In this document: in pieces, positions 1-49,490 of the stretch
Numbering within the stretch: the stretch's first letter is position 1
Layout of the letters: the number at the start of each line of letters is the position of its first letter
DNA from: Acidobacteriota bacterium
GTDB lineage: Bacteria; Acidobacteriota; Terriglobia; Bryobacterales; Bryobacteraceae
Assembly: GCA_025350695.1 (NCBI GenBank)
Contig: JANXXI010000313.1
Span: 1 to 49,490 of the forward strand
DNA: 49,490 nucleotides
Reading direction: 5' to 3'
The notes under the pieces: model-generated
Told to the model about the DNA's origin: nothing
Seen by the model: only the letters and a program-made list of their open reading frames with translations
Databases searched by the model: none
Program-made: the position numbers and the translations under genes

Positions 1-972
1 TTCCGCATAGCGTCCATGACTAAGCCTGTGATCGGTGTAGCCATTATGATGATGCTCGAAGAAGGCAAGCTGCAACTCGGTGATCCTGTATCGAAATTCA
101 TCCCTGAGTTCAAAACGATGAAAGTGGCCATGGAGCAGGAGCCGTCCAAGGGTGCAGGCCAACCGCCGAGCTTTTACACGGTTCCCGCTGGCCGCGAAGT
201 CACCGTCAAAGATTTACTAACCCACACCTCAGGATTGGCGAGTGGTCCAATGGGCAACAGCGAGGCAGCCAAGTTGGGACGCAACGCCGGCGATACGCTG
301 GCAACTTACATTCCTCGCCTGGCCACAACTCCGCTTGAGTTTCAACCGGGATCCCATTGGCGCTACAGCCCCGGCGCGGGGTTCGACACGTTGGGGCGAA
401 TCGTCGAAATCACCTCCGGCATGCCGCTCGATCGCTTTCTGCAGCAACGCGTTTTCGATCCTCTGGAAATGAAGGACACGCGATTCTACCCAAGTGACGA
501 ACAGATGGGCCGGCTTATCACCCCTTATCAGAAAACGGAAAAGGGATTGGTGAAGCCACCGAATCCGCTGTTCATGTCCAGCAAGACGTACTTTTCCGGC
601 GGCGGCGGGTTGGTCTCAACGGTTGACGACTACGCCCGCTTCGCGCAGATGCTGTTAAACGGAGGCGCCCTCGGCGGCAATCGTTTACTGAGCCCGCGCA
701 CCGTGAAGTTAATGGCGTCGCCACACGCACCCTCAACATTACCGGGCCGAGGTGCAGGGGAAGCGTACGGACTAAGCGTGCGAACCGTTACTGACGCGCT
801 CGCCGGGAATCATCGAATCTCGAACGGCGCATTCGGTTGGTCAGGTGCGTACGGCACGCACTTCTGGGTGGACCCAGCCGAGGACTTGATTGCCGTCTTG
901 ATGATTCAAACCCCAATCGGTGAGATGCGCAAGGAGTTCGAAAATCTGGTGATGCAGGCCATCATCCAATAA
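1..972 (+). CDS. Serine beta-lactamase-like hydrolase (class C/PBP4 family), 5' end outside window
   Basis: The reading frame is open from base 1, so the N-terminus lies upstream. The first in-window residues contain the Ser-x-x-Lys nucleophile motif (SMTK, bases 13-24), followed by the family pattern of helix, DLLTHTSGL, and a second motif region YSPG where class C enzymes usually have Tyr-x-Asn. Near the C-terminus GWSGAYGT and FWVDP match the third motif region of secreted beta-lactamase-like esterases. These proteins hydrolyse esters or peptides in the periplasm and are common in Acidobacteria; resistance to beta-lactams cannot be inferred. The missing N-terminus probably holds a signal peptide. 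The next gene is on the same strand but starts 165 bases later, so it is probably a separate unit. The family call is firm, the substrate unknown. Confidence 0.88.
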   Translation, partial: FRIASMTKPVIGVAIMMMLEEGKLQLGDPVSKFIPEFKTMKVAMEQEPSKGAGQPPSFYTVPAGREVTVKDLLTHTSGLASGPMGNSEAAKLGRNAGDTLATYIPRLATTPLEFQPGSHWRYSPGAGFDTLGRIVEITSGMPLDRFLQQRVFDPLEMKDTRFYPSDEQMGRLITPYQKTEKGLVKPPNPLFMSSKTYFSGGGGLVSTVDDYARFAQMLLNGGALGGNRLLSPRTVKLMASPHAPSTLPGRGAGEAYGLSVRTVTDALAGNHRISNGAFGWSGAYGTHFWVDPAEDLIAVLMIQTPIGEMRKEFENLVMQAIIQ

Positions 973-1024
973 AGATATTCGCAACCTAGGCGTAGTCTTC
1001 AGTGTTGAAAGTGGGGCAGACCCC

Positions 1025-1060
1025 CTGGAGCAGGCTGGCCCCCCGGCCGGCCTGCTCCAG
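1025..1060. repeat. Strong inverted repeat between the hydrolase and padR
   Basis: Two 16-base arms (1025-1040 and 1045-1060) pair with a single mismatch around a CCCC loop. No T-run follows on either strand, so it is not a classic intrinsic terminator. It may be a REP-like palindrome or a hairpin that protects the mRNA end of the upstream hydrolase. No second copy was noticed in the window. Confidence 0.5.
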
Positions 1061-1114
1061 TTCAGGAAAATGTCCCGCAAAACACTTGACGCCAAAACTA
1101 TTACGCGGTGCGAT

Positions 1115-1135
1115 ATACTACGTATAACGTAATAT
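1115..1135. promoter_or_regulatory. Candidate PadR operator overlapping the padR promoter
   Basis: A 21-base near-palindrome has half-sites ATAxTACGT and ACGTAxTAT separated by three bases. It lies 2 to 22 bases upstream of the ATG at 1138 and covers two -10-like hexamers (TATACT 1114-1119 and TATAAC 1123-1128). PadR regulators usually repress their own gene through such dyads, so autorepression is inferred. Confidence 0.55.
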
Positions 1136-1137
1136 CG

Positions 1138-1422
1138 ATGTCCGACCCGACACTACTCGTCCTCGCCAGCCTTGCCGAAGGCGATAAACACGGCTACGCC
1201 ATGATGGAAGACATTGAAGTTTTCGCGGGCGTGCGCCTTGGCCCTGGCACGTTGTACGGCGCCATCACCCGCCTGGAAGAACGCGGCTGGATCCGCCCAG
1301 TGAAGTCCGCGGACCGGCGGCAGCCGTATACTCTGACGGCATCAGGCAAGACCCATCTTCAGGAACAACTATCCGGCATGGAGCAAGTAGTAAAGATAGC
1401 TTTGCGAAGGTTAAAGGCATGA
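1138..1422 (+). CDS. PadR-family transcriptional regulator
   Basis: The 94-residue protein is a winged-helix regulator. It shows the PadR signature: LLVLASLAEGDKHGY, then GTLYGAITRLEERGWI as recognition helix and start of the wing, then YTLTASGK. Length is typical of the short Acidobacterial PadR group. An in-frame GTG at 1108 would add ten residues, but the ATG at 1138 starts directly at the conserved domain and sits 9 bases after a TATAAC box, so it is preferred. The stop codon overlaps the next start (ATGA). In related genomes such PadR genes are commonly coupled to a membrane-protein or permease gene; here that partner is truncated after about 27 residues. The regulator itself looks intact. 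Confidence 0.85.
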   Translation: MSDPTLLVLASLAEGDKHGYAMMEDIEVFAGVRLGPGTLYGAITRLEERGWIRPVKSADRRQPYTLTASGKTHLQEQLSGMEQVVKIALRRLKA

Positions 1423-1498
1423 AGTGGCTGATGCGTCTCTACCCGCGCCGTTGGCGCGAAAGGTACGGAGAGGAGTTTACCGTCCTGCTTGAACAGGC
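1419..1498 (+). pseudogene. Truncated 5' end of the gene coupled to padR
   Basis: Translation starts at the ATG overlapping the padR stop and gives about 27 residues containing LYPRRWRERYGEEF, an N-terminal motif I associate with membrane proteins encoded next to PadR in Acidobacteria. After about base 1498 the sequence no longer resembles that family. In another frame it becomes the end of an ArsR regulator. The gene has therefore lost everything but its start, most simply by a deletion that joined it to the arsenic genes. The frame stays open into the following DNA, so a chimeric peptide could still be made but is unlikely to work. Confidence 0.55.
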
Positions 1499-1636
1499 GA
1501 ATGGAGGTTGGCCAATAATCTCCTCCGCTACTCAGCCAACACCGATGTACTTACCGAACTACTGGGCTTTCTCTACGCCGAATGCTGCACTCGCAATCGC
1601 GCCGTGGAACCAAAATCTGTCGTCAATTGCTGCTAG
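1499..1636 (+). pseudogene. arsR: 3' fragment of an ArsR-type regulator
   Basis: Read in the frame ending at the TAG 1634-1636, the DNA encodes a stretch containing LLRYSANTD and LTELLGFLYAECC, which matches the C-terminal dimerisation helix and terminal Cys pair of ArsR-family arsenite sensors. The DNA-binding half is missing. The fragment ends 18 bases before arsM, the usual arsR-arsM order, so it is read as the remnant of an arsR-arsM operon. It was recognised by motif similarity in a short stretch, hence moderate confidence. Confidence 0.5.
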
Positions 1637-1654
1637 CAAGATAGGGAGTCAATC

Positions 1655-2378
1655 ATGGAAATCAGAGAGATCGTCAAAGAAAAATACGAACAAGCGGCGC
1701 TCCGCTTCACCGCCGGAAAGAGTAATGGATGCTGCGGCGGCTCAGGAAGGCTGCGGGGTCGACCCAATCACCTCCGGCCTTTACGAAAAGCAACAAAAAG
1801 CTGGCATCCCAGAAGAGGCCATTCTGGCTTCCCTCGGCTGCGGAAACCCGCTGCCCTTGCTCAATTGAAGCCCGGTAAAACAGTGCTCGACCTTGCCTCC
1901 GGCGGCGGCATCGACTTGCTGCTCTCCACCAAACGGGTCGGACCAACCGGCAAGGCTTAGGGCCTCGATATGACTGACGAAATGCTTGCCCTGGCCCGCG
2001 CCAACCAGCACAAGGCCGGCGTCACAAACGTCGAATTCCTCAAGGGTGAGATCGAAAATATACCGTTCCCCGACAACTCCGTCGACGTCATCATTTCCAA
2101 CTGCGTCATCAACTTCTCTACCGATAAAGATAGGGTAGTGCGCGAAGCTCTGCGCGTTCTGAAGGCGGGCGGTCGCCTTGCCGTGTCCGACGTTGTGGTC
2201 CGTGGCGAGGTCCCCGCCGAAGTTCGCCGTAACATGGAACTGTGAGTGGGCCGCATCGCGGGGGCTGGAGAAGGAATCGACGCCGACGCCATCGCTCCGT
2301 TAGTGGCACGACAAATTCATGAGTGCCGTCATCCGCGCCACCAAGCCAAACTGCCGCGGAACGGAATGCGGTCAATAA
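1655..2378 (+). pseudogene. arsM: Arsenite S-adenosylmethionine methyltransferase, multiply broken
   Basis: The pieces of an ArsM protein lie in order but in different frames: MEIREIVKEKY and a CCGG segment; then GVDPITSGLY and LGCGNP; then the SAM-binding VLDLASGGGID; then [15 protein letters not shown] and [10 protein letters not shown]; and near the end MSAVIRATKP. The lesions are frameshifts near 1745 and 1849, a TAG at 1958-1960 where the family has Tyr, and a TGA at 2243-2245 where it has Trp. In addition a stretch of about 90 residues is missing after base 2265, and another shift occurs near 2310. Functional ArsM methylates As(III) in the cytoplasm. This copy cannot make the full enzyme. 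The SD-like GGGAG before the ATG is still present. Confidence 0.85.
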
Positions 2379-2502
2379 GTCAGTGAACGGATGGGGCCCA
2401 AGCGCCTTCGGGGGCGGCCCCAAGGACGCCCTGCTCAGGACTCTCCCCCAAAGCATTTACCAAGAACGAAAATCCACGGAAGTGGTACAATCTCGAATAT
2501 TC

Positions 2503-2808
2503 ATGGCCAACCTGCTTGTCCTTTACAACACCCCCGCGGATCCTGCGGCTTTCGATAACTACTACCAACAGACACACATCCCGCTCGCAAATAAAATTCC
2601 CGGCCTGCGTTCCTACACGGTCAATAACGGCCCCGTGCAAGCCATAGCCGGAAGCGCTCCCTATCTGGTCGCGACCTTGACCTTCGACTCGATGGCCGAC
2701 ATCAATGCTGCGCTAGTATCGCCCGAAGGCCAGGCCGCCGCCGCCGACTTGCCAAACTTCGCATCCGCCGGCGCGACGTTGTTGATCTTCGATAGCAAGA
2801 AAGTCTGA
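2503..2808 (+). CDS. EthD-family small protein
   Basis: The 101-residue protein has the EthD ferredoxin-like alpha/beta barrel pattern: MANLLVLYNTPADPAAFDNYY, then HIPLANKIPGLRSY, then a C-terminal strand with LLIFDSKK. EthD-like proteins are small dimeric dabb-fold proteins, some of them linked to ether or polyketide degradation; the substrate here is unknown. A longer frame upstream exists, but the family start is the ATG at 2503, which lies 11 bases after a TACAAT box (2486-2491), consistent with a leaderless transcript. It stands alone between the arsM ruin and the convergent AIPR gene. Confidence 0.82.
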   Translation: MANLLVLYNTPADPAAFDNYYQQTHIPLANKIPGLRSYTVNNGPVQAIAGSAPYLVATLTFDSMADINAALVSPEGQAAAADLPNFASAGATLLIFDSKKV

Positions 2809-2928
2809 AGCCACAATCAGTCTTGTGCTGAAAGACCTGCGGTGCAGCCCTTTCTTATGGCTCAGTTGCTAGAAGACTGGCAAAGAAATAGCTGATCGGG
2901 TTATTCGAGTGCGCATTTTGATCAGCAC

Positions 2929-4812
2929 TTAATGGATCGGTAAACCAGTTGACGCGGCTTGCTCAACCTGCTGTGCGAATGAGGAATTCTTTAATGCCGC
3001 ATCCTCATTGCCACTCTTTTCTTTCACGTAACGATCGAGTTGTTCCAAGAACAATTCCTTCGACTTTTGAAAAGACCGCTGCGCTATCTCGTTGATAGAC
3101 TTCGAGAATTCCCTGGCAGTTTGTGGATTTTTTTCCGCGCCTTTTGCACTATCCACAAGGTCCTTGATCTCGCGCTGATTAAGGAGGTAGACCACACGCG
3201 CCAGATAGTACGCTCCTTTTCGCAGCGGACCCCTACTTTCCGTTTCTTGGAGCTTCTTGACTGCGGATCTGCAATACTCTTCTAGGCAACGTGCTGCAAG
3301 AATTTCCAATGCTCGCGCATACGCAAAAATCCCGGCCTCAAAATCATCGGGAAGTGGTCCAGGCGGATCACTGGACTCTTCACGTAAATCGAAGGCTTTG
3401 TAATATTCATCGCCTTCCCGGAAAAACTCCCGGCGGCTTAGAGAATTTCGCAGCTTAGATGGCTTACCCATCCAGATGCCCAAATAGGCCATGGCTGCTT
3501 GCTCTTTACTAAACGACACCGGGCTTTGCGGAAGTTTTTCGCCTTCCTTTCTTTCATAAGCAATTCCATACTGCCGGTAAATCCCCTGTAGTGTCTTTTG
3601 TATCGTGTCGTTGGATAGTAAATCTTCAGGACGAATTGCGTTTTGAGCATTTGTGGCAATGATCAGGGCATCAAGGAACTCTGTGCTGGCTTGATCGATC
3701 TGATAAATTCGCACCAAAACATTGGAGTTCCCCTGAAATCGGTCTTTCAACTCCGGATCATACTTTGCATGGTAGAGCGCATTAACAGTCTGACATCCGT
3801 TAATGATCTGCATGCCATTCAGCATGATTTTGACTTTTTGCTTACTTGGTGGTAATCCCACAACAACATTCTCCGCGGTAATGCTCACGCCATTGTTCAT
3901 GAATCCGAACCAGGCGCTTTGATTGCTTGTTATAGTTTCAATGATCTTCTTGTTTACCTCCTTACCAGTTCCAAGGAAAAGCCTCACGTTCTTCTCGAAC
4001 AGTTCGTTGTTGCTATAACGATCCACTAGCCTGATAAGTTGGTTCACATTCACAAACCCGACTAAAACTTTAACAGGCATTCCATTGGGGTTAGCCCCTA
4101 TTTCATGAAAAAGAAAAGGTGAGGGGCCTCTATCGTATTCAAGATCTAATGTCTCTTCCTGAATCGGTATTCTTCCGATGGAACAAAGGTTGTAGATGTC
4201 CAGCGCCCCGTAAGTTTCAAATATGAAACCGTAAGACTGCCGATCATGCGAAAAGGTTGATCTAATTATTTCTACCTTTGAAGCATCAGTAGCTGAAACG
4301 TTTTGCCCGTTGACTATGTAGAAGCACTGAATGGTGGTCTTCGCCCGCCTGTTTCCGCTGCGGACTCTATCCAAAGCAGCCCTGACCTTCGCGTAGGCTT
4401 CCAGCGTGGCGGCATCCTGCAAGTCTCCTCGTAGGAAGACTCGATTCATGCGGTCAACAAATGCGTAAAGCAGATTAGTCGATATCCCATGTTCGTACTT
4501 TTCGTTGTACTTGAATTGGAACAATTTCAACTGAATCTCATCGCCCAAATCTACAATCAGATAGGCATCTAGTTGTTCCTCCGCTATGCCTGTCTGATTA
4601 TGATCAACAAAAACTAGCCCCTCATACAACTCATCATCATACAGATAAGTAATTTTCTGAACCGCCAAATATTGATACAAAGTCTTGTAATCGGTCGGAG
4701 CCATCCCCCAAGATCGGTTACGGGCGGCCAGTTGCTCCATTTTACTTTTCAAATACTGGATCTGCTCAGGAGTGACTTTAACTTCGACGGAATGGTTTTT
4801 TGCTTTCGGCAT
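2929..4812 (-). CDS. AIPR (abortive infection phage resistance) family protein with nuclease-like N-terminus
   Basis: The 627-residue protein carries the AIPR core: NVRLFLGTGKEVNKKI (275-290), FGFMNNGVSITAENV (302-316), LNGMQIINGCQTVNAL (331-346), then ATNAQNAI and the downstream helices. AIPR proteins were named from lactococcal plasmid-borne phage-resistance genes. The N-terminal 120 residues hold E64, D82 (LDAY) and Q99-x-K101 (FQFKY) with beta-strand spacing like a PD-(D/E)xK nuclease or Mrr-type domain; this part is inference. The gene follows rtcA on the same strand with a 48-base gap, and that gap contains a palindrome over a TATAAT box. By eye the gene is more A+T-rich than its neighbours, which fits horizontal transfer. 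No restriction-modification partner is seen. Family call firm, mechanism open. Confidence 0.85.
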   Translation of the reverse strand: MPKAKNHSVEVKVTPEQIQYLKSKMEQLAARNRSWGMAPTDYKTLYQYLAVQKITYLYDDELYEGLVFVDHNQTGIAEEQLDAYLIVDLGDEIQLKLFQFKYNEKYEHGISTNLLYAFVDRMNRVFLRGDLQDAATLEAYAKVRAALDRVRSGNRRAKTTIQCFYIVNGQNVSATDASKVEIIRSTFSHDRQSYGFIFETYGALDIYNLCSIGRIPIQEETLDLEYDRGPSPFLFHEIGANPNGMPVKVLVGFVNVNQLIRLVDRYSNNELFEKNVRLFLGTGKEVNKKIIETITSNQSAWFGFMNNGVSITAENVVVGLPPSKQKVKIMLNGMQIINGCQTVNALYHAKYDPELKDRFQGNSNVLVRIYQIDQASTEFLDALIIATNAQNAIRPEDLLSNDTIQKTLQGIYRQYGIAYERKEGEKLPQSPVSFSKEQAAMAYLGIWMGKPSKLRNSLSRREFFREGDEYYKAFDLREESSDPPGPLPDDFEAGIFAYARALEILAARCLEEYCRSAVKKLQETESRGPLRKGAYYLARVVYLLNQREIKDLVDSAKGAEKNPQTAREFSKSINEIAQRSFQKSKELFLEQLDRYVKEKSGNEDAALKNSSFAQQVEQAASTGLPIH

Positions 4813-4830
4813 TCGGTTGTGAGATCTTCG

Positions 4831-4846
4831 CTATAAACAATTATAG
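4831..4846 (-). promoter_or_regulatory. Promoter -10 and palindromic operator for the AIPR gene
   Basis: On the minus strand a perfect TATAAT (4840-4845) lies 27 bases before the AIPR start. It is embedded in a perfect 6+4+6 palindrome (CTATAA-ACAA-TTATAG). No convincing -35 box was seen upstream, which would suit an activator-dependent or repressed promoter. It implies that AIPR can be transcribed apart from rtcA. Confidence 0.5.
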
Positions 4847-4860
4847 TCCGCCCCCCCGCT

Positions 4861-5883
4861 CTAAACCGGAGTCCGCCTAACCTCAACCATCCAAGCCCCG
4901 GCACCCACCCGCTCGGTCCAAAACTCCACGCCAAGAAACGCTCGAATCGTATCCATATTCGCGCGAGCATGAGGAGAAATGCGCGTCGTCGTAAATCTTC
5001 CGCCACCTGCCAGCGCCATGGGCAAAAGCAATTGGTCACCCAGGAATTCGCAAACAGCCGCCGACGATTCCATGTAGCGCCTGGCCTGCTTCGCCGCATC
5101 CGCCGCCAATAACTCGTTCGATTGCCCCGCCCTGCAAAATGCCGTGAACACCTCCGTGATGCCTTCGTAACTCATCTCCAGCATCACGCTCCCCGCGCGG
5201 CCCGTCTCCTCGGCCTTCATCGATTCGCGCGCCATGCCGAGCGTCCGTTCGAGCGCATCCACCTCATCGCCAGACCGATGCCCCGAAAGGCCAACCACCG
5301 ACCGCATTGCATTCTTCTGCATGGGGACGCCACGCTCCAAAAGCGAGACCGGCCGGAAGATCACGGCTGATTCAACACTCATCTTAAGTCGCCCCAACCC
5401 AACCGCGGCATCCTGCGCAACTTCAGTCTGCAAAGTAACTTTTGGACCCATCTTAGAGATCTGTGGCAAGTAGGATTTCGCGAGAAACTCGAACGGTGGA
5501 GCGCCGCTATTCCCGGTTCCGCCTTCCACTACAACAGAACTGTCGCCCTTCGCCAAACACAGCACAGGCAAGATGGTTTGAAGGACCAGCCCGGCGGAAA
5601 CAGTCGACGGCACACGAAACTTGTGCCCGCCCGCAACCACGTCGCCCGGAAAGAAAGTAAGTTGGCCCGACCCCAAAGCCGCGCCATCAAAGCCGGCTGA
5701 ACACAACTGCGCAGCCGCCTCAATCATCGCCACATGCGAACGCAACAAACCCGGCTTCTTCCGTTTTTCGCGAATGTCTTTGATGCGGAACGGCTGCCCG
5801 GTCACCATCGAAACGGCCAACGCCGTGCGCAGAATTTGGCCGCCGCCTTCCCCCGATGAACCGTCAATCACAACCATCTTCAT
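4861..5883 (-). CDS. rtcA: RNA 3'-terminal phosphate cyclase
   Basis: The 340-residue protein matches RtcA in length and motifs. These are the N-terminal IDGSSGEGGGQILRTALA, the KRKKPGL segment, the central GGTGNSGAPP, LLLPMALAGGGRFT, and SPHARAN, which aligns with the catalytic-His motif (His309 in E. coli). It converts RNA 3'-phosphate ends to 2',3'-cyclic phosphates using ATP through a covalent His-AMP. A frame open to 5919 would add 12 residues; the ATG at 5883 (or the next ATG two codons later) fits the family start better. The gene lies upstream of the AIPR gene on the same strand. No rtcB or sigma-54 rtcR regulator is seen in the window, unlike the enterobacterial operon. Confidence 0.93.
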   Translation of the reverse strand: MKMVVIDGSSGEGGGQILRTALAVSMVTGQPFRIKDIREKRKKPGLLRSHVAMIEAAAQLCSAGFDGAALGSGQLTFFPGDVVAGGHKFRVPSTVSAGLVLQTILPVLCLAKGDSSVVVEGGTGNSGAPPFEFLAKSYLPQISKMGPKVTLQTEVAQDAAVGLGRLKMSVESAVIFRPVSLLERGVPMQKNAMRSVVGLSGHRSGDEVDALERTLGMARESMKAEETGRAGSVMLEMSYEGITEVFTAFCRAGQSNELLAADAAKQARRYMESSAAVCEFLGDQLLLPMALAGGGRFTTTRISPHARANMDTIRAFLGVEFWTERVGAGAWMVEVRRTPV

Positions 5884-5980
5884 ATTCGTTATATTCGTTT
5901 CTGACCTACCAAACTTCAAACCGCATTAACGAGTGTCCATGTCTCGCCCCTTCCACGTCAACCACAGCGGTAAGATAACT

Positions 5981-8900
5981 ATGGATCAACCAATGCTTAC
6001 GCTTTGCAAAATACTGCTCGCCGCTGTTCCCGCATTCGCGGCAAGCGTGGAATTTAATCGCGACGTCCGCCCCATCCTTTCCGACAAATGCTTCCAGTGC
6101 CACGGCGCTGACGCGAAAAACAAAAACATCCCATTGCGCCTCGATCGAGAAGATGCCGCAAAAGCAGACTTAGGCAGCGGCCGTCGCGCCATCGTCCCTG
6201 GCAAGGCCGAACAAAGCGAACTCATCCGCCGTGTCACCGCCTCCGCAGCCCGCCGCATGCCACCAATATCAAGCGGCCACACCCTCTCGGTCAAAGAAAT
6301 CGACACACTCCGCACCTGGATCACGGAAGGCGGTGTTTGGCAGGCACATTGGGCCTTCATCCCGCCCAAGCGCTCTGCTGCACCATCGGTGACCAACACA
6401 TCCTGGCTGCGCAACCCCATCGACTCCTTCGTTCTTAGCCGCCTAGAACAACAAGGTCTCAAGCCGGCGCCCCAAGCCTCCAAGGAAACTTTGCTGCGCC
6501 GCACCTCGCTCGACTTAACTGGCCTTCCCCCTACCATCGGCGAACTGGAAGATTTTCTGAAGGACCCGTCCCCAAAGGCTTACGAGAGTGCCGTGGATCG
6601 CCTACTCGCCTCGCCTCGTTACGGCGAACGAATGGCGGTTCGCTGGCTGGACGCCGCCCGCTATGCCGATACCAACGGATATCAGTTCGATGGCGAACGC
6701 ACCATGTGGCGTTGGCGCGATTGGGTCATCGCCTCCTTCAACCGCAATCAACGCTATGACAGTTTCCTCACCGATCAAATCGCCGGAGACATGTTGCCCG
6801 GCGCAACGCTCGATCAGAAAATTGCCACTGGCTTCAATCGGAATCACCGCGCCAACACCGAAGACGGCATCATCCCTGAAGAGTACGCCGTTGAGTACGT
6901 TGTCGATCGCCTGGAAACCACGTCCACCGTCTTCCTCGGCGTCACATTAGGCTGCGCCCGTTGCCATAATCACAAATACGATCCCTTCACCCAGAAGGAG
7001 TTCTATCAGTTCTTCGCCTACTTCAACAATGTACCGGAACTAGGCCGCGCGATGAAGTACGGAAACTCGCCGCCACTTATCCCAGCGCCAACCGATGCTC
7101 AGAAGGTCCAATTGGCCAAGGTTGACGCAACCATTCAAGCCGCTCAAAAGAAGTTCGACCAACACCAACCCAGAATCGAACAGGCGCTCAGCAACCCGGC
7201 CTCCCGGCAACCAGCCTATTGGCGGCCAAACACCGGTTACGAAACAGCCCAAAGAAAACTTGTCGGAAATGTCACCTTCGAAAACGGACCGGTTAGTAGC
7301 GCCGCTAAGCTCGATGGGTCAGCATTTATGGAACTCTCCGGCGCTGGCCTGTTCGATATCGAAGATCGCTTCACCATTTCCGGCTGGATCTATTCCGACA
7401 CGATTCCCCAAGGCGCCCTCCTCACCCGCATGGCCGACACAGTTCGCGGCAAAGGCTATGGCATTTACGCCGACAAAGGCAAGCTGCACTTCCACATCAC
7501 CAACAATTATGATGACGACGCGCTGCGCCTTGAAACGCCGGTTGCTCTTGAAGCCCAGCGCTGGCATCACGTCGCTTTCTCCTACGACGGCTCGCGCATG
7601 GCCGAAGGCGTCACCGTCTATTTGGATGGCAAGCCCCAGGAAAAAAAGGTCCTGCTGGACACGCTCTACCGGCCCTTCAAAAACGCCGGCGCAAAATACA
7701 ACGAACCCTTCCGCGTCGGCGGCGGATGGGGTAAAGGCAATCACTTCAAGGGCCTCATCGACGATCCTCGCACTTATTCCCGCGTTCTGCGCACTGATGA
7801 AATTTCCGCAATGGCCGCGCCGATTGCGCCCGGCACAAAACAAGCGCTCTGGAGCTACCTCGACACCCAGGCGCCCGAGGAAATCGCCCGCGATTGGCGC
7901 CAACTCAACGAGCTCGGCCAGCAGCGCGAGTCCCTTGAGCGAACATTTCCTACAGTCATGGTCATGGCCGAAAGCCCCAATCGCAAAGAGACGCGCATAT
8001 TGCTTCGCGGCGCCTACGACAAGCCCGGTGAGAAGGTAGACCCAGGCGTCCCCGCCACACTCCCGCCCCTGCCTACGGGCGCTCCCAACAATCGCCTTGG
8101 CCTTGCGCAGTGGATGACCTCTCCGGAAAATCCACTGGTCGCGCGCGTCGCCGTGAATCGTTTCTGGCAGATGTATTTCGGAACAGGATTGGTAAAAACC
8201 AGCGAAGATTTCGGCCAACAGGGCGAGTGGCCATCGCACCCCGAATTGCTCGATTGGCTTGCTACCGAATTCGTCCGCACAGGCTGGGATGTCAAGGCAA
8301 TGCAGAAACTGATCGTCACCTCAGCCGCCTATCAACAATCTTCGAAAGCCACGCCAGAGCTGATTCAGAAGGATCCCGACAACCGTCTGATCTCGCGCGG
8401 CCCCCGCTTCCGCATGCCCGCCGAAATGGTGCGCGACCAAGCTCTCTCCGCCTCCGGCCTGCTCACCGAAAAGCTCGGCGGCCCCTCAGTCAAACCCTAT
8501 CAGCCAGCCGGACTTTGGAAGGAAGTGGTCATGCAGGACATGGACTACACGCAATCCAAAGGTCCCGATACTTACCGCCGTGGCCTTTATACTTTTTGGA
8601 AACGCACGGTCGCGCCTCCCATGATGGCTACCTTCGATGCCGCAAATCGCGAAGCTTGCGTAGTGCGTGAGAACCGCACTAACACGCCTCTGCAAGCTCT
8701 CAACCTGATGAACGATGTAACGTTCCTTGAAGCGGCCCGCTTCGTCGCTCAGCGCATGCTCACGGAAGGCGGTCCAACGTCTGATGCGCGCCTTGCTCAC
8801 GGCTTCCGCCTCATTCTCGCCCGCGCGCCACAACCGGCCGAACTCAACGTGTTGCGTAACTCCCTGAGCTACCATCTCGATTACTTCGCTTCCAATCAGC

Positions 8901-9031
8901 CAGCCTCCAGCGCCTTTGCCAAAATGGGCGACTCAGCCGCCCCAGCCGATTTGCAGCCGCGCGAACTGGCCGCCTACACAGCCGTCGCCAGCATGCTTTT
9001 CAACCTGGACGAAGCGGTCACCAAGGAGTAA
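5981..9031 (+). CDS. DUF1549/DUF1553 cytochrome-c-type protein with LamG insert
   Basis: The 1016-residue exported protein begins with a signal peptide (core LCKILLAAVPAFAA). Domains in order are: a planctomycete-type cytochrome c domain with CFQCH (about residues 37-41), DUF1549 (about 120-340, including a second CARCH near 325), a LamG/concanavalin-like insert (about 436-611) and DUF1553 (about 690-1006). Such proteins sit with DUF1501 proteins in Planctomycetes and Acidobacteria and are thought to act in extracytoplasmic glycan metabolism; the reaction is not established. The ATG at 5981 was preferred to 5933 because it begins just before the signal peptide; 5993 is also possible. DUF1501 follows after 6 bases, so the two form an operon. 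Confidence 0.9.
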   Translation: MDQPMLTLCKILLAAVPAFAASVEFNRDVRPILSDKCFQCHGADAKNKNIPLRLDREDAAKADLGSGRRAIVPGKAEQSELIRRVTASAARRMPPISSGHTLSVKEIDTLRTWITEGGVWQAHWAFIPPKRSAAPSVTNTSWLRNPIDSFVLSRLEQQGLKPAPQASKETLLRRTSLDLTGLPPTIGELEDFLKDPSPKAYESAVDRLLASPRYGERMAVRWLDAARYADTNGYQFDGERTMWRWRDWVIASFNRNQRYDSFLTDQIAGDMLPGATLDQKIATGFNRNHRANTEDGIIPEEYAVEYVVDRLETTSTVFLGVTLGCARCHNHKYDPFTQKEFYQFFAYFNNVPELGRAMKYGNSPPLIPAPTDAQKVQLAKVDATIQAAQKKFDQHQPRIEQALSNPASRQPAYWRPNTGYETAQRKLVGNVTFENGPVSSAAKLDGSAFMELSGAGLFDIEDRFTISGWIYSDTIPQGALLTRMADTVRGKGYGIYADKGKLHFHITNNYDDDALRLETPVALEAQRWHHVAFSYDGSRMAEGVTVYLDGKPQEKKVLLDTLYRPFKNAGAKYNEPFRVGGGWGKGNHFKGLIDDPRTYSRVLRTDEISAMAAPIAPGTKQALWSYLDTQAPEEIARDWRQLNELGQQRESLERTFPTVMVMAESPNRKETRILLRGAYDKPGEKVDPGVPATLPPLPTGAPNNRLGLAQWMTSPENPLVARVAVNRFWQMYFGTGLVKTSEDFGQQGEWPSHPELLDWLATEFVRTGWDVKAMQKLIVTSAAYQQSSKATPELIQKDPDNRLISRGPRFRMPAEMVRDQALSASGLLTEKLGGPSVKPYQPAGLWKEVVMQDMDYTQSKGPDTYRRGLYTFWKRTVAPPMMATFDAANREACVVRENRTNTPLQALNLMNDVTFLEAARFVAQRMLTEGGPTSDARLAHGFRLILARAPQPAELNVLRNSLSYHLDYFASNQPASSAFAKMGDSAAPADLQPRELAAYTAVASMLFNLDEAVTKE

Positions 9032-9037
9032 CCAGCC

Positions 9038-10456
9038 ATGAATCCAATCGACCAACACAAACTCCTCGTCACCCGCCGCCACTTCTTCAACAAGGCGGCT
9101 ACCGGTGTTGGAACCGCCGCCCTCGCCTCGTTGCTAGGTTCAGAATCGAAGGCTGCCGAAACGCAGTTCACGCCGAAGGCCAAGCGCGTGATATACCTGT
9201 TTCAGCACGGTGCGCCGTCGCAGCTTGATCTGTTCGATTACAAGCCGGATCTAGTGAAGGCTCGCGGTACCGATCTTCCCGAGTCCATCCGCATGGGCCA
9301 GCGGCTCACCGGCATGACGGCCTACCAAACCACCTTTCCTACTGCGCCCAGCCTCTTCAAGTTTAAGCAGCACGGCAAATCTGCGATGTGGCTCAGCGAC
9401 TTGATTCCGCACACCGCGAAAGTCGCCGACGAGTTATGCCTGATCAAGTCCATGAAGACGGAAGCAATCAATCACGACCCGGCCGTGACGTTCTTTCAGA
9501 CCGGCTTCCAACTGGCCGGACGTCCTAGCGCCGGGGCATGGGTCAGCTACGGCCTCGGCAGCATGAATCAGGATCTTCCGTCGTTCGTCGTGATGGTTTC
9601 CCAAGGCCTGGGCAACTCGCAAGCGTTGGCCGATCGCGCTTGGGGTAGCGGCTTCCTGCCCACGAAATATCAAGGCGTCAAGTTCCGTTCCGGCGCCGAC
9701 CCGGTTCTCTATTTGTCCAACCCTGAAGGCTATTCCCCCACGGCCCGACGTCGATTTCTGGACGACTTGAACAAGCTCAACGAAATGAAAATGGCCGAGT
9801 ATCAGGACCCGGAAATTTCCACGCGTATCTCCCAATACGAAATGGCGTTTCGCATGCAGACGTCCGTTCCCGAACTGGCCGACCTCTCAAAAGAACCCGA
9901 AAGCACCTTCGAGCTTTACGGCCCCGATTCCCGCAAGCCCGGCACGTATGCCGCCAACTGCATCCTCGCCCGGCGACTGGCTGAACGAGGCGTGCGTTTC
10001 ATCCAACTGTTCCACCGTGGCTGGGACCAACACAACAATCTGCCTCGCGAAATCGCGAAGCAGTGCGGACAAACCGACCAAGCCTCCGCCGCGCTTATCA
10101 CAGACCTGAAGCAGCGCGGCCTGCTCGACGACACCCTCGTAATCTGGGGCGGTGAATTCGGCCGCACCGTATATTCGCAAGGCGTGCTCACTGCTGATAA
10201 TTACGGCCGAGACCATCACCCGCGTTGCTTTTCGCTATGGGCTGCCGGCGGTGGCATCAAGCCAGGCATCACCTTCGGCGAAACCGACGACTACAGTTAC
10301 AACATCACCGAAAACCCGGTCGAGGTCCACGACCTCCATGCCACAATGATGCGCTGCCTAGGCATCGACCACTTGAAGCTTACCTACAAATTCCAAGGCC
10401 GCCACTACCGCCTGACGGACGTGCATGGAAATGTCGTCAAAGGAATTCTTGCTTAG
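9038..10456 (+). CDS. DUF1501 family Tat-exported protein
   Basis: The 472-residue protein starts with a Tat signal (TRRHFFNKA followed by a hydrophobic stretch ending near SKAA). The rest matches DUF1501, which has a sulfatase/alkaline-phosphatase-like fold: [27 protein letters not shown], and [10 protein letters not shown] with GRDHHP toward the C-terminus, the residues expected to bind metal. It is the usual partner of DUF1549/DUF1553 proteins, and only 6 bases separate the two genes. The substrate is unknown; the pair probably modifies or binds sugars in the periplasm or at the outer membrane. Family assignment is firm. Confidence 0.9.
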
Positions 10457-10474
10457 AAGCTCGCTTTGCCAACA

Positions 10475-11530
10475 ATGATGACGTTACGCCAATGGCGCAA
10501 GAAGCCACAAACCATCTCCGCCTCCTGGTACCTCGCCGACATTATGGAAGCACGCGGCCGCCAGGACCTTTATCTTCGCCAATCGCCACAGCGGCTCAAA
10601 GTCCTGCGGGATCACGCCCTGATAGAAAGCGCGGTCTCCTCCAATCGAATGGAAGGCGTACAAATCGAAGCATCGCGGCTTGCCGCCGTCATGCGGAGCA
10701 ACACCTCTCCGCGCGACCGGGACGAAGAAGAGATCCGCGGCTATCGTAACGTCCTAAACTTAATCCATTCCAAAGGAGCGAACCTGCCATTCAATGAGGA
10801 AACCATCTTAAAGCTTCACTACCTGAGCCGCGGAAAGACCGGCGACGCTGGTCAATACAAGAAGTCCGGCAGCAATATCATCGAGCACCGCCCCGATGGC
10901 CGTGTCCGTATTCGCTTTCACACTGTCTCCGCAAGGCGCTCTCCTGGCTCTCTTCACGAAATGCTTGAGCTGCGAAAACAGTGCCTTGAAGACCGATGGA
11001 TCCATCCACTAATAGCCATCGCCGGAACGAATCTCGACTTTCTCTGCATCCACCTATTCCGCGACGGCAACGGCCGCGTATCACGCCTTCTTCTACTTCT
11101 CGATGCCTACCATCAAGGCCTTGAAGTGGGCCGTTATGTCAGCGTGGAAAAGCTAATCGAAGAGAACAAAGCCCGTTACTACGAGACCCTGGAGCAGTCT
11201 TCCCAAGGTTGGCATGAAGGCAAGCACGATCCTTGGTTCTACATTCAGCACGTCCTGTATCTCTTCAAGTCGGCCAGCACGGAATTCGAACGGCGCCTGA
11301 TCGATACGGCGCCTCCTCGCGGCGAGAAAACCGACATGATCATCCGCATTGTCGACCAATTCGACGAACCCTTCCGGGTCTCCGACATAGTCCGCCTTGC
11401 GGCCGGCGTTAGCATCGACACGATCCGGTTAGTCCTAAAAAGCCTGAAAAACAAGGGGCAAGTTGAGTGCTTAGGCCGCGGCCAAACCGCCCGATGGAAC
11501 AAATTAGGCCCGTCCGCCCCAATTAGGTAA
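10475..11530 (+). CDS. Fic family protein (predicted AMP-transferase) with built-in inhibitory helix
   Basis: The 351-residue protein carries the Fic motif HLFRDGNGR (His about 183), with Leu in place of the common Pro after His. An N-terminal inhibitory motif SNRMEG (about 56-61) fits S/T-x-x-x-E-G/N of class II Fic proteins, where the Glu blocks ATP gamma-phosphate binding. A C-terminal winged-helix-like region (PFRVSDIVRLAAGVS) is typical of bacterial Fic/DUF4172-like proteins. It is expected to AMPylate target proteins, the target being unknown. An in-frame TTG at 10466 and a second ATG at 10478 are alternative starts. The stop overlaps the start of the next gene by one base (TAATG), so the two are translationally coupled. 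Confidence 0.88.
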   Translation: MMTLRQWRKKPQTISASWYLADIMEARGRQDLYLRQSPQRLKVLRDHALIESAVSSNRMEGVQIEASRLAAVMRSNTSPRDRDEEEIRGYRNVLNLIHSKGANLPFNEETILKLHYLSRGKTGDAGQYKKSGSNIIEHRPDGRVRIRFHTVSARRSPGSLHEMLELRKQCLEDRWIHPLIAIAGTNLDFLCIHLFRDGNGRVSRLLLLLDAYHQGLEVGRYVSVEKLIEENKARYYETLEQSSQGWHEGKHDPWFYIQHVLYLFKSASTEFERRLIDTAPPRGEKTDMIIRIVDQFDEPFRVSDIVRLAAGVSIDTIRLVLKSLKNKGQVECLGRGQTARWNKLGPSAPIR

Positions 11531-12621
11531 TGGGCACTCCCTTCACTCGCCGATCTTTCCTCGCCACGGCCTTCGGCCGCTTCACGCCCAGCCAAAAAGC
11601 AGCAGCTGTGGAGCGCGGACTGCGCTTCATCTACAAGACATCCCACAACAAAAAAGCCTTCTCCAATTGGGGACAAGATTACCTGTGGTGCTTCTACACA
11701 ATCTCCGTCTCAGCTGCCGATCCCAAGCTCAAAGCCCTTGCTTGGAAAATGGGGCAAGACCGCGCCCGTCACTGGCTCCGTCTAAATCCTGGCATCCCTG
11801 AAAAATTCGCGACTTCGGGTGAAGTTTCTTACTGGGTCTTCGCGAGTCACAGCGCCATCCTGCTGGGCGCCCCAGTGCCACCCAACAAGGACGTACTCCG
11901 CGAAGCCGCCGCCCGATTCAAGCCTGAAGCATTCCTTGGCTTCGACCCCAAAAAACCCATCCCCCACGATCTCCCCCTGCCCTGCCCAAAGGACAAGAGC
12001 CGTAACCCGCAAGGCGCAAACACCTGCATCAAATGCGGAGCGGCGTTAACCTTCACTGATCCGTACGACCTGCTGTGCGACGGCATCATTGCCGCCTACT
12101 CCGGCGATAGTTACGGCGTGACACTCGGCGCAACCCTGCCTGAAGTGATGAGTCAAATCCCAGGCCTGCGTCCCTATCGAGGGCCGATCAGTAAGGACGA
12201 CAGCGGATTCAGCAGCCTCACTTACGCCGTAACGCACATTATCTATGCACTCAACGATTACGGAATCTACCGGCTCCGCAAAGAATGGCTGCCCGCTGAG
12301 TTTGATTTCCTGGTGACACACTTACTGCTGAATATCGAATGGGATGACCCCGAAACGCTGGGTGAATTCATGGACACACTGAAGTCGTTCGGCCCCGCCG
12401 GGACAGAGGAACTCATCCGCAAAGGTGAGGAATTTCTATTGGCGCGCCAGAACCCCGATGGAAGTTGGGGTGATCCGAAAGAGAAGGACGTCTACATCCG
12501 CTATCACTCCACTTGGACCGCAATCGGCGGCTTGATGGATTTTGCGTTGATTAAGGAAGGCGTCAGTTTTCCAGAAGCACTCAGGCGCGCGGCGCCTTCA
12601 ACGGCTTTTTCAAAACCTTAG
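11530..12621 (+). CDS. Tat-exported alpha-toroid (squalene cyclase/prenyltransferase-like fold) protein
   Basis: The 363-residue protein begins with a likely Tat signal (TRRSFLATAFG). It contains helical repeats of the terpenoid-cyclase toroid type: ERGLRFIYKT near the start, and LARQNPDGSWGDP with YHSTWTAIGGL near the end, the QxxDGSW pattern typical of QW-like repeats. In the middle it holds Cys residues arranged as CPKDK... CIKCG, suggesting a small zinc knuckle. It lacks the DxDD motif of class II terpene cyclases, so I do not call it a cyclase. It is coupled to the Fic gene by a one-base overlap. Its last 41 bases overlap the convergent TfoX-like gene. Function unknown. Confidence 0.72.
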   Translation: MGTPFTRRSFLATAFGRFTPSQKAAAVERGLRFIYKTSHNKKAFSNWGQDYLWCFYTISVSAADPKLKALAWKMGQDRARHWLRLNPGIPEKFATSGEVSYWVFASHSAILLGAPVPPNKDVLREAAARFKPEAFLGFDPKKPIPHDLPLPCPKDKSRNPQGANTCIKCGAALTFTDPYDLLCDGIIAAYSGDSYGVTLGATLPEVMSQIPGLRPYRGPISKDDSGFSSLTYAVTHIIYALNDYGIYRLRKEWLPAEFDFLVTHLLLNIEWDDPETLGEFMDTLKSFGPAGTEELIRKGEEFLLARQNPDGSWGDPKEKDVYIRYHSTWTAIGGLMDFALIKEGVSFPEALRRAAPSTAFSKP

Positions 12622-12970
12622 GCGGCAGCGTCTCGACGTAAGACCGCGCCATCGCTACCCAGGATTTCAAATCGGCGCTCTTGGTCAGGCCTCCAGGCTC
12701 CACCATCACGAAGCCCGGCATCTTACGGCCGGCTCCCATGCATGGTCGCGCAAAAGGACTCTTCAAGGCTTGCGGCTCAGCGTCCACGCCCACGCGAACC
12801 ATCAGACCGGTCCGCGCTGCGCAGCAAAGCATATTGCCTTTTATCAAAAAGCAGATGCCGCCGAACATGCGCTGCTGCGTCGCCAAACCATCAGGCAAAG
12901 CCAAATCAACTCTGGCCGCCAAGTCGAGCGGATCGACAAACTTCTCACCTGTTGGTGCGGATGTTTTCAT
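12581..12970 (-). CDS. TfoX N-terminal domain family protein
   Basis: The 129-residue protein shows the TfoX/Sxy N-terminal fold: RVDLALPDGLATQQRMFGGICFLIKGNM, then the second half with MPGFVMVEPG and a C-terminal helix. Stand-alone TfoX_N proteins are common; the link to natural competence known from Sxy is not shown for this form. The start at 12970 places the domain correctly; a longer frame to 13006 is less likely. The 3' end overlaps the convergent toroid gene by 41 bases, so both C-termini are encoded on opposite strands of the same DNA. Confidence 0.8.
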   Translation of the reverse strand: MKTSAPTGEKFVDPLDLAARVDLALPDGLATQQRMFGGICFLIKGNMLCCAARTGLMVRVGVDAEPQALKSPFARPCMGAGRKMPGFVMVEPGGLTKSADLKSWVAMARSYVETLPPKVLKKPLKAPRA

Positions 12971-13038
12971 AACCCTACATGACAATCGTAATCCGCCGCA
13001 GGCCAAGACTCAAGTCCCGGTGCGATATCATCTGTTTC

Positions 13039-13755
13039 ATGAAACGCATTTTCCTTGCCTCAATCCTGGTCCTAGGCTCCCTCGCCTCGCGTCTTCGAGG
13101 CGGTCCGGTCCCTGAATTCCGCGATCTTTTCAACGGTAAAGACCTCACAGGTTGGATCAATGTCAACACCGATCCGGGCACCTGGAGAATGGAGAAGGGC
13201 GAACTAATCTGTACGGGAAATCCCATCGGCGTCATGCGCAGCGCCAAGCAGTATGAAAATTTTGTGCTCCATATTGAGTGGATGCACATGGAGGCTGGCG
13301 GGAACTCCGGCGTATTCCTTTGGAGCAGCGCAGTCCCCAATCCGCAGTCGCGACTTCCTGATGGCGTCGAGGTCCAGATGCTGGGACTCGAATGGCCCGA
13401 CCTTCATGCCAAGGACGGAATCAAGCCGCCGGTGGCCTATGTGCACGGGGAGTTGTTCGGGGTGAACGGCGTCAAGACCACACCCGACAATCCTCGCGGC
13501 ACCCGCAGTATGTCGGTCGAGAACCGCTGCCTGGGCCGTGGCAAATGGAATACTTACGATGTGGTGGCCATTGACGGCGTGATCAAGCTTTCGGTGAACG
13601 GCAAGTTCGTCAACGGTATTAGCCGGTCTACACAGAAGAAGGGCTACCTCTGCATGGAATCGGAAGGCGCTGAAATCCATTTCCGAAATGTGAAAATCAT
13701 GGAATTGCCTCCTGGTGTAACGACGCCCGAACAGACGGCGCCCGAAATTCGCTAA
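13039..13755 (+). CDS. DUF1080 (3-keto-disaccharide hydrolase-like) secreted protein
   Basis: The 238-residue protein has a signal peptide ([16 protein letters not shown]) followed by a DUF1080 jelly-roll domain: [35 protein letters not shown], and a C-terminal [19 protein letters not shown]. Characterised DUF1080 members hydrolyse 3-keto-glycosides in the periplasm, a step paired with Gfo/Idh/MocA dehydrogenases, which are also present at 46054-48214. The ATG at 13039 was chosen because the signal peptide starts there and a TATCAT box ends 8 bases before it. The stop overlaps the next start (TAATG). Family firm, exact substrate unknown. Confidence 0.87.
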
Positions 13756-14504
13756 TGGCCAGGAAGCTTGCCTTGACGCGGAACAACATGGGCTGGGCCG
13801 CGGAAAAGCCGAACCAGATCAATCAGCTCTTTGTGGATTTTTGCGCTACCGGAGCTTGCGGCGAAAATTCTCCGGCCCTCGATATTGGCGCGGCCTACGG
13901 ACTGGCGACGATTGCCGCGCTTGAGGCAGGGGCGAATGTAATCGCTAACGATCTGGATCCCACGCATTTAGAAGAGATCGTCCGCCGAACGCCCGAAGAA
14001 TCGCGCCAAAGGCTGCAATTGAAGGCGGGCAAATTTCCCCGCGAGATCCACTTCGAGCCCGGCACGCTTGGCGCGATTCACGCCTCCAATGTGTTCCACT
14101 TCCTAACCGGCAACCAGCTTGCTTACGGCATCCGTAACGCCGCACGATGGCTGCGACCGGGGGGCAAGCTATTCGTCCAGGCCGCGACCCCATACCAGGC
14201 CCAGTTTGCCAGCTTCATTCCCGAATACGAGCGCCGCGTGCTCGTCGGCGTCAAGTGGCCTGGCTGGGTGGAAAAAATCAGCCGCTATTCCCAACACAAG
14301 AAACTAGGCGCGATGCCTGCATCCATTCACCTGCTCGATGTGCGCACGCTCGTTCCGCTGATTGAAGCCACCGGGCTTACCGTAGAACGAGCGTGGCTTT
14401 ATCAGCGCGATGACTTCCCGAGAGAATTAAGGCTCGATGGCCGGGAGTCTTTCGGTTTAGTTGCGCTTAAAAATAAAGCTTCAATCCTAACTGCAACGAC
14501 CTAG
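13755..14504 (+). CDS. SAM-dependent methyltransferase, class I
   Basis: The 249-residue cytoplasmic protein has a Rossmann SAM-binding motif ALDIGAAYGLATIAALEAGA, an acidic residue at the end of beta-2 (ANDLDPTHLEE), and a later WLRPGGKLFVQ segment typical of class I methyltransferases. The target is unknown. Its ATG overlaps the DUF1080 stop (TAATG), indicating an operon. Its last 38 bases overlap the convergent Oar-like receptor gene. No terminator was seen between the two convergent genes, so their transcripts must run into each other or end by another mechanism. Confidence 0.78.
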   Translation: MARKLALTRNNMGWAAEKPNQINQLFVDFCATGACGENSPALDIGAAYGLATIAALEAGANVIANDLDPTHLEEIVRRTPEESRQRLQLKAGKFPREIHFEPGTLGAIHASNVFHFLTGNQLAYGIRNAARWLRPGGKLFVQAATPYQAQFASFIPEYERRVLVGVKWPGWVEKISRYSQHKKLGAMPASIHLLDVRTLVPLIEATGLTVERAWLYQRDDFPRELRLDGRESFGLVALKNKASILTATT

Positions 14505-17500
14505 ATGCCTGGGCGCTCAGTACCTTACCGAAGTTAATGTTTGCCAGATCCGCCGTTGGCCCGCCATAAGTCACCACGTTCAACACGTTATAAGCCTCCG
14601 CCCTGAACTCCGCATAAATCCGTTCGCGAATCGGAAACTTTCGGAAGGCTGATAAGTCCATGCGCTTCGGTGCATCGGTCCGCAAAATATTACGGCCGGC
14701 ATTACCGAAGGTAAAGGCCGAGGGAGCCCGGAAGGCAGCCGTCTCGAACCACTTCGCCGGAGTCTGCTTATCCAAATGCCAATCTCCCACCACGTTGGGC
14801 CGCATATAGTTGACGTTGCCCGTGTTCGCAATATCGCCGGTGATGGTCACATTCACGGGAGTGCCGGAACGCAAATCAGCAATGCCGTTTACTTGCCAGT
14901 TGCCCAGCACATAATCGGCCACCTTGTTGCCCGTATGCAACAGCTTGCCACTGCCGATGGGCAGATCGTAGACCCAACTGATCACCAGATTGTGAGGCAC
15001 GTCGTAGCTTGAAAGACTGCGGTCGGCTCTGGAGTTGTAGGGATTCTGAATGGAATTTCCCTCCACCCCGAAAAAGCCCGAAGAGCCCGGATCGATCGAC
15101 TTGCTCCAAGTATAGGAAGCGGTCAAAGCAAGGCCACCGGCAAAGCGACGGTCAATCGAACTCTGCAAGGAATGGTAGTTGGCATTGCCCCAGCTGCGAT
15201 CCCAGGAAGTTGGAATAGCCATGTAGGGAAACTGCAAACGTTCCTTGAAATTGCCGGGGCCAGCAGTCAGAGCTACACCGTAGCGGCCGCCCACATCGGT
15301 TCGATGGCTGCCCGATCCCACATAATTCACATTCAACACCGTATTGTTGGTCACCTGACGTTGTACGCCAAAATTCCACTGGATCGAATAGGCGTTCTTC
15401 CAATCTGGATCAAGGAAAAATGCCGTTTGGACGAAGGGATCGGCCAGCGGAAAGACGGCCGAAGGAAGCGGATTCGCTGCGAAGACAGACGGAAGCACCT
15501 GGGCGCTGGTCGGCAAATTCATGTTCGAGGCCGAGGTGAATCCCAAGCTGGGCCAAGTGCCAATCGGATTGCGGGCAATTTGCGTGATGCCAGAATAGTT
15601 GTCGAAGAACATGCCGGCCGAAGCGCGAATCGCGGTCTTGGGACCAAGGCGGTACGCCAAGCCGAGCCGCGGTTGGAAGTTCATCGTTGTATCTTTAAGG
15701 ATCTTGCCCGTCGGCGAGACAACTACGTTCGGCGGCAAGTAACCGGCGGGGGCGCCTGCGGGAGTGGGAACACAAGGGAACTTACCGGCCACAGCACATG
15801 GTGGCGCCGAAGCCTGCAGAATATAGATGCCCCTTTGATAGTCCATATCACCGATCTTGTTGTTGTTGGCGGCTTCAGTGCCGGCGGACGGTGTAAATGT
15901 CCGGTCATACCGCAGCCCCATGTTCACCGTCAGGTTGGTCGACACCTTCCACGAATCCTGAAAGTAGAAGCCCATTACACCAGCCGTTCCGGGAATGGTT
16001 TCAATCACATCTCGCCTCGTGGCGTTGTCGGGGACGGCTAACAGAAACGACGCAAGCGAGGAGCCCGTCGTTGCCACCCTGGTCGGATCGGACGTCTGGG
16101 CATCGGCAAAGCCTACCGAAGTGTTATCTATCACCGCGCCGTAACCAACCCGATTAAATTCGCCGCCCATCTTCAACATGTGCCGCCCTTTCAAAACGGA
16201 AAAACCCACCTTGCCCGTGTAGTTATTGGCATTGGTGGATTGCGAATAGTTCTCCGCCGAACTGAAGAAGTTGGCCACGTTCAATCCAGGAATCAGATTC
16301 ACACCACTGGAGTAAGGAGTTAGCGGGTTGGCGGTAAATCCCACCTTGCTTGTGAAATCGGATGCCAAAGACCGGTAGTGATTGTAAGTGGTGGTCCACT
16401 GTTGAACCCGGCCAAACTGGGCTTGCAGGACGGCGCTTGGACCGAACGTATGCACCCAGCTTGCATTGATGTTGTGGGCGCGGGCATTGGTTTCACTCAC
16501 CATCGCCGGAATGTTCACAGCCCCGGTAGCAGGGTTGAATGTACCGGTGTAACGCCCGGTGACGGTGTCTTTGTCGCTAAACTTATGATCGCCGCGAATG
16601 TTGAGCCACTGCGTCCTTGCCGTGTTCGGGGTGCGATTCACGGCATTGCGGTCAGCCACCGGGGTCGGTTCAGTAGGGGGTAATACGGTCCTTGCGAAGT
16701 AGGCCATCCCAGGGTTGATCATGCTTGCCGGAATCTGATTTCCCGGAAAAGGATCGCGCACGAAACTGCCTGCTTGCGCTGGATTCGCTCGCGTCGTGTA
16801 GGGATTGAAAATTTGCTTTGGCCAATCGCTCAAATCGCCGTTGAGGTTCGCGGCGGTGGGCACGCGGATGTAGCTGAGGGAAGGAGAGTGCGCCCGATTC
16901 TGTTGATAGCCGAAGAAGAAAAAGGTCCGGTTCTTGCCGTTGTAAAGCTTCGGCAACCAAACGGGCGCCCCTACCACTCCGCCAAACGTATGTCCCTTGA
17001 AGGGGTTCACTACGGGGTTAAATGTGTTACGCGCATTGAAGGCGTCGTTCTGTACAATCTCCCAAACCTGCCCTTTCAATTCATTGGTGCCCGATTTGGT
17101 GGCGGTGTTGATGGTCCCGCCCATCACGCCGCCAAACTCCGCCGAGTCGTTATGCGATTGTACTTTGAACTCTTCAATGGTCTCCATAATAGGGTTCAAG
17201 GCAAGATTGCTAAAGAAAGTGGCTTGATTGGGTGTGCCGTCCAACATGTACATGCTGCTACGGTTCACCTGCCCATTTACCGAGGGGATGCTGGATTGCC
17301 CAGTGGCCACCGGCGTAACGCCCGGCGTCATGCGCATCAGGTTTTGAATGTTACGTCCGCTAGGCAGATCCACCACTTGTTGGCGGGTCAACACGCCTCC
17401 CAGTTCGGCGGAGGCGCTCTGTATCTGGCTTCCAACGGCTTCCACCGTGACCGAATCCTGCACTCTACCGACAGGCAATACGAAATCGAACACTGATGAC

Positions 17501-17814
17501 TGATTCACCACCAGACTAAATGTATCCATCCGGCTAGTGGCGAAGCCAGTGCGGGATGCTTCCATTGTGTAGCTGCCAGGAAGAATGTTGAGAAGGATGA
17601 AGACGCCGCTCTCATTGGTAGCCGTCCGCGTTTCAACATTGGTTGCACTATTGCGCAGCAGGACAGATGCTTCGGGCACAACGGACCCGGTTGAATCGCG
17701 AACCGTGCCGCTGATCTGCGCTCTGGAGACCTGAGCAAGTACGGCTGGAGTTACGAAGGTGGCTGCGGAGATAAGCAGCAGCAAATTGGCAGAGCGTGTC
17801 TTTAGTAAGGACAT
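14467..17814 (-). CDS. Oar-like TonB-dependent outer-membrane receptor
   Basis: The 1115-residue protein has a signal peptide ending near AVLA-Q (27), an N-terminal carboxypeptidase-regulatory domain (about 33-110: ISGTVRDSTGSVVPEASV, SGVFILLNILPGSY), a plug region (VDLPSGRNIQNLMRMTPGV; MYMLDG; GGTINTATKSGTN) and a long beta barrel ending in ...GLKLYF with C-terminal Phe, as required for outer-membrane insertion. It resembles the OmpA-related Oar receptors that are greatly expanded in Acidobacteria, and is expected to import oligosaccharides or other large substrates with TonB energy. No TonB or ExbBD genes are in the window. The ligand is unknown. The 3' end overlaps the convergent methyltransferase by 38 bases. 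Confidence 0.9.
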   Translation of the reverse strand: MSLLKTRSANLLLLISAATFVTPAVLAQVSRAQISGTVRDSTGSVVPEASVLLRNSATNVETRTATNESGVFILLNILPGSYTMEASRTGFATSRMDTFSLVVNQSSVFDFVLPVGRVQDSVTVEAVGSQIQSASAELGGVLTRQQVVDLPSGRNIQNLMRMTPGVTPVATGQSSIPSVNGQVNRSSMYMLDGTPNQATFFSNLALNPIMETIEEFKVQSHNDSAEFGGVMGGTINTATKSGTNELKGQVWEIVQNDAFNARNTFNPVVNPFKGHTFGGVVGAPVWLPKLYNGKNRTFFFFGYQQNRAHSPSLSYIRVPTAANLNGDLSDWPKQIFNPYTTRANPAQAGSFVRDPFPGNQIPASMINPGMAYFARTVLPPTEPTPVADRNAVNRTPNTARTQWLNIRGDHKFSDKDTVTGRYTGTFNPATGAVNIPAMVSETNARAHNINASWVHTFGPSAVLQAQFGRVQQWTTTYNHYRSLASDFTSKVGFTANPLTPYSSGVNLIPGLNVANFFSSAENYSQSTNANNYTGKVGFSVLKGRHMLKMGGEFNRVGYGAVIDNTSVGFADAQTSDPTRVATTGSSLASFLLAVPDNATRRDVIETIPGTAGVMGFYFQDSWKVSTNLTVNMGLRYDRTFTPSAGTEAANNNKIGDMDYQRGIYILQASAPPCAVAGKFPCVPTPAGAPAGYLPPNVVVSPTGKILKDTTMNFQPRLGLAYRLGPKTAIRASAGMFFDNYSGITQIARNPIGTWPSLGFTSASNMNLPTSAQVLPSVFAANPLPSAVFPLADPFVQTAFFLDPDWKNAYSIQWNFGVQRQVTNNTVLNVNYVGSGSHRTDVGGRYGVALTAGPGNFKERLQFPYMAIPTSWDRSWGNANYHSLQSSIDRRFAGGLALTASYTWSKSIDPGSSGFFGVEGNSIQNPYNSRADRSLSSYDVPHNLVISWVYDLPIGSGKLLHTGNKVADYVLGNWQVNGIADLRSGTPVNVTITGDIANTGNVNYMRPNVVGDWHLDKQTPAKWFETAAFRAPSAFTFGNAGRNILRTDAPKRMDLSAFRKFPIRERIYAEFRAEAYNVLNVVTYGGPTADLANINFGKVLSAQASRSLQLGLKLYF

Positions 17815-18177
17815 GGTTTCCTCAAACGGGCAAAGTTATAGAGAGACTGGACTAGTATATCAGTCAAACTGCGCAGATAGCTTCGACGCTTTCGATGCGT
17901 CGTGAAGATTCCTCCATGAGAAAGCCCCGGAATTCGGCCTCAAAGGGGCTCCAAACAGCCCCAAACTAGCCATTCACAGGCCTTTTGAGCGCCTCTCCAC
18001 AAAAAAACCCTAAAAAAACGCCTTTTTTTGCACATTACCCTTTACATCGCCGCTAAACATGCCGTATGATGAGGATGCTTACGGTAGAAAAACATTTTAT
18101 TACAAAAATGTTTCAAGCCTTGCAATTCCCCCCTGCACACTAGCGGCAGGCAAAGTAACGGAAGATAAGGAGTTCAC
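17815..18177. other. Intergenic region between the Oar-like receptor and HU
   Basis: No coding sequence was recognised. The stretch holds a short hairpin (GGGGCT 17945-17950 with AGCCCC 17957-17962) without a T-run, homopolymer-rich DNA around 18000-18030, and a perfect inverted repeat at 18090-18113. It must contain the divergent promoters of both flanking genes. Confidence 0.5.
18090..18113. promoter_or_regulatory. Perfect inverted repeat upstream of the HU gene
   Basis: Arms AAACATTTT (18090-18098) and AAAATGTTT (18105-18113) are perfect 9-base complements around a 6-base A+T-rich loop, 64 bases before the HU start. The position and symmetry suit an operator or an mRNA leader hairpin for an abundant nucleoid protein; the regulator is unknown. 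Confidence 0.45.
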
Positions 18178-18483
18178 ATGGCAGCAGCAGCTCGCATGAC
18201 CCAGACGCAGTTGATTAAGGAAATCGCGGAAGCCTCTGGCGTCGCAAACAAAGTGGCCAAACTCATTCTTGAGACCGTCTCCACCATCGCGGTGCGCGAG
18301 ACCAAGAAGAATGGCGTTTTCGTTGTCCCCGGCATCGGACGTCTCGTCCGGGTTGACCGCAAGGCGCGTGTCGGCCGCAACCCCGCGACCGGCGCATCGA
18401 TCAAGATTCCGGCCAAGAAGGTCGTTAAGTTCCGCATCGCCAAGGCAGTAAAAGATGCGATCGTTCCACCTAAAAAGAAATAG
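18178..18483 (+). CDS. HU/IHF family DNA-binding protein
   Basis: The 101-residue basic protein has the HU fold: TQTQLIKEIAEASGV and helix 2 at the N-terminus, then FVVPGIGRLVRVDRKARVGRNPATG, which includes the DNA-intercalating arm with conserved RNPxTG, and a Lys-rich tail ending PPKKK. It bends and compacts DNA in the nucleoid. A good ribosome-binding site (AAGGAG) precedes the ATG, unlike many neighbours. It is a single-gene unit followed by a strong intrinsic terminator. The core is typical; the N-terminal AAAAR extension is short and the tail is slightly longer than E. coli HU. Confidence 0.93.
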   Translation: MAAAARMTQTQLIKEIAEASGVANKVAKLILETVSTIAVRETKKNGVFVVPGIGRLVRVDRKARVGRNPATGASIKIPAKKVVKFRIAKAVKDAIVPPKKK

Positions 18484-18560
18484 TTTCAAGGGGGGTGCGT
18501 AGTGTGCGCCCCTAAGCAATGTTCCTCCGTTTTATTTCCTTTAGCATGGACGCAAAAGGA

Positions 18561-18598
18561 AACCCCGCCTGGCCTTTATCGGCTGGCGGGGTTTTTTT
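18561..18598 (+). terminator. Intrinsic terminator after HU
   Basis: A GC-rich stem (CCCCGCC at 18563-18569 paired with GGCGGGG at 18585-18591, plus flanking A-T pairs) is followed directly by a run of seven further T residues. It ends the HU transcript and sits between HU and the convergent tatA genes. Confidence 0.88.
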
Positions 18599-18652
18599 GT
18601 TGATAAATTCCGATTTTGAGAACCGCTCAAACTTGCGAGCGGGCCTGGAAGC

Positions 18653-18826
18653 CTACGCCTGCTTCTTTTCTTCGGCGTCCTTCTTGTCGTCTTCTTTCAA
18701 GGCGGTTTTGAAGTTCTTGATGCCTTCGCCTAAGCCTTTGGCCAACTCCGGAATCTTCTTGCCGCCAAACATCAGCACGGCAACGCCCAGAATAATCAAA
18801 AGCTCGGTCATGCCGAGTGAACCCAT
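18653..18826 (-). CDS. tatA: Twin-arginine translocase subunit TatA (copy 1)
   Basis: This 57-residue protein has the TatA plan: a short N-terminal transmembrane helix ([17 protein letters not shown]), the hinge FGGKKIPE, an amphipathic helix ([18 protein letters not shown]) and a highly charged tail. It forms the pore or membrane-weakening component of the Tat exporter for folded proteins. A strong Shine-Dalgarno AGGAGG (18833-18838) lies 6 bases before the ATG and overlaps the 3' end of copy 2, so translation of the pair is coupled. It is the downstream member of a tandem pair and shares nearly the whole N-terminal 50 residues with copy 2. TatB or TatC is not in the window. Confidence 0.9.
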
Positions 18827-18839
18827 TTTGCGCCTCCTA

Positions 18840-19007
18840 TTAAGACTGAGAAGAAGTTGGTTTGCCGGAATCTTCCTTCAAAGCAGCTTTGAAGTTTCGA
18901 ATCCCTTCACCCAAGCCTTTCGCCACCTCTGGTATTTTCTTGCCACCAAACATCAGCACGGCAACACCAAAAATGATTAGAAGCTCAGTCATGCCAAGTG
19001 AACCCAT
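18840..19007 (-). CDS. tatA: Twin-arginine translocase subunit TatA (copy 2)
   Basis: The 55-residue protein is a close duplicate of the gene downstream: [20 protein letters not shown] membrane helix and hinge, then an amphipathic helix ([18 protein letters not shown]). The tail differs, being Ser/Thr-rich (SGKPTSSQS) instead of Lys/Glu-rich. It has its own AGGAGG (19015-19020) and a recognisable sigma-70-type promoter at 19034-19063. The stop lies 13 bases before the start of copy 1. Two TatA-like proteins with different tails may divide TatA and TatB/TatE roles; this is inference. Confidence 0.9.
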
Positions 19008-19033
19008 ACTTTAGCCTCCTAGTTCCCTCTTTT

Positions 19034-19063
19034 ATTGTAGGAGCCTATTTCCCAGGGAGTCAA
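19034..19063 (-). promoter_or_regulatory. Sigma-70-type promoter for the tatA pair
   Basis: On the minus strand TTGACT (19058-19063) and TACAAT (19034-19039) are separated by 18 bases, close to the vegetative consensus. The predicted start lies a few bases before the AGGAGG of copy 2. It sits in the 71-base gap after the sulfatase gene, so tatA can be transcribed on its own. Confidence 0.65.
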
Positions 19064-19078
19064 CCGGGGAAAAAGACC

Positions 19079-20470
19079 CTACTTGCCGTCTACGTGCATC
19101 TTCGAACCCAGTTCCTTGGCCATTGTCTTCATTTTTGCCAATAAAATCTCGCCTCTTTCCTTGTTGCGGTCCCAAACGTTGTACTGTTCGGCGGGGTCGT
19201 AATCTAAATTAAAAAGTTCGGGAATCGGCGGTCCGGCTGGTTGTGGATCCGCTTCGCCCTGTACCGGATAGGCCATTCGTAACTTCCAGCTTTCTTCCCG
19301 CACTCCTTCGAGAGTGGCTCCGCGAAAATAATAAAAGGTTTTTCGAGCGAAGCCCGAGCCGGATCGCAACCCCGGAAGCAGGTCGCTACCGTCGTACACA
19401 CGATCCGTGGGCAAGGCCGCTCCCGCCGCTTTGACGATGGTGGGCAGCACGTCCAAGGTCGAGGCCATATCGGCGCTTGTTTGGCGTGGCGGAATCACGC
19501 CCGGCCACCGGAAGATGCCAGGGACCCGCTGGCCGCCTTCGTATGTTGTGCCTTTTGCGCCGCGGAGCAAACCCTTCGTTCCAGTGTGCCAGGGCTCATT
19601 TCCTTTCTGAAGCATGCGAGCCGGAAGATTATGCCATGGGCCATTATCGCTGGCGAACAACACCATCGTGTCGTTGTCAATGCCCTGCTCCTTCAAGGTC
19701 CGCAGAATCTCACCCGCCGACCAGTCGATAGTTTCGATCACGTCGCCATAGTGGCCGGCCCTTGAACGATTGCGAAAACGGACGGAGGTGCTGACGGGCA
19801 AATGGGGCATGGCATAGGGCAGATACAGGAAGAACGGATTCTTGCCTGCCGACTTGATGAATTTGATGGCCTCATCGGTGTAGCGCTCGGTAAGCATGGA
19901 TTGATCGTCCATCAATTCGATTGGCTCTTCGTTGCGCATCAGATGCAACGGATGTTTGGTCTTTACGAACGGCTCAATCATGTCGTTGCTGTAAAGCAGA
20001 CCAAAGTAGGAATCAAAGCCACGCTTGGTTGGCAGATACTCACTGGGATTGTGTCCCAAGTGCCACTTGCCGATGGCCATGGTTTTGTAGCCACGTTGTT
20101 TGAGTAACTGCGGCAAAAGAATTTCATTTAGCCGTAAGCCGTCTGTTGAATCGGGCCCGAGGTTGTTGGGCTGCCCGGCGCGCAACGGATAGCGGCCGGT
20201 CAACAACCCAACGCGGGACGGCGTGCACACCGGAGCGGCGGCATAAAAAGAAGTGAACCGCATTCCTTCCTCTGCCATGCGGTCGAGGTTCGGCGTTTTG
20301 ATGGTTGGATGGCCGTAGCAGGCCAGGTCGCTGTAACCCATGTCGTCGGCGAACAAGATGACAAAATTCGGCAAGCGGCGCGGCGGCTGTGCGAATGCGG
20401 CTGACGTGGCGGAACCACAGACCGCCTTCAGGAAATTACGACGATGCGAAATCGGTTGGCTTCCTTTCAT
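19079..20470 (-). CDS. Tat-exported arylsulfatase-type sulfatase
   Basis: The 463-residue protein starts with a Tat signal (HRRNFLKAVCGS and a hydrophobic stretch). It shows the type I sulfatase sequence: NFVILFADDMGYSDL with the metal-binding Asp pair (42-43), CTPSRVGLLTGRYPLR with the Cys82-x-Pro-Ser-Arg formylglycine motif, GKWHLGH, and ASDNGPW. It hydrolyses sulfate esters, most likely on sulfated sugars in the periplasm, after formylglycine maturation by an FGE not seen here. The start lies 9 bases from a TATAGT box shared with the divergent methyltransferase gene. The tatA pair follows on the same strand, a sensible neighbour for a Tat substrate. Confidence 0.93.
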   Translation of the reverse strand: MKGSQPISHRRNFLKAVCGSATSAAFAQPPRRLPNFVILFADDMGYSDLACYGHPTIKTPNLDRMAEEGMRFTSFYAAAPVCTPSRVGLLTGRYPLRAGQPNNLGPDSTDGLRLNEILLPQLLKQRGYKTMAIGKWHLGHNPSEYLPTKRGFDSYFGLLYSNDMIEPFVKTKHPLHLMRNEEPIELMDDQSMLTERYTDEAIKFIKSAGKNPFFLYLPYAMPHLPVSTSVRFRNRSRAGHYGDVIETIDWSAGEILRTLKEQGIDNDTMVLFASDNGPWHNLPARMLQKGNEPWHTGTKGLLRGAKGTTYEGGQRVPGIFRWPGVIPPRQTSADMASTLDVLPTIVKAAGAALPTDRVYDGSDLLPGLRSGSGFARKTFYYFRGATLEGVREESWKLRMAYPVQGEADPQPAGPPIPELFNLDYDPAEQYNVWDRNKERGEILLAKMKTMAKELGSKMHVDGK

Positions 20471-20479
20471 AACTGATCC

Positions 20480-20487
20480 ACTATACT
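20480..20487. promoter_or_regulatory. Shared divergent -10 element (sulfatase / RlmA-like gene)
   Basis: Eight bases serve both strands: TATACT (20482-20487) on plus and TATAGT (20480-20485) on minus. Each ends exactly 9 bases before its ATG (20497 plus, 20470 minus). With normal promoter geometry both transcripts would start at or next to the start codon. Because polymerase can occupy only one orientation, the genes may compete. Confidence 0.6.
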
Positions 20488-20496
20488 ACTCCTCAT

Positions 20497-21267
20497 ATGC
20501 TTCTTTGCCCGGTCCGCGACTGCCGCGAGCCTCTTCTTCGCGACAACCACCGGATTTGTTGCGGGCGTGGTCATTCGTTCGACGTTGCCCGTAGCGGATA
20601 CATCAACTTGTTGCAGCCGCAGGACAGGCGGTCGAAGGAACCGGGTGACACGGCGGCGGCAGTGGCGGCGCGGCGGCGATTGCATGATCGCGGCATTACG
20701 GCTCCGCTGCTGGCGGGCATTTCGCAATTCGTCGCGCCATCGGCCAACGATATTGTGTTGGATGCCGGTTGTGGCGACGGTTATTACCTCGGTTCGCTGG
20801 CTGGGCAAATTGGGTTCGACGGGCATGGGGTGGATATTTCGGTTCCAGCGGTTGAGGCTGCGGCGCGGCGCTACAAGAACTGCCAATGGGTGGTGGCCAA
20901 TGCCGATCGCATCATTCCTTATGTAGACCAATCGTTCACGCTGGTGATGTCAATCACGGCGCGGATGAATGCCCCCGAATTCCGGCGCGTTCTTCGCAAC
21001 GTTGGCCGGTTGCTGGTGGCGATTCCGGCGCCGGACGATTTTATCGAGCTGCGCGGCGATGGGCGGGACAGGACGGATCGCACCATTGAAACCTTCGTGC
21101 AGGAGTTTACGCTGGTGGACCGCAGGCGCGTTACCACCAGCGCGGATTTGGACGCAGGGGCGGTGGACGATGTGCTGCATTCCATTTACAGGCCAATGCA
21201 GGCGACGCCGATGCAAGCGATGCGGCTGACGTTTAGCTTGGACTTGCTGCTGTTCCGCGTGAAGTGA
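20497..21267 (+). CDS. RlmA-like 23S rRNA guanine methyltransferase family protein
   Basis: The 256-residue protein begins with the RlmA zinc-finger pattern: CPVRDC, then ICCGRGHSFDVARSGYINLL, where family members have CxxC... CxxxHxFDxAxxGYxNLL. A class I SAM site follows (VLDAGCGDGYYLGSL and HGVDISVPAVEAAARR). RlmA enzymes methylate N1 of G745 or G748 in 23S rRNA helix 35 and can influence macrolide binding. The first Cys pair is spaced differently from E. coli (CPVRDC), so zinc binding should be treated as probable. It is transcribed divergently from the sulfatase and stands alone. Confidence 0.82.
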   Translation: MLLCPVRDCREPLLRDNHRICCGRGHSFDVARSGYINLLQPQDRRSKEPGDTAAAVAARRRLHDRGITAPLLAGISQFVAPSANDIVLDAGCGDGYYLGSLAGQIGFDGHGVDISVPAVEAAARRYKNCQWVVANADRIIPYVDQSFTLVMSITARMNAPEFRRVLRNVGRLLVAIPAPDDFIELRGDGRDRTDRTIETFVQEFTLVDRRRVTTSADLDAGAVDDVLHSIYRPMQATPMQAMRLTFSLDLLLFRVK

Positions 21268-21673
21268 CACCTCTCCCTGGGGTCGCGATTTGCGAGCATT
21301 GCAAGGTCGCGTCAAGCTAGGCTGTTTTCCGTTTCAACCGGAGGATTGCCCCACAAAAGCAATCTACCTGGTTCGCCAGGCTTAGCGCCTCAGGTTCCCC
21401 AACCCAAAGCGCTGTTCCGATGAGTCTACTTCAAACAGCCTTCGCTTGAACACTATGAATAAGAACAACTCGAACCAGTTCGAGACCACCCACCTTGCGG
21501 CGGATGGTTTTGCATCGAGAGTATTCCGGGCCCGGATTTTCTCTCTGGGTATAAGTTACTACGGCGGAGCAAGCTTGTGAGTGATGGGTAAGCTGTAAGT
21601 TTTTGAAAAGTGGCGAGATTGAGGTTTGGAAACCCTCGTGATCCCGATGGTTTGGGTTCGTTTCGCGGAAGAC
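21268..21673. other. Non-coding stretch between convergent genes
   Basis: I recognise no gene, RNA or terminator here. One perfect palindrome (CTCGAAC 21469-21475, GTTCGAG 21478-21484) stands out. A GGTTCCCCAACCCAAAGC stretch near 21393 has a partly similar counterpart near 44224 in a different arrangement. Confidence 0.4.
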
Positions 21674-23227
21674 CTAGGGCTGGTTGAACGATTCTGGAGT
21701 AATGATCTTGGTGAGGGCGATGGTTTGATCTCCGCCTGGAAGAATTGTGACAACCGTGGCGAGGTTACGGTATTTCTCTACAAACTGGGGATCCCACAAA
21801 GGGAAGGGCCAAGTGAGGGAACTCACTTTCGCGAAGATGTAATATTGGCCGGGCGTCATCGGCATCGGAGTGGGATATGCGGGCTTCCCACCCAGTTGAT
21901 AGTTTGGCGGAAATGCCATATAGGAGGCTGGCTCTAAAATTTCAAATCCTTGGGATGTAACTCGGAGAAGGTCAAGGTAAACCGGATAGCTGTTGGTAAT
22001 CCGCATTGTAACCAACGGTTTCTTTGGCCCCAAAACAATTTCGAGCTGGGGAACAGTCCCGGTTTTAGGAACAATTATCTCATTCTTGAGGGCGTTAATT
22101 TTGCCCTGCCGGATGGAGAGAACCGGATAGTTCTGCGAGTTTATTTCGATGCGATAGGAACCAGCATTTAGATTCTTCAGCCGCATGGAAAGGCCTTCGT
22201 ATTCCCACTGCATGTTCCACGACGGACCCGTCAACATAATGCCGCAACACCGCGCCGGAGCAGGCTCGCCAGACTCCATAATGAAGCGGGCAGTGAGTTC
22301 CCGAACCGGCGGGCTTTGAAGGATTAGGTTCACAATCGGGTGCTTTGGACCGACGGTGACCTTTTTCCGGGATATGTAACCCTCATTGGTTCCACTCCAT
22401 GCTGCTTCCACTATGTACACGCCGGCGGGGATATTGTGATTTGCAAAGGCGCCCGTGTTGTCACACTTCCCCAGCATCCCTAATTGTCCGAGATCGCCAG
22501 CACCCACTCGCCGCAGACGGACTTCCAATGGAGAGACCTTCGCCAGCACCTTCCCTGTGATGGTGTAACCCTTCTCGGTACGAATCCGCAATTCGATGGT
22601 TTCGGTTTGACCTGGAGCTAGATGAATTGTACGAACACCTGATGGGTCGGGGTAAACAGTGGACATGTATAGGGTGCCGGTGCTTGTTTTCGCGTTTTCG
22701 GGAGTAAAGTAAACCCAATAATCGTCAGGCTCAATTTTAGGAACACGAAAACGTCCGGAGGCAGTAACCATGGTGCTCCCAAGAGTATTCAATCGCATAA
22801 ATCTGCCGTGATTATAAGTGTTACGGTAAAGCGCAATGTATCCGGGAATTGGTTTGCCGCCTTCGTCCAACACCTGGCCCTCGATCACAGCCGCGCGGCG
22901 CAGGTAAAGCGTAATGCTAATTGGCCCGGATTTATCGGGCAGCGGTCCATTGTAGACATTTGGCTTCAACCGGTGAGGGACAAAGCCAGACGCGTCGGCA
23001 GCGAATTGATAGGCCGTTGGTCTCACATTGACGATCTGAAATGCGCCGGACTCATCAGTTTGAACAAAAGCGGGCCGCGCGTTGATAGTTCGTACGGTAA
23101 TCACGGCTCCACGAATCGGGTCGTTGGTATCGGCGTCGAGAACGCGACCGGACACAGTGATAAGGGTATCGGGCGGAGTCTGCGCTGAGAGAAATGCTAC
23201 GAACAACAGTGGAATGGCATGTTTCAT
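21674..23227 (-). CDS. Secreted carboxypeptidase-regulatory-like domain protein (downstream member of pair)
   Basis: The 517-residue protein has a short signal peptide (HAIPLLFVAFLSAQ) and begins with a carboxypeptidase-regulatory beta-sandwich: ITVSGRVLDADTNDPIRGAVI, then ESGAFQIVNV. Several further Ig-like or SpaA-like segments follow (EGQVLDEGGKPIPGYI; YTITGKVLAKVSPLEVRLRR). No catalytic motif is evident. Proteins of this kind are abundant in Acidobacteria and are thought to be adhesive or sugar-binding cell-surface proteins. Its ATG overlaps the stop of the upstream paralogue by 4 bases, so both are made from one mRNA. Precise role unknown. Confidence 0.78.
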   Translation of the reverse strand: MKHAIPLLFVAFLSAQTPPDTLITVSGRVLDADTNDPIRGAVITVRTINARPAFVQTDESGAFQIVNVRPTAYQFAADASGFVPHRLKPNVYNGPLPDKSGPISITLYLRRAAVIEGQVLDEGGKPIPGYIALYRNTYNHGRFMRLNTLGSTMVTASGRFRVPKIEPDDYWVYFTPENAKTSTGTLYMSTVYPDPSGVRTIHLAPGQTETIELRIRTEKGYTITGKVLAKVSPLEVRLRRVGAGDLGQLGMLGKCDNTGAFANHNIPAGVYIVEAAWSGTNEGYISRKKVTVGPKHPIVNLILQSPPVRELTARFIMESGEPAPARCCGIMLTGPSWNMQWEYEGLSMRLKNLNAGSYRIEINSQNYPVLSIRQGKINALKNEIIVPKTGTVPQLEIVLGPKKPLVTMRITNSYPVYLDLLRVTSQGFEILEPASYMAFPPNYQLGGKPAYPTPMPMTPGQYYIFAKVSSLTWPFPLWDPQFVEKYRNLATVVTILPGGDQTIALTKIITPESFNQP

Positions 23228-24786
23228 AGCTTTCCTTTGGAAAGGGGGATTTCAATAGTTCGGCTCTCTGAAGGGGCCACGGTTGCCGCAATGAAATCCG
23301 CATCAGCAAGGCTAAAAGGAATGTGAGCTTCAGCCCCATCCTCCTGCCATGCGGCAAATTGGTAGATTCCTGGAGTCAAGCCTGAGACGTTAAAATCTCC
23401 GTCAGAGTCCACGAGTAAGGAGAGCAAGTCGTTAGGTTCTTGTGGAGTTCCGCTCAAAAGCGCCACGACGCGCGCCCTGGGCACAGGCCTGCCATCCCGC
23501 ACGACACGGCCAGTGAAGCTGCCACACTTCTTCGTAAGGCTGATAGTTATAATTTGTTCTTTGCCCCCTTCAATGTGGAAACGTTTCCTTAGAACAGATT
23601 CCCCATTCATCGTCGCAGCGGCGATGCAAGCACCTTCCTTCATCTCAGCGCGAAGCCGGTAATCGCCCTCAATGATTCCGGGGTCAAATAGGTTCTTGAC
23701 CGGCCGGGTGAAATAGCCTGCAGCGGAGACTAGCTGCAGCGATTCCAGATTCGGAGTAAGATCGGCATCTCCATCCGATGTTAAGGTGAAGCGAAGGGGA
23801 GACGGTGGCTTGAGGTCCAACACCAGCCCAGCAATGCTTGCTTTGAGGTTGAGCATCTCAACGCGTACAACTCCGCGGTTGTTGCTAATATTTGTGATCC
23901 TCAGTGAGTAACTGCCTGGCTCAAGACCTTCATACAAGAACTCCATTGTCTTAGTGTTGAGTCCACCTTGAAACGGGCTCCTGCCGGATGACTCAAATGA
24001 TAGCGATTTGAGTTCGACTTCATTCTGCGGTCCGTTAGGAGACTTAGGATCAAATGGCGGAAAGCCTGTTACTCGTCCTGAGAGCGTGAGGCTTGACGAG
24101 GGACTCAGCTTGAAGTTGATGCTGCGCGACGAGTTGGAGGTGATACGCTGCGGCGGAAGGCAGCTTTCGGTATAGATGCGGTAGCTTGCGGGAACTGCCA
24201 GATCAAGAAAGCCAACCGGCGGGACAATGCGGTCAAGAACATTGGGAACGGCACACAAAACATATTCGCTGGGTGGGAGTGCGCCGAAGTAAAATTCGCC
24301 GAAGATATTCGTCCGGGCGACTCTTGCTACGTGAAGAACGATGCGATCATCCTTGAAGGAGGGGCGGCGGAATTCGACGGCTACATGTTCGAGTGGAGTT
24401 CCGCCGGAGGTCTCCACCTTTCCGCGAAGCGAGCCGCGAGGGGTGATCGGGAATTCGAGGAAAGTCTCTTTATTCGGAGGATACACGACGAAGGCGTTTC
24501 CATTGCCCGGTGCGTCGGCGCCATAAACGACGTTCCCGATTTCTGGGTTTTCGGCGGAAAGCATCCAAGTTTCCCGTTTGACGGGTGGGAAGGCGAAGAG
24601 TCCTGCGGCGTTAGTTCGCACGGGGAAGGTGACGGCATGCCAGTTGTCGTCCTCAAGCTTCATCTCGACGCCGGGGCGAGGTTGGCCGGTAACGGGATTG
24701 GTGACGCGGCCACGGATAGTGACTAAGTCGGGTGGCGGTTGGGCGACGGCAGTGAGGATGAAAAGGTAGGGTAGAAGCTGGGGCAT
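23224..24786 (-). CDS. Secreted carboxypeptidase-regulatory-like domain protein (upstream member of pair)
   Basis: The 520-residue protein has a signal peptide (LLPYLFILTAVAQ) and an N-terminal regulatory-like domain: VTIRGRVTNPVTGQPRPGV, AGLFAFPPV. A second segment around FTGRVVRDGRPVPRARVVAL recurs near the C-terminus. Length and domain plan match the downstream gene, and the two overlap by 4 bases (ATGA), pointing to an ancient tandem duplication now kept as a co-translated pair. No enzyme motif was seen. A location in the periplasm or on the surface is inferred from the signal peptide. Confidence 0.78.
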   Translation of the reverse strand: MPQLLPYLFILTAVAQPPPDLVTIRGRVTNPVTGQPRPGVEMKLEDDNWHAVTFPVRTNAAGLFAFPPVKRETWMLSAENPEIGNVVYGADAPGNGNAFVVYPPNKETFLEFPITPRGSLRGKVETSGGTPLEHVAVEFRRPSFKDDRIVLHVARVARTNIFGEFYFGALPPSEYVLCAVPNVLDRIVPPVGFLDLAVPASYRIYTESCLPPQRITSNSSRSINFKLSPSSSLTLSGRVTGFPPFDPKSPNGPQNEVELKSLSFESSGRSPFQGGLNTKTMEFLYEGLEPGSYSLRITNISNNRGVVRVEMLNLKASIAGLVLDLKPPSPLRFTLTSDGDADLTPNLESLQLVSAAGYFTRPVKNLFDPGIIEGDYRLRAEMKEGACIAAATMNGESVLRKRFHIEGGKEQIITISLTKKCGSFTGRVVRDGRPVPRARVVALLSGTPQEPNDLLSLLVDSDGDFNVSGLTPGIYQFAAWQEDGAEAHIPFSLADADFIAATVAPSESRTIEIPLSKGKL

Positions 24787-24985
24787 TTGGCTTGCCTCTT
24801 TTCTTGAGGTTCTTCATTCAGGTTACAGGATTGCGGCCTGAGTAATCCCCACCCCTAGATAATCAGACGAGATGCCGAACGCCGCTCCAGTTCGCGGGCT
24901 CACCACCGCTTCTTGAACTCGATCCGAATACGGTTTCGGTGTCCAACAAGCTCTACGCTCGGCTGAATTTCGAGTGACTACTGCC

Positions 24986-26173
24986 TTAATACGCAGTCAA
25001 CTCCTCAACTTGTTTCTCCCCGGGGCCCCCAGGTGGAACACACTCAAAGTAAGCATGGAAGCGGAAGCTGGAACCCTTGCCCACTTTACTGGACAGCGAG
25101 ATCTCGCCGCTCATCAACTCGACTAATTGTTTGCAAATAGCCAAACCCAATCCCGAGCCACCCTGCTGGCGGGACATTGTAGGATCGGCCTGCACGAATG
25201 GCTGAAAGATCAGGCCCTGATGCTCCGGTGAAATTCCGATGCCTGTATCGGACACTTCAAAAGCGGCCTTCATGCGAGGTCCAAATTGGCCAAGGATCTT
25301 CGCCGTGATTGTGATTGAACCCCGCTCAGTATATTTAATCGCGTTACCGACGAGGTTATAGAGCACCTGGCGCAGGCGGATCGGGTCGCCGTACAAGACA
25401 TCGCGCAAGGAATCATCAAACTTACAGGACAGGGTGAGCCCCTTTTTCCGCGCCCGCTCGGACATCAACTTATTGACCTCGCGCAGCACATCGGCCGGCG
25501 TGAATTTGACGTTGGCCAAGGTCATTTTCCCCGCTTCGATCCGGGACAGATCGAGCACCTCATCCATCATCTGCAGCAGAGAGTTGGTGGAATCGATGAC
25601 GGTTTGAGCGTAGTCCCGCTGTTCTTCGTTGAGAGGGGTATCGAGCAGCAAGGACGTCATACCCAGAATGCCATTCATGGGCGTCCGAATTGTGTGGCTG
25701 ATGTTGGCCAGAAATGCACCCTTGGCTTGACTTGCTTGCTGGGCTCCCTGCAGTTGCTTGCGAGTTAGTCCTAAACTTTTCGCGCTTTCGATTGCATAGC
25801 GAATCGATCTTTCCACATTCCATTGATCCAGCTGACTTTTCACCAAATAGGCGGCCGCGCCAGCCTCGGTTGCCGCCATATCGGTTTCACGATCGTTGCG
25901 GTCTGTGAGCAGAATCACTGGAACGGCGTTTCCGTTTTGGTTCAGCTCAACGAGAAGGGCAAGCCCGCTTTCCTGACCCAGTTGTTGACCAAACAGGTAG
26001 ACCTGGTAGGCTTGCTTCTTCATTGCATCGCGCGCGGCGGCGCAGTTAGGAGCCCAATCAAGCTCGTAGCGGCCGGCGGCGGAGGCAGCCAGCAGGGACT
26101 GAACGAAGATGCTGTCATCCTCATCAGTGTCAACCATCAGAATACGGATCGGGCTAGGTTGGCTTGGGTTCAC
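24986..26173 (-). CDS. Hybrid receiver-histidine kinase with degenerate receiver
   Basis: The 395-residue cytoplasmic protein has a receiver-like domain (about 8-125), HisKA (about 150-215) and HATPase_c (about 260-380). The kinase has the N box ([13 protein letters not shown]), DTGIGIS and [15 protein letters not shown]. The receiver keeps the acidic pocket (VDTDEDD), Thr90 and Lys112, but the expected phospho-acceptor Asp is Gly62 (YLFGQQLG). The phosphorylatable His160 is followed by Thr161 instead of the usual Glu ([10 protein letters not shown]). It may therefore be a pseudo-receiver that responds to something other than phosphorylation, with altered kinase activity. The GTG start overlaps the stop of an upstream kinase remnant (GTGA). 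Confidence 0.88.
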
Positions 26174-26314
26174 GCCGGGTTCTCCTCTAACGGCTCCGAG
26201 GGGAGCCTCACTATAAAATTCACGCCTTGCCCAGACGCATTCTTGGCGGCGAAAGCTTCAACAAGACGCGTGTGGGCACGTTCCACCGTAGATGGCGCCG
26301 AAGCGCCAAGGAAT
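26170..26314 (-). pseudogene. 3' remnant of a histidine kinase upstream of the hybrid kinase
   Basis: In the frame ending at the TGA 26170-26172 about 45 residues are readable, including [15 protein letters not shown] and [14 protein letters not shown]. The latter fits the extreme C-terminus of HATPase domains (G-x-G-x-x-F-x-V-x-LP). The frame closes at a TAA just upstream and no more kinase sequence is recognisable, so the gene has lost its 5' part. The GTGA overlap with the next gene shows they were once a translationally coupled operon. Based on a short stretch, so moderate confidence. Confidence 0.5.
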
Positions 26315-26397
26315 TACTGAAGGGGCACAGACTGTCAATCGTCGCGCGGGCCAAGAAGCTGTAGAGGGTTCAGAAGAAATATAAGAAAGAAGGCAGG

Positions 26398-26751
26398 CTA
26401 GCGGTTACCCAAATTCAGCACTAAAATACCGGCAAGGATCATCCCTAGACCGACGAACTTGGATTGCGTTAGTGCTTCTTTAAAGAAGATCCGCGACCAA
26501 AGTAACGTCCAGACATAGCCGAGCGACACCATCGGGTAAAGCACAGTCAGTTCGCCATTCCTGATACCAGCGGTGTAAACCACGAAAGACGCAAGATAGG
26601 TTACTATGCCGGCCAGCAGCCGCCAATTGGTTAGCAGGGATTTGAAATTGCGTTCCAGCCTATCGGCTCCGCCCTTTAAGAAGGTGGCTCCGAAAGAACC
26701 GATGAAGGATGCCCCAAGAACGAGGAGGATGGAACTGAGTGGCGTTTTCAC
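26398..26751 (-). CDS. Small EamA/SMR-type membrane transporter subunit (second of pair)
   Basis: The 117-residue protein is four hydrophobic helices of the drug/metabolite transporter superfamily: ILLVLGASFIGSFGATFLKGG, a second helix, then GELTVLYPMVSLGYVWTLLWSRIFF and GLGMILAGILVLNLG. The chosen GTG start overlaps the upstream stop by 4 bases (GTGA) and has an AAGGAG five bases before it; a longer frame to 26889 would overlap the neighbour heavily and is rejected. Half-size DMT proteins work as dimers, and two adjacent ones suggest a heterodimer like ArnE/ArnF or paired SMR pumps. The substrate is unknown. Confidence 0.78.
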   Translation of the reverse strand: MKTPLSSILLVLGASFIGSFGATFLKGGADRLERNFKSLLTNWRLLAGIVTYLASFVVYTAGIRNGELTVLYPMVSLGYVWTLLWSRIFFKEALTQSKFVGLGMILAGILVLNLGNR

Positions 26752-27218
26752 ATTGGCTCCTTGTGCTGAGGCCGCTTGGGTTGGCCAAGACCCAAGATGC
26801 AAACTCCGCCCACAATCAAGATCAATCCACATGCTTTGTAGATATTGATCGATTCGTGGAAGAAAAATAGGGATAGACAAGCTACCCAAACGTAGGTCAA
26901 TGCAATAACCGGGTACAACATTGAAAGCTCACCGTACCGCAACGCAAGAACCAACAAAGCGGTACTGCCGCCGTACAAGCAAAGCCCAAGCATAATTTGC
27001 CAGTTCATCAAGCCAGCTAGGATAAGTTCGAACAAGCCGGCGTGCGGCGGAAGCAGTTTCAGACCGGTCTTAATAAGGATTTGCGCCGCGGCGCCCAGCA
27101 CGGTGCAGCCAAACACCATCGTTAGGGACTTCTTGAGATTTCGCTTGGACGTCCCAAGCTCGGCTGGAGGTTGACTCAAGGGTGATGTCCCGGGCCTTTC
27201 GATTGTCGCACTTCTCAT
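26748..27218 (-). CDS. Small EamA/SMR-type membrane transporter subunit (first of pair)
   Basis: The 156-residue protein has a charged N-terminal extension of about 30 residues, then four transmembrane helices with the same motifs as its neighbour: LGAAAQILIKTGL, YGGSTALLVLALRYGELSMLYPVIALTYVWVACLSLFFF and GLILIVGGVCILGLG. The repeated GEL(S/T)xLYP(V/M) motif marks the two as paralogues. Start overlaps the hydantoinase B stop (ATGA) and its stop overlaps the next start (GTGA). Possible roles are export of a hydantoin-pathway product or flipping of a lipid-linked sugar; both are inference. Confidence 0.78.
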   Translation of the reverse strand: MRSATIERPGTSPLSQPPAELGTSKRNLKKSLTMVFGCTVLGAAAQILIKTGLKLLPPHAGLFELILAGLMNWQIMLGLCLYGGSTALLVLALRYGELSMLYPVIALTYVWVACLSLFFFHESINIYKACGLILIVGGVCILGLGQPKRPQHKEPM

Positions 27219-28765
27219 ATGATACCGTAGCCCCCTCCACCGGGACTCTCCATCTCTACTACATCGCCCGCTTTTACCAGGAACTTTACTCTCCCCGGCA
27301 AGGCTCGGCGGGCGGATTTGCTTTTCAGTATGTTCTTGCCAGGCTTGCCTTGCCGCCCGCCTTCCAGACCATAGGGACCTCGCTCGCGCCGGTCGGCTAG
27401 AATAGTCACCTCGGCCGGTTCCAGGAATTCGTAGGAGCGGCGAATGCCGTCACCGCCGTGATGTTTCCCCGTTCCACCGGAATGCTCTCGAACCCGGTAT
27501 TGTTGGATTCGAAGGGGGTAGGCTTGCTCGAACGCTTCCACGGGCGTGTTCGAACTATTGGTCATATGGGTATGGACCGCGCTCCAGCCATCGCCCCCGG
27601 CAAACGCCCCCATGCCTCCGGCGATTGTCTCGTAATAGGCAAATGGACGATTGCGTTTAGAATCCCATCCCCCGAAACTGATATTGTTCATGGTGCCTGA
27701 ACTGGCGGCGGGGATGCGGTCAGGGGCGGCCTGGGCCAGGGCTCCCAAAAGAGTGTCGGTAATTCGTTGCGAGGTTTCAACATTTCCCGCCGCCATCGCC
27801 GCCGGAGCTTTGGCATTCACCAGGGAGCCTTCGGGAGCGATGATTTCGATTGGCCGCAGCAGCCCGGCATTGTATGGCACGTCTTCGCGAATCAGGCAGC
27901 GAAAAACGTACATCGCCGCTGAGACCGCGATGGCGTAGTTTGCGTTCACCGGACCATCGGCCTGTGGACTTGTACCGGTAAAATCAACGGTTGCTCCGCG
28001 TGGACTAATCGTGATGGCGACCTTAATTTTCAGATCGGGGCCGTCGAGCGAATCCTCGAACCGAAAGACGTCTCGCGGGAGCCGCGAGAGTTCGGCGCGC
28101 ATCATCCGTTCCGAATAATCTTTCAAGGCGGTCATGTTGTTCCGGACTCGGGGCAAACCATAGCGACCGACCATTTCCCGCAATCGCTCTTCGCCGCGCT
28201 TGATGGACATCAATTGAGCCAGCAGATCACCGCGCCGTTCTTCGGGCGTTCGTACATTGGCCAAAATCATAGCCAGCATCCGCTCGTCAGTCTCGCCGCC
28301 CTTGACAAGAAGAATCGGTGGCAAGCGCAAGCCTTCCTGATAAATCTCGCGAGCTAGTGGCATTGAACCGGGGCTCATACCGCCCACGTCAGAATGATGC
28401 GCACGATTGGCAAGGTAGAAGGCAGCCTTCTTAGAGCTGCCCAGGAAAACGCCAGACACCGCAGTGATGTCGGGCAAGTGGGTGCCGCCCTGAAAGGGAT
28501 CATTGACAAGCGCAACATCGCCGGGCCGCAGAGTGATTACGTCTCGCACCGCTTTTACGGAAAGCGGCATCGCGCCCAGATGAACCGGCATATGATCGCC
28601 CATGGCGATGGTTTCGCCCGAGGCGTCATAAACGGCACACGAATAATCCCGCCGCTCCTTGATGTTCACTGAGTAGGATGTGCGGCGCAGCACGATACCC
28701 ATCTCTCCGGCTGTGGCCACCAGCATGTGGCGGAACAGCTCGAGCTCAATCGGATCGCGCTTCAT
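27215..28765 (-). CDS. hyuB: Hydantoinase B / oxoprolinase B-type subunit
   Basis: The 516-residue protein matches HyuB: DPIELELFRHMLVATAGEMG, RRTSYSVNIKERRDYSCA, GDHMPVHLGAMPLSV, VALVNDPFQGGTHLPDIT and a Gly-rich end (ESPGGGGYG). With HyuA such proteins perform ATP-dependent opening of hydantoin or 5-oxoproline rings, or acetone/acetophenone carboxylation. No hyuA is adjacent, so the partner must be elsewhere or this is a single-subunit variant. The start overlaps the BNR-protein stop and its stop overlaps the transporter start, both by 4 bases, in a tight four-gene operon. Confidence 0.9.
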   Translation of the reverse strand: MKRDPIELELFRHMLVATAGEMGIVLRRTSYSVNIKERRDYSCAVYDASGETIAMGDHMPVHLGAMPLSVKAVRDVITLRPGDVALVNDPFQGGTHLPDITAVSGVFLGSSKKAAFYLANRAHHSDVGGMSPGSMPLAREIYQEGLRLPPILLVKGGETDERMLAMILANVRTPEERRGDLLAQLMSIKRGEERLREMVGRYGLPRVRNNMTALKDYSERMMRAELSRLPRDVFRFEDSLDGPDLKIKVAITISPRGATVDFTGTSPQADGPVNANYAIAVSAAMYVFRCLIREDVPYNAGLLRPIEIIAPEGSLVNAKAPAAMAAGNVETSQRITDTLLGALAQAAPDRIPAASSGTMNNISFGGWDSKRNRPFAYYETIAGGMGAFAGGDGWSAVHTHMTNSSNTPVEAFEQAYPLRIQQYRVREHSGGTGKHHGGDGIRRSYEFLEPAEVTILADRRERGPYGLEGGRQGKPGKNILKSKSARRALPGRVKFLVKAGDVVEMESPGGGGYGII

Positions 28766-29673
28766 TGTTTCTTTCTCTTCAACGTTGGAGGAGTGGTGGG
28801 GCCGATGCGAAACACACCATCGTTCTCAGGCGGCTTCGGGGTTTCCTCGGTCTCGGTTGGCGGGGGAGTCAGCGTCCTTTCGGCCACTTTGCATTCTCCC
28901 GATTCAATTTTGAAGGAGGAGACGACTTCCCACTTGGCGGCTACCCGATGTTCCACGCGGTAGATTTTTGTTTTTTCCACGGGCGTAATCCGCCAATCGC
29001 CACTGCGCGAGATGGTCTTCTTTAACTCCGGTTTACGCGGGGTGATTTGCTTCAACTCCCACGAATCACCGCCGGTGCGCGTTTCATACAAACCATATCG
29101 CCCGGTATCGCCCGCTTGGATGCGGTCAACAACCATGGTTCCGTTGTCTTTATTATCGAAGTAAAACTTGTCGACCGCACCAGCGCGGCTTTCATTATAG
29201 ATCGGTATGTTGCGCCAACTTCTTCCACCGTCGCGGGTCACGAGAAAGAAGGGGTCTTTGGGAAACGATTGCACCAGTTGCCCGTTGATCCAGCCGTGTT
29301 GAAGGTCGTGGAATTGCATAGCGTCGAGCGCGGCCGATTTGATTCTAGCGGTGGGTTCGGACCAGACCTTGCCGCCATCTTCGCTGACTAGTAATAGCGA
29401 GGAGAGGGTGACGTCGGAAGTGTGCAGATTGCCGGCTAGAATTAGACGATTGCCGACGGATTCGAGGGAGGAAAGCTCAAGATAGATCTTGCACGGTTCG
29501 TCGACCGAGCAACTCATGCCGAGGCTCTGAATGTCGTCTTCCGTGCAGGGGGCGGTGATCTGGAGGGGGTCGCCGGGTTTGGGAGCGGGAGGCGGGACGG
29601 TTGGGGCCTGCGACCAGGCGGCGAGTCCGCTTGCGAGAAAGAGCGAGGCGTGGATGAGCAAGTTGCGGCGCAT
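28762..29673 (-). CDS. Secreted BNR-repeat (YCF48/sialidase-like propeller) protein
   Basis: The 303-residue protein has a signal peptide (RRNLLIHASLFLASGLAAW) and at least three Asp-box/BNR motifs: SEDGGKVW, TRDGGRSW and TRTGGDSW, the mark of beta-propeller repeats as in YCF48 assembly factors or sialidases. With so few blades it may be an incomplete propeller or work as a dimer. Catalytic residues of sialidases are not evident. The C-terminal tail is Pro/Thr-rich. It is the first gene of the operon with hydantoinase B and two small transporters; why a secreted propeller is coupled to a cytoplasmic enzyme is unclear. Confidence 0.75.
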   Translation of the reverse strand: MRRNLLIHASLFLASGLAAWSQAPTVPPPAPKPGDPLQITAPCTEDDIQSLGMSCSVDEPCKIYLELSSLESVGNRLILAGNLHTSDVTLSSLLLVSEDGGKVWSEPTARIKSAALDAMQFHDLQHGWINGQLVQSFPKDPFFLVTRDGGRSWRNIPIYNESRAGAVDKFYFDNKDNGTMVVDRIQAGDTGRYGLYETRTGGDSWELKQITPRKPELKKTISRSGDWRITPVEKTKIYRVEHRVAAKWEVVSSFKIESGECKVAERTLTPPPTETEETPKPPENDGVFRIGPTTPPTLKRKKQ

Positions 29674-29823
29674 CTACTTTGATTATGCAACTTAATTGAA
29701 GGCCCGTGGATTGGTGAGTGTCGACTGACGAAGATCGACGAGCAAATTTAAGGTTCTGTGTTCCGCCGCGGAGCCTTCGCGGCAGCTAGCGAGACTAGTC
29801 AGCCGCTCCTAGGTACTGGCAAG

Positions 29824-32800
29824 CTAAAAGATGAACCGGACCTGCAACTGAAACATCCGTGGCGGGTCGATGTTCGCAAATGCCGGAATCGCGTTCGTCG
29901 CCGCACCCACCGCCGTGAGCTGTCCAAATGTCGGGTTCGCCGTCCCCGTGTCGCCATAGGTCGTCTGCGCGCGGCCCAGATAATTTCCGTGATTGAACAG
30001 ATTCGAACCTTCCAACCGCAGCAGTACGGTCGCGCGTTCGGTGCGCTTAAGGCGGCTCTCAATGAAAAGTCCCACGTCGGAAGTTGCGGTGCCCCGGAAC
30101 GCTGACTTGCTGAGAATCTTGCCGTCAACCACAGGCCGGTCGTTGTTCGCGCCATCACCGTTGTTGTCAATGCCCGTGGTGGCATTGAACGGACGCGCCG
30201 ACGCCAATTGCGTCACGGTTCCGGCCGTGAAATTAAACGGCAACTTGTAGCTGAAAATAATCACCGCGCGATGACACTGATCAAGTAGGCTTGGTCCGCG
30301 TTCGACCTCGCCCAAATGCGTGATATTAGCTTCATTGGGACCGATTCCGTTTCCATCCGGTTCGCTTGTGTTGGTCGCTTTGGATAGCGTGTAGCTAACG
30401 GAGGCATACAAACGCGAGTGGCCCCGGTAGCTGAATTGCGTCTGCAAACCATTGTAGTCGGCAGTGCCCAGATTGGTTAACACGTTCACCTGGCGCACGC
30501 CCCCATTTAGCGGCAGAATCGGACGGGTTGCGTTTGCCGCGGCTACCGATCTAACCTGCCCTGGCACCGTGCGGTCGAAGGCCACTGGTGCGTTTAGATC
30601 CAGCGTGCGATCAAGGCTCGTCACGTGTTGCCGCACATAGTCGCCTCCAAAAAATAGGCCCTTTGCCCACTCACGCTCCACACCCATGGACAAGACTTGG
30701 CTGCGGGGATTCACTAGCCGGTCGGGGTAGTTCGGCAGCTTGTCGAAGTTCAATCCGTACTTGGCGAATTGAGACACATAGAAGGCCCGCTGGCCGGCGC
30801 CAATCGTAATGTCGCGCGCAGGCAATTGCGATGCCGCCAAAGTCTTGGGATCAAACGAGAGCGGAAGACACGCTCCCGTCAGGCACGAGGGAAAGCCCAG
30901 TTGCCCAGGCACCGCTGTGTAAGTCGTCAATCCGTCCAGCCCGTTGACGAGGTAGCCGGCGACGGCATTGGATCGAATCTGCGTGTAGTACATTCCGTAG
31001 CCACCGCGAATCGACAGGCGCGAACTGCCTCCAGGATGCCAGCCGAAACCAAGCCGCGGCGCGAAGTCTTTCTTTGCCCCAGTCAGGGTCTGCCGGTCGT
31101 AGCGCAGCCCAACGTCAACAGTAAGATCACTGCGCAAGCGGATGCTGTCCTGCACGAAGCCCGTATAGAGCCATTGCTTCAGTTCGTAGCTGCTGATTCC
31201 GAAGTTGATTGGCTGCGTGTACTGCTGCACGTTCGCGAGTGTCAACTGGCCGAATGGCGCTGTCGTTGTGTTGCTGAACGTGAACGTGCCAAGGACCGCT
31301 GTACCTGGCTCACTCCCCGTGCCCCCTGATGTGTGGTGAATCGCGCTTCCACCGATGCGCAGTTGGTGCCGGCCACGCGACCACGATAGCGTGTCTGAGA
31401 ATTGCGCCTGACGGCCATATAGGCCGGATAATCGCGACTGTCCGATAGTGAACGGGACCGAACCTGCACGCGTGTAAGAGGTTGAAAGAGTTCCAGCCTC
31501 CCAGCGTGTAATTGGATCGCCATTGAGGTAAGCAAATCTCGCCTCATTGAGCAGGTTCGCGCTGAGCACGGACGTATGATTAATCTGCCCCGTCAAGGAT
31601 TGGCGTGAATACTTGCGTGCAACGCTTGGCGCGTTGGTTCCGCCCACGGCGTCTTGTGGGTTGTCATCGTAAAACCGGTCCATATTTATCCGCAACATCA
31701 AGGTCTGGCCGGGCGTAACCTTGTGGTCCAATCTCGCGTTGAACAGCGACTGGCGATAGTGACCCGTGTAGTCCAAGTGCCCATCCGCCGGCAACAAGAA
31801 GGCCGGTAGCGCGCTCGACAACAACGTGGTTCGATTCTGCCGCGTATAATCTCCAGTGGCGAAGAAGAAAGTCCTTTCCTTGACGATGGCTCCGCCGATT
31901 GAGCCAGAGATTTGATTGAGCGAATCCGGAATGTCCACGGGGTTGATCGCGGTAAGTGTGGAAGGCGTGACGCAACTGGCAACCGAAGGCGCGCAGAAAC
32001 CCTTAGTTGAAAACGTTTCGGCTTGCATCGCTCCAGGACGGCTCATGAATAACCCTTCGCCGTGCAGGCTATTTGTGCCCGACTTGGTAACGATGTTCAA
32101 TGCGGGGCCAGAGGTCCACCCGAATTCAGAAGAGAACGCGTTTGAGAGCACCGTCATTTCCTGGATGGCCCCAAGGGGCACGGTGGTGATCATAGTTTGA
32201 CGGCCCCAACCTTCATCGTTGTTCGCGCCATCTAGTGTAACTGTGGTTTGGCGCCGTCCACCGACGCCCGTGACAAAGTAGGTCGCGTTCACAAACAGAT
32301 CGCCGGTCCCCTTAGCTTGACGGAACGCGGCATTGAGCAGAGGCAGCGACGTAACTTTACGTCCCAGGATCGGCATCTGATCGATTTGCGGACTGTCGAA
32401 CCGGCGGCCAATCTGTGGATTCGAGCGCACGCCTTCCGCAGTTCCATAAACAGTAACCTCCGCTCTCTCCGCGCCAATGTGGAGTTTCACTTTGAGGGTT
32501 GCCGTCTCGCCGGACCGCAGCGTGATGTCCTTCAGTTCTTGGTCGCCAAATCCTGCTTTGGACACGCTAACCTTGTAAGTACCTGTCAGCGACAACGCCG
32601 GAAATATGGCGGCGCCATCGCTTCCCGAGACGGCCTCGCGCACGGCTCCGGTTGCGATGTTCACAACTGAGACCTTAGCGTCCAGTACCACTCCGCCTGT
32701 TTTGTCTAACACGGCGACGATCATCGCCCCTGTGTTGGGAGATTGCGCAACCGCGAGGTAGGTGAGCAGGCACAGCAGCAGAAGAGATAAGCGCAAGCGC

Positions 32801-32829
32801 CTGAGTTGTTTGGTGGCCAAGCTGGGCAT
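29824..32829 (-). CDS. Oar-like TonB-dependent outer-membrane receptor
   Basis: The 1001-residue protein has a signal peptide (core LSLLLLCLLTYLAVA), a carboxypeptidase-regulatory domain (AMIVAVLDKTGGVVLDAKVSV; AAIFPALSLTGTYKVSV), a plug (TVTLDGANNDEGWG; GPALNIVTKSGTNSLHG) and a barrel ending VRFIF with terminal Phe. It is a second member of the family at 14467-17814 but only distantly similar. A single Cys pair in the extracellular region (SCLTGACLP) may form a loop disulfide. It is expected to take up a large substrate in a TonB-dependent way. It stands alone, with the BNR operon downstream. Confidence 0.9.
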   Translation of the reverse strand: MPSLATKQLRRLRLSLLLLCLLTYLAVAQSPNTGAMIVAVLDKTGGVVLDAKVSVVNIATGAVREAVSGSDGAAIFPALSLTGTYKVSVSKAGFGDQELKDITLRSGETATLKVKLHIGAERAEVTVYGTAEGVRSNPQIGRRFDSPQIDQMPILGRKVTSLPLLNAAFRQAKGTGDLFVNATYFVTGVGGRRQTTVTLDGANNDEGWGRQTMITTVPLGAIQEMTVLSNAFSSEFGWTSGPALNIVTKSGTNSLHGEGLFMSRPGAMQAETFSTKGFCAPSVASCVTPSTLTAINPVDIPDSLNQISGSIGGAIVKERTFFFATGDYTRQNRTTLLSSALPAFLLPADGHLDYTGHYRQSLFNARLDHKVTPGQTLMLRINMDRFYDDNPQDAVGGTNAPSVARKYSRQSLTGQINHTSVLSANLLNEARFAYLNGDPITRWEAGTLSTSYTRAGSVPFTIGQSRLSGLYGRQAQFSDTLSWSRGRHQLRIGGSAIHHTSGGTGSEPGTAVLGTFTFSNTTTAPFGQLTLANVQQYTQPINFGISSYELKQWLYTGFVQDSIRLRSDLTVDVGLRYDRQTLTGAKKDFAPRLGFGWHPGGSSRLSIRGGYGMYYTQIRSNAVAGYLVNGLDGLTTYTAVPGQLGFPSCLTGACLPLSFDPKTLAASQLPARDITIGAGQRAFYVSQFAKYGLNFDKLPNYPDRLVNPRSQVLSMGVEREWAKGLFFGGDYVRQHVTSLDRTLDLNAPVAFDRTVPGQVRSVAAANATRPILPLNGGVRQVNVLTNLGTADYNGLQTQFSYRGHSRLYASVSYTLSKATNTSEPDGNGIGPNEANITHLGEVERGPSLLDQCHRAVIIFSYKLPFNFTAGTVTQLASARPFNATTGIDNNGDGANNDRPVVDGKILSKSAFRGTATSDVGLFIESRLKRTERATVLLRLEGSNLFNHGNYLGRAQTTYGDTGTANPTFGQLTAVGAATNAIPAFANIDPPRMFQLQVRFIF

Positions 32830-32987
32830 AGGTTAAACCAAGGCTAGCAAGCTAAAGCAGGTACTACTATGGATCGTAGGCCTTTGAATGGCAAGAAGCC
32901 GAATTCCAGGCGACTCTTTTGAGGGCGGATGGAGCACAAATGAGGGGATTTTGCCTAATTGATGGCACGGTCGCTTCCATTGGCCAG

Positions 32988-33876
32988 CTAACGGTCGGAG
33001 GCTTGACGCGGCAAAGGAAATTGCGGCCCCCACTTTTCTCTCCTCAGCACCAGCCGCAATGGCTGCCCATTACGCTCGCCAGTTAAGGTTAGGGAGTCGC
33101 CTTCCACTTTGTATGTTCCGCTGACGGGCGCCATGTCACCATCAAAAGCAATCCCGGAAATTTCAAATGTGTGACTGGCTCTATCGGCCTTGAAGCGACC
33201 TTGCCGCTTTTCCAATCCGGAAGTGTAGAAACATCGGCTTCGGAAATCAAAATACAGCAAACGATCGATGCCCGGGCTTTGCCTTCCGGCTATCAAGTAC
33301 CGGCACGGTTGATTTGCCGGTCGCCTATTAAATCGCGAATAGGTTCCAGTAAGTTGCCTATGTCTTTTTGGAAGTTAAAGCAAAAACCGGTGATAGCCAC
33401 GGCGGGAATTAGAAAGGCGGCGAAGCTCCCAACAATCCTCCATCGAGGGCTTTCAATTGGCGCCGGTTTTTCCAACAGAGTCCACAAGAACGAGCCATAA
33501 AGCTTGTAGTCGCACGAAAGTAAGAAGAGGTTCAGAACCAATAGCTGGACGCTGATCCCCTTTGCGCCATCCCACCGGTCCATGGCGAAGTTCACAGCAC
33601 CACATTCAACAGCAGCGGCAAAAGCAGCAGCGCCCCAAGCCTATAAGTGCGGCGCGATAGCAAAAATAATCCGGGAATGGCTTCCAAAACTTATAACAGG
33701 AATTGAAACCATGGCGAATATCCAAGAAACGCCCACGTCAAAACGGTTCCCGGGGCCCCGCCAAGAGGCTGCGCGTATTCCCAGGCAGAAACTTGAAATT
33801 GCACATTCGCGAGTTTAGATATCCCATACGGGATTATGCCGAGACCGAGAAGGATCCTTGCGACAGTTCGGAGCAT
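32988..33876 (-). pseudogene. DoxX-like membrane protein, broken in three places
   Basis: The parts read in order as one protein of about 295 residues: MLRTVARILLGLGIIPYG and FQVSAWEYAQPLGG, then EAIPGLFLLSRRTYRLGALL, then NFAMDRWDGAKGISVQLLV, and finally a soluble domain with DRLLYFDFRSRCFYTSGLEK and LTLTGERNGQPLRLVLRRE. The first part is interrupted by a TAA at 33691-33693. The frame then shifts at about 33597, consistent with loss of one G, and again near 33293-33296. DoxX-like proteins are small quinol- or thiosulfate-linked membrane proteins. Two downstream pieces have possible GTG/TTG starts and overlap by ATGA-type junctions, so independent short proteins cannot be excluded. Confidence 0.7.
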
Positions 33877-34159
33877 GACGCCGCCCCTGCGGCGCCACAC
33901 CAACCCACCACTCTGGTTTGGTTCGAGCTCAATTGACGTAGGAAGGGTTTCCATTATGTGAAGGCGTCTCCAAATTCTACACCCGCGTAGTTGGGGAGAT
34001 TCATCAAGTCCATCCCATATATAATGAATAAATGAGTCGTCTGCCGCTCACCTAAGGCGCTTCGGTCGTGGAAGTTGTTTCCTAAAGCCGGGTCCGAACG
34101 GGAGCGGTTGCTATTTTTAAAGCCGACGGCACATTACAAAGAAGCGAAGTAAGCCAGCG

Positions 34160-34627
34160 ATGGAAGAACTTAAAAAGAGACTGCAAGAAGAGATCACCAA
34201 ACTCGAATACGAACTCCGTAACGAATTGCCCAAGGAAATCCTGCGCGCCCGTGAATATGGTGATTTAAGCGAAAACGCTGAATATTCCGCCGCCAAAGAA
34301 CGGCAGGGCATCGTAAATGCCCGCATCGGCCAGTTGCAAAAACGGATGGGTGAGCTGTCGATGATCGACATGACCAAGATCCCACGAGATCGCGTAGGGT
34401 TAGGTTCAACCGTCGTGGTGCTCGATGTTAATAAGGACGAGGAATTCACGTATCGGCTTGTGACCAGCGATGAAACGGATGTCGCCAAGGGTTTGATCTC
34501 CACCAGTTCGCCAATCGGCAAGGGCTTGCTCAACAAGCAGGTAGGCGATGAGGTATCCATCACCATCCCTGGCGGGGCGAAATTGTTCGAAATAATCAAG
34601 GTGACCACCATCCACGAAGTGGCGTAA
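34160..34627 (+). CDS. greA: Transcription elongation factor GreA
   Basis: The 155-residue protein matches GreA throughout: an N-terminal coiled coil (ELKKRLQEEITKLEYELRNE), the acidic tip AREYGDLSENAEYSAAKERQ that enters the RNA polymerase secondary channel, and the C-terminal FKBP-like domain (GSTVVVLDVNKDEEFTYRLV; SISPIGK-like SSPIGKGLLNKQVGDEV). It stimulates transcript cleavage in backtracked polymerase. The ATG at 34160 starts at the expected residue. The phosphatidyltransferase gene follows after 33 bases, probably in the same operon. Confidence 0.96.
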   Translation: MEELKKRLQEEITKLEYELRNELPKEILRAREYGDLSENAEYSAAKERQGIVNARIGQLQKRMGELSMIDMTKIPRDRVGLGSTVVVLDVNKDEEFTYRLVTSDETDVAKGLISTSSPIGKGLLNKQVGDEVSITIPGGAKLFEIIKVTTIHEVA

Positions 34628-34660
34628 GATAGAAAATTGCAGGGAGCTTAGTAACTTAGC

Positions 34661-35323
34661 ATGACGTTCACGAAAACAGTTGGGTCGGCCTGTAATAAGG
34701 TAATCCTGCTGATTGTCCGTGCCTTGGCTCTGTCGAAGATCCACCCCAACGTACTCACCTTTATTGGCCTGTTGATTAACGTCGTGGCGGCCGTGTTTCT
34801 GGCGCAGGGGCAGTTTTTCAAGGCCGGTTTGGTGATCCTCGGAGCCGGAATTTTCGATATGGTGGATGGTCGTGTAGCGCGCGAAACCAATCAAGTAACT
34901 CGCTTCGGCGGCTTCTTCGATTCCGTTCTGGATCGCTACTCGGACCTTGGTCTTCTGATGGGCCTACTCTACTACTACGCTTCTATCGACCGCTTCTTCT
35001 ACGTCATTCTCACCGCCGTCGTGATGACCGGCTCAGTGATGGTCAGCTATGCCCGTTCCCGCGCTGAGAATTGCATTCCGCAATGCAAGGTTGGCTTTGC
35101 CGAACGGCCGGAACGCGTTGTGCTGATGATCATCGGCGCACTATTCGACCGCATGGCTCCGGTGCTGTGGGTGCTCGCTATTATGAGCAACCTTACCGTC
35201 ATCCATCGCATGATCTTCACCTACCAGGAAGCGCAGCGTTTGGGCGATGCCCAGTTGCGCGCTCCAGGCGTGCCGGAGTCAATGTTGCCACCCAGAGCCA
35301 GATCCCAATCTTCAAGTTCCTAA
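34661..35323 (+). CDS. CDP-alcohol phosphatidyltransferase family protein
   Basis: The 220-residue integral membrane protein has the complete signature D-G-x2-A-R-x8-G-x3-D-x3-D (MVDGRVARETNQVTRFGGFFDSVLDRYSD region, cut here to its key residues: DG, AR, G, D, D), preceded by HPNVLTFIGLL and followed by several hydrophobic helices. It transfers a phosphoalcohol onto or from a CDP-linked lipid in the inner membrane, as in PgsA, PIP synthase or DIPP synthase. The N-terminal form resembles archaetidyl/phosphatidyl-inositol-phosphate synthases, but the substrate is not decided by sequence. It follows greA after 33 bases. Confidence 0.88.
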   Translation: MTFTKTVGSACNKVILLIVRALALSKIHPNVLTFIGLLINVVAAVFLAQGQFFKAGLVILGAGIFDMVDGRVARETNQVTRFGGFFDSVLDRYSDLGLLMGLLYYYASIDRFFYVILTAVVMTGSVMVSYARSRAENCIPQCKVGFAERPERVVLMIIGALFDRMAPVLWVLAIMSNLTVIHRMIFTYQEAQRLGDAQLRAPGVPESMLPPRARSQSSSS

Positions 35324-35335
35324 TTCCCGGCTCTT

Positions 35336-35599
35336 ATGATGAAACCTCCGCGGCGTTCTTCGGCTTCGATCAGCTTAGTTCTCATAGGAGCGGCCGCGTT
35401 AGCTACCAGTTCTTGCAGCACTACTGAGCAGCCTAAGCGTGACGTCTATACTTCCCGCTAGGATTGCGAACAGGATTGGAATACAGACCCCAGCAAGTGT
35501 GAGCCGGTTGAACCTTCCGGCGAATCCTCCTACTCCGGCTCTCACGGCTATTCTTCGGGCCACTACTGGGGACCGATGTATTATCCAAGCTATGGTTAA
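35336..35599 (+). pseudogene. Small lipoprotein gene interrupted by an amber codon
   Basis: An 87-codon frame reads as a lipoprotein: signal ISLVLIGAAALATSSC with lipobox Cys27, then RDVYTSR, a TAG (35459-35461), then DCEQDWNTDPSKCEPV, a Ser/Gly-rich stretch and a Tyr-rich end (YYPSYG). The part after the TAG keeps frame and a natural amino-acid composition until the TAA at 35597-35599, so the amber codon is the only visible lesion. A change from GAG, AAG or CAG is the simplest origin. A product stopping at 41 residues would be little more than a signal peptide. It overlaps the convergent phosphatase ruin by 4 bases. Confidence 0.65.
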
Positions 35600-35900
35600 G
35601 GGCGATTGTCGCGTCCCGGTTTGGCCGAACCCAAGACCATGCCGGCGGCCTCTAATTCTTTGCGCACTCCGGTGGCGATCTCCGCATCAGGATTGCTAAC
35701 GCCTCGATAGAACAGTAACTTCTAATCCGCGTTCCTTAGCCCTTTGCTGTAATTCGGAAGCGGCCATGACACTCTTCGCCGCGCCATGCTCACAAACAAA
35801 CACTACCTTTGGTACGGCTTTCGTTTGCTGCTGTCCAAACGCAGTAAGGGGACGCGATTACGAACAGGCCAGTCAGCATTGCGTATAAGGGGCGAATCAT
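35596..35900 (-). pseudogene. Secreted LMW-phosphatase/ArsC-like gene, frameshifted
   Basis: Reading the minus strand, a signal-peptide-like start (MIRPLYAMLTGLFVIA) is followed in a second frame by KVVFVCEHGAAKSVMAASE, resembling the Cys-x5-Arg/Ser loop region of low-molecular-weight phosphatase/arsenate-reductase-like proteins. After another shift comes GVSNPDAEIATGVRKELEAAG. Two single-base shifts, near 35810 and 35708, thus break one gene of about 100 residues. The protein would have been exported. Whether it belonged to arsenic metabolism, like the arsM ruin at 1655, is inference. The terminal TAA overlaps the convergent lipoprotein stop. Confidence 0.6.
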
Positions 35901-35943
35901 AGCCTCAGCTACCACGGCGTTTCCCATTAATTGGGCCAATACG

Positions 35944-36069
35944 CTAAAACAGAAGAGTGCCGCAGATCAACGCGGCGATAGTAAGCCTCGTTTTTCCGCT
36001 AGCTGTTTTCTTCTCTCCCTGTTCAAAGAGCGGCTCCTTGAGCCATTCGATTCGACACCGAACAGTCAT
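35944..36069 (-). CDS. Possible 41-residue single-helix membrane protein
   Basis: A short frame from ATG 36069 gives a charged N-terminus (EWLKEPLFEQGEKKTASGK) and one hydrophobic helix (LTIAALICGTLLF). No ribosome-binding site or homology was recognised. It may equally be the end of a decayed gene, since the surrounding 600 bases hold two broken genes. Confidence 0.25.
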   Translation of the reverse strand: MTVRCRIEWLKEPLFEQGEKKTASGKTRLTIAALICGTLLF

Positions 36070-36216
36070 TAGACAGTCACGATTTCCAAGCTAGAATGAA
36101 CTAGCTGCAATTTCGGCAGCACAGTACAAGCCCTCGTTTTTCGGTCGTACTTACTCTCCTTGTTCCACAGAGTTGCTTAACCAGCATTTCAGAAAACAAA
36201 CCTTTTTAGGAGAACT

Positions 36217-36993
36217 ATGCAACACGGATATCTCATTGATATGGACGGTGTAATTTACAGGGGCTCCGCTGCGATCCCCGGGGCAGCGGAGTTCATCCGC
36301 TACCTGCAAATGGAACGCATCCCCTATCTATTTTTGACAAACAACTCAGCCTACACGCCGCTCGACGTAGTTCACAAGCTGAAGAAACATGGCATTGATA
36401 CCGCCCCCGAACACGTTTATACTGCTGCCCAGGCCACCGCTGAATTCGTAGCAAAGCAGAGGCCTGATGGGTCGGCATTTGTCATCGGCGAAGGCGGGCT
36501 GCTCACCGCTCTCAGCGACGTGGGCTATGCGATCAGTAATGAAAATCCTGATTACGTGATCATCGGGGAAGGCCGCGTGATGAACTTTGAAATGATGGAG
36601 AAGGCCCATCGCCTGCTAGCCTCCGGCGAAAGCCTCGTCTCCACCAATTCCGATACCTGGTGCCCCACTGAAAATGGTCCACGCCCAGGGTGCGGCGCGC
36701 TGGTGGCGCTGCTTGAATCGGCAAGCGGCAAGAAGGCTTACCACGTTGGCAAGCCCAACCCATTCATGATGCGCGCCGGCCGCAAGCGCATGGGCCTTGC
36801 GACAGACGACGTCATCATGATCGGCGACACCATGGATACCGACATCCGCGGGGCCACGGACCTTGGTTTTCAGAGCATCTTAGTGCTCACCGGATCCAGT
36901 TCGATGAGCACTTTGCGCGACTATCCATTCGCACCTACTCGAGTGGTGGATTCAATCGCACAGTTGGTTCCGGCCAAGTTACTGGTTGCCTAA
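36217..36993 (+). CDS. HAD-superfamily class IIA hydrolase (NagD-like)
   Basis: The 258-residue protein has the HAD motifs: motif I YLIDMDGVIYRG, motif II FLTNNS, motif III with KPNPFMM, and motif IV MIGDTMDTDI. The C2-type cap between motifs II and III and the total length match NagD-type sugar or nucleotide phosphatases (class IIA). It dephosphorylates small phosphorylated metabolites in the cytoplasm; the substrate is open. A clear Shine-Dalgarno (AGGAG) precedes the ATG. It appears monocistronic between regions with pseudogenes and a repeat element. Confidence 0.9.
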   Translation: MQHGYLIDMDGVIYRGSAAIPGAAEFIRYLQMERIPYLFLTNNSAYTPLDVVHKLKKHGIDTAPEHVYTAAQATAEFVAKQRPDGSAFVIGEGGLLTALSDVGYAISNENPDYVIIGEGRVMNFEMMEKAHRLLASGESLVSTNSDTWCPTENGPRPGCGALVALLESASGKKAYHVGKPNPFMMRAGRKRMGLATDDVIMIGDTMDTDIRGATDLGFQSILVLTGSSSMSTLRDYPFAPTRVVDSIAQLVPAKLLVA

Positions 36994-37140
36994 CTATTGG
37001 CGCCTTCCTTCGAACTTCGCAATGTGGTGAATCAGCTTCACCGGGATAGGCCGGCGGCGGCTGGGTATAGCGAGTAGTGCTTCTTCCATCCCGCGAAATA
37101 AAGCAGGAGCCACCTGTGATTTGTGGGCGGTATGTTGCAT
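36994..37140 (-). CDS. Possible 48-residue small protein
   Basis: The minus-strand frame from ATG 37140 to TAG 36994 encodes a basic peptide with SQVAPALFRGMEEALLAI and PIPVKLIHHIAKFEG, compatible with two helices. Its stop is directly next to the end of the convergent HAD gene. No Shine-Dalgarno or known family was recognised, so this is a candidate only; conservation in related genomes would decide. Confidence 0.3.
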   Translation of the reverse strand: MQHTAHKSQVAPALFRGMEEALLAIPSRRRPIPVKLIHHIAKFEGRRQ

Positions 37141-37669
37141 GAGATCGCTTCTTCGGCACTAGTTTAGCCCCCTCTCGGGAATCGGGGAATTCTTCCGAAT
37201 CAGATCATGTTGTTGGGATTCGCACAATAACCCGATTCCATAGGGGCTAGTCGAAATGCCCGTTTGGACAGAAGCGATAGTCACTTTAGAAACCTATAAG
37301 TGAACAGTGTTGGCTCTAAGACGGGTGTGCGTATGAACAGCTGGCCGTAGTTACAGGTCATCCGTTTGTTAGTTTAGGAGCTAGTTGAAAAATGGGGACT
37401 AAACGGATCAGACAGCCTTTTTTCGCAAGTTACCCTTTAGAAAAATCAGTCGCCTGCGATGGCGAAAAAAGATGTCAGTTTCGTTCAGTCCCCGTTTTTC
37501 AACAAACAACAAACTCGTAGCACAATATCTCCAGCATTTTGATGGAAACTAACACGTGGCGCGCAAAGGGGTGCGCCTTGGGTCTTGACTTCAAACAAAC
37601 GGCTATGCAAAAGTTATCCGAACCCTTGGTTGCGTCGTTGAACGCTGGCCAACAGGGAGGAGGCTTGCA
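37141..37669. other. Intergenic region with a palindromic element, upstream of the OmpA/BON gene
   Basis: No coding sequence was recognised. The central 120 bases form a large imperfect palindrome (37384-37503, listed separately). A strong purine-rich ribosome-binding site (AGGGAGGAGG, 37654-37663) closes the region and fixes the TTG start of the next gene. Confidence 0.5.
37384..37503. repeat. 120-base MITE-like palindromic element
   Basis: Terminal arms of 21 bases (37384-37404 and 37483-37503) are inverted copies with two mismatches, beginning GTTGAAAAA and ending TTTTTCAAC. Inside, CTTTTTTCGC and GCGAAAAAAG extend the pairing, leaving a loop of about 45 bases. The ends and the GGGGACT core look like those of an insertion-sequence derivative without transposase. 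No target-site duplication was clear. Only one copy was seen in the window. Confidence 0.55.
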
Positions 37670-38350
37670 TTGAGCAAAACCTTGTTGTCGCTGTTGGGCT
37701 TATTAGCGTTCGCGATCCTGGGCTATTTCTGTATTTATTCACACCATCGTCACGAAATCCAAGCAGACATTCAGGGGCGGACCATAGCTGCGTTACGCGA
37801 CGCGTGTCCGGCAGCCAGAGTAACCACCGACGGGAGAGATGTCACGCTCACCGGCGTGGTGGCCACCGACGAGGTTAAGCGCCGCTGTGAAAAACTTGCC
37901 ACCGGCATTTGGGGTAATAACGCGGTCGCCAACAAGCTAACCGTGGAACAAATAAAGGTCGACACTCCAGTCCAGGCGGCCGCCAAGTCGTGCCAAACCC
38001 AGTTCAATGAATTGCTAAAAGGCGAAACGATTTTGTTTGTCACAGGTAGCGCCCTAGTGGACCCCGCGAGCCATGAATTGCTCGACAAATTGGCTGAAGA
38101 GGCTAAGGAATGCCCCGAAGCGAAAGTAACGATCGCCGGCCATACCGACCATCAGGGTGCAGCCGCTTCTAACCAGAAGTTAAGTGAACAACGGGCCAGT
38201 TCGGTTGTGGCATACCTGAAACAAAAGGGTATTGCCGCATCCAGGCTAACAGCCGTAGGCTACGGCTTTGACAAGCCCGTCGCCAGCAATTCCACCCCCG
38301 AGGGAATGCAAAAGAATCGCAGGATTGAGTTTAACGTAGAAGGAATATAG
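37670..38350 (+). CDS. OmpA-like protein with BON domain and N-terminal anchor
   Basis: The 226-residue protein has an N-terminal membrane helix (LLSLLGLLAFAILGYFCIYS), a BON domain (about 30-90: ALRDACPAARVTTDGRDVTLTGVVATDEVKRR) and a C-terminal OmpA peptidoglycan-binding domain (ILFVTGSALVDPAS; VTIAGHTDHQGAAASNQKLSEQRA; SRLTAVGYGFDKPVA; NRRIEF). It should tether the envelope to the cell wall, with the BON domain binding lipid or a partner. The start is TTG, supported by the AGGGAGGAGG site six bases before it. The coiled-coil gene follows after 7 bases, so the two form an operon. Confidence 0.88.
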   Translation: MSKTLLSLLGLLAFAILGYFCIYSHHRHEIQADIQGRTIAALRDACPAARVTTDGRDVTLTGVVATDEVKRRCEKLATGIWGNNAVANKLTVEQIKVDTPVQAAAKSCQTQFNELLKGETILFVTGSALVDPASHELLDKLAEEAKECPEAKVTIAGHTDHQGAAASNQKLSEQRASSVVAYLKQKGIAASRLTAVGYGFDKPVASNSTPEGMQKNRRIEFNVEGI

Positions 38351-38357
38351 GCCGAAT

Positions 38358-39947
38358 ATGAGTTACTTAGTCACCCAAATGTGGATGTGCCTGCTTGCCG
38401 CGGGATTGCTTGGATTTGTTCTTGGCTGGCTGCTGAAACAGCTAGGTTTGGGCAGTAAGTTGGAAGAGCTGGAAACGAGTTGGAAATCACGTCTTGCCGG
38501 AGTTGAAGGCGAGCGCGACAAACTCAGAGCCAATGCAGCTGAACTTACGGCTCAGTCAAGGAAAGTGGAAACGGACTGGACGGCAAAATACGGCGCACTT
38601 AGCGGTGATCACGACAAATTGAAGCTGTCATTAATTGAAGTGGATAAAAAATATGCCGGTTTTGACGCGGATTGGAAAGCCAAGTGGGCCGCGCTCGAGA
38701 CTGAAAAGAAGAAACTGGCCTCCGAACATGAAGGTTGCAGTGCGAAGGTTGCCGCCGCCGAAAAGGATTTGGCCGCTTGGAAACTGCAATTCGCCGACCT
38801 TGAAAAAACGGCGGAGACAGCCAAGGCCGATCACGATTCGTTGAACGCCAAACTTGCCGCTGGCACGGCTGCATTGGCCGCGGCCGAAGCGGCGCGTATC
38901 GCGTTGGGTAACGATTCAAGGAAGCTGTCCGCTGAGCTGGAAGCCGAAAAAGCGAAGCACGCCGCCAGGGAAGCTGACTGGAAATCGAAATGGGCGATGC
39001 ATGATAAAGAGTTGGGTTCCTGGAAGTTGAAGTTTGCGGACCTTCAGAAGGCTGGTTCCGGCGCGAAGGCTGATCATGACTCGTTAAGCGCCAAGTTCGC
39101 TGCCGGTGCTGCTGCCTTGGCTGCCGCGGAAGCCGCCCGTCATGCATTGAGCAACGACGCAAAGAAGCTGGCGGATCAATTGGAACAGGAGAAAGGGAAG
39201 TACTCACACCTCGACACCGATTGGCGCGCAAAGTGGGCCATTCTGGAAAAGGAGCGCAATCAGTTAAAAGCGGACATTGATCTGAAGGCCAAACACGAAC
39301 ACGAAGTTCACGAAAAGCATCAGGAAGCCGAAGCCCATTGGAAATCGCGATGGGTTGCGCTGGAGAAAGAACGTGACAGTCTGAAGGCTCAGTTGGAAGC
39401 CGCGGGCAAGAATGACGGTACCATCCATGCTCAACTGCAGGACGCCCAAGCTAAGCTAGGCGCGTCCGACGCCGATTGGACGGGACGCATCGCGACGTTA
39501 GAAGCGGAACTGGACAAGTTGAGAAACGCGAAGCCTGCTGTTTTGGGTGACATTGAGGATATTGAAGGTATCGGTCCATCATACGGCGACAAGCTTCGCG
39601 GTGTGGGAATCGCTTGGATCAAACAATTACTGGAACGCGGAGCCAACAAGGAAGGGCGTGATGAGATCGCAGCTTCCTCGGGCATTGCGTATCCGCTGAT
39701 CCTCAAATGGACCAATATTGCTGATCTTCTTCGCTTGCGGGGCGTGACGCCGGATTGGGCAGAACTGCTCGAAGCCTCCGGCGTGGACACAGTGAAGGAA
39801 ATCAAGCAACGCGTGCCTGGCAATTTACTTACAAAGATGACCGAAGTGAATGCGGAGAAGCACTTGGCTCCGTCGCTGCCTACCATCGAATTGGTAACCA
39901 GTTGGGTGGAGCAGGCCAAGGCAATACCTCCGATCCTGACTTACTAA
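38358..39947 (+). CDS. Membrane-anchored Trp-patterned coiled-coil protein with C-terminal HhH/DUF4332-like domain
   Basis: The 529-residue protein has a membrane helix (MWMCLLAAGLLGFVLGWLL), then about 350 residues of Ala/Lys/Glu-rich coiled coil, then a helix-hairpin-helix domain (391-529: DIEDIEGIGPSYGDKLRGVGI and RLRGVTPDWAELLEASGVD). The coil holds two tandem 81-residue repeats (141-221 and 222-302, starting WKLxFADLxK) and a motif W-x-(A/S/G)-(K/R)-(W/Y/L/I) recurring about seven times (near 42, 74, 106, 208, 289, 328, 374). The terminal domain resembles DUF4332, usually seen with OmpA-like or extracytoplasmic proteins. It is co-transcribed with the OmpA/BON gene and followed by a UUCG terminator. 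A periplasm-spanning or cytoplasmic rod is inferred. Confidence 0.75.
   Translation: MSYLVTQMWMCLLAAGLLGFVLGWLLKQLGLGSKLEELETSWKSRLAGVEGERDKLRANAAELTAQSRKVETDWTAKYGALSGDHDKLKLSLIEVDKKYAGFDADWKAKWAALETEKKKLASEHEGCSAKVAAAEKDLAAWKLQFADLEKTAETAKADHDSLNAKLAAGTAALAAAEAARIALGNDSRKLSAELEAEKAKHAAREADWKSKWAMHDKELGSWKLKFADLQKAGSGAKADHDSLSAKFAAGAAALAAAEAARHALSNDAKKLADQLEQEKGKYSHLDTDWRAKWAILEKERNQLKADIDLKAKHEHEVHEKHQEAEAHWKSRWVALEKERDSLKAQLEAAGKNDGTIHAQLQDAQAKLGASDADWTGRIATLEAELDKLRNAKPAVLGDIEDIEGIGPSYGDKLRGVGIAWIKQLLERGANKEGRDEIAASSGIAYPLILKWTNIADLLRLRGVTPDWAELLEASGVDTVKEIKQRVPGNLLTKMTEVNAEKHLAPSLPTIELVTSWVEQAKAIPPILTY
38778..39263 (+). repeat. Two tandem 243-base repeats inside the coiled-coil gene
   Basis: Codons 141-221 and 222-302 encode copies of the same 81-residue unit. 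Matching blocks include ADHDSL, AAALAAAEAAR and the DW-x-x-KWA end. Third-position differences are common, so the duplication is not recent. Confidence 0.75.
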
Positions 39948-39965
39948 CGTGGGCGGTTTGAATAG

Positions 39966-39995
39966 AGGCCTTCCTTCGGGGAGGCCTTTTCATTT
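39966..39995 (+). terminator. Intrinsic terminator with UUCG tetraloop
   Basis: AGGCCTTCC (39966-39974) pairs with GGGAGGCCT (39979-39987) around a TTCG loop closed by C-G, the extra-stable cUUCGg hairpin, followed by TTT and a further T-rich stretch. It ends the OmpA/coiled-coil operon. Confidence 0.85.
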
Positions 39996-40023
39996 GGCGC
40001 CTGCCCGTCATATCATAGGCAGG

Positions 40024-40896
40024 ATGAAACCCTTCACAGCCCACACGGTGTTAGCTCTTGTAGCGTGCCTCCAAGCGGCCGAGCCGCAAGTTGTTCGTAT
40101 TTGGCCTAAGGGAATTCCCAATAGCTGGCCCGCTCCTACAGGCGCTGAAAAGATTGACGAGCGCGGTAAAGACGGGGTTAAGGATCGGGCTGTGTCGAAC
40201 GTCACGGACCCCACGATTGAGGTCTATCTGCCGGAGCCTGCCGTGCGTAATGGGGCGGCCGTGCTGATCGCCCCAGGTGGCGGTTACGCCCGTATGGCCT
40301 ACGATAAGGAAGGTATTGAAGTGGCGCGCTGGCTTAACTCCATCGGCATCGCCGGTATCGTGTTGAAATACCGATTGCCCGAAATGCCAAAAGACGCCGC
40401 GGTTCGGCGAACGGCCTTGTTTGGCGACGCGGCCATCGGCGCGAAAGTTGTGCGGGTCAGTCTTGAGGATGCCTCTGAAGCGATGAAAATCATTCGCTCC
40501 AATGCCGCCAAGTGGAATATCGACAAGGACCGCGTCGGCATGATGGGCTTCTCGGCCGGCGGCCATTTGACCGCCCTGATGGGAGTTCAGGAATCCGAAG
40601 CGGTCCGCCCGAACTTTCTGGGCTTGATCTATGCCGCCATTCCGGAAGTGATCAGTGTCGGCAAAGACACGCCGCAAAGTTTCTTTGTACATGCCAGTGA
40701 CGACCCCTCGGTACCCACCGATTCGAGCATCCATTTCTATCAGGCGTTACGCAAGCAAAAGATCCCGGCCGAGCTGCACATCTTCAGCGAAGGCGGGCAT
40801 GGTTTCGGAATTAAGAAATCGGGCAAAACGTCGGAGCATTGGCCCGCGCGTTTTGAAACTTGGTTCAAAGCGATGAAGTGTCCCTGCGAGAACTAA
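40024..40896 (+). CDS. Secreted alpha/beta hydrolase (BD-FAE-type esterase)
   Basis: The 290-residue protein has a signal peptide (TAHTVLALVACLQAA) and the esterase/lipase fold: GGGYARMAYDKEGIEVARWL, the nucleophile elbow GFSAGGH, Asp in HASDDPSVP and His in GGHGFG, completing Ser-Asp-His. It belongs to the polysaccharide-esterase/xylanase-associated family and probably removes acyl groups from plant glycans. A paralogue lies at 48217-49086. The ATG at 40024 is preferred over an upstream start because the signal peptide begins there and a TATCAT box ends 8 bases before it. Confidence 0.88.
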   Translation: MKPFTAHTVLALVACLQAAEPQVVRIWPKGIPNSWPAPTGAEKIDERGKDGVKDRAVSNVTDPTIEVYLPEPAVRNGAAVLIAPGGGYARMAYDKEGIEVARWLNSIGIAGIVLKYRLPEMPKDAAVRRTALFGDAAIGAKVVRVSLEDASEAMKIIRSNAAKWNIDKDRVGMMGFSAGGHLTALMGVQESEAVRPNFLGLIYAAIPEVISVGKDTPQSFFVHASDDPSVPTDSSIHFYQALRKQKIPAELHIFSEGGHGFGIKKSGKTSEHWPARFETWFKAMKCPCEN

Positions 40897-40901
40897 CTGA
40901 C

Positions 40902-41348
40902 GTGTCACCTGAAGCCCAGCTGTCTGGATTTTTAGCCAAATTCAACCCGGACGTCGCCGCCATCGCCACTGAAGCTCGCGCGAAAATGCGGGCGTTGTTA
41001 CCAGGGGCGACGGAGCTCGTGTACGACAATTACAATGCTCTGGCGATAGGGTATGCTCCTCGAGAAAAGACATCGGAGGGAGTGTTTTCCTTGGCCGTAT
41101 ATCCGCGATGGGTGAGCTTGTTCTTCTTAAAGGCCCAAGGTCTGCGGGACGGGTCGAACGTGCTGAAGGGGAGCGGGAAAGTGGTCCGTCACATTGTACT
41201 GAAAGACGCTTCAACGCTTGACGATCCGGCTGTTCGGGAGTTGATGGAACAGGCGCTGAAGCTGCACCCGATTGACGCCACTAACAAACCCAGCTTGATC
41301 ATAAAATCCATCTCCGCTAAGCAGAGGCCCAGGCGCCCTGCTCACTAA
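40902..41348 (+). CDS. DUF1801 family protein
   Basis: The 148-residue protein matches DUF1801/YdhG: RALLPGATELVYDNYNALAIGY, FSLAVYPRWVSLFFLKA and a C-terminal helix (VRELMEQALKLH). Function unknown; members are small cytoplasmic proteins. The GTG at 40902, six bases after the esterase stop, is the most likely start; a TTG at 40860 would overlap the esterase by 37 bases. It is probably co-transcribed with the esterase. Confidence 0.75.
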   Translation: MSPEAQLSGFLAKFNPDVAAIATEARAKMRALLPGATELVYDNYNALAIGYAPREKTSEGVFSLAVYPRWVSLFFLKAQGLRDGSNVLKGSGKVVRHIVLKDASTLDDPAVRELMEQALKLHPIDATNKPSLIIKSISAKQRPRRPAH

Positions 41349-41383
41349 GCTCCGCCCTCCACTTCTGGTATGGTGATTGAACT

Positions 41384-41809
41384 ATGAAACTCTTCCAAAT
41401 ACTTCTACTCGCCCTTTTGGTTCGCCGTGCGGCAACAGCCCAAGACATTGCAGGACGCTGGGCTGGCACTGCCGCCACAACGGACGAGGCTGGCGCCAAG
41501 CGGCAAGAAAATCATGTCTTCGAAATTAAGAATCAAGACGGGAAGCTTACGGGTTTGTTAGTCAACCGCAACGGAAATGGCGGCAAGGACGTACAGATTC
41601 AGCAAGACGGCGCCAAGTTCAACTTCGTGGTCTTCTTGCCACTCGATGGCGGAGAGTATCTCCACTGGAAGTTCGAGTTAAAGGACGACAATTTGGTTGG
41701 GATCTACATCGTAACGCACGACAATCCAAAGAAATGGATTTACGATCGTACCGGCGCCATTACAGCATCAAGGGCCAAAGCCCCCATGGCGACTCCGGCC
41801 CTGAAGTAG
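41384..41809 (+). CDS. Small secreted protein of unknown function
   Basis: The 141-residue protein has a signal peptide (LFQILLLALLVRRAATA-Q) followed by a compact beta-rich domain (DIAGRWAGTA; HVFEIKNQDGKLTGLLV; FNFVVFLPLDGGEYLHWKFEL; LVGIYIVTHD), consistent with a lipocalin-like or small beta-barrel fold. No family is recognised with confidence. A TATGGT box ends 10 bases before the ATG. It lies between the DUF1801 gene and the ABC-F gene. Confidence 0.68.
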   Translation: MKLFQILLLALLVRRAATAQDIAGRWAGTAATTDEAGAKRQENHVFEIKNQDGKLTGLLVNRNGNGGKDVQIQQDGAKFNFVVFLPLDGGEYLHWKFELKDDNLVGIYIVTHDNPKKWIYDRTGAITASRAKAPMATPALK

Positions 41810-41888
41810 GGCTGAAGCGCCTTCGGCGGGCTCTCCGATAGTCGGAAATACGCGCCACACCCCATACACGATACAATAAGAGTTCCCC

Positions 41889-43496
41889 GTGATTTCAGTA
41901 AGCAATGTAACCATGCGCTACGGCGCCAAGATTTTGTTTGAAGATGTGTCCACAGCTTTTCTGGACGACCGCCGCTATGGTCTGACCGGTCCCAACGGTT
42001 CCGGCAAGTCCACCTTCATGAAACTCCTCACCGGAGAATTAGAGGCTCAAAAGGGCGCTGTTGTTCGTCCCCGCAAGTTCGGCGTCTTGAAACAAGATCA
42101 GTCTGCCTTTGACGCCTATCGAGTCATCGATACCGTCATCATGGGCAATCGGATTCTTTGGGCAGCCCTCGAAGAGCGCGAAACGATTTACGCCAAGGCC
42201 GATATGACCGACGCCGACGGTATGCGCCTAGGCGAACTCGAAGGCATCGTTGGCGATGAAGATGGCTACACCGCCGAAAGTGATGCAGCCGTGCTGCTCG
42301 ACGGCCTCGACGTGCCCATCGAGTTCCACGAACGTATGATGAGCGAACTGCAAGGCGGCCATAAAGTACGCGTGCTGCTGGCCCAAGCATTGTTCGGACA
42401 TCCCGGCGCACTGTTCCTCGACGAACCTACTAACTATCTCGATCTTGAATCGATTCACTGGCTTGAAGATTTCCTCAATCACTACGAAGGGACGCTCATC
42501 GTCATCTCCCATGACCGTCACTTCCTGAATAACGTTTGCACCCACATCGCCGACATCGACTATCAAACGATCATCACTTACCCCGGCGGTTACGACGACA
42601 TGGTGATGCGCAAGACTAGCATCCGGTCCAAGATCGAATCGGAAAACGCGCAGCGCGAAAAGAAAATTGCCCAGTTGAGCGAATTCATCCAGCGCTTCTC
42701 GGCCGGTACTCGGTCGAGCCAGGTGACGTCCCGAAAGAAGGAAGTGGAGCGGCTGCAAAGTTCGGATTTGGCGCGATCCAACATCGCACGTCCCTTCATC
42801 CGGTTTCAAATGAACCGTCCGTCGGGCCGCACCGCGATAGATATTAAGGGCGTCTCCAAAACTTACGGCGACAATCAGGTAATCAAGAATTTCGGGGCCA
42901 ATGTGCAGCGTGGCGAAAAAATCGCACTCGTTGGACGTAACGGTGTGGGTAAGACTACTCTGTTGAAAGCTCTGTTGAAGAACGCGCCGATGGCTGATGA
43001 ACCGGAAGCTTCGCTCGATGCCGGGGAAGTGACCTGGGGTCACGAAGCCACGATCGGGTACTTCTCACAAGATCACCGCGGGTCGATTCAAAATGGTATG
43101 AACGCCCTCGAATGGTTGTACCAATTTAATCCACAGGCTTCTCAGGAAGAGTTGCGCGGCCTCTTGGGGCAGATGCTATTCAGCGGCGAGGAAGGTTTGA
43201 AGCCCACCGACGCGCTTTCAGGTGGTGAGGCCGCACGGCTGATCATGTGCAAGCTGATGCTGCAAAAGCCGAACGTGCTGGTTTTCGACGAACCGACGAA
43301 CCATTTGGACTTGGAAGCGATCATGGCCTTGAACATTGCCCTTCAGAAGTTTGAAGGCACAGTGTTGCTGGTGACCCATGACGAAGATCTAATCGAAGAA
43401 GTGGCGACGCGAATCTGGCGCTTCGATCATGGAGAGATTGAAGACTTCAAGGATAATTATGAGGAGTACTTGAAGATTTATCCCGTAGCGCGTTAG
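41889..43496 (+). CDS. ABC-F family ATPase, YbiT-like
   Basis: The 535-residue soluble protein has two ABC domains and no membrane segment. Domain 1 has Walker A GPNGSGKST, a non-canonical signature SELQGGHKVRV and Walker B LFLDEPTNYLDLES; domain 2 has GRNGVGKTT, ALSGGEAARL and VFDEPTNHLDLEA. The linker (about 240-300) is basic, as in translation-factor ABC-F proteins. The whole order resembles E. coli YbiT, which also departs from LSGGQ in domain 1. It is expected to bind the ribosomal E site. The start is GTG, 11 bases after a TACAAT box. No resistance function is implied. Confidence 0.92.
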   Translation: MISVSNVTMRYGAKILFEDVSTAFLDDRRYGLTGPNGSGKSTFMKLLTGELEAQKGAVVRPRKFGVLKQDQSAFDAYRVIDTVIMGNRILWAALEERETIYAKADMTDADGMRLGELEGIVGDEDGYTAESDAAVLLDGLDVPIEFHERMMSELQGGHKVRVLLAQALFGHPGALFLDEPTNYLDLESIHWLEDFLNHYEGTLIVISHDRHFLNNVCTHIADIDYQTIITYPGGYDDMVMRKTSIRSKIESENAQREKKIAQLSEFIQRFSAGTRSSQVTSRKKEVERLQSSDLARSNIARPFIRFQMNRPSGRTAIDIKGVSKTYGDNQVIKNFGANVQRGEKIALVGRNGVGKTTLLKALLKNAPMADEPEASLDAGEVTWGHEATIGYFSQDHRGSIQNGMNALEWLYQFNPQASQEELRGLLGQMLFSGEEGLKPTDALSGGEAARLIMCKLMLQKPNVLVFDEPTNHLDLEAIMALNIALQKFEGTVLLVTHDEDLIEEVATRIWRFDHGEIEDFKDNYEEYLKIYPVAR

Positions 43497-43577
43497 TTCT
43501 TTGGCCGCTGCCCTCGCAAACTGCGGCGGGCGGCGGATGATCTCATTAGTCACAAACACACCTGTGACGCGGATCAT
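43497..43577 (-). pseudogene. Remnant of a PIN-like toxin gene
   Basis: The ATG at 43577 overlaps the antitoxin stop by 4 bases (ATGA), the normal vapBC arrangement. About 27 residues (MIRVTGVFVTNEIIRRPPQF) weakly resemble the N-terminus of PIN-domain toxins (MIRVVxDTNVFISA). The rest of the toxin is missing; the frame runs on into the end of the ABC-F gene on the other strand and means nothing there. The catalytic Asp is not recognisable. Confidence 0.4.
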
Positions 43578-43830
43578 CGCAACTGGCGCTTTTCGTGGCG
43601 GAATTCATCGGACAGGTCCTCGCCGTCCGCCTCAGTTTTAATGCCTTGCGAATGGCCAGCGGCGCGGGTCCGCTTTAGCGTTTCGTCCCATTTGGAATCA
43701 CTCTGGATATAGCAACGCTGTGCCTCTCGAAACAGGTCGTTCATAGCCCGCTGTTCCTGGTTGCCAATTCCTGTGCTTTCACCAGCAGTTCAGGGAGCAG
43801 AGTGATAGAAACTGTCTTGGCGGTGCGCAT
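43574..43830 (-). pseudogene. RHH (CopG-type) antitoxin gene with one frameshift
   Basis: The start reads MRTAKTVSITLLPELLVKAQELATR, a ribbon-helix-helix beginning; after about base 43757 the frame ends (TGA), while the adjacent frame continues with EQRAMNDLFREAQRCYIQSD and a tail to a TGA at 43574-43576. Loss of one G explains it. RHH antitoxins bind DNA and neutralise a co-transcribed toxin; here the toxin is truncated too. A -10-like sequence upstream (TTTAATACTG on minus) may be the old promoter. Confidence 0.6.
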
Positions 43831-44372
43831 GCCTGACAGTATTAAAGAGTGACAAGCAATGTCAAGGAAAGGGGCTGTTCCACCTCTTACCACAGTTGCC
43901 CCAGCATCTGGTCGCTATTCGGAACTCCCCAAACAGCGCCACATCTGGTCGGAACCAGCTGAGGAAGATCAGAAGCCGCTCCGGTGCACAACGGGGGCAA
44001 ATCAAAACGAACCCAAACCTTTTGAATCACAAACACCTTCCAACTTTCTTTCATTCAAAACAATCCACTTACACGATTTCCCCAGCCGAACCGTTTTTCC
44101 CGTGCGGTATGGTTTTAGTAGAAGATTACTTTGCTGGCCAGCAAACTTCAATGGTAAGTCCGCGCGGTATCCAAAATTGATGAGCGACCGGTCGAAAGGC
44201 ACGGAAGACCCAAAGCATTCCAAGGGTTGGGGAACCCAAAGCATGAGCCTCTAAGTAGAGGCGCCGCTGTTATGGTTGGCAGCGCAGAGGGAGGAGCGCC
44301 AATCGGCCGGAAACTCGTTTTCACCAGGGAGGGACAAGTGTTTTTTTCTCGCCGTCAAAGTTGCGATGTTGC
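43831..44372. other. Gene-poor stretch between the antitoxin ruin and the isomerase gene
   Basis: Frames of 80 to 131 codons exist but show no family pattern. The stretch has an 11-base direct repeat ACCCAAAGCAT (44208-44218 and 44234-44244) and a perfect palindrome CCTCTA-AG-TAGAGG (44248-44261). It may hold remains of a transferred element with the toxin-antitoxin ruin. Confidence 0.45.
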
Positions 44373-45248
44373 TCACCTCTCGCGCGCCACCGCCTTCACA
44401 TCCCTCAACGTCCGCATCGCATCCTTCAGCGGCAAATACTCCATCGCCACAAACTCGCGAAACCCCGTCTCGCGAATGGCGCGGAACACATTACGATGAT
44501 CGATCTCTCCCGTCCCCGGTTCATGCCGCCCCGGCACATCGCCCACATGAAAGTGCCCGATATTGGAAATGTTCGTACGCAAAGTCTCGATCAGGTTCCC
44601 GTCCATGATCTGCACGTGATACAGATCGAAAAGGATCTTCACGTAAGGGCTAGCCACTTCACGGACGATCTCGAACGCCTCGGCCGAATGGTCCAGAAAA
44701 TAGCGGGAATGATTGTCGCCCTTCGGGTTCAATGGCTCCACCGCCGCCAGTGTGTTGATCATCTCCAGCACCAGTTCGATCTTACTCGGGGCCGCCAGAT
44801 CATGCGCGCGCTTCAGTCCCTCCACCACACTTGCATGCTGCGCCTCGCGCGTCATTCCAGGTACACGAAAGCCGGTCAACACCACAAGCCGCCGAGTCTC
44901 AAAACGCTTCGCCGCTTCAATCGACGCGCGAAGTTCGGCAAGAAATCCGTCGCGCTCGCGCGGGTCGCACAGCCCCATCCCCACCGGATTCACGCTCTTG
45001 TTCCCGACGATGCAGGCACATTCCAGACCCAGCTTGTTCTTCAACTTGACGATCTGCCCAGCGTCGGGCGCACGCCAATCGCCGAATTCGAAACCTTCGT
45101 AGCCGGCCTCGGCCACCTTCTCCATTTGTTGGGGCAGCGCAAGGCCGGCAAACAGTGGTTCCACTCGAACAGACAGTTTGAAATCGTCCGGCTTGGCCTG
45201 GGCCAGCGGTGCGGCGAGGAGCGTTTTTAAAAAAGTGCGGCGGTGCAT
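44373..45248 (-). CDS. Tat-exported hydroxypyruvate isomerase-like TIM-barrel protein
   Basis: The 291-residue protein begins with a Tat signal (HRRTFLKTLLAAPLAQA). The rest is an AP-endonuclease-2-type TIM barrel close to hydroxypyruvate isomerase: LVLEMINT (metal Glu), LFDLYHVQ (Asp, His), DVPGRHEPGTGEI (His) and FVAMEYLPL (Glu). Such enzymes isomerise or epimerise sugars using a divalent metal. The Tat signal puts it in the periplasm, unusual for a hydroxypyruvate isomerase but common for sugar epimerases in this phylum. It is transcribed divergently from the bicupin-oxidoreductase operon, with a TATAAC box 9 bases before its ATG. Confidence 0.88.
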   Translation of the reverse strand: MHRRTFLKTLLAAPLAQAKPDDFKLSVRVEPLFAGLALPQQMEKVAEAGYEGFEFGDWRAPDAGQIVKLKNKLGLECACIVGNKSVNPVGMGLCDPRERDGFLAELRASIEAAKRFETRRLVVLTGFRVPGMTREAQHASVVEGLKRAHDLAAPSKIELVLEMINTLAAVEPLNPKGDNHSRYFLDHSAEAFEIVREVASPYVKILFDLYHVQIMDGNLIETLRTNISNIGHFHVGDVPGRHEPGTGEIDHRNVFRAIRETGFREFVAMEYLPLKDAMRTLRDVKAVARER

Positions 45249-45257
45249 CGTCGATAG

Positions 45258-45267
45258 GTTATATGAT
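45258..45267. promoter_or_regulatory. Overlapping divergent -10 elements (isomerase / bicupin)
   Basis: On minus, TATAAC (45258-45263) ends 9 bases before the isomerase ATG (45248). On plus, TATGAT (45262-45267) ends 13 bases before the bicupin ATG (45281). The 32-base gap leaves no room for a 5' leader on the minus side. A second case of the arrangement at 20480-20487. Confidence 0.5.
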
Positions 45268-45280
45268 ATCGGGTACGGAA

Positions 45281-46057
45281 ATGAAGCATCGAACTTTTAT
45301 AGGAATTGTCCTCTTAGCCTTGGCCACAACCTCTGCCGACGGAGCCATCCGCGTCATCAAGTTCTCGGAAAGCATTCCATTCACCATGGGCGAGGTCACT
45401 TCGCGGCGCATCGTGCATCCCGGCTTGGGCGCCAAGAAGACCACGCTAAACTTTTCCGTCTCGAAGCCGGGTAACGAATTCGCGCAGCATGTTCACGATT
45501 ATTCCGACGACACGATCCTGGTGCTCGAAGGGGAAGTAAATCTCCGCCAAGGGCCTTCGCTCCATTTGTTCAAAGCCGGAGAAACAGCGTTTGTTCCGAC
45601 AGGGCAAATCCACGGCACAGTAACAGCCGGCACAGGCGAGGCGATCATGATCAGCTTCCAAAATCCGCCGGACTTAGTGCTGTACACCGGCGCACGCGAT
45701 TCAAAGAAAACCGGTGAGGCGCCGAAGGGTGTCATCACTGAAGGCGCGGTGAAGTATCTGAATTTCGCGTCCAAGAACGGCCGCTTCACATCGCCCGCCA
45801 TGGGTTCCATGCGCGCCGCCGGAGCCCATCGCACTCTAAAGTCTGGGCAAAGCTTCAAGGCGAGGATAGCAGCGGAAGGGGAGGGGTTTTTCTTCGTCTG
45901 GAAAGGTTCGATTGAGGTGCGCGATGGCCACGGAAAAACGTACAAGGCCGACGAGCGCGACACGGTATTCATTCAAGGCGCGGCCAACCTGACCGTGGTT
46001 GGCGCCTCGGACAGAACGGAGTTGATTCACGTGGAGGCGCCGCCGTCTAACAAATGA
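45281..46057 (+). CDS. Secreted bicupin protein
   Basis: The 258-residue protein has a signal peptide (TFIGIVLLALATTSADG) and two cupin barrels. The first shows HVHDYSDDTILVLEGEVNLRQG and FVPTGQIHGTV, with the His residues that bind metal in cupin motifs 1 and 2. The second (RIAAEGEGFFFVWKGSIEVRDG; DTVFIQGAANLTVV) lacks these His and is probably structural. It may be a sugar isomerase, dioxygenase or binding protein. The ATG at 45281 is the first that gives a signal peptide. The stop overlaps the next start by 4 bases (ATGA). Confidence 0.8.
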   Translation: MKHRTFIGIVLLALATTSADGAIRVIKFSESIPFTMGEVTSRRIVHPGLGAKKTTLNFSVSKPGNEFAQHVHDYSDDTILVLEGEVNLRQGPSLHLFKAGETAFVPTGQIHGTVTAGTGEAIMISFQNPPDLVLYTGARDSKKTGEAPKGVITEGAVKYLNFASKNGRFTSPAMGSMRAAGAHRTLKSGQSFKARIAAEGEGFFFVWKGSIEVRDGHGKTYKADERDTVFIQGAANLTVVGASDRTELIHVEAPPSNK

Positions 46058-47094
46058 CCCGTCGCACGTTTTCAGCATTAGCCGCAGCGCCGGCGTTCGC
46101 CGCTCCGTCGGGCAAGATCCGTGCTGCCATGATTGGCACAGGGCACGGTCACGCAGCCAGCAAAGTGCGCGCGTTGCGTAGCATGCCAGAGTATGAATTT
46201 GTTGGCATCGCGCGGCCCGTTGCGTGGGACCCTCATGAAAACGAGGCCTTCCGCGATGTGCGTGCGATGACGGTGAAAGAGATCCTCGACGATGCTTCCA
46301 TTGAGATGGTGGCGATTGAATCGGTCGACATCAACAGTAATCTTGATCACGCCGAGTTGGCCGTTCGCGCCGGTAAGTTCGTTCACTTCGATAAGCCTCC
46401 GGGGGCAGATTTAGCGCGGTTCCGCAAGCTACTTGCCGATGCCGCCGCGAAGGGCCGCGTGGTTCAAATGGGCTACCAGTGGCGCTATCACGCGCAGATG
46501 CAAACGGCGATGGACGCCGCCCGGCAAGGGTGGCTCGGCAAGATATATCGCTTTCGCGCATCCATCGACAAACTCATCGACGAAGAGGAACGCCAACTGC
46601 TCGCGAAGTTCAAGGGCGGCATGATGTTCTCTGAAGGTTGCCACTTGATTGACCGCGCCACTGCCCTACTTGGCAAGCCCAAGCGGATTTCGAGTTACAT
46701 TCGCCACGACGCCCCTGTAAGTGACGGGCTGATGGATAACAACCTGGTCATCTTTGAATATGACAATGCCCTTGCGGAGATTTCGATGGCTGGGTTCGAC
46801 AAGGCTAACAACCGCCGGCGTTACCTGGAAATTATCGGAATGAATGGTTCCGCGCGCGTTCAGCAGTATGCGCAGTCCCGGCTTACGTTCGATCTGGCCA
46901 AGCCAGCCGGCCCTTACAAAGCGGGTGAACAGCAAGTGAAAGTCACCGAGCCCCCGGGCCTGGCTTACACGCCTGATTTTGCTGAACTGGCGGCGGTGAT
47001 TCGACAAGGGGCAAAGCCCACTTACTCAGCCGAACATGACTTAATGACGCACGAAGTATTGTTGCGCGCCTGCGGCATGCTGAGCGCCGCATAA
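46054..47094 (+). CDS. Tat-exported Gfo/Idh/MocA oxidoreductase (first)
   Basis: The 346-residue protein has a Tat signal (TRRTFSALAAAPAFAA), a Rossmann fold (IRAAMIGTGHGHAASKV) and the family Lys in FDKPPGADL, where most relatives have EKP. The C-terminal alpha/beta domain (GMMFSEGCHLIDRATALLG) is typical. Family members oxidise sugars or cyclitols with NAD(P), often with tightly bound cofactor when periplasmic. It overlaps the bicupin by 4 bases and is followed after 10 bases by a second oxidoreductase. The His-rich HGHAAS loop in place of GxGxxG is unusual but seen in some family branches. Confidence 0.88.
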   Translation: MTRRTFSALAAAPAFAAPSGKIRAAMIGTGHGHAASKVRALRSMPEYEFVGIARPVAWDPHENEAFRDVRAMTVKEILDDASIEMVAIESVDINSNLDHAELAVRAGKFVHFDKPPGADLARFRKLLADAAAKGRVVQMGYQWRYHAQMQTAMDAARQGWLGKIYRFRASIDKLIDEEERQLLAKFKGGMMFSEGCHLIDRATALLGKPKRISSYIRHDAPVSDGLMDNNLVIFEYDNALAEISMAGFDKANNRRRYLEIIGMNGSARVQQYAQSRLTFDLAKPAGPYKAGEQQVKVTEPPGLAYTPDFAELAAVIRQGAKPTYSAEHDLMTHEVLLRACGMLSAA

Positions 47095-47104
47095 TAGGAG
47101 ACAC

Positions 47105-48214
47105 ATGACACGACGCACGATTGTACAAACCGCAGCCCTCGTTCCCTTTCAAGCCGTAAGGGGCACAGCTCAAAATTCCGCCATCAAAGTAGGGCTCATC
47201 GGCGCGGGCAGCCGCGGAACTTACACATCCGGAATGGTGGCCAAGGATCCGCGCGCCAAGGTTGTAGCCATTTGCGATGTTGTTGACGAACAAGTAGCAA
47301 AAGCCAAAGCCAAGGTTGCGCCCGATGCCAAGGGTTACAAGAATTACAAAGACCTGCTGGCAAGCGATGTGGATGCGGTGATGATCGCAACCCCCGTCTA
47401 TCTGCATCCGGAACACTTTGAGGCGGCCGTAAAATCGGGCAAGCACATCTACATTGAAAAGCCCGCCGGCATGGACGTGGCCGGCTGCAAGCGTGTGATG
47501 CGCATTGCCGATGGGGCAGACCGAAAGCAGAACATCACGTTTGGATTTCAGCAGCGCTATGGTGGCGTGTATGTGGCCGCGAAGAAGATGTTGGATGCGG
47601 CCGTGATCGGCAAGATCCGCGAAGTTCACGGTGAGTTCCTGAAGTTTGCGTTGAAAGGCGATGAGCCGATTCCACCGAAGCCCGTCACCGAATCGCAAAA
47701 GCTGGAGCAGTGGAAGTTGTGGCGCGCAACCTTTGGCGAGGTGATTGTTGAAACCTACGTCCACAACATGGATGCGATCAATTGGTTTGTGGGAGCGCAC
47801 CCATTGAAAGCGATTGGTACTGGCGGACGCACCGTGGAAAAGCGCGGCGACTTACTCGATCATCTAAGCGTGACTTATGATTACCCTGGTAAAGTGCAGT
47901 GTACGTTTGCCGGATCGCAGCAGACCCCCCGATTTTACCGGTCGAACTTTGAGCGTTACGTCGGCGAGAATGGCGTCATCGAAACGGCTCGGGAATACTG
48001 GTGGTACAACATCGGCAAGGGTCCAGTCACGGAGAAATCGACGCAGGATATTAGCGTGGATTCTCTGCGGGAGTTCATCACGCGCCTCACCGAGGGCAAG
48101 CCGGAAAACACGGGCGTGCGCGGGGCGGAAAGTACACTGACTTGCATTCTTGGGCAGATGGCGATTGATTTGAAACGCGAAGTCACTTGGGATGAGATGA
48201 TGAAGTCGGCATAA
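47105..48214 (+). CDS. Tat-exported Gfo/Idh/MocA oxidoreductase (second)
   Basis: The 369-residue protein has a short Tat signal (TRRTIVQTAALVPFQA), a Rossmann motif KVGLIGAGSRGTYTSGM, the canonical YIEKPAGMD with the catalytic Lys, and a C-terminal substrate domain with VHNMDAINWFVG (His-x-x-D-x-x-N). It resembles the periplasmic oxidoreductases of Acidobacteria and Planctomycetes acting on sugars at C3. A good ribosome-binding site (AGGAG) precedes its ATG. Two distinct Gfo/Idh/MocA enzymes in tandem suggest consecutive or alternative oxidations of one sugar. Confidence 0.9.
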   Translation: MTRRTIVQTAALVPFQAVRGTAQNSAIKVGLIGAGSRGTYTSGMVAKDPRAKVVAICDVVDEQVAKAKAKVAPDAKGYKNYKDLLASDVDAVMIATPVYLHPEHFEAAVKSGKHIYIEKPAGMDVAGCKRVMRIADGADRKQNITFGFQQRYGGVYVAAKKMLDAAVIGKIREVHGEFLKFALKGDEPIPPKPVTESQKLEQWKLWRATFGEVIVETYVHNMDAINWFVGAHPLKAIGTGGRTVEKRGDLLDHLSVTYDYPGKVQCTFAGSQQTPRFYRSNFERYVGENGVIETAREYWWYNIGKGPVTEKSTQDISVDSLREFITRLTEGKPENTGVRGAESTLTCILGQMAIDLKREVTWDEMMKSA

Positions 48215-48216
48215 CC

Positions 48217-49086
48217 ATGAAAATTTCCACACTGTTTTTTGCGGCCACTATTTCCGCCTTCGCCAACACGCCCGGCGCCGAAATCCTTCTCTGGCCCAAC
48301 GGGGCTCCCGGCTCCGAAGCCCATCGCACAAAAAAGGAAATCCTCACCGGCCCAGGCAATGGGCAGGACAATGTTAGGGTCTCGGGCATCCACAACCCAT
48401 CCATCCTTGTTTACCTTCCACCCAGCGAAAAGGCAACGGGCGCGGCGATGGTTATCGCGCCGGGCGGCGGTCACCGCTTCCTGTCGCTCGATACCGAAGG
48501 AATCAACGTGGCCAGATACTTGAACGAAATTGGCGTCGCCGCCTTCGTGCTGAAGTATCGCCTCGCCCGCGAAGAAGGCTCCACTTATAAGGTGGACGAC
48601 GCCGTTGCCGATGCCCAGCGCGCCATTCGCACCGTTCGCGCCCGCGCTGCTGAATGGAACGTCAACCCCGCCAAAATCGGCATCATGGGGTTTTCCGCCG
48701 GTGGCGAAGTCGCCGTGCTTGCCTCAACGAATTTCGATTACGCCAAACCCGACCTTCCGGACCCAATCGAAAAACAAAGTTCGCGACCCGATTACCAGCT
48801 TCTGATTTACCCTGGAGTTCGCGCCGAGAACATCAAATTCGCCAAGGAAACTCCTCCAACGTTTATGCTCTGCGCGGACAACGATAAAGGACCATCGCTT
48901 GCCCTTTCTGGTTTGTATCCGGCTCTGAAACAGGCAGGAGTACCCACAGAGCTTCACATCTACAACAGTGGCGGGCACGGATTCGGGTTGCGCCCTAATC
49001 CCGCCAAGCCAACCCTGATCAATAAAACCTGGATCCTGCGTGTTCAGGATTGGATGGCTGACGTCGGCATGTCGCCAGCCAAATAA
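48217..49086 (+). CDS. Secreted alpha/beta hydrolase (BD-FAE-type esterase), last gene of sugar operon
   Basis: The 289-residue protein has a signal peptide (ISTLFFAATISAFA) and the esterase motifs GGGHRFLSLDTEGINVARYL, the nucleophile elbow GFSAGGE, and SGGHGFG with the catalytic His. It begins two bases after the oxidoreductase stop, so it belongs to the operon. It is a paralogue of 40024-40896 (same order of motifs, shared GIxVAR(W/Y)LN). The middle region with the acidic residue (LCADNDKGPS) fits the triad Asp. It probably releases acyl groups from a glycan whose sugars the oxidoreductases then convert. Confidence 0.88.
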   Translation: MKISTLFFAATISAFANTPGAEILLWPNGAPGSEAHRTKKEILTGPGNGQDNVRVSGIHNPSILVYLPPSEKATGAAMVIAPGGGHRFLSLDTEGINVARYLNEIGVAAFVLKYRLAREEGSTYKVDDAVADAQRAIRTVRARAAEWNVNPAKIGIMGFSAGGEVAVLASTNFDYAKPDLPDPIEKQSSRPDYQLLIYPGVRAENIKFAKETPPTFMLCADNDKGPSLALSGLYPALKQAGVPTELHIYNSGGHGFGLRPNPAKPTLINKTWILRVQDWMADVGMSPAK

Positions 49087-49227
49087 AGTGCTCGGAAGCT
49101 GAAACGGAACCAATCTTAAGAACACATTAAATTAGTTGGAAATAGGTAAAGTTTGGTTTAGACTACTTGAAGTTTAGCCCGTAAACTTAATTTCCACTCT
49201 AGCTGCTATCGGCCCTTAGGAGAAAGT

Positions 49228-49490
49228 ATGTTTAAAAATACAAGTAGCATTTTGTTCCTGTGCTCGCTTTTTATTGTGCCTGCCATTGCTGACGATGATG
49301 ATTTCCCAAACGGGCAGCTAGACCCACAATTAAGGGCCGCGCTGAAATCCGCCGGCTTCACTGGCAAAATTGAAGCAACCCTACAGTCAAGACTCGGCAG
49401 AAACATAGATCCGAAACTTGCCGATCTTGGCCGCCTGCTCTTCTTTGACAACTCGGGCGGACTCCACAATGACAACACCTGCGGCGGTTG
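49228..49490 (+). CDS. Cytochrome c peroxidase/MauG family protein, 3' end outside window
   Basis: The first 87 residues begin with a signal peptide (SSILFLCSLFIVPAIA) and an acidic stretch (DDDDF), then LGRLLFFDNSGGLHNDNTCGG, which matches the entry to the first haem site of di-haem peroxidases (LGRxLFFD... NTCxxCH); the window ends inside the CxxCH motif. These periplasmic enzymes reduce H2O2 or oxidise protein substrates. A Shine-Dalgarno AGGAG (49218-49222) precedes the ATG. The preceding 140 bases are noticeably A+T-rich. Confidence 0.85.
   Translation, partial: MFKNTSSILFLCSLFIVPAIADDDDFPNGQLDPQLRAALKSAGFTGKIEATLQSRLGRNIDPKLADLGRLLFFDNSGGLHNDNTCGG

Follow-up and report, generated by a model that had tools for sequence, protein, structure and literature searches.

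The two adjacent genes at positions 37670–39947 of the acidobacterial contig JANXXI010000313.1, of which we analyzed a stretch of 49,490 nucleotides (the window), belong to a gene pair that is kept in distant bacteria with matched cysteines in the membrane segments, suggesting that their products probably act as one linker from the wall to the cell interior. Specifically, we favor, with moderate confidence, a heteromeric inner-membrane linker that connects peptidoglycan with a cytoplasmic target. This reading starts from the pairing of the genes, the opposite predicted topologies of the two proteins, the HhH-like head of the second protein, and the covariation of one cysteine in each membrane helix. 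The features of the pair are as follows.

37670..38350, + strand: membrane-anchored BON+OmpA protein (226 aa, TTG start), assigned with Pfam; its relatives adjoin the partner gene in other genomes.
37679..37738, + strand: membrane helix of the BON protein, approximately residues 4–23, predicted N-in/C-out from the sequence and the flanking K/R over 46 pairs.
37730..37732, + strand: Cys21 codon of the BON protein, at the end of its membrane helix predicted to face the periplasm; Cys in all 14 sequences of alignment A1 and in 32 of 46 pairs, covarying with partner Cys11.
37811..37948, + strand: BON domain, residues 48–93 (PF04972, 31.9 bits, curated cut-off 27).
38033..38320, + strand: OmpA-like peptidoglycan-binding domain, residues 122–217 (PF00691, 85.0 bits, curated cut-off 27.2).
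38358..39947, + strand: partner protein with membrane helix, Trp-rich helical rod, and DUF4332 head (529 aa), from Pfam, self-comparison, and a structure model.
38364..38435, + strand: partner membrane helix, approximately residues 3–26, predicted N-out/C-in, with more K/R after than before it in 46 of 46 partners.
38388..38390, + strand: partner Cys11 codon, in the predicted outer-leaflet half of its membrane helix; the top inter-protein covarying column with BON Cys21.
38460..39527, + strand: helical rod, residues ~35–390 (model helices at 32–160, 176–229, 240–349, and 356–389).
38778..38957, + strand: first copy of a period-81 repeat, residues 141–200, identical to the second copy at 42 of 60 residues.
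39021..39200, + strand: second copy of the period-81 repeat, residues 222–281, from self-comparison.
39564..39923, + strand: DUF4332 head with HhH fold, residues 403–522 (PF14229, 117.3 bits, curated cut-off 23.2; 10-residue pLDDT means of 87–95 in the model; structural alignment to HhH domains).
39970..39984, + strand: terminator-like hairpin 3' of the gene pair, from a sequence search of the stretch; weak.

The first-pass annotation had placed an OmpA/BON gene next to the second gene, and this was upheld, with both domains scoring above their Pfam cut-offs and the partner gene starting 7 bases downstream of the OmpA/BON gene. In the OmpA domain, R175 was invariant and D160 was present in at least 90% of the sequences of alignment A1; both residues are associated with peptidoglycan binding, a predicted activity of the window's protein. 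Its structure model was of moderate confidence (pLDDT 75). The hairpin downstream of the pair is weak evidence because four such sites occur in the stretch, against 4.0 in shuffled sequences. Elsewhere in the window (26398–27218, reverse strand), two overlapping genes for small multi-helix proteins lie in tandem and, on a sequence impression only, are transporter-like.

For the second protein, the same annotation had described a membrane helix, two 81-residue repeats, and a DUF4332-like domain after the coil, all of which were confirmed, the helix as N-terminal and the repeats as a period of 81 residues that was also the best self-offset of the rod (67% identity between the copies at the DNA level). 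The structure model was helical, with a rod containing breaks and a confidently predicted head, and was reliable for the head only, the 10-residue pLDDT means in the rod ranging from 36 to 84. The hydrophobic residues of the rod were mostly spaced by 4, 7, 3, and 2 residues, in keeping with heptads, and its WxxxW pairs could occupy core positions of such heptads. About seven evenly placed W-x-(A/S)-(K/R)-W motifs had also been read in this rod. The motif is indeed above chance, with W-x-(A/S)-(K/R) occurring six times in the rod (reached by none of 20,000 shuffles) and W-xxx-W pairs occurring four times in the partner (reached by 7 of 20,000), but neither the number nor the regularity stood: the strict form was found four times, at residues 106, 208, 289, and 328, the looser form brought the total to six by adding 42 and 74, and the spacings were 32, 32, 102, 81, and 39. 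The suggestion that these Trp residues may form docking rungs largely failed when conservation among homologues was checked, and Trp rungs were rejected as a feature of the family: a Trp near W42 was present in 15 of the 46 partners compared (14 in the exact column), and the looser Trp-Lys/Arg motif occurred seven or more times in only four of them. The same-genus homologue L014 did keep them (nine of nine aligning rod Trp, at a rod identity of 141/265, or 53%). It is about an even question whether the Trp-rich rod is simply an effect of composition in a coil rich in Ala, Lys, and Glu, lengthened by tandem duplication and with no binding role. The period-81 duplication and the wide variation in Trp content and rod length, which ran from zero to ~900 residues across the partners, are consistent with such an effect, whereas the retention of all nine aligned Trp in L014 at that level of rod identity argues against it. 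The Trp pattern is real and belongs to the near clade, and we see in it a juxtamembrane unit that has probably expanded in this lineage, and do not regard it as the key feature of the system.

What is conserved is the gene pair, while the rod length and the head vary. The nearest named homologues of the window, L014 and L015, were Acidobacteria and Terriglobia MAGs, and L014 kept the entire arrangement. In the order-level sample, the OmpA/BON protein was matched in 250 of 250 genomes, with full-length matches in at least 14 genomes among the matches listed. When 22 loci were compared, the BON gene was present in 21, L081 being a partner fragment only, and the partner lay directly downstream in all 21, where its membrane helix read M-x-Y-L-x-x-x-I-x-x-C-L-L or a near variant. 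A Gammaproteobacteria MAG genome (L029; G660) held two further pairs, L184 and L185, both of which are included in A7, a profile of the helix and the BON domain. In a Gammaproteobacteria class sample, 11 of 143 genomes matched this profile at E<1e-9, as did 24 of 350 in a larger, overlapping sample, the weaker matches being mostly BON only. In the Gammaproteobacteria-class search, the partner was found by script in 16 of 19 regions, and by eye in L261. In the phylum sample, A7 matched at E<1e-12 in 14 of 247 genomes, including that of the window, and partners were found by script in L218, L219, and L221–L231 and by reading in L220 (=L177); the ten loci L221–L230 had partners of only ~70 aa. 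The profile misses known members, as G528, which holds the pair L143, was absent among the listed phylum-sample matches. One locus in the Alphaproteobacteria sample of 106 genomes (L322) had a partner, recognized by eye, ~220 bases downstream.

A later set comprised 29 unique BON loci at E<1e-8, with one of each duplicate kept. The partner was found by profile in 23 of the 29 and by eye in two more (L313, and L268 as read in the longer L322, ~220 bases downstream); the BON frame of L287 and L267 ran off the contig end, and no partner was found within ~300 bases in L311. In L297, as in L266 among the earlier rows, the BON gene and a gap after it preceded another kind of small membrane ORF, which begins near MWFWV. 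Run on loci with weak BON matches as a negative control, the N-terminal profile of the partner matched none of 35, and only this figure is informative, because all 12 of 12 positive loci were training rows or near copies of them. An NCBIfam scan of the partner N-termini named no informative family. The first-pass annotation had asked whether the genes are linked elsewhere, and they are, with pairs in the Acidobacteriota, in the Gammaproteobacteria class sample, and, by eye, in one alphaproteobacterial locus. The genome of the window gave one DUF4332 match. It also contains a second pair, at L075 (G000:C99:1-12000) and L168, where OmpA/BON occupies 5863–6537, the coil begins at 6571, and the HhH at 7698–7900 is divided between two frames, so that this partner looks broken or mis-assembled. 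L260 is followed by a membrane protein whose LPKVDV-rich repeats differ in type from the short repeats of L072 and L074 described below.

The two proteins were predicted to have opposite orientations in the membrane. Over the 46 pairs, K/R made up 0 of 137 residues before the partner membrane helix, a part of at most three residues per protein, and 141 of 635 after it, the later stretch being the richer in every partner, whereas the BON protein had 40 of 140 before its helix and 44 of 552 after. Under the positive-inside rule, the BON/OmpA part is therefore predicted to be periplasmic and the rod and head cytoplasmic. The first-pass annotation had proposed an envelope-spanning spacer or scaffold; the scaffold or linker part gains from the recurrence of the pair in distant genomes, but a rod acting as a periplasmic spacer was rejected, as the flanking K/R place it, by prediction, in the cytoplasm.

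Cys21 lies at the end of the BON protein helix and Cys11 at the start of the partner helix, which under the predicted topology puts both in the outer-leaflet half of the membrane. Among the 46 pairs, 27 had both cysteines, five had that of the BON protein only, none had that of the partner only, and 14 had neither (Fisher's test, 4.8e-8). The association held in each group separately, with counts, in the same order, of 8/1/0/9 in gammaproteobacterial (p 4e-4) and 19/4/0/5 in acidobacterial pairs (p 1.3e-3). Among 3,510 inter-protein column pairs, Cys21–Cys11 ranked first on two measures: its binary mutual information was 0.363 (the next pair, 0.245), and its corrected 20-letter mutual information was 0.460 (the next pair, 0.341). 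On a gene tree built from the BON/OmpA domains without the membrane helix (196 columns), parsimony required 9 and 10 changes for the two cysteine traits, and the observed correlation of 0.79 was reached by none of 5,000 simulations of independent evolution (maximum, 0.59). Left out of the 46 pairs were L071, which lacks the OmpA N-terminus; L144, where the alignment had no BON helix; L251, at a contig end; L261, whose divergent partner was later read as neither-Cys; and L266, with its different small membrane ORF. Of the ten similar loci L221–L230, L222 represents nine, and L229 was kept apart. The idea for the test came from the first alignments, and the 46 pairs include their rows; only the 23 later pairs postdate the hypothesis. 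These agreed less cleanly, with five both, three BON only, one partner only, and 14 neither (p 0.0086), in a set that is not fully independent, as it was found with the same A7 profile in the same class sample. Their alignment used mafft --add --keeplength, and a row gapped at the Cys column, such as L316, was counted as lacking Cys.

Over all 69 pairs, a BON cysteine without a partner cysteine occurred in eight, the partner site then holding W, Y, or F, and the reverse in one (L300, where the BON alignment is gapped). Because L222 stands for nine similar loci, BON-only cases are commoner by raw count; eight of these nine, the loci other than L224, were seen to have the BON Cys with W in the partner. 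The existence of such cases means that a disulfide cannot be universal. They also speak for a different reading, in which the cysteines are not bonded to each other but hold a common cofactor, carry a modification, or mark a subfamily. We consider this rather unlikely, since the covariation appears in two phyla separately, survives the tree-based control, and forms the top column pair. A lipobox has A, G, or S directly before the Cys; the BON Cys was preceded by F, L, V, Y, N, I, M, or C, and by A, G, or S in none of 32 proteins, and its candidacy as a lipobox Cys was rejected.

The head model aligned to the HhH domains of Pol theta, Hel308, NusA AR2, RadA/Rad51, and Pol iota with VIA-align Z scores of 7.5–10, a range that the tool itself cautions is common for helical models, and the Pfam HHH_5 match was below its cut-off. 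A full-length Foldseek search with the partner model gave no E<=0.001, the values being 0.15 or higher, and no PDB sequence match for the head was found. The first hairpin of the window head reads GIG. The neighboring NusA AR2 structure is in complex with SuhB, indicating that an HhH need not mean DNA. Furthermore, the head pIs argue against uniform DNA binding, with 10 of 19 computed heads below 6 and five above 8; the window head is acidic (pI 5.0, net −4), and DNA binding was rejected as an established property of it. DUF4332 heads were found in the window, L014, L063, L064, and L066 and, in the Gammaproteobacteria search, with Pfam in L248, L250, L252, L253 (twice), and L254, whereas L068, L069, L072, L074, L082, and L143 carried another HhH-type head, that of L068 and L074 matching, below the cut-offs, the C-terminal part of the NCBIfam models for NuoE, L21, S2, and phasin PhaH. 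Since our two home-made head profiles overlap (L082 was assigned to DUF4332, although by sequence it reads like the other HhH type), we use only the total, which is 28 of 46 partners with a detected HhH head; a number of the other partners are cut or split. Several partners departed from the usual form. L253 (2200–3489) carries two tandem DUF4332 domains; in L072 (4209–6587) and L074 (3993–6248), many short PDLSGFALKSELP-like repeats stand in place of the coil rod, with the membrane helix and HhH head kept; in L065 (G254:C188), the frame is split, with the membrane helix in one frame and the coil and DUF4332 in another; and in L078 (3329–4693), the partner matches DUF2934 near its end and has no HhH head.

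Four of the 46 partners were intact but only 32–71 aa long (L184, 39; L222, 71; L229, 70; and L260, 32 residues), those of L184 (after 4638) and L260 being nearly the membrane helix alone, which argues against the head being the core function. Such short partners would suit a reading in which the two proteins are accessory to an envelope channel or a stress system of the kind encoded by the mycobacterial OmpATb/ArfA operon, the rod and HhH being later decoration. OmpATb/ArfA (Rv0899) is anchored in the membrane by its N-terminus and has a BON-like domain in the middle and a further domain at the C-terminus, and the available text describes it as pore-forming and tied to ammonia secretion (PMC6151718); however, the HhH head in 28 of 46 partners makes this reading unlikely for the pair. 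Less probable still is that the partner works by itself, like YhcB/ZapG, as a membrane-attached coil scaffold in the cytoplasm, gene adjacency reflecting shared regulation only. YhcB is described in the available text as having an N-terminal membrane helix and, after it, a coiled coil that forms a tetramer in the cytosol (PMC8163987). Against this reading, the partner N-terminus lay beside none of the 35 weak BON loci and residues covary between the two membrane helices.

In the heteromeric linker that we favor, the BON+OmpA protein (N-in, C-out) would hold the peptidoglycan side, and the partner (N-out, C-in) would extend into the cytoplasm as a rod whose length varies and which here terminates in an HhH head. 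In a physical complex, the membrane helices of both proteins would lie side by side and meet near the periplasmic face, where Cys21 and Cys11 may form an intermolecular disulfide or a direct contact; lineages without the cysteines would keep the pair by packing alone. We infer that the complex may serve as a tether, that is, a wall-anchored cytoplasmic scaffold fixing whatever the head binds, whether DNA, RNA, or protein. BON/OmpA proteins and DUF4332 are both common, with roles that are often obscure, and are here placed in one system that offers a specific predicted contact (Cys21–Cys11) and an explicit predicted topology. If true, it would open a way to study how these bacteria convey the position of the cell wall to the cytoplasm.

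The literature searched gave no description of a BON/OmpA and rod pair, and DUF4332 appeared in the available text only as a gene label in a figure legend. DUF4332 proteins without an OmpA neighbor and the C-terminal HhH modeled with NuoE, L21, S2, and phasin PhaH have the same head families as the pair, which differs in that its head is fused to a membrane-anchored rod. Free-standing DUF4332 genes were rejected as the same operon, as OmpA was found in none of the 22 such loci (L005–L011 and L016–L030), where the DUF4332 ORFs were 141–177 aa in at least ten. The partner resembles YhcB/ZapG in having an N-terminal membrane helix and, in the available descriptions, a cytosolic coiled coil; DUF1043, the YhcB/ZapG family, was not matched in a Pfam scan of the window protein at E<=0.1, and we know of no HhH head or BON partner for YhcB.

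The OmpATb/ArfA protein has BON-like and C-terminal domains, and the BON+OmpA protein of the window shares its membrane anchoring; OmpATb/ArfA differs in being reported, in the available text, as a pore and ammonia system. Its operon co-encodes small membrane proteins, we know of no rod or HhH head in that system, and no Arf family was named in the NCBIfam scan of the partner N-termini. HubP, the polar landmark of Vibrio cholerae, is described in the available text as having a peptidoglycan-binding periplasmic domain, one membrane helix, and a long repetitive cytosolic region that recruits proteins (PMC8789113). The pair would work like HubP but is not a member of the HubP/FimV group: HubP is one polypeptide with LysM and TPR, whereas the pair consists of two polypeptides of opposite predicted topology with OmpA/BON and HhH. 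A Pfam scan of either protein found no LysM or tetratricopeptide domain, the TPR_MLP1_2 match being to a different coil model and below the cut-off.

In the LINC complex (SUN–KASH), two opposed membrane proteins joined by a disulfide couple structures on both sides. The comparison with the pair concerns only how it might work, with no homology claimed, as the membranes and folds are different. Tentatively, the pair could be a bacterial functional counterpart of LINC, a disulfide-joined two-protein link that would cross the inner membrane and tie peptidoglycan to the nucleoid or to some other body in the cytoplasm, in which interchangeable rods would set the distance and interchangeable HhH heads the target, although we regard this fuller version as doubtful.
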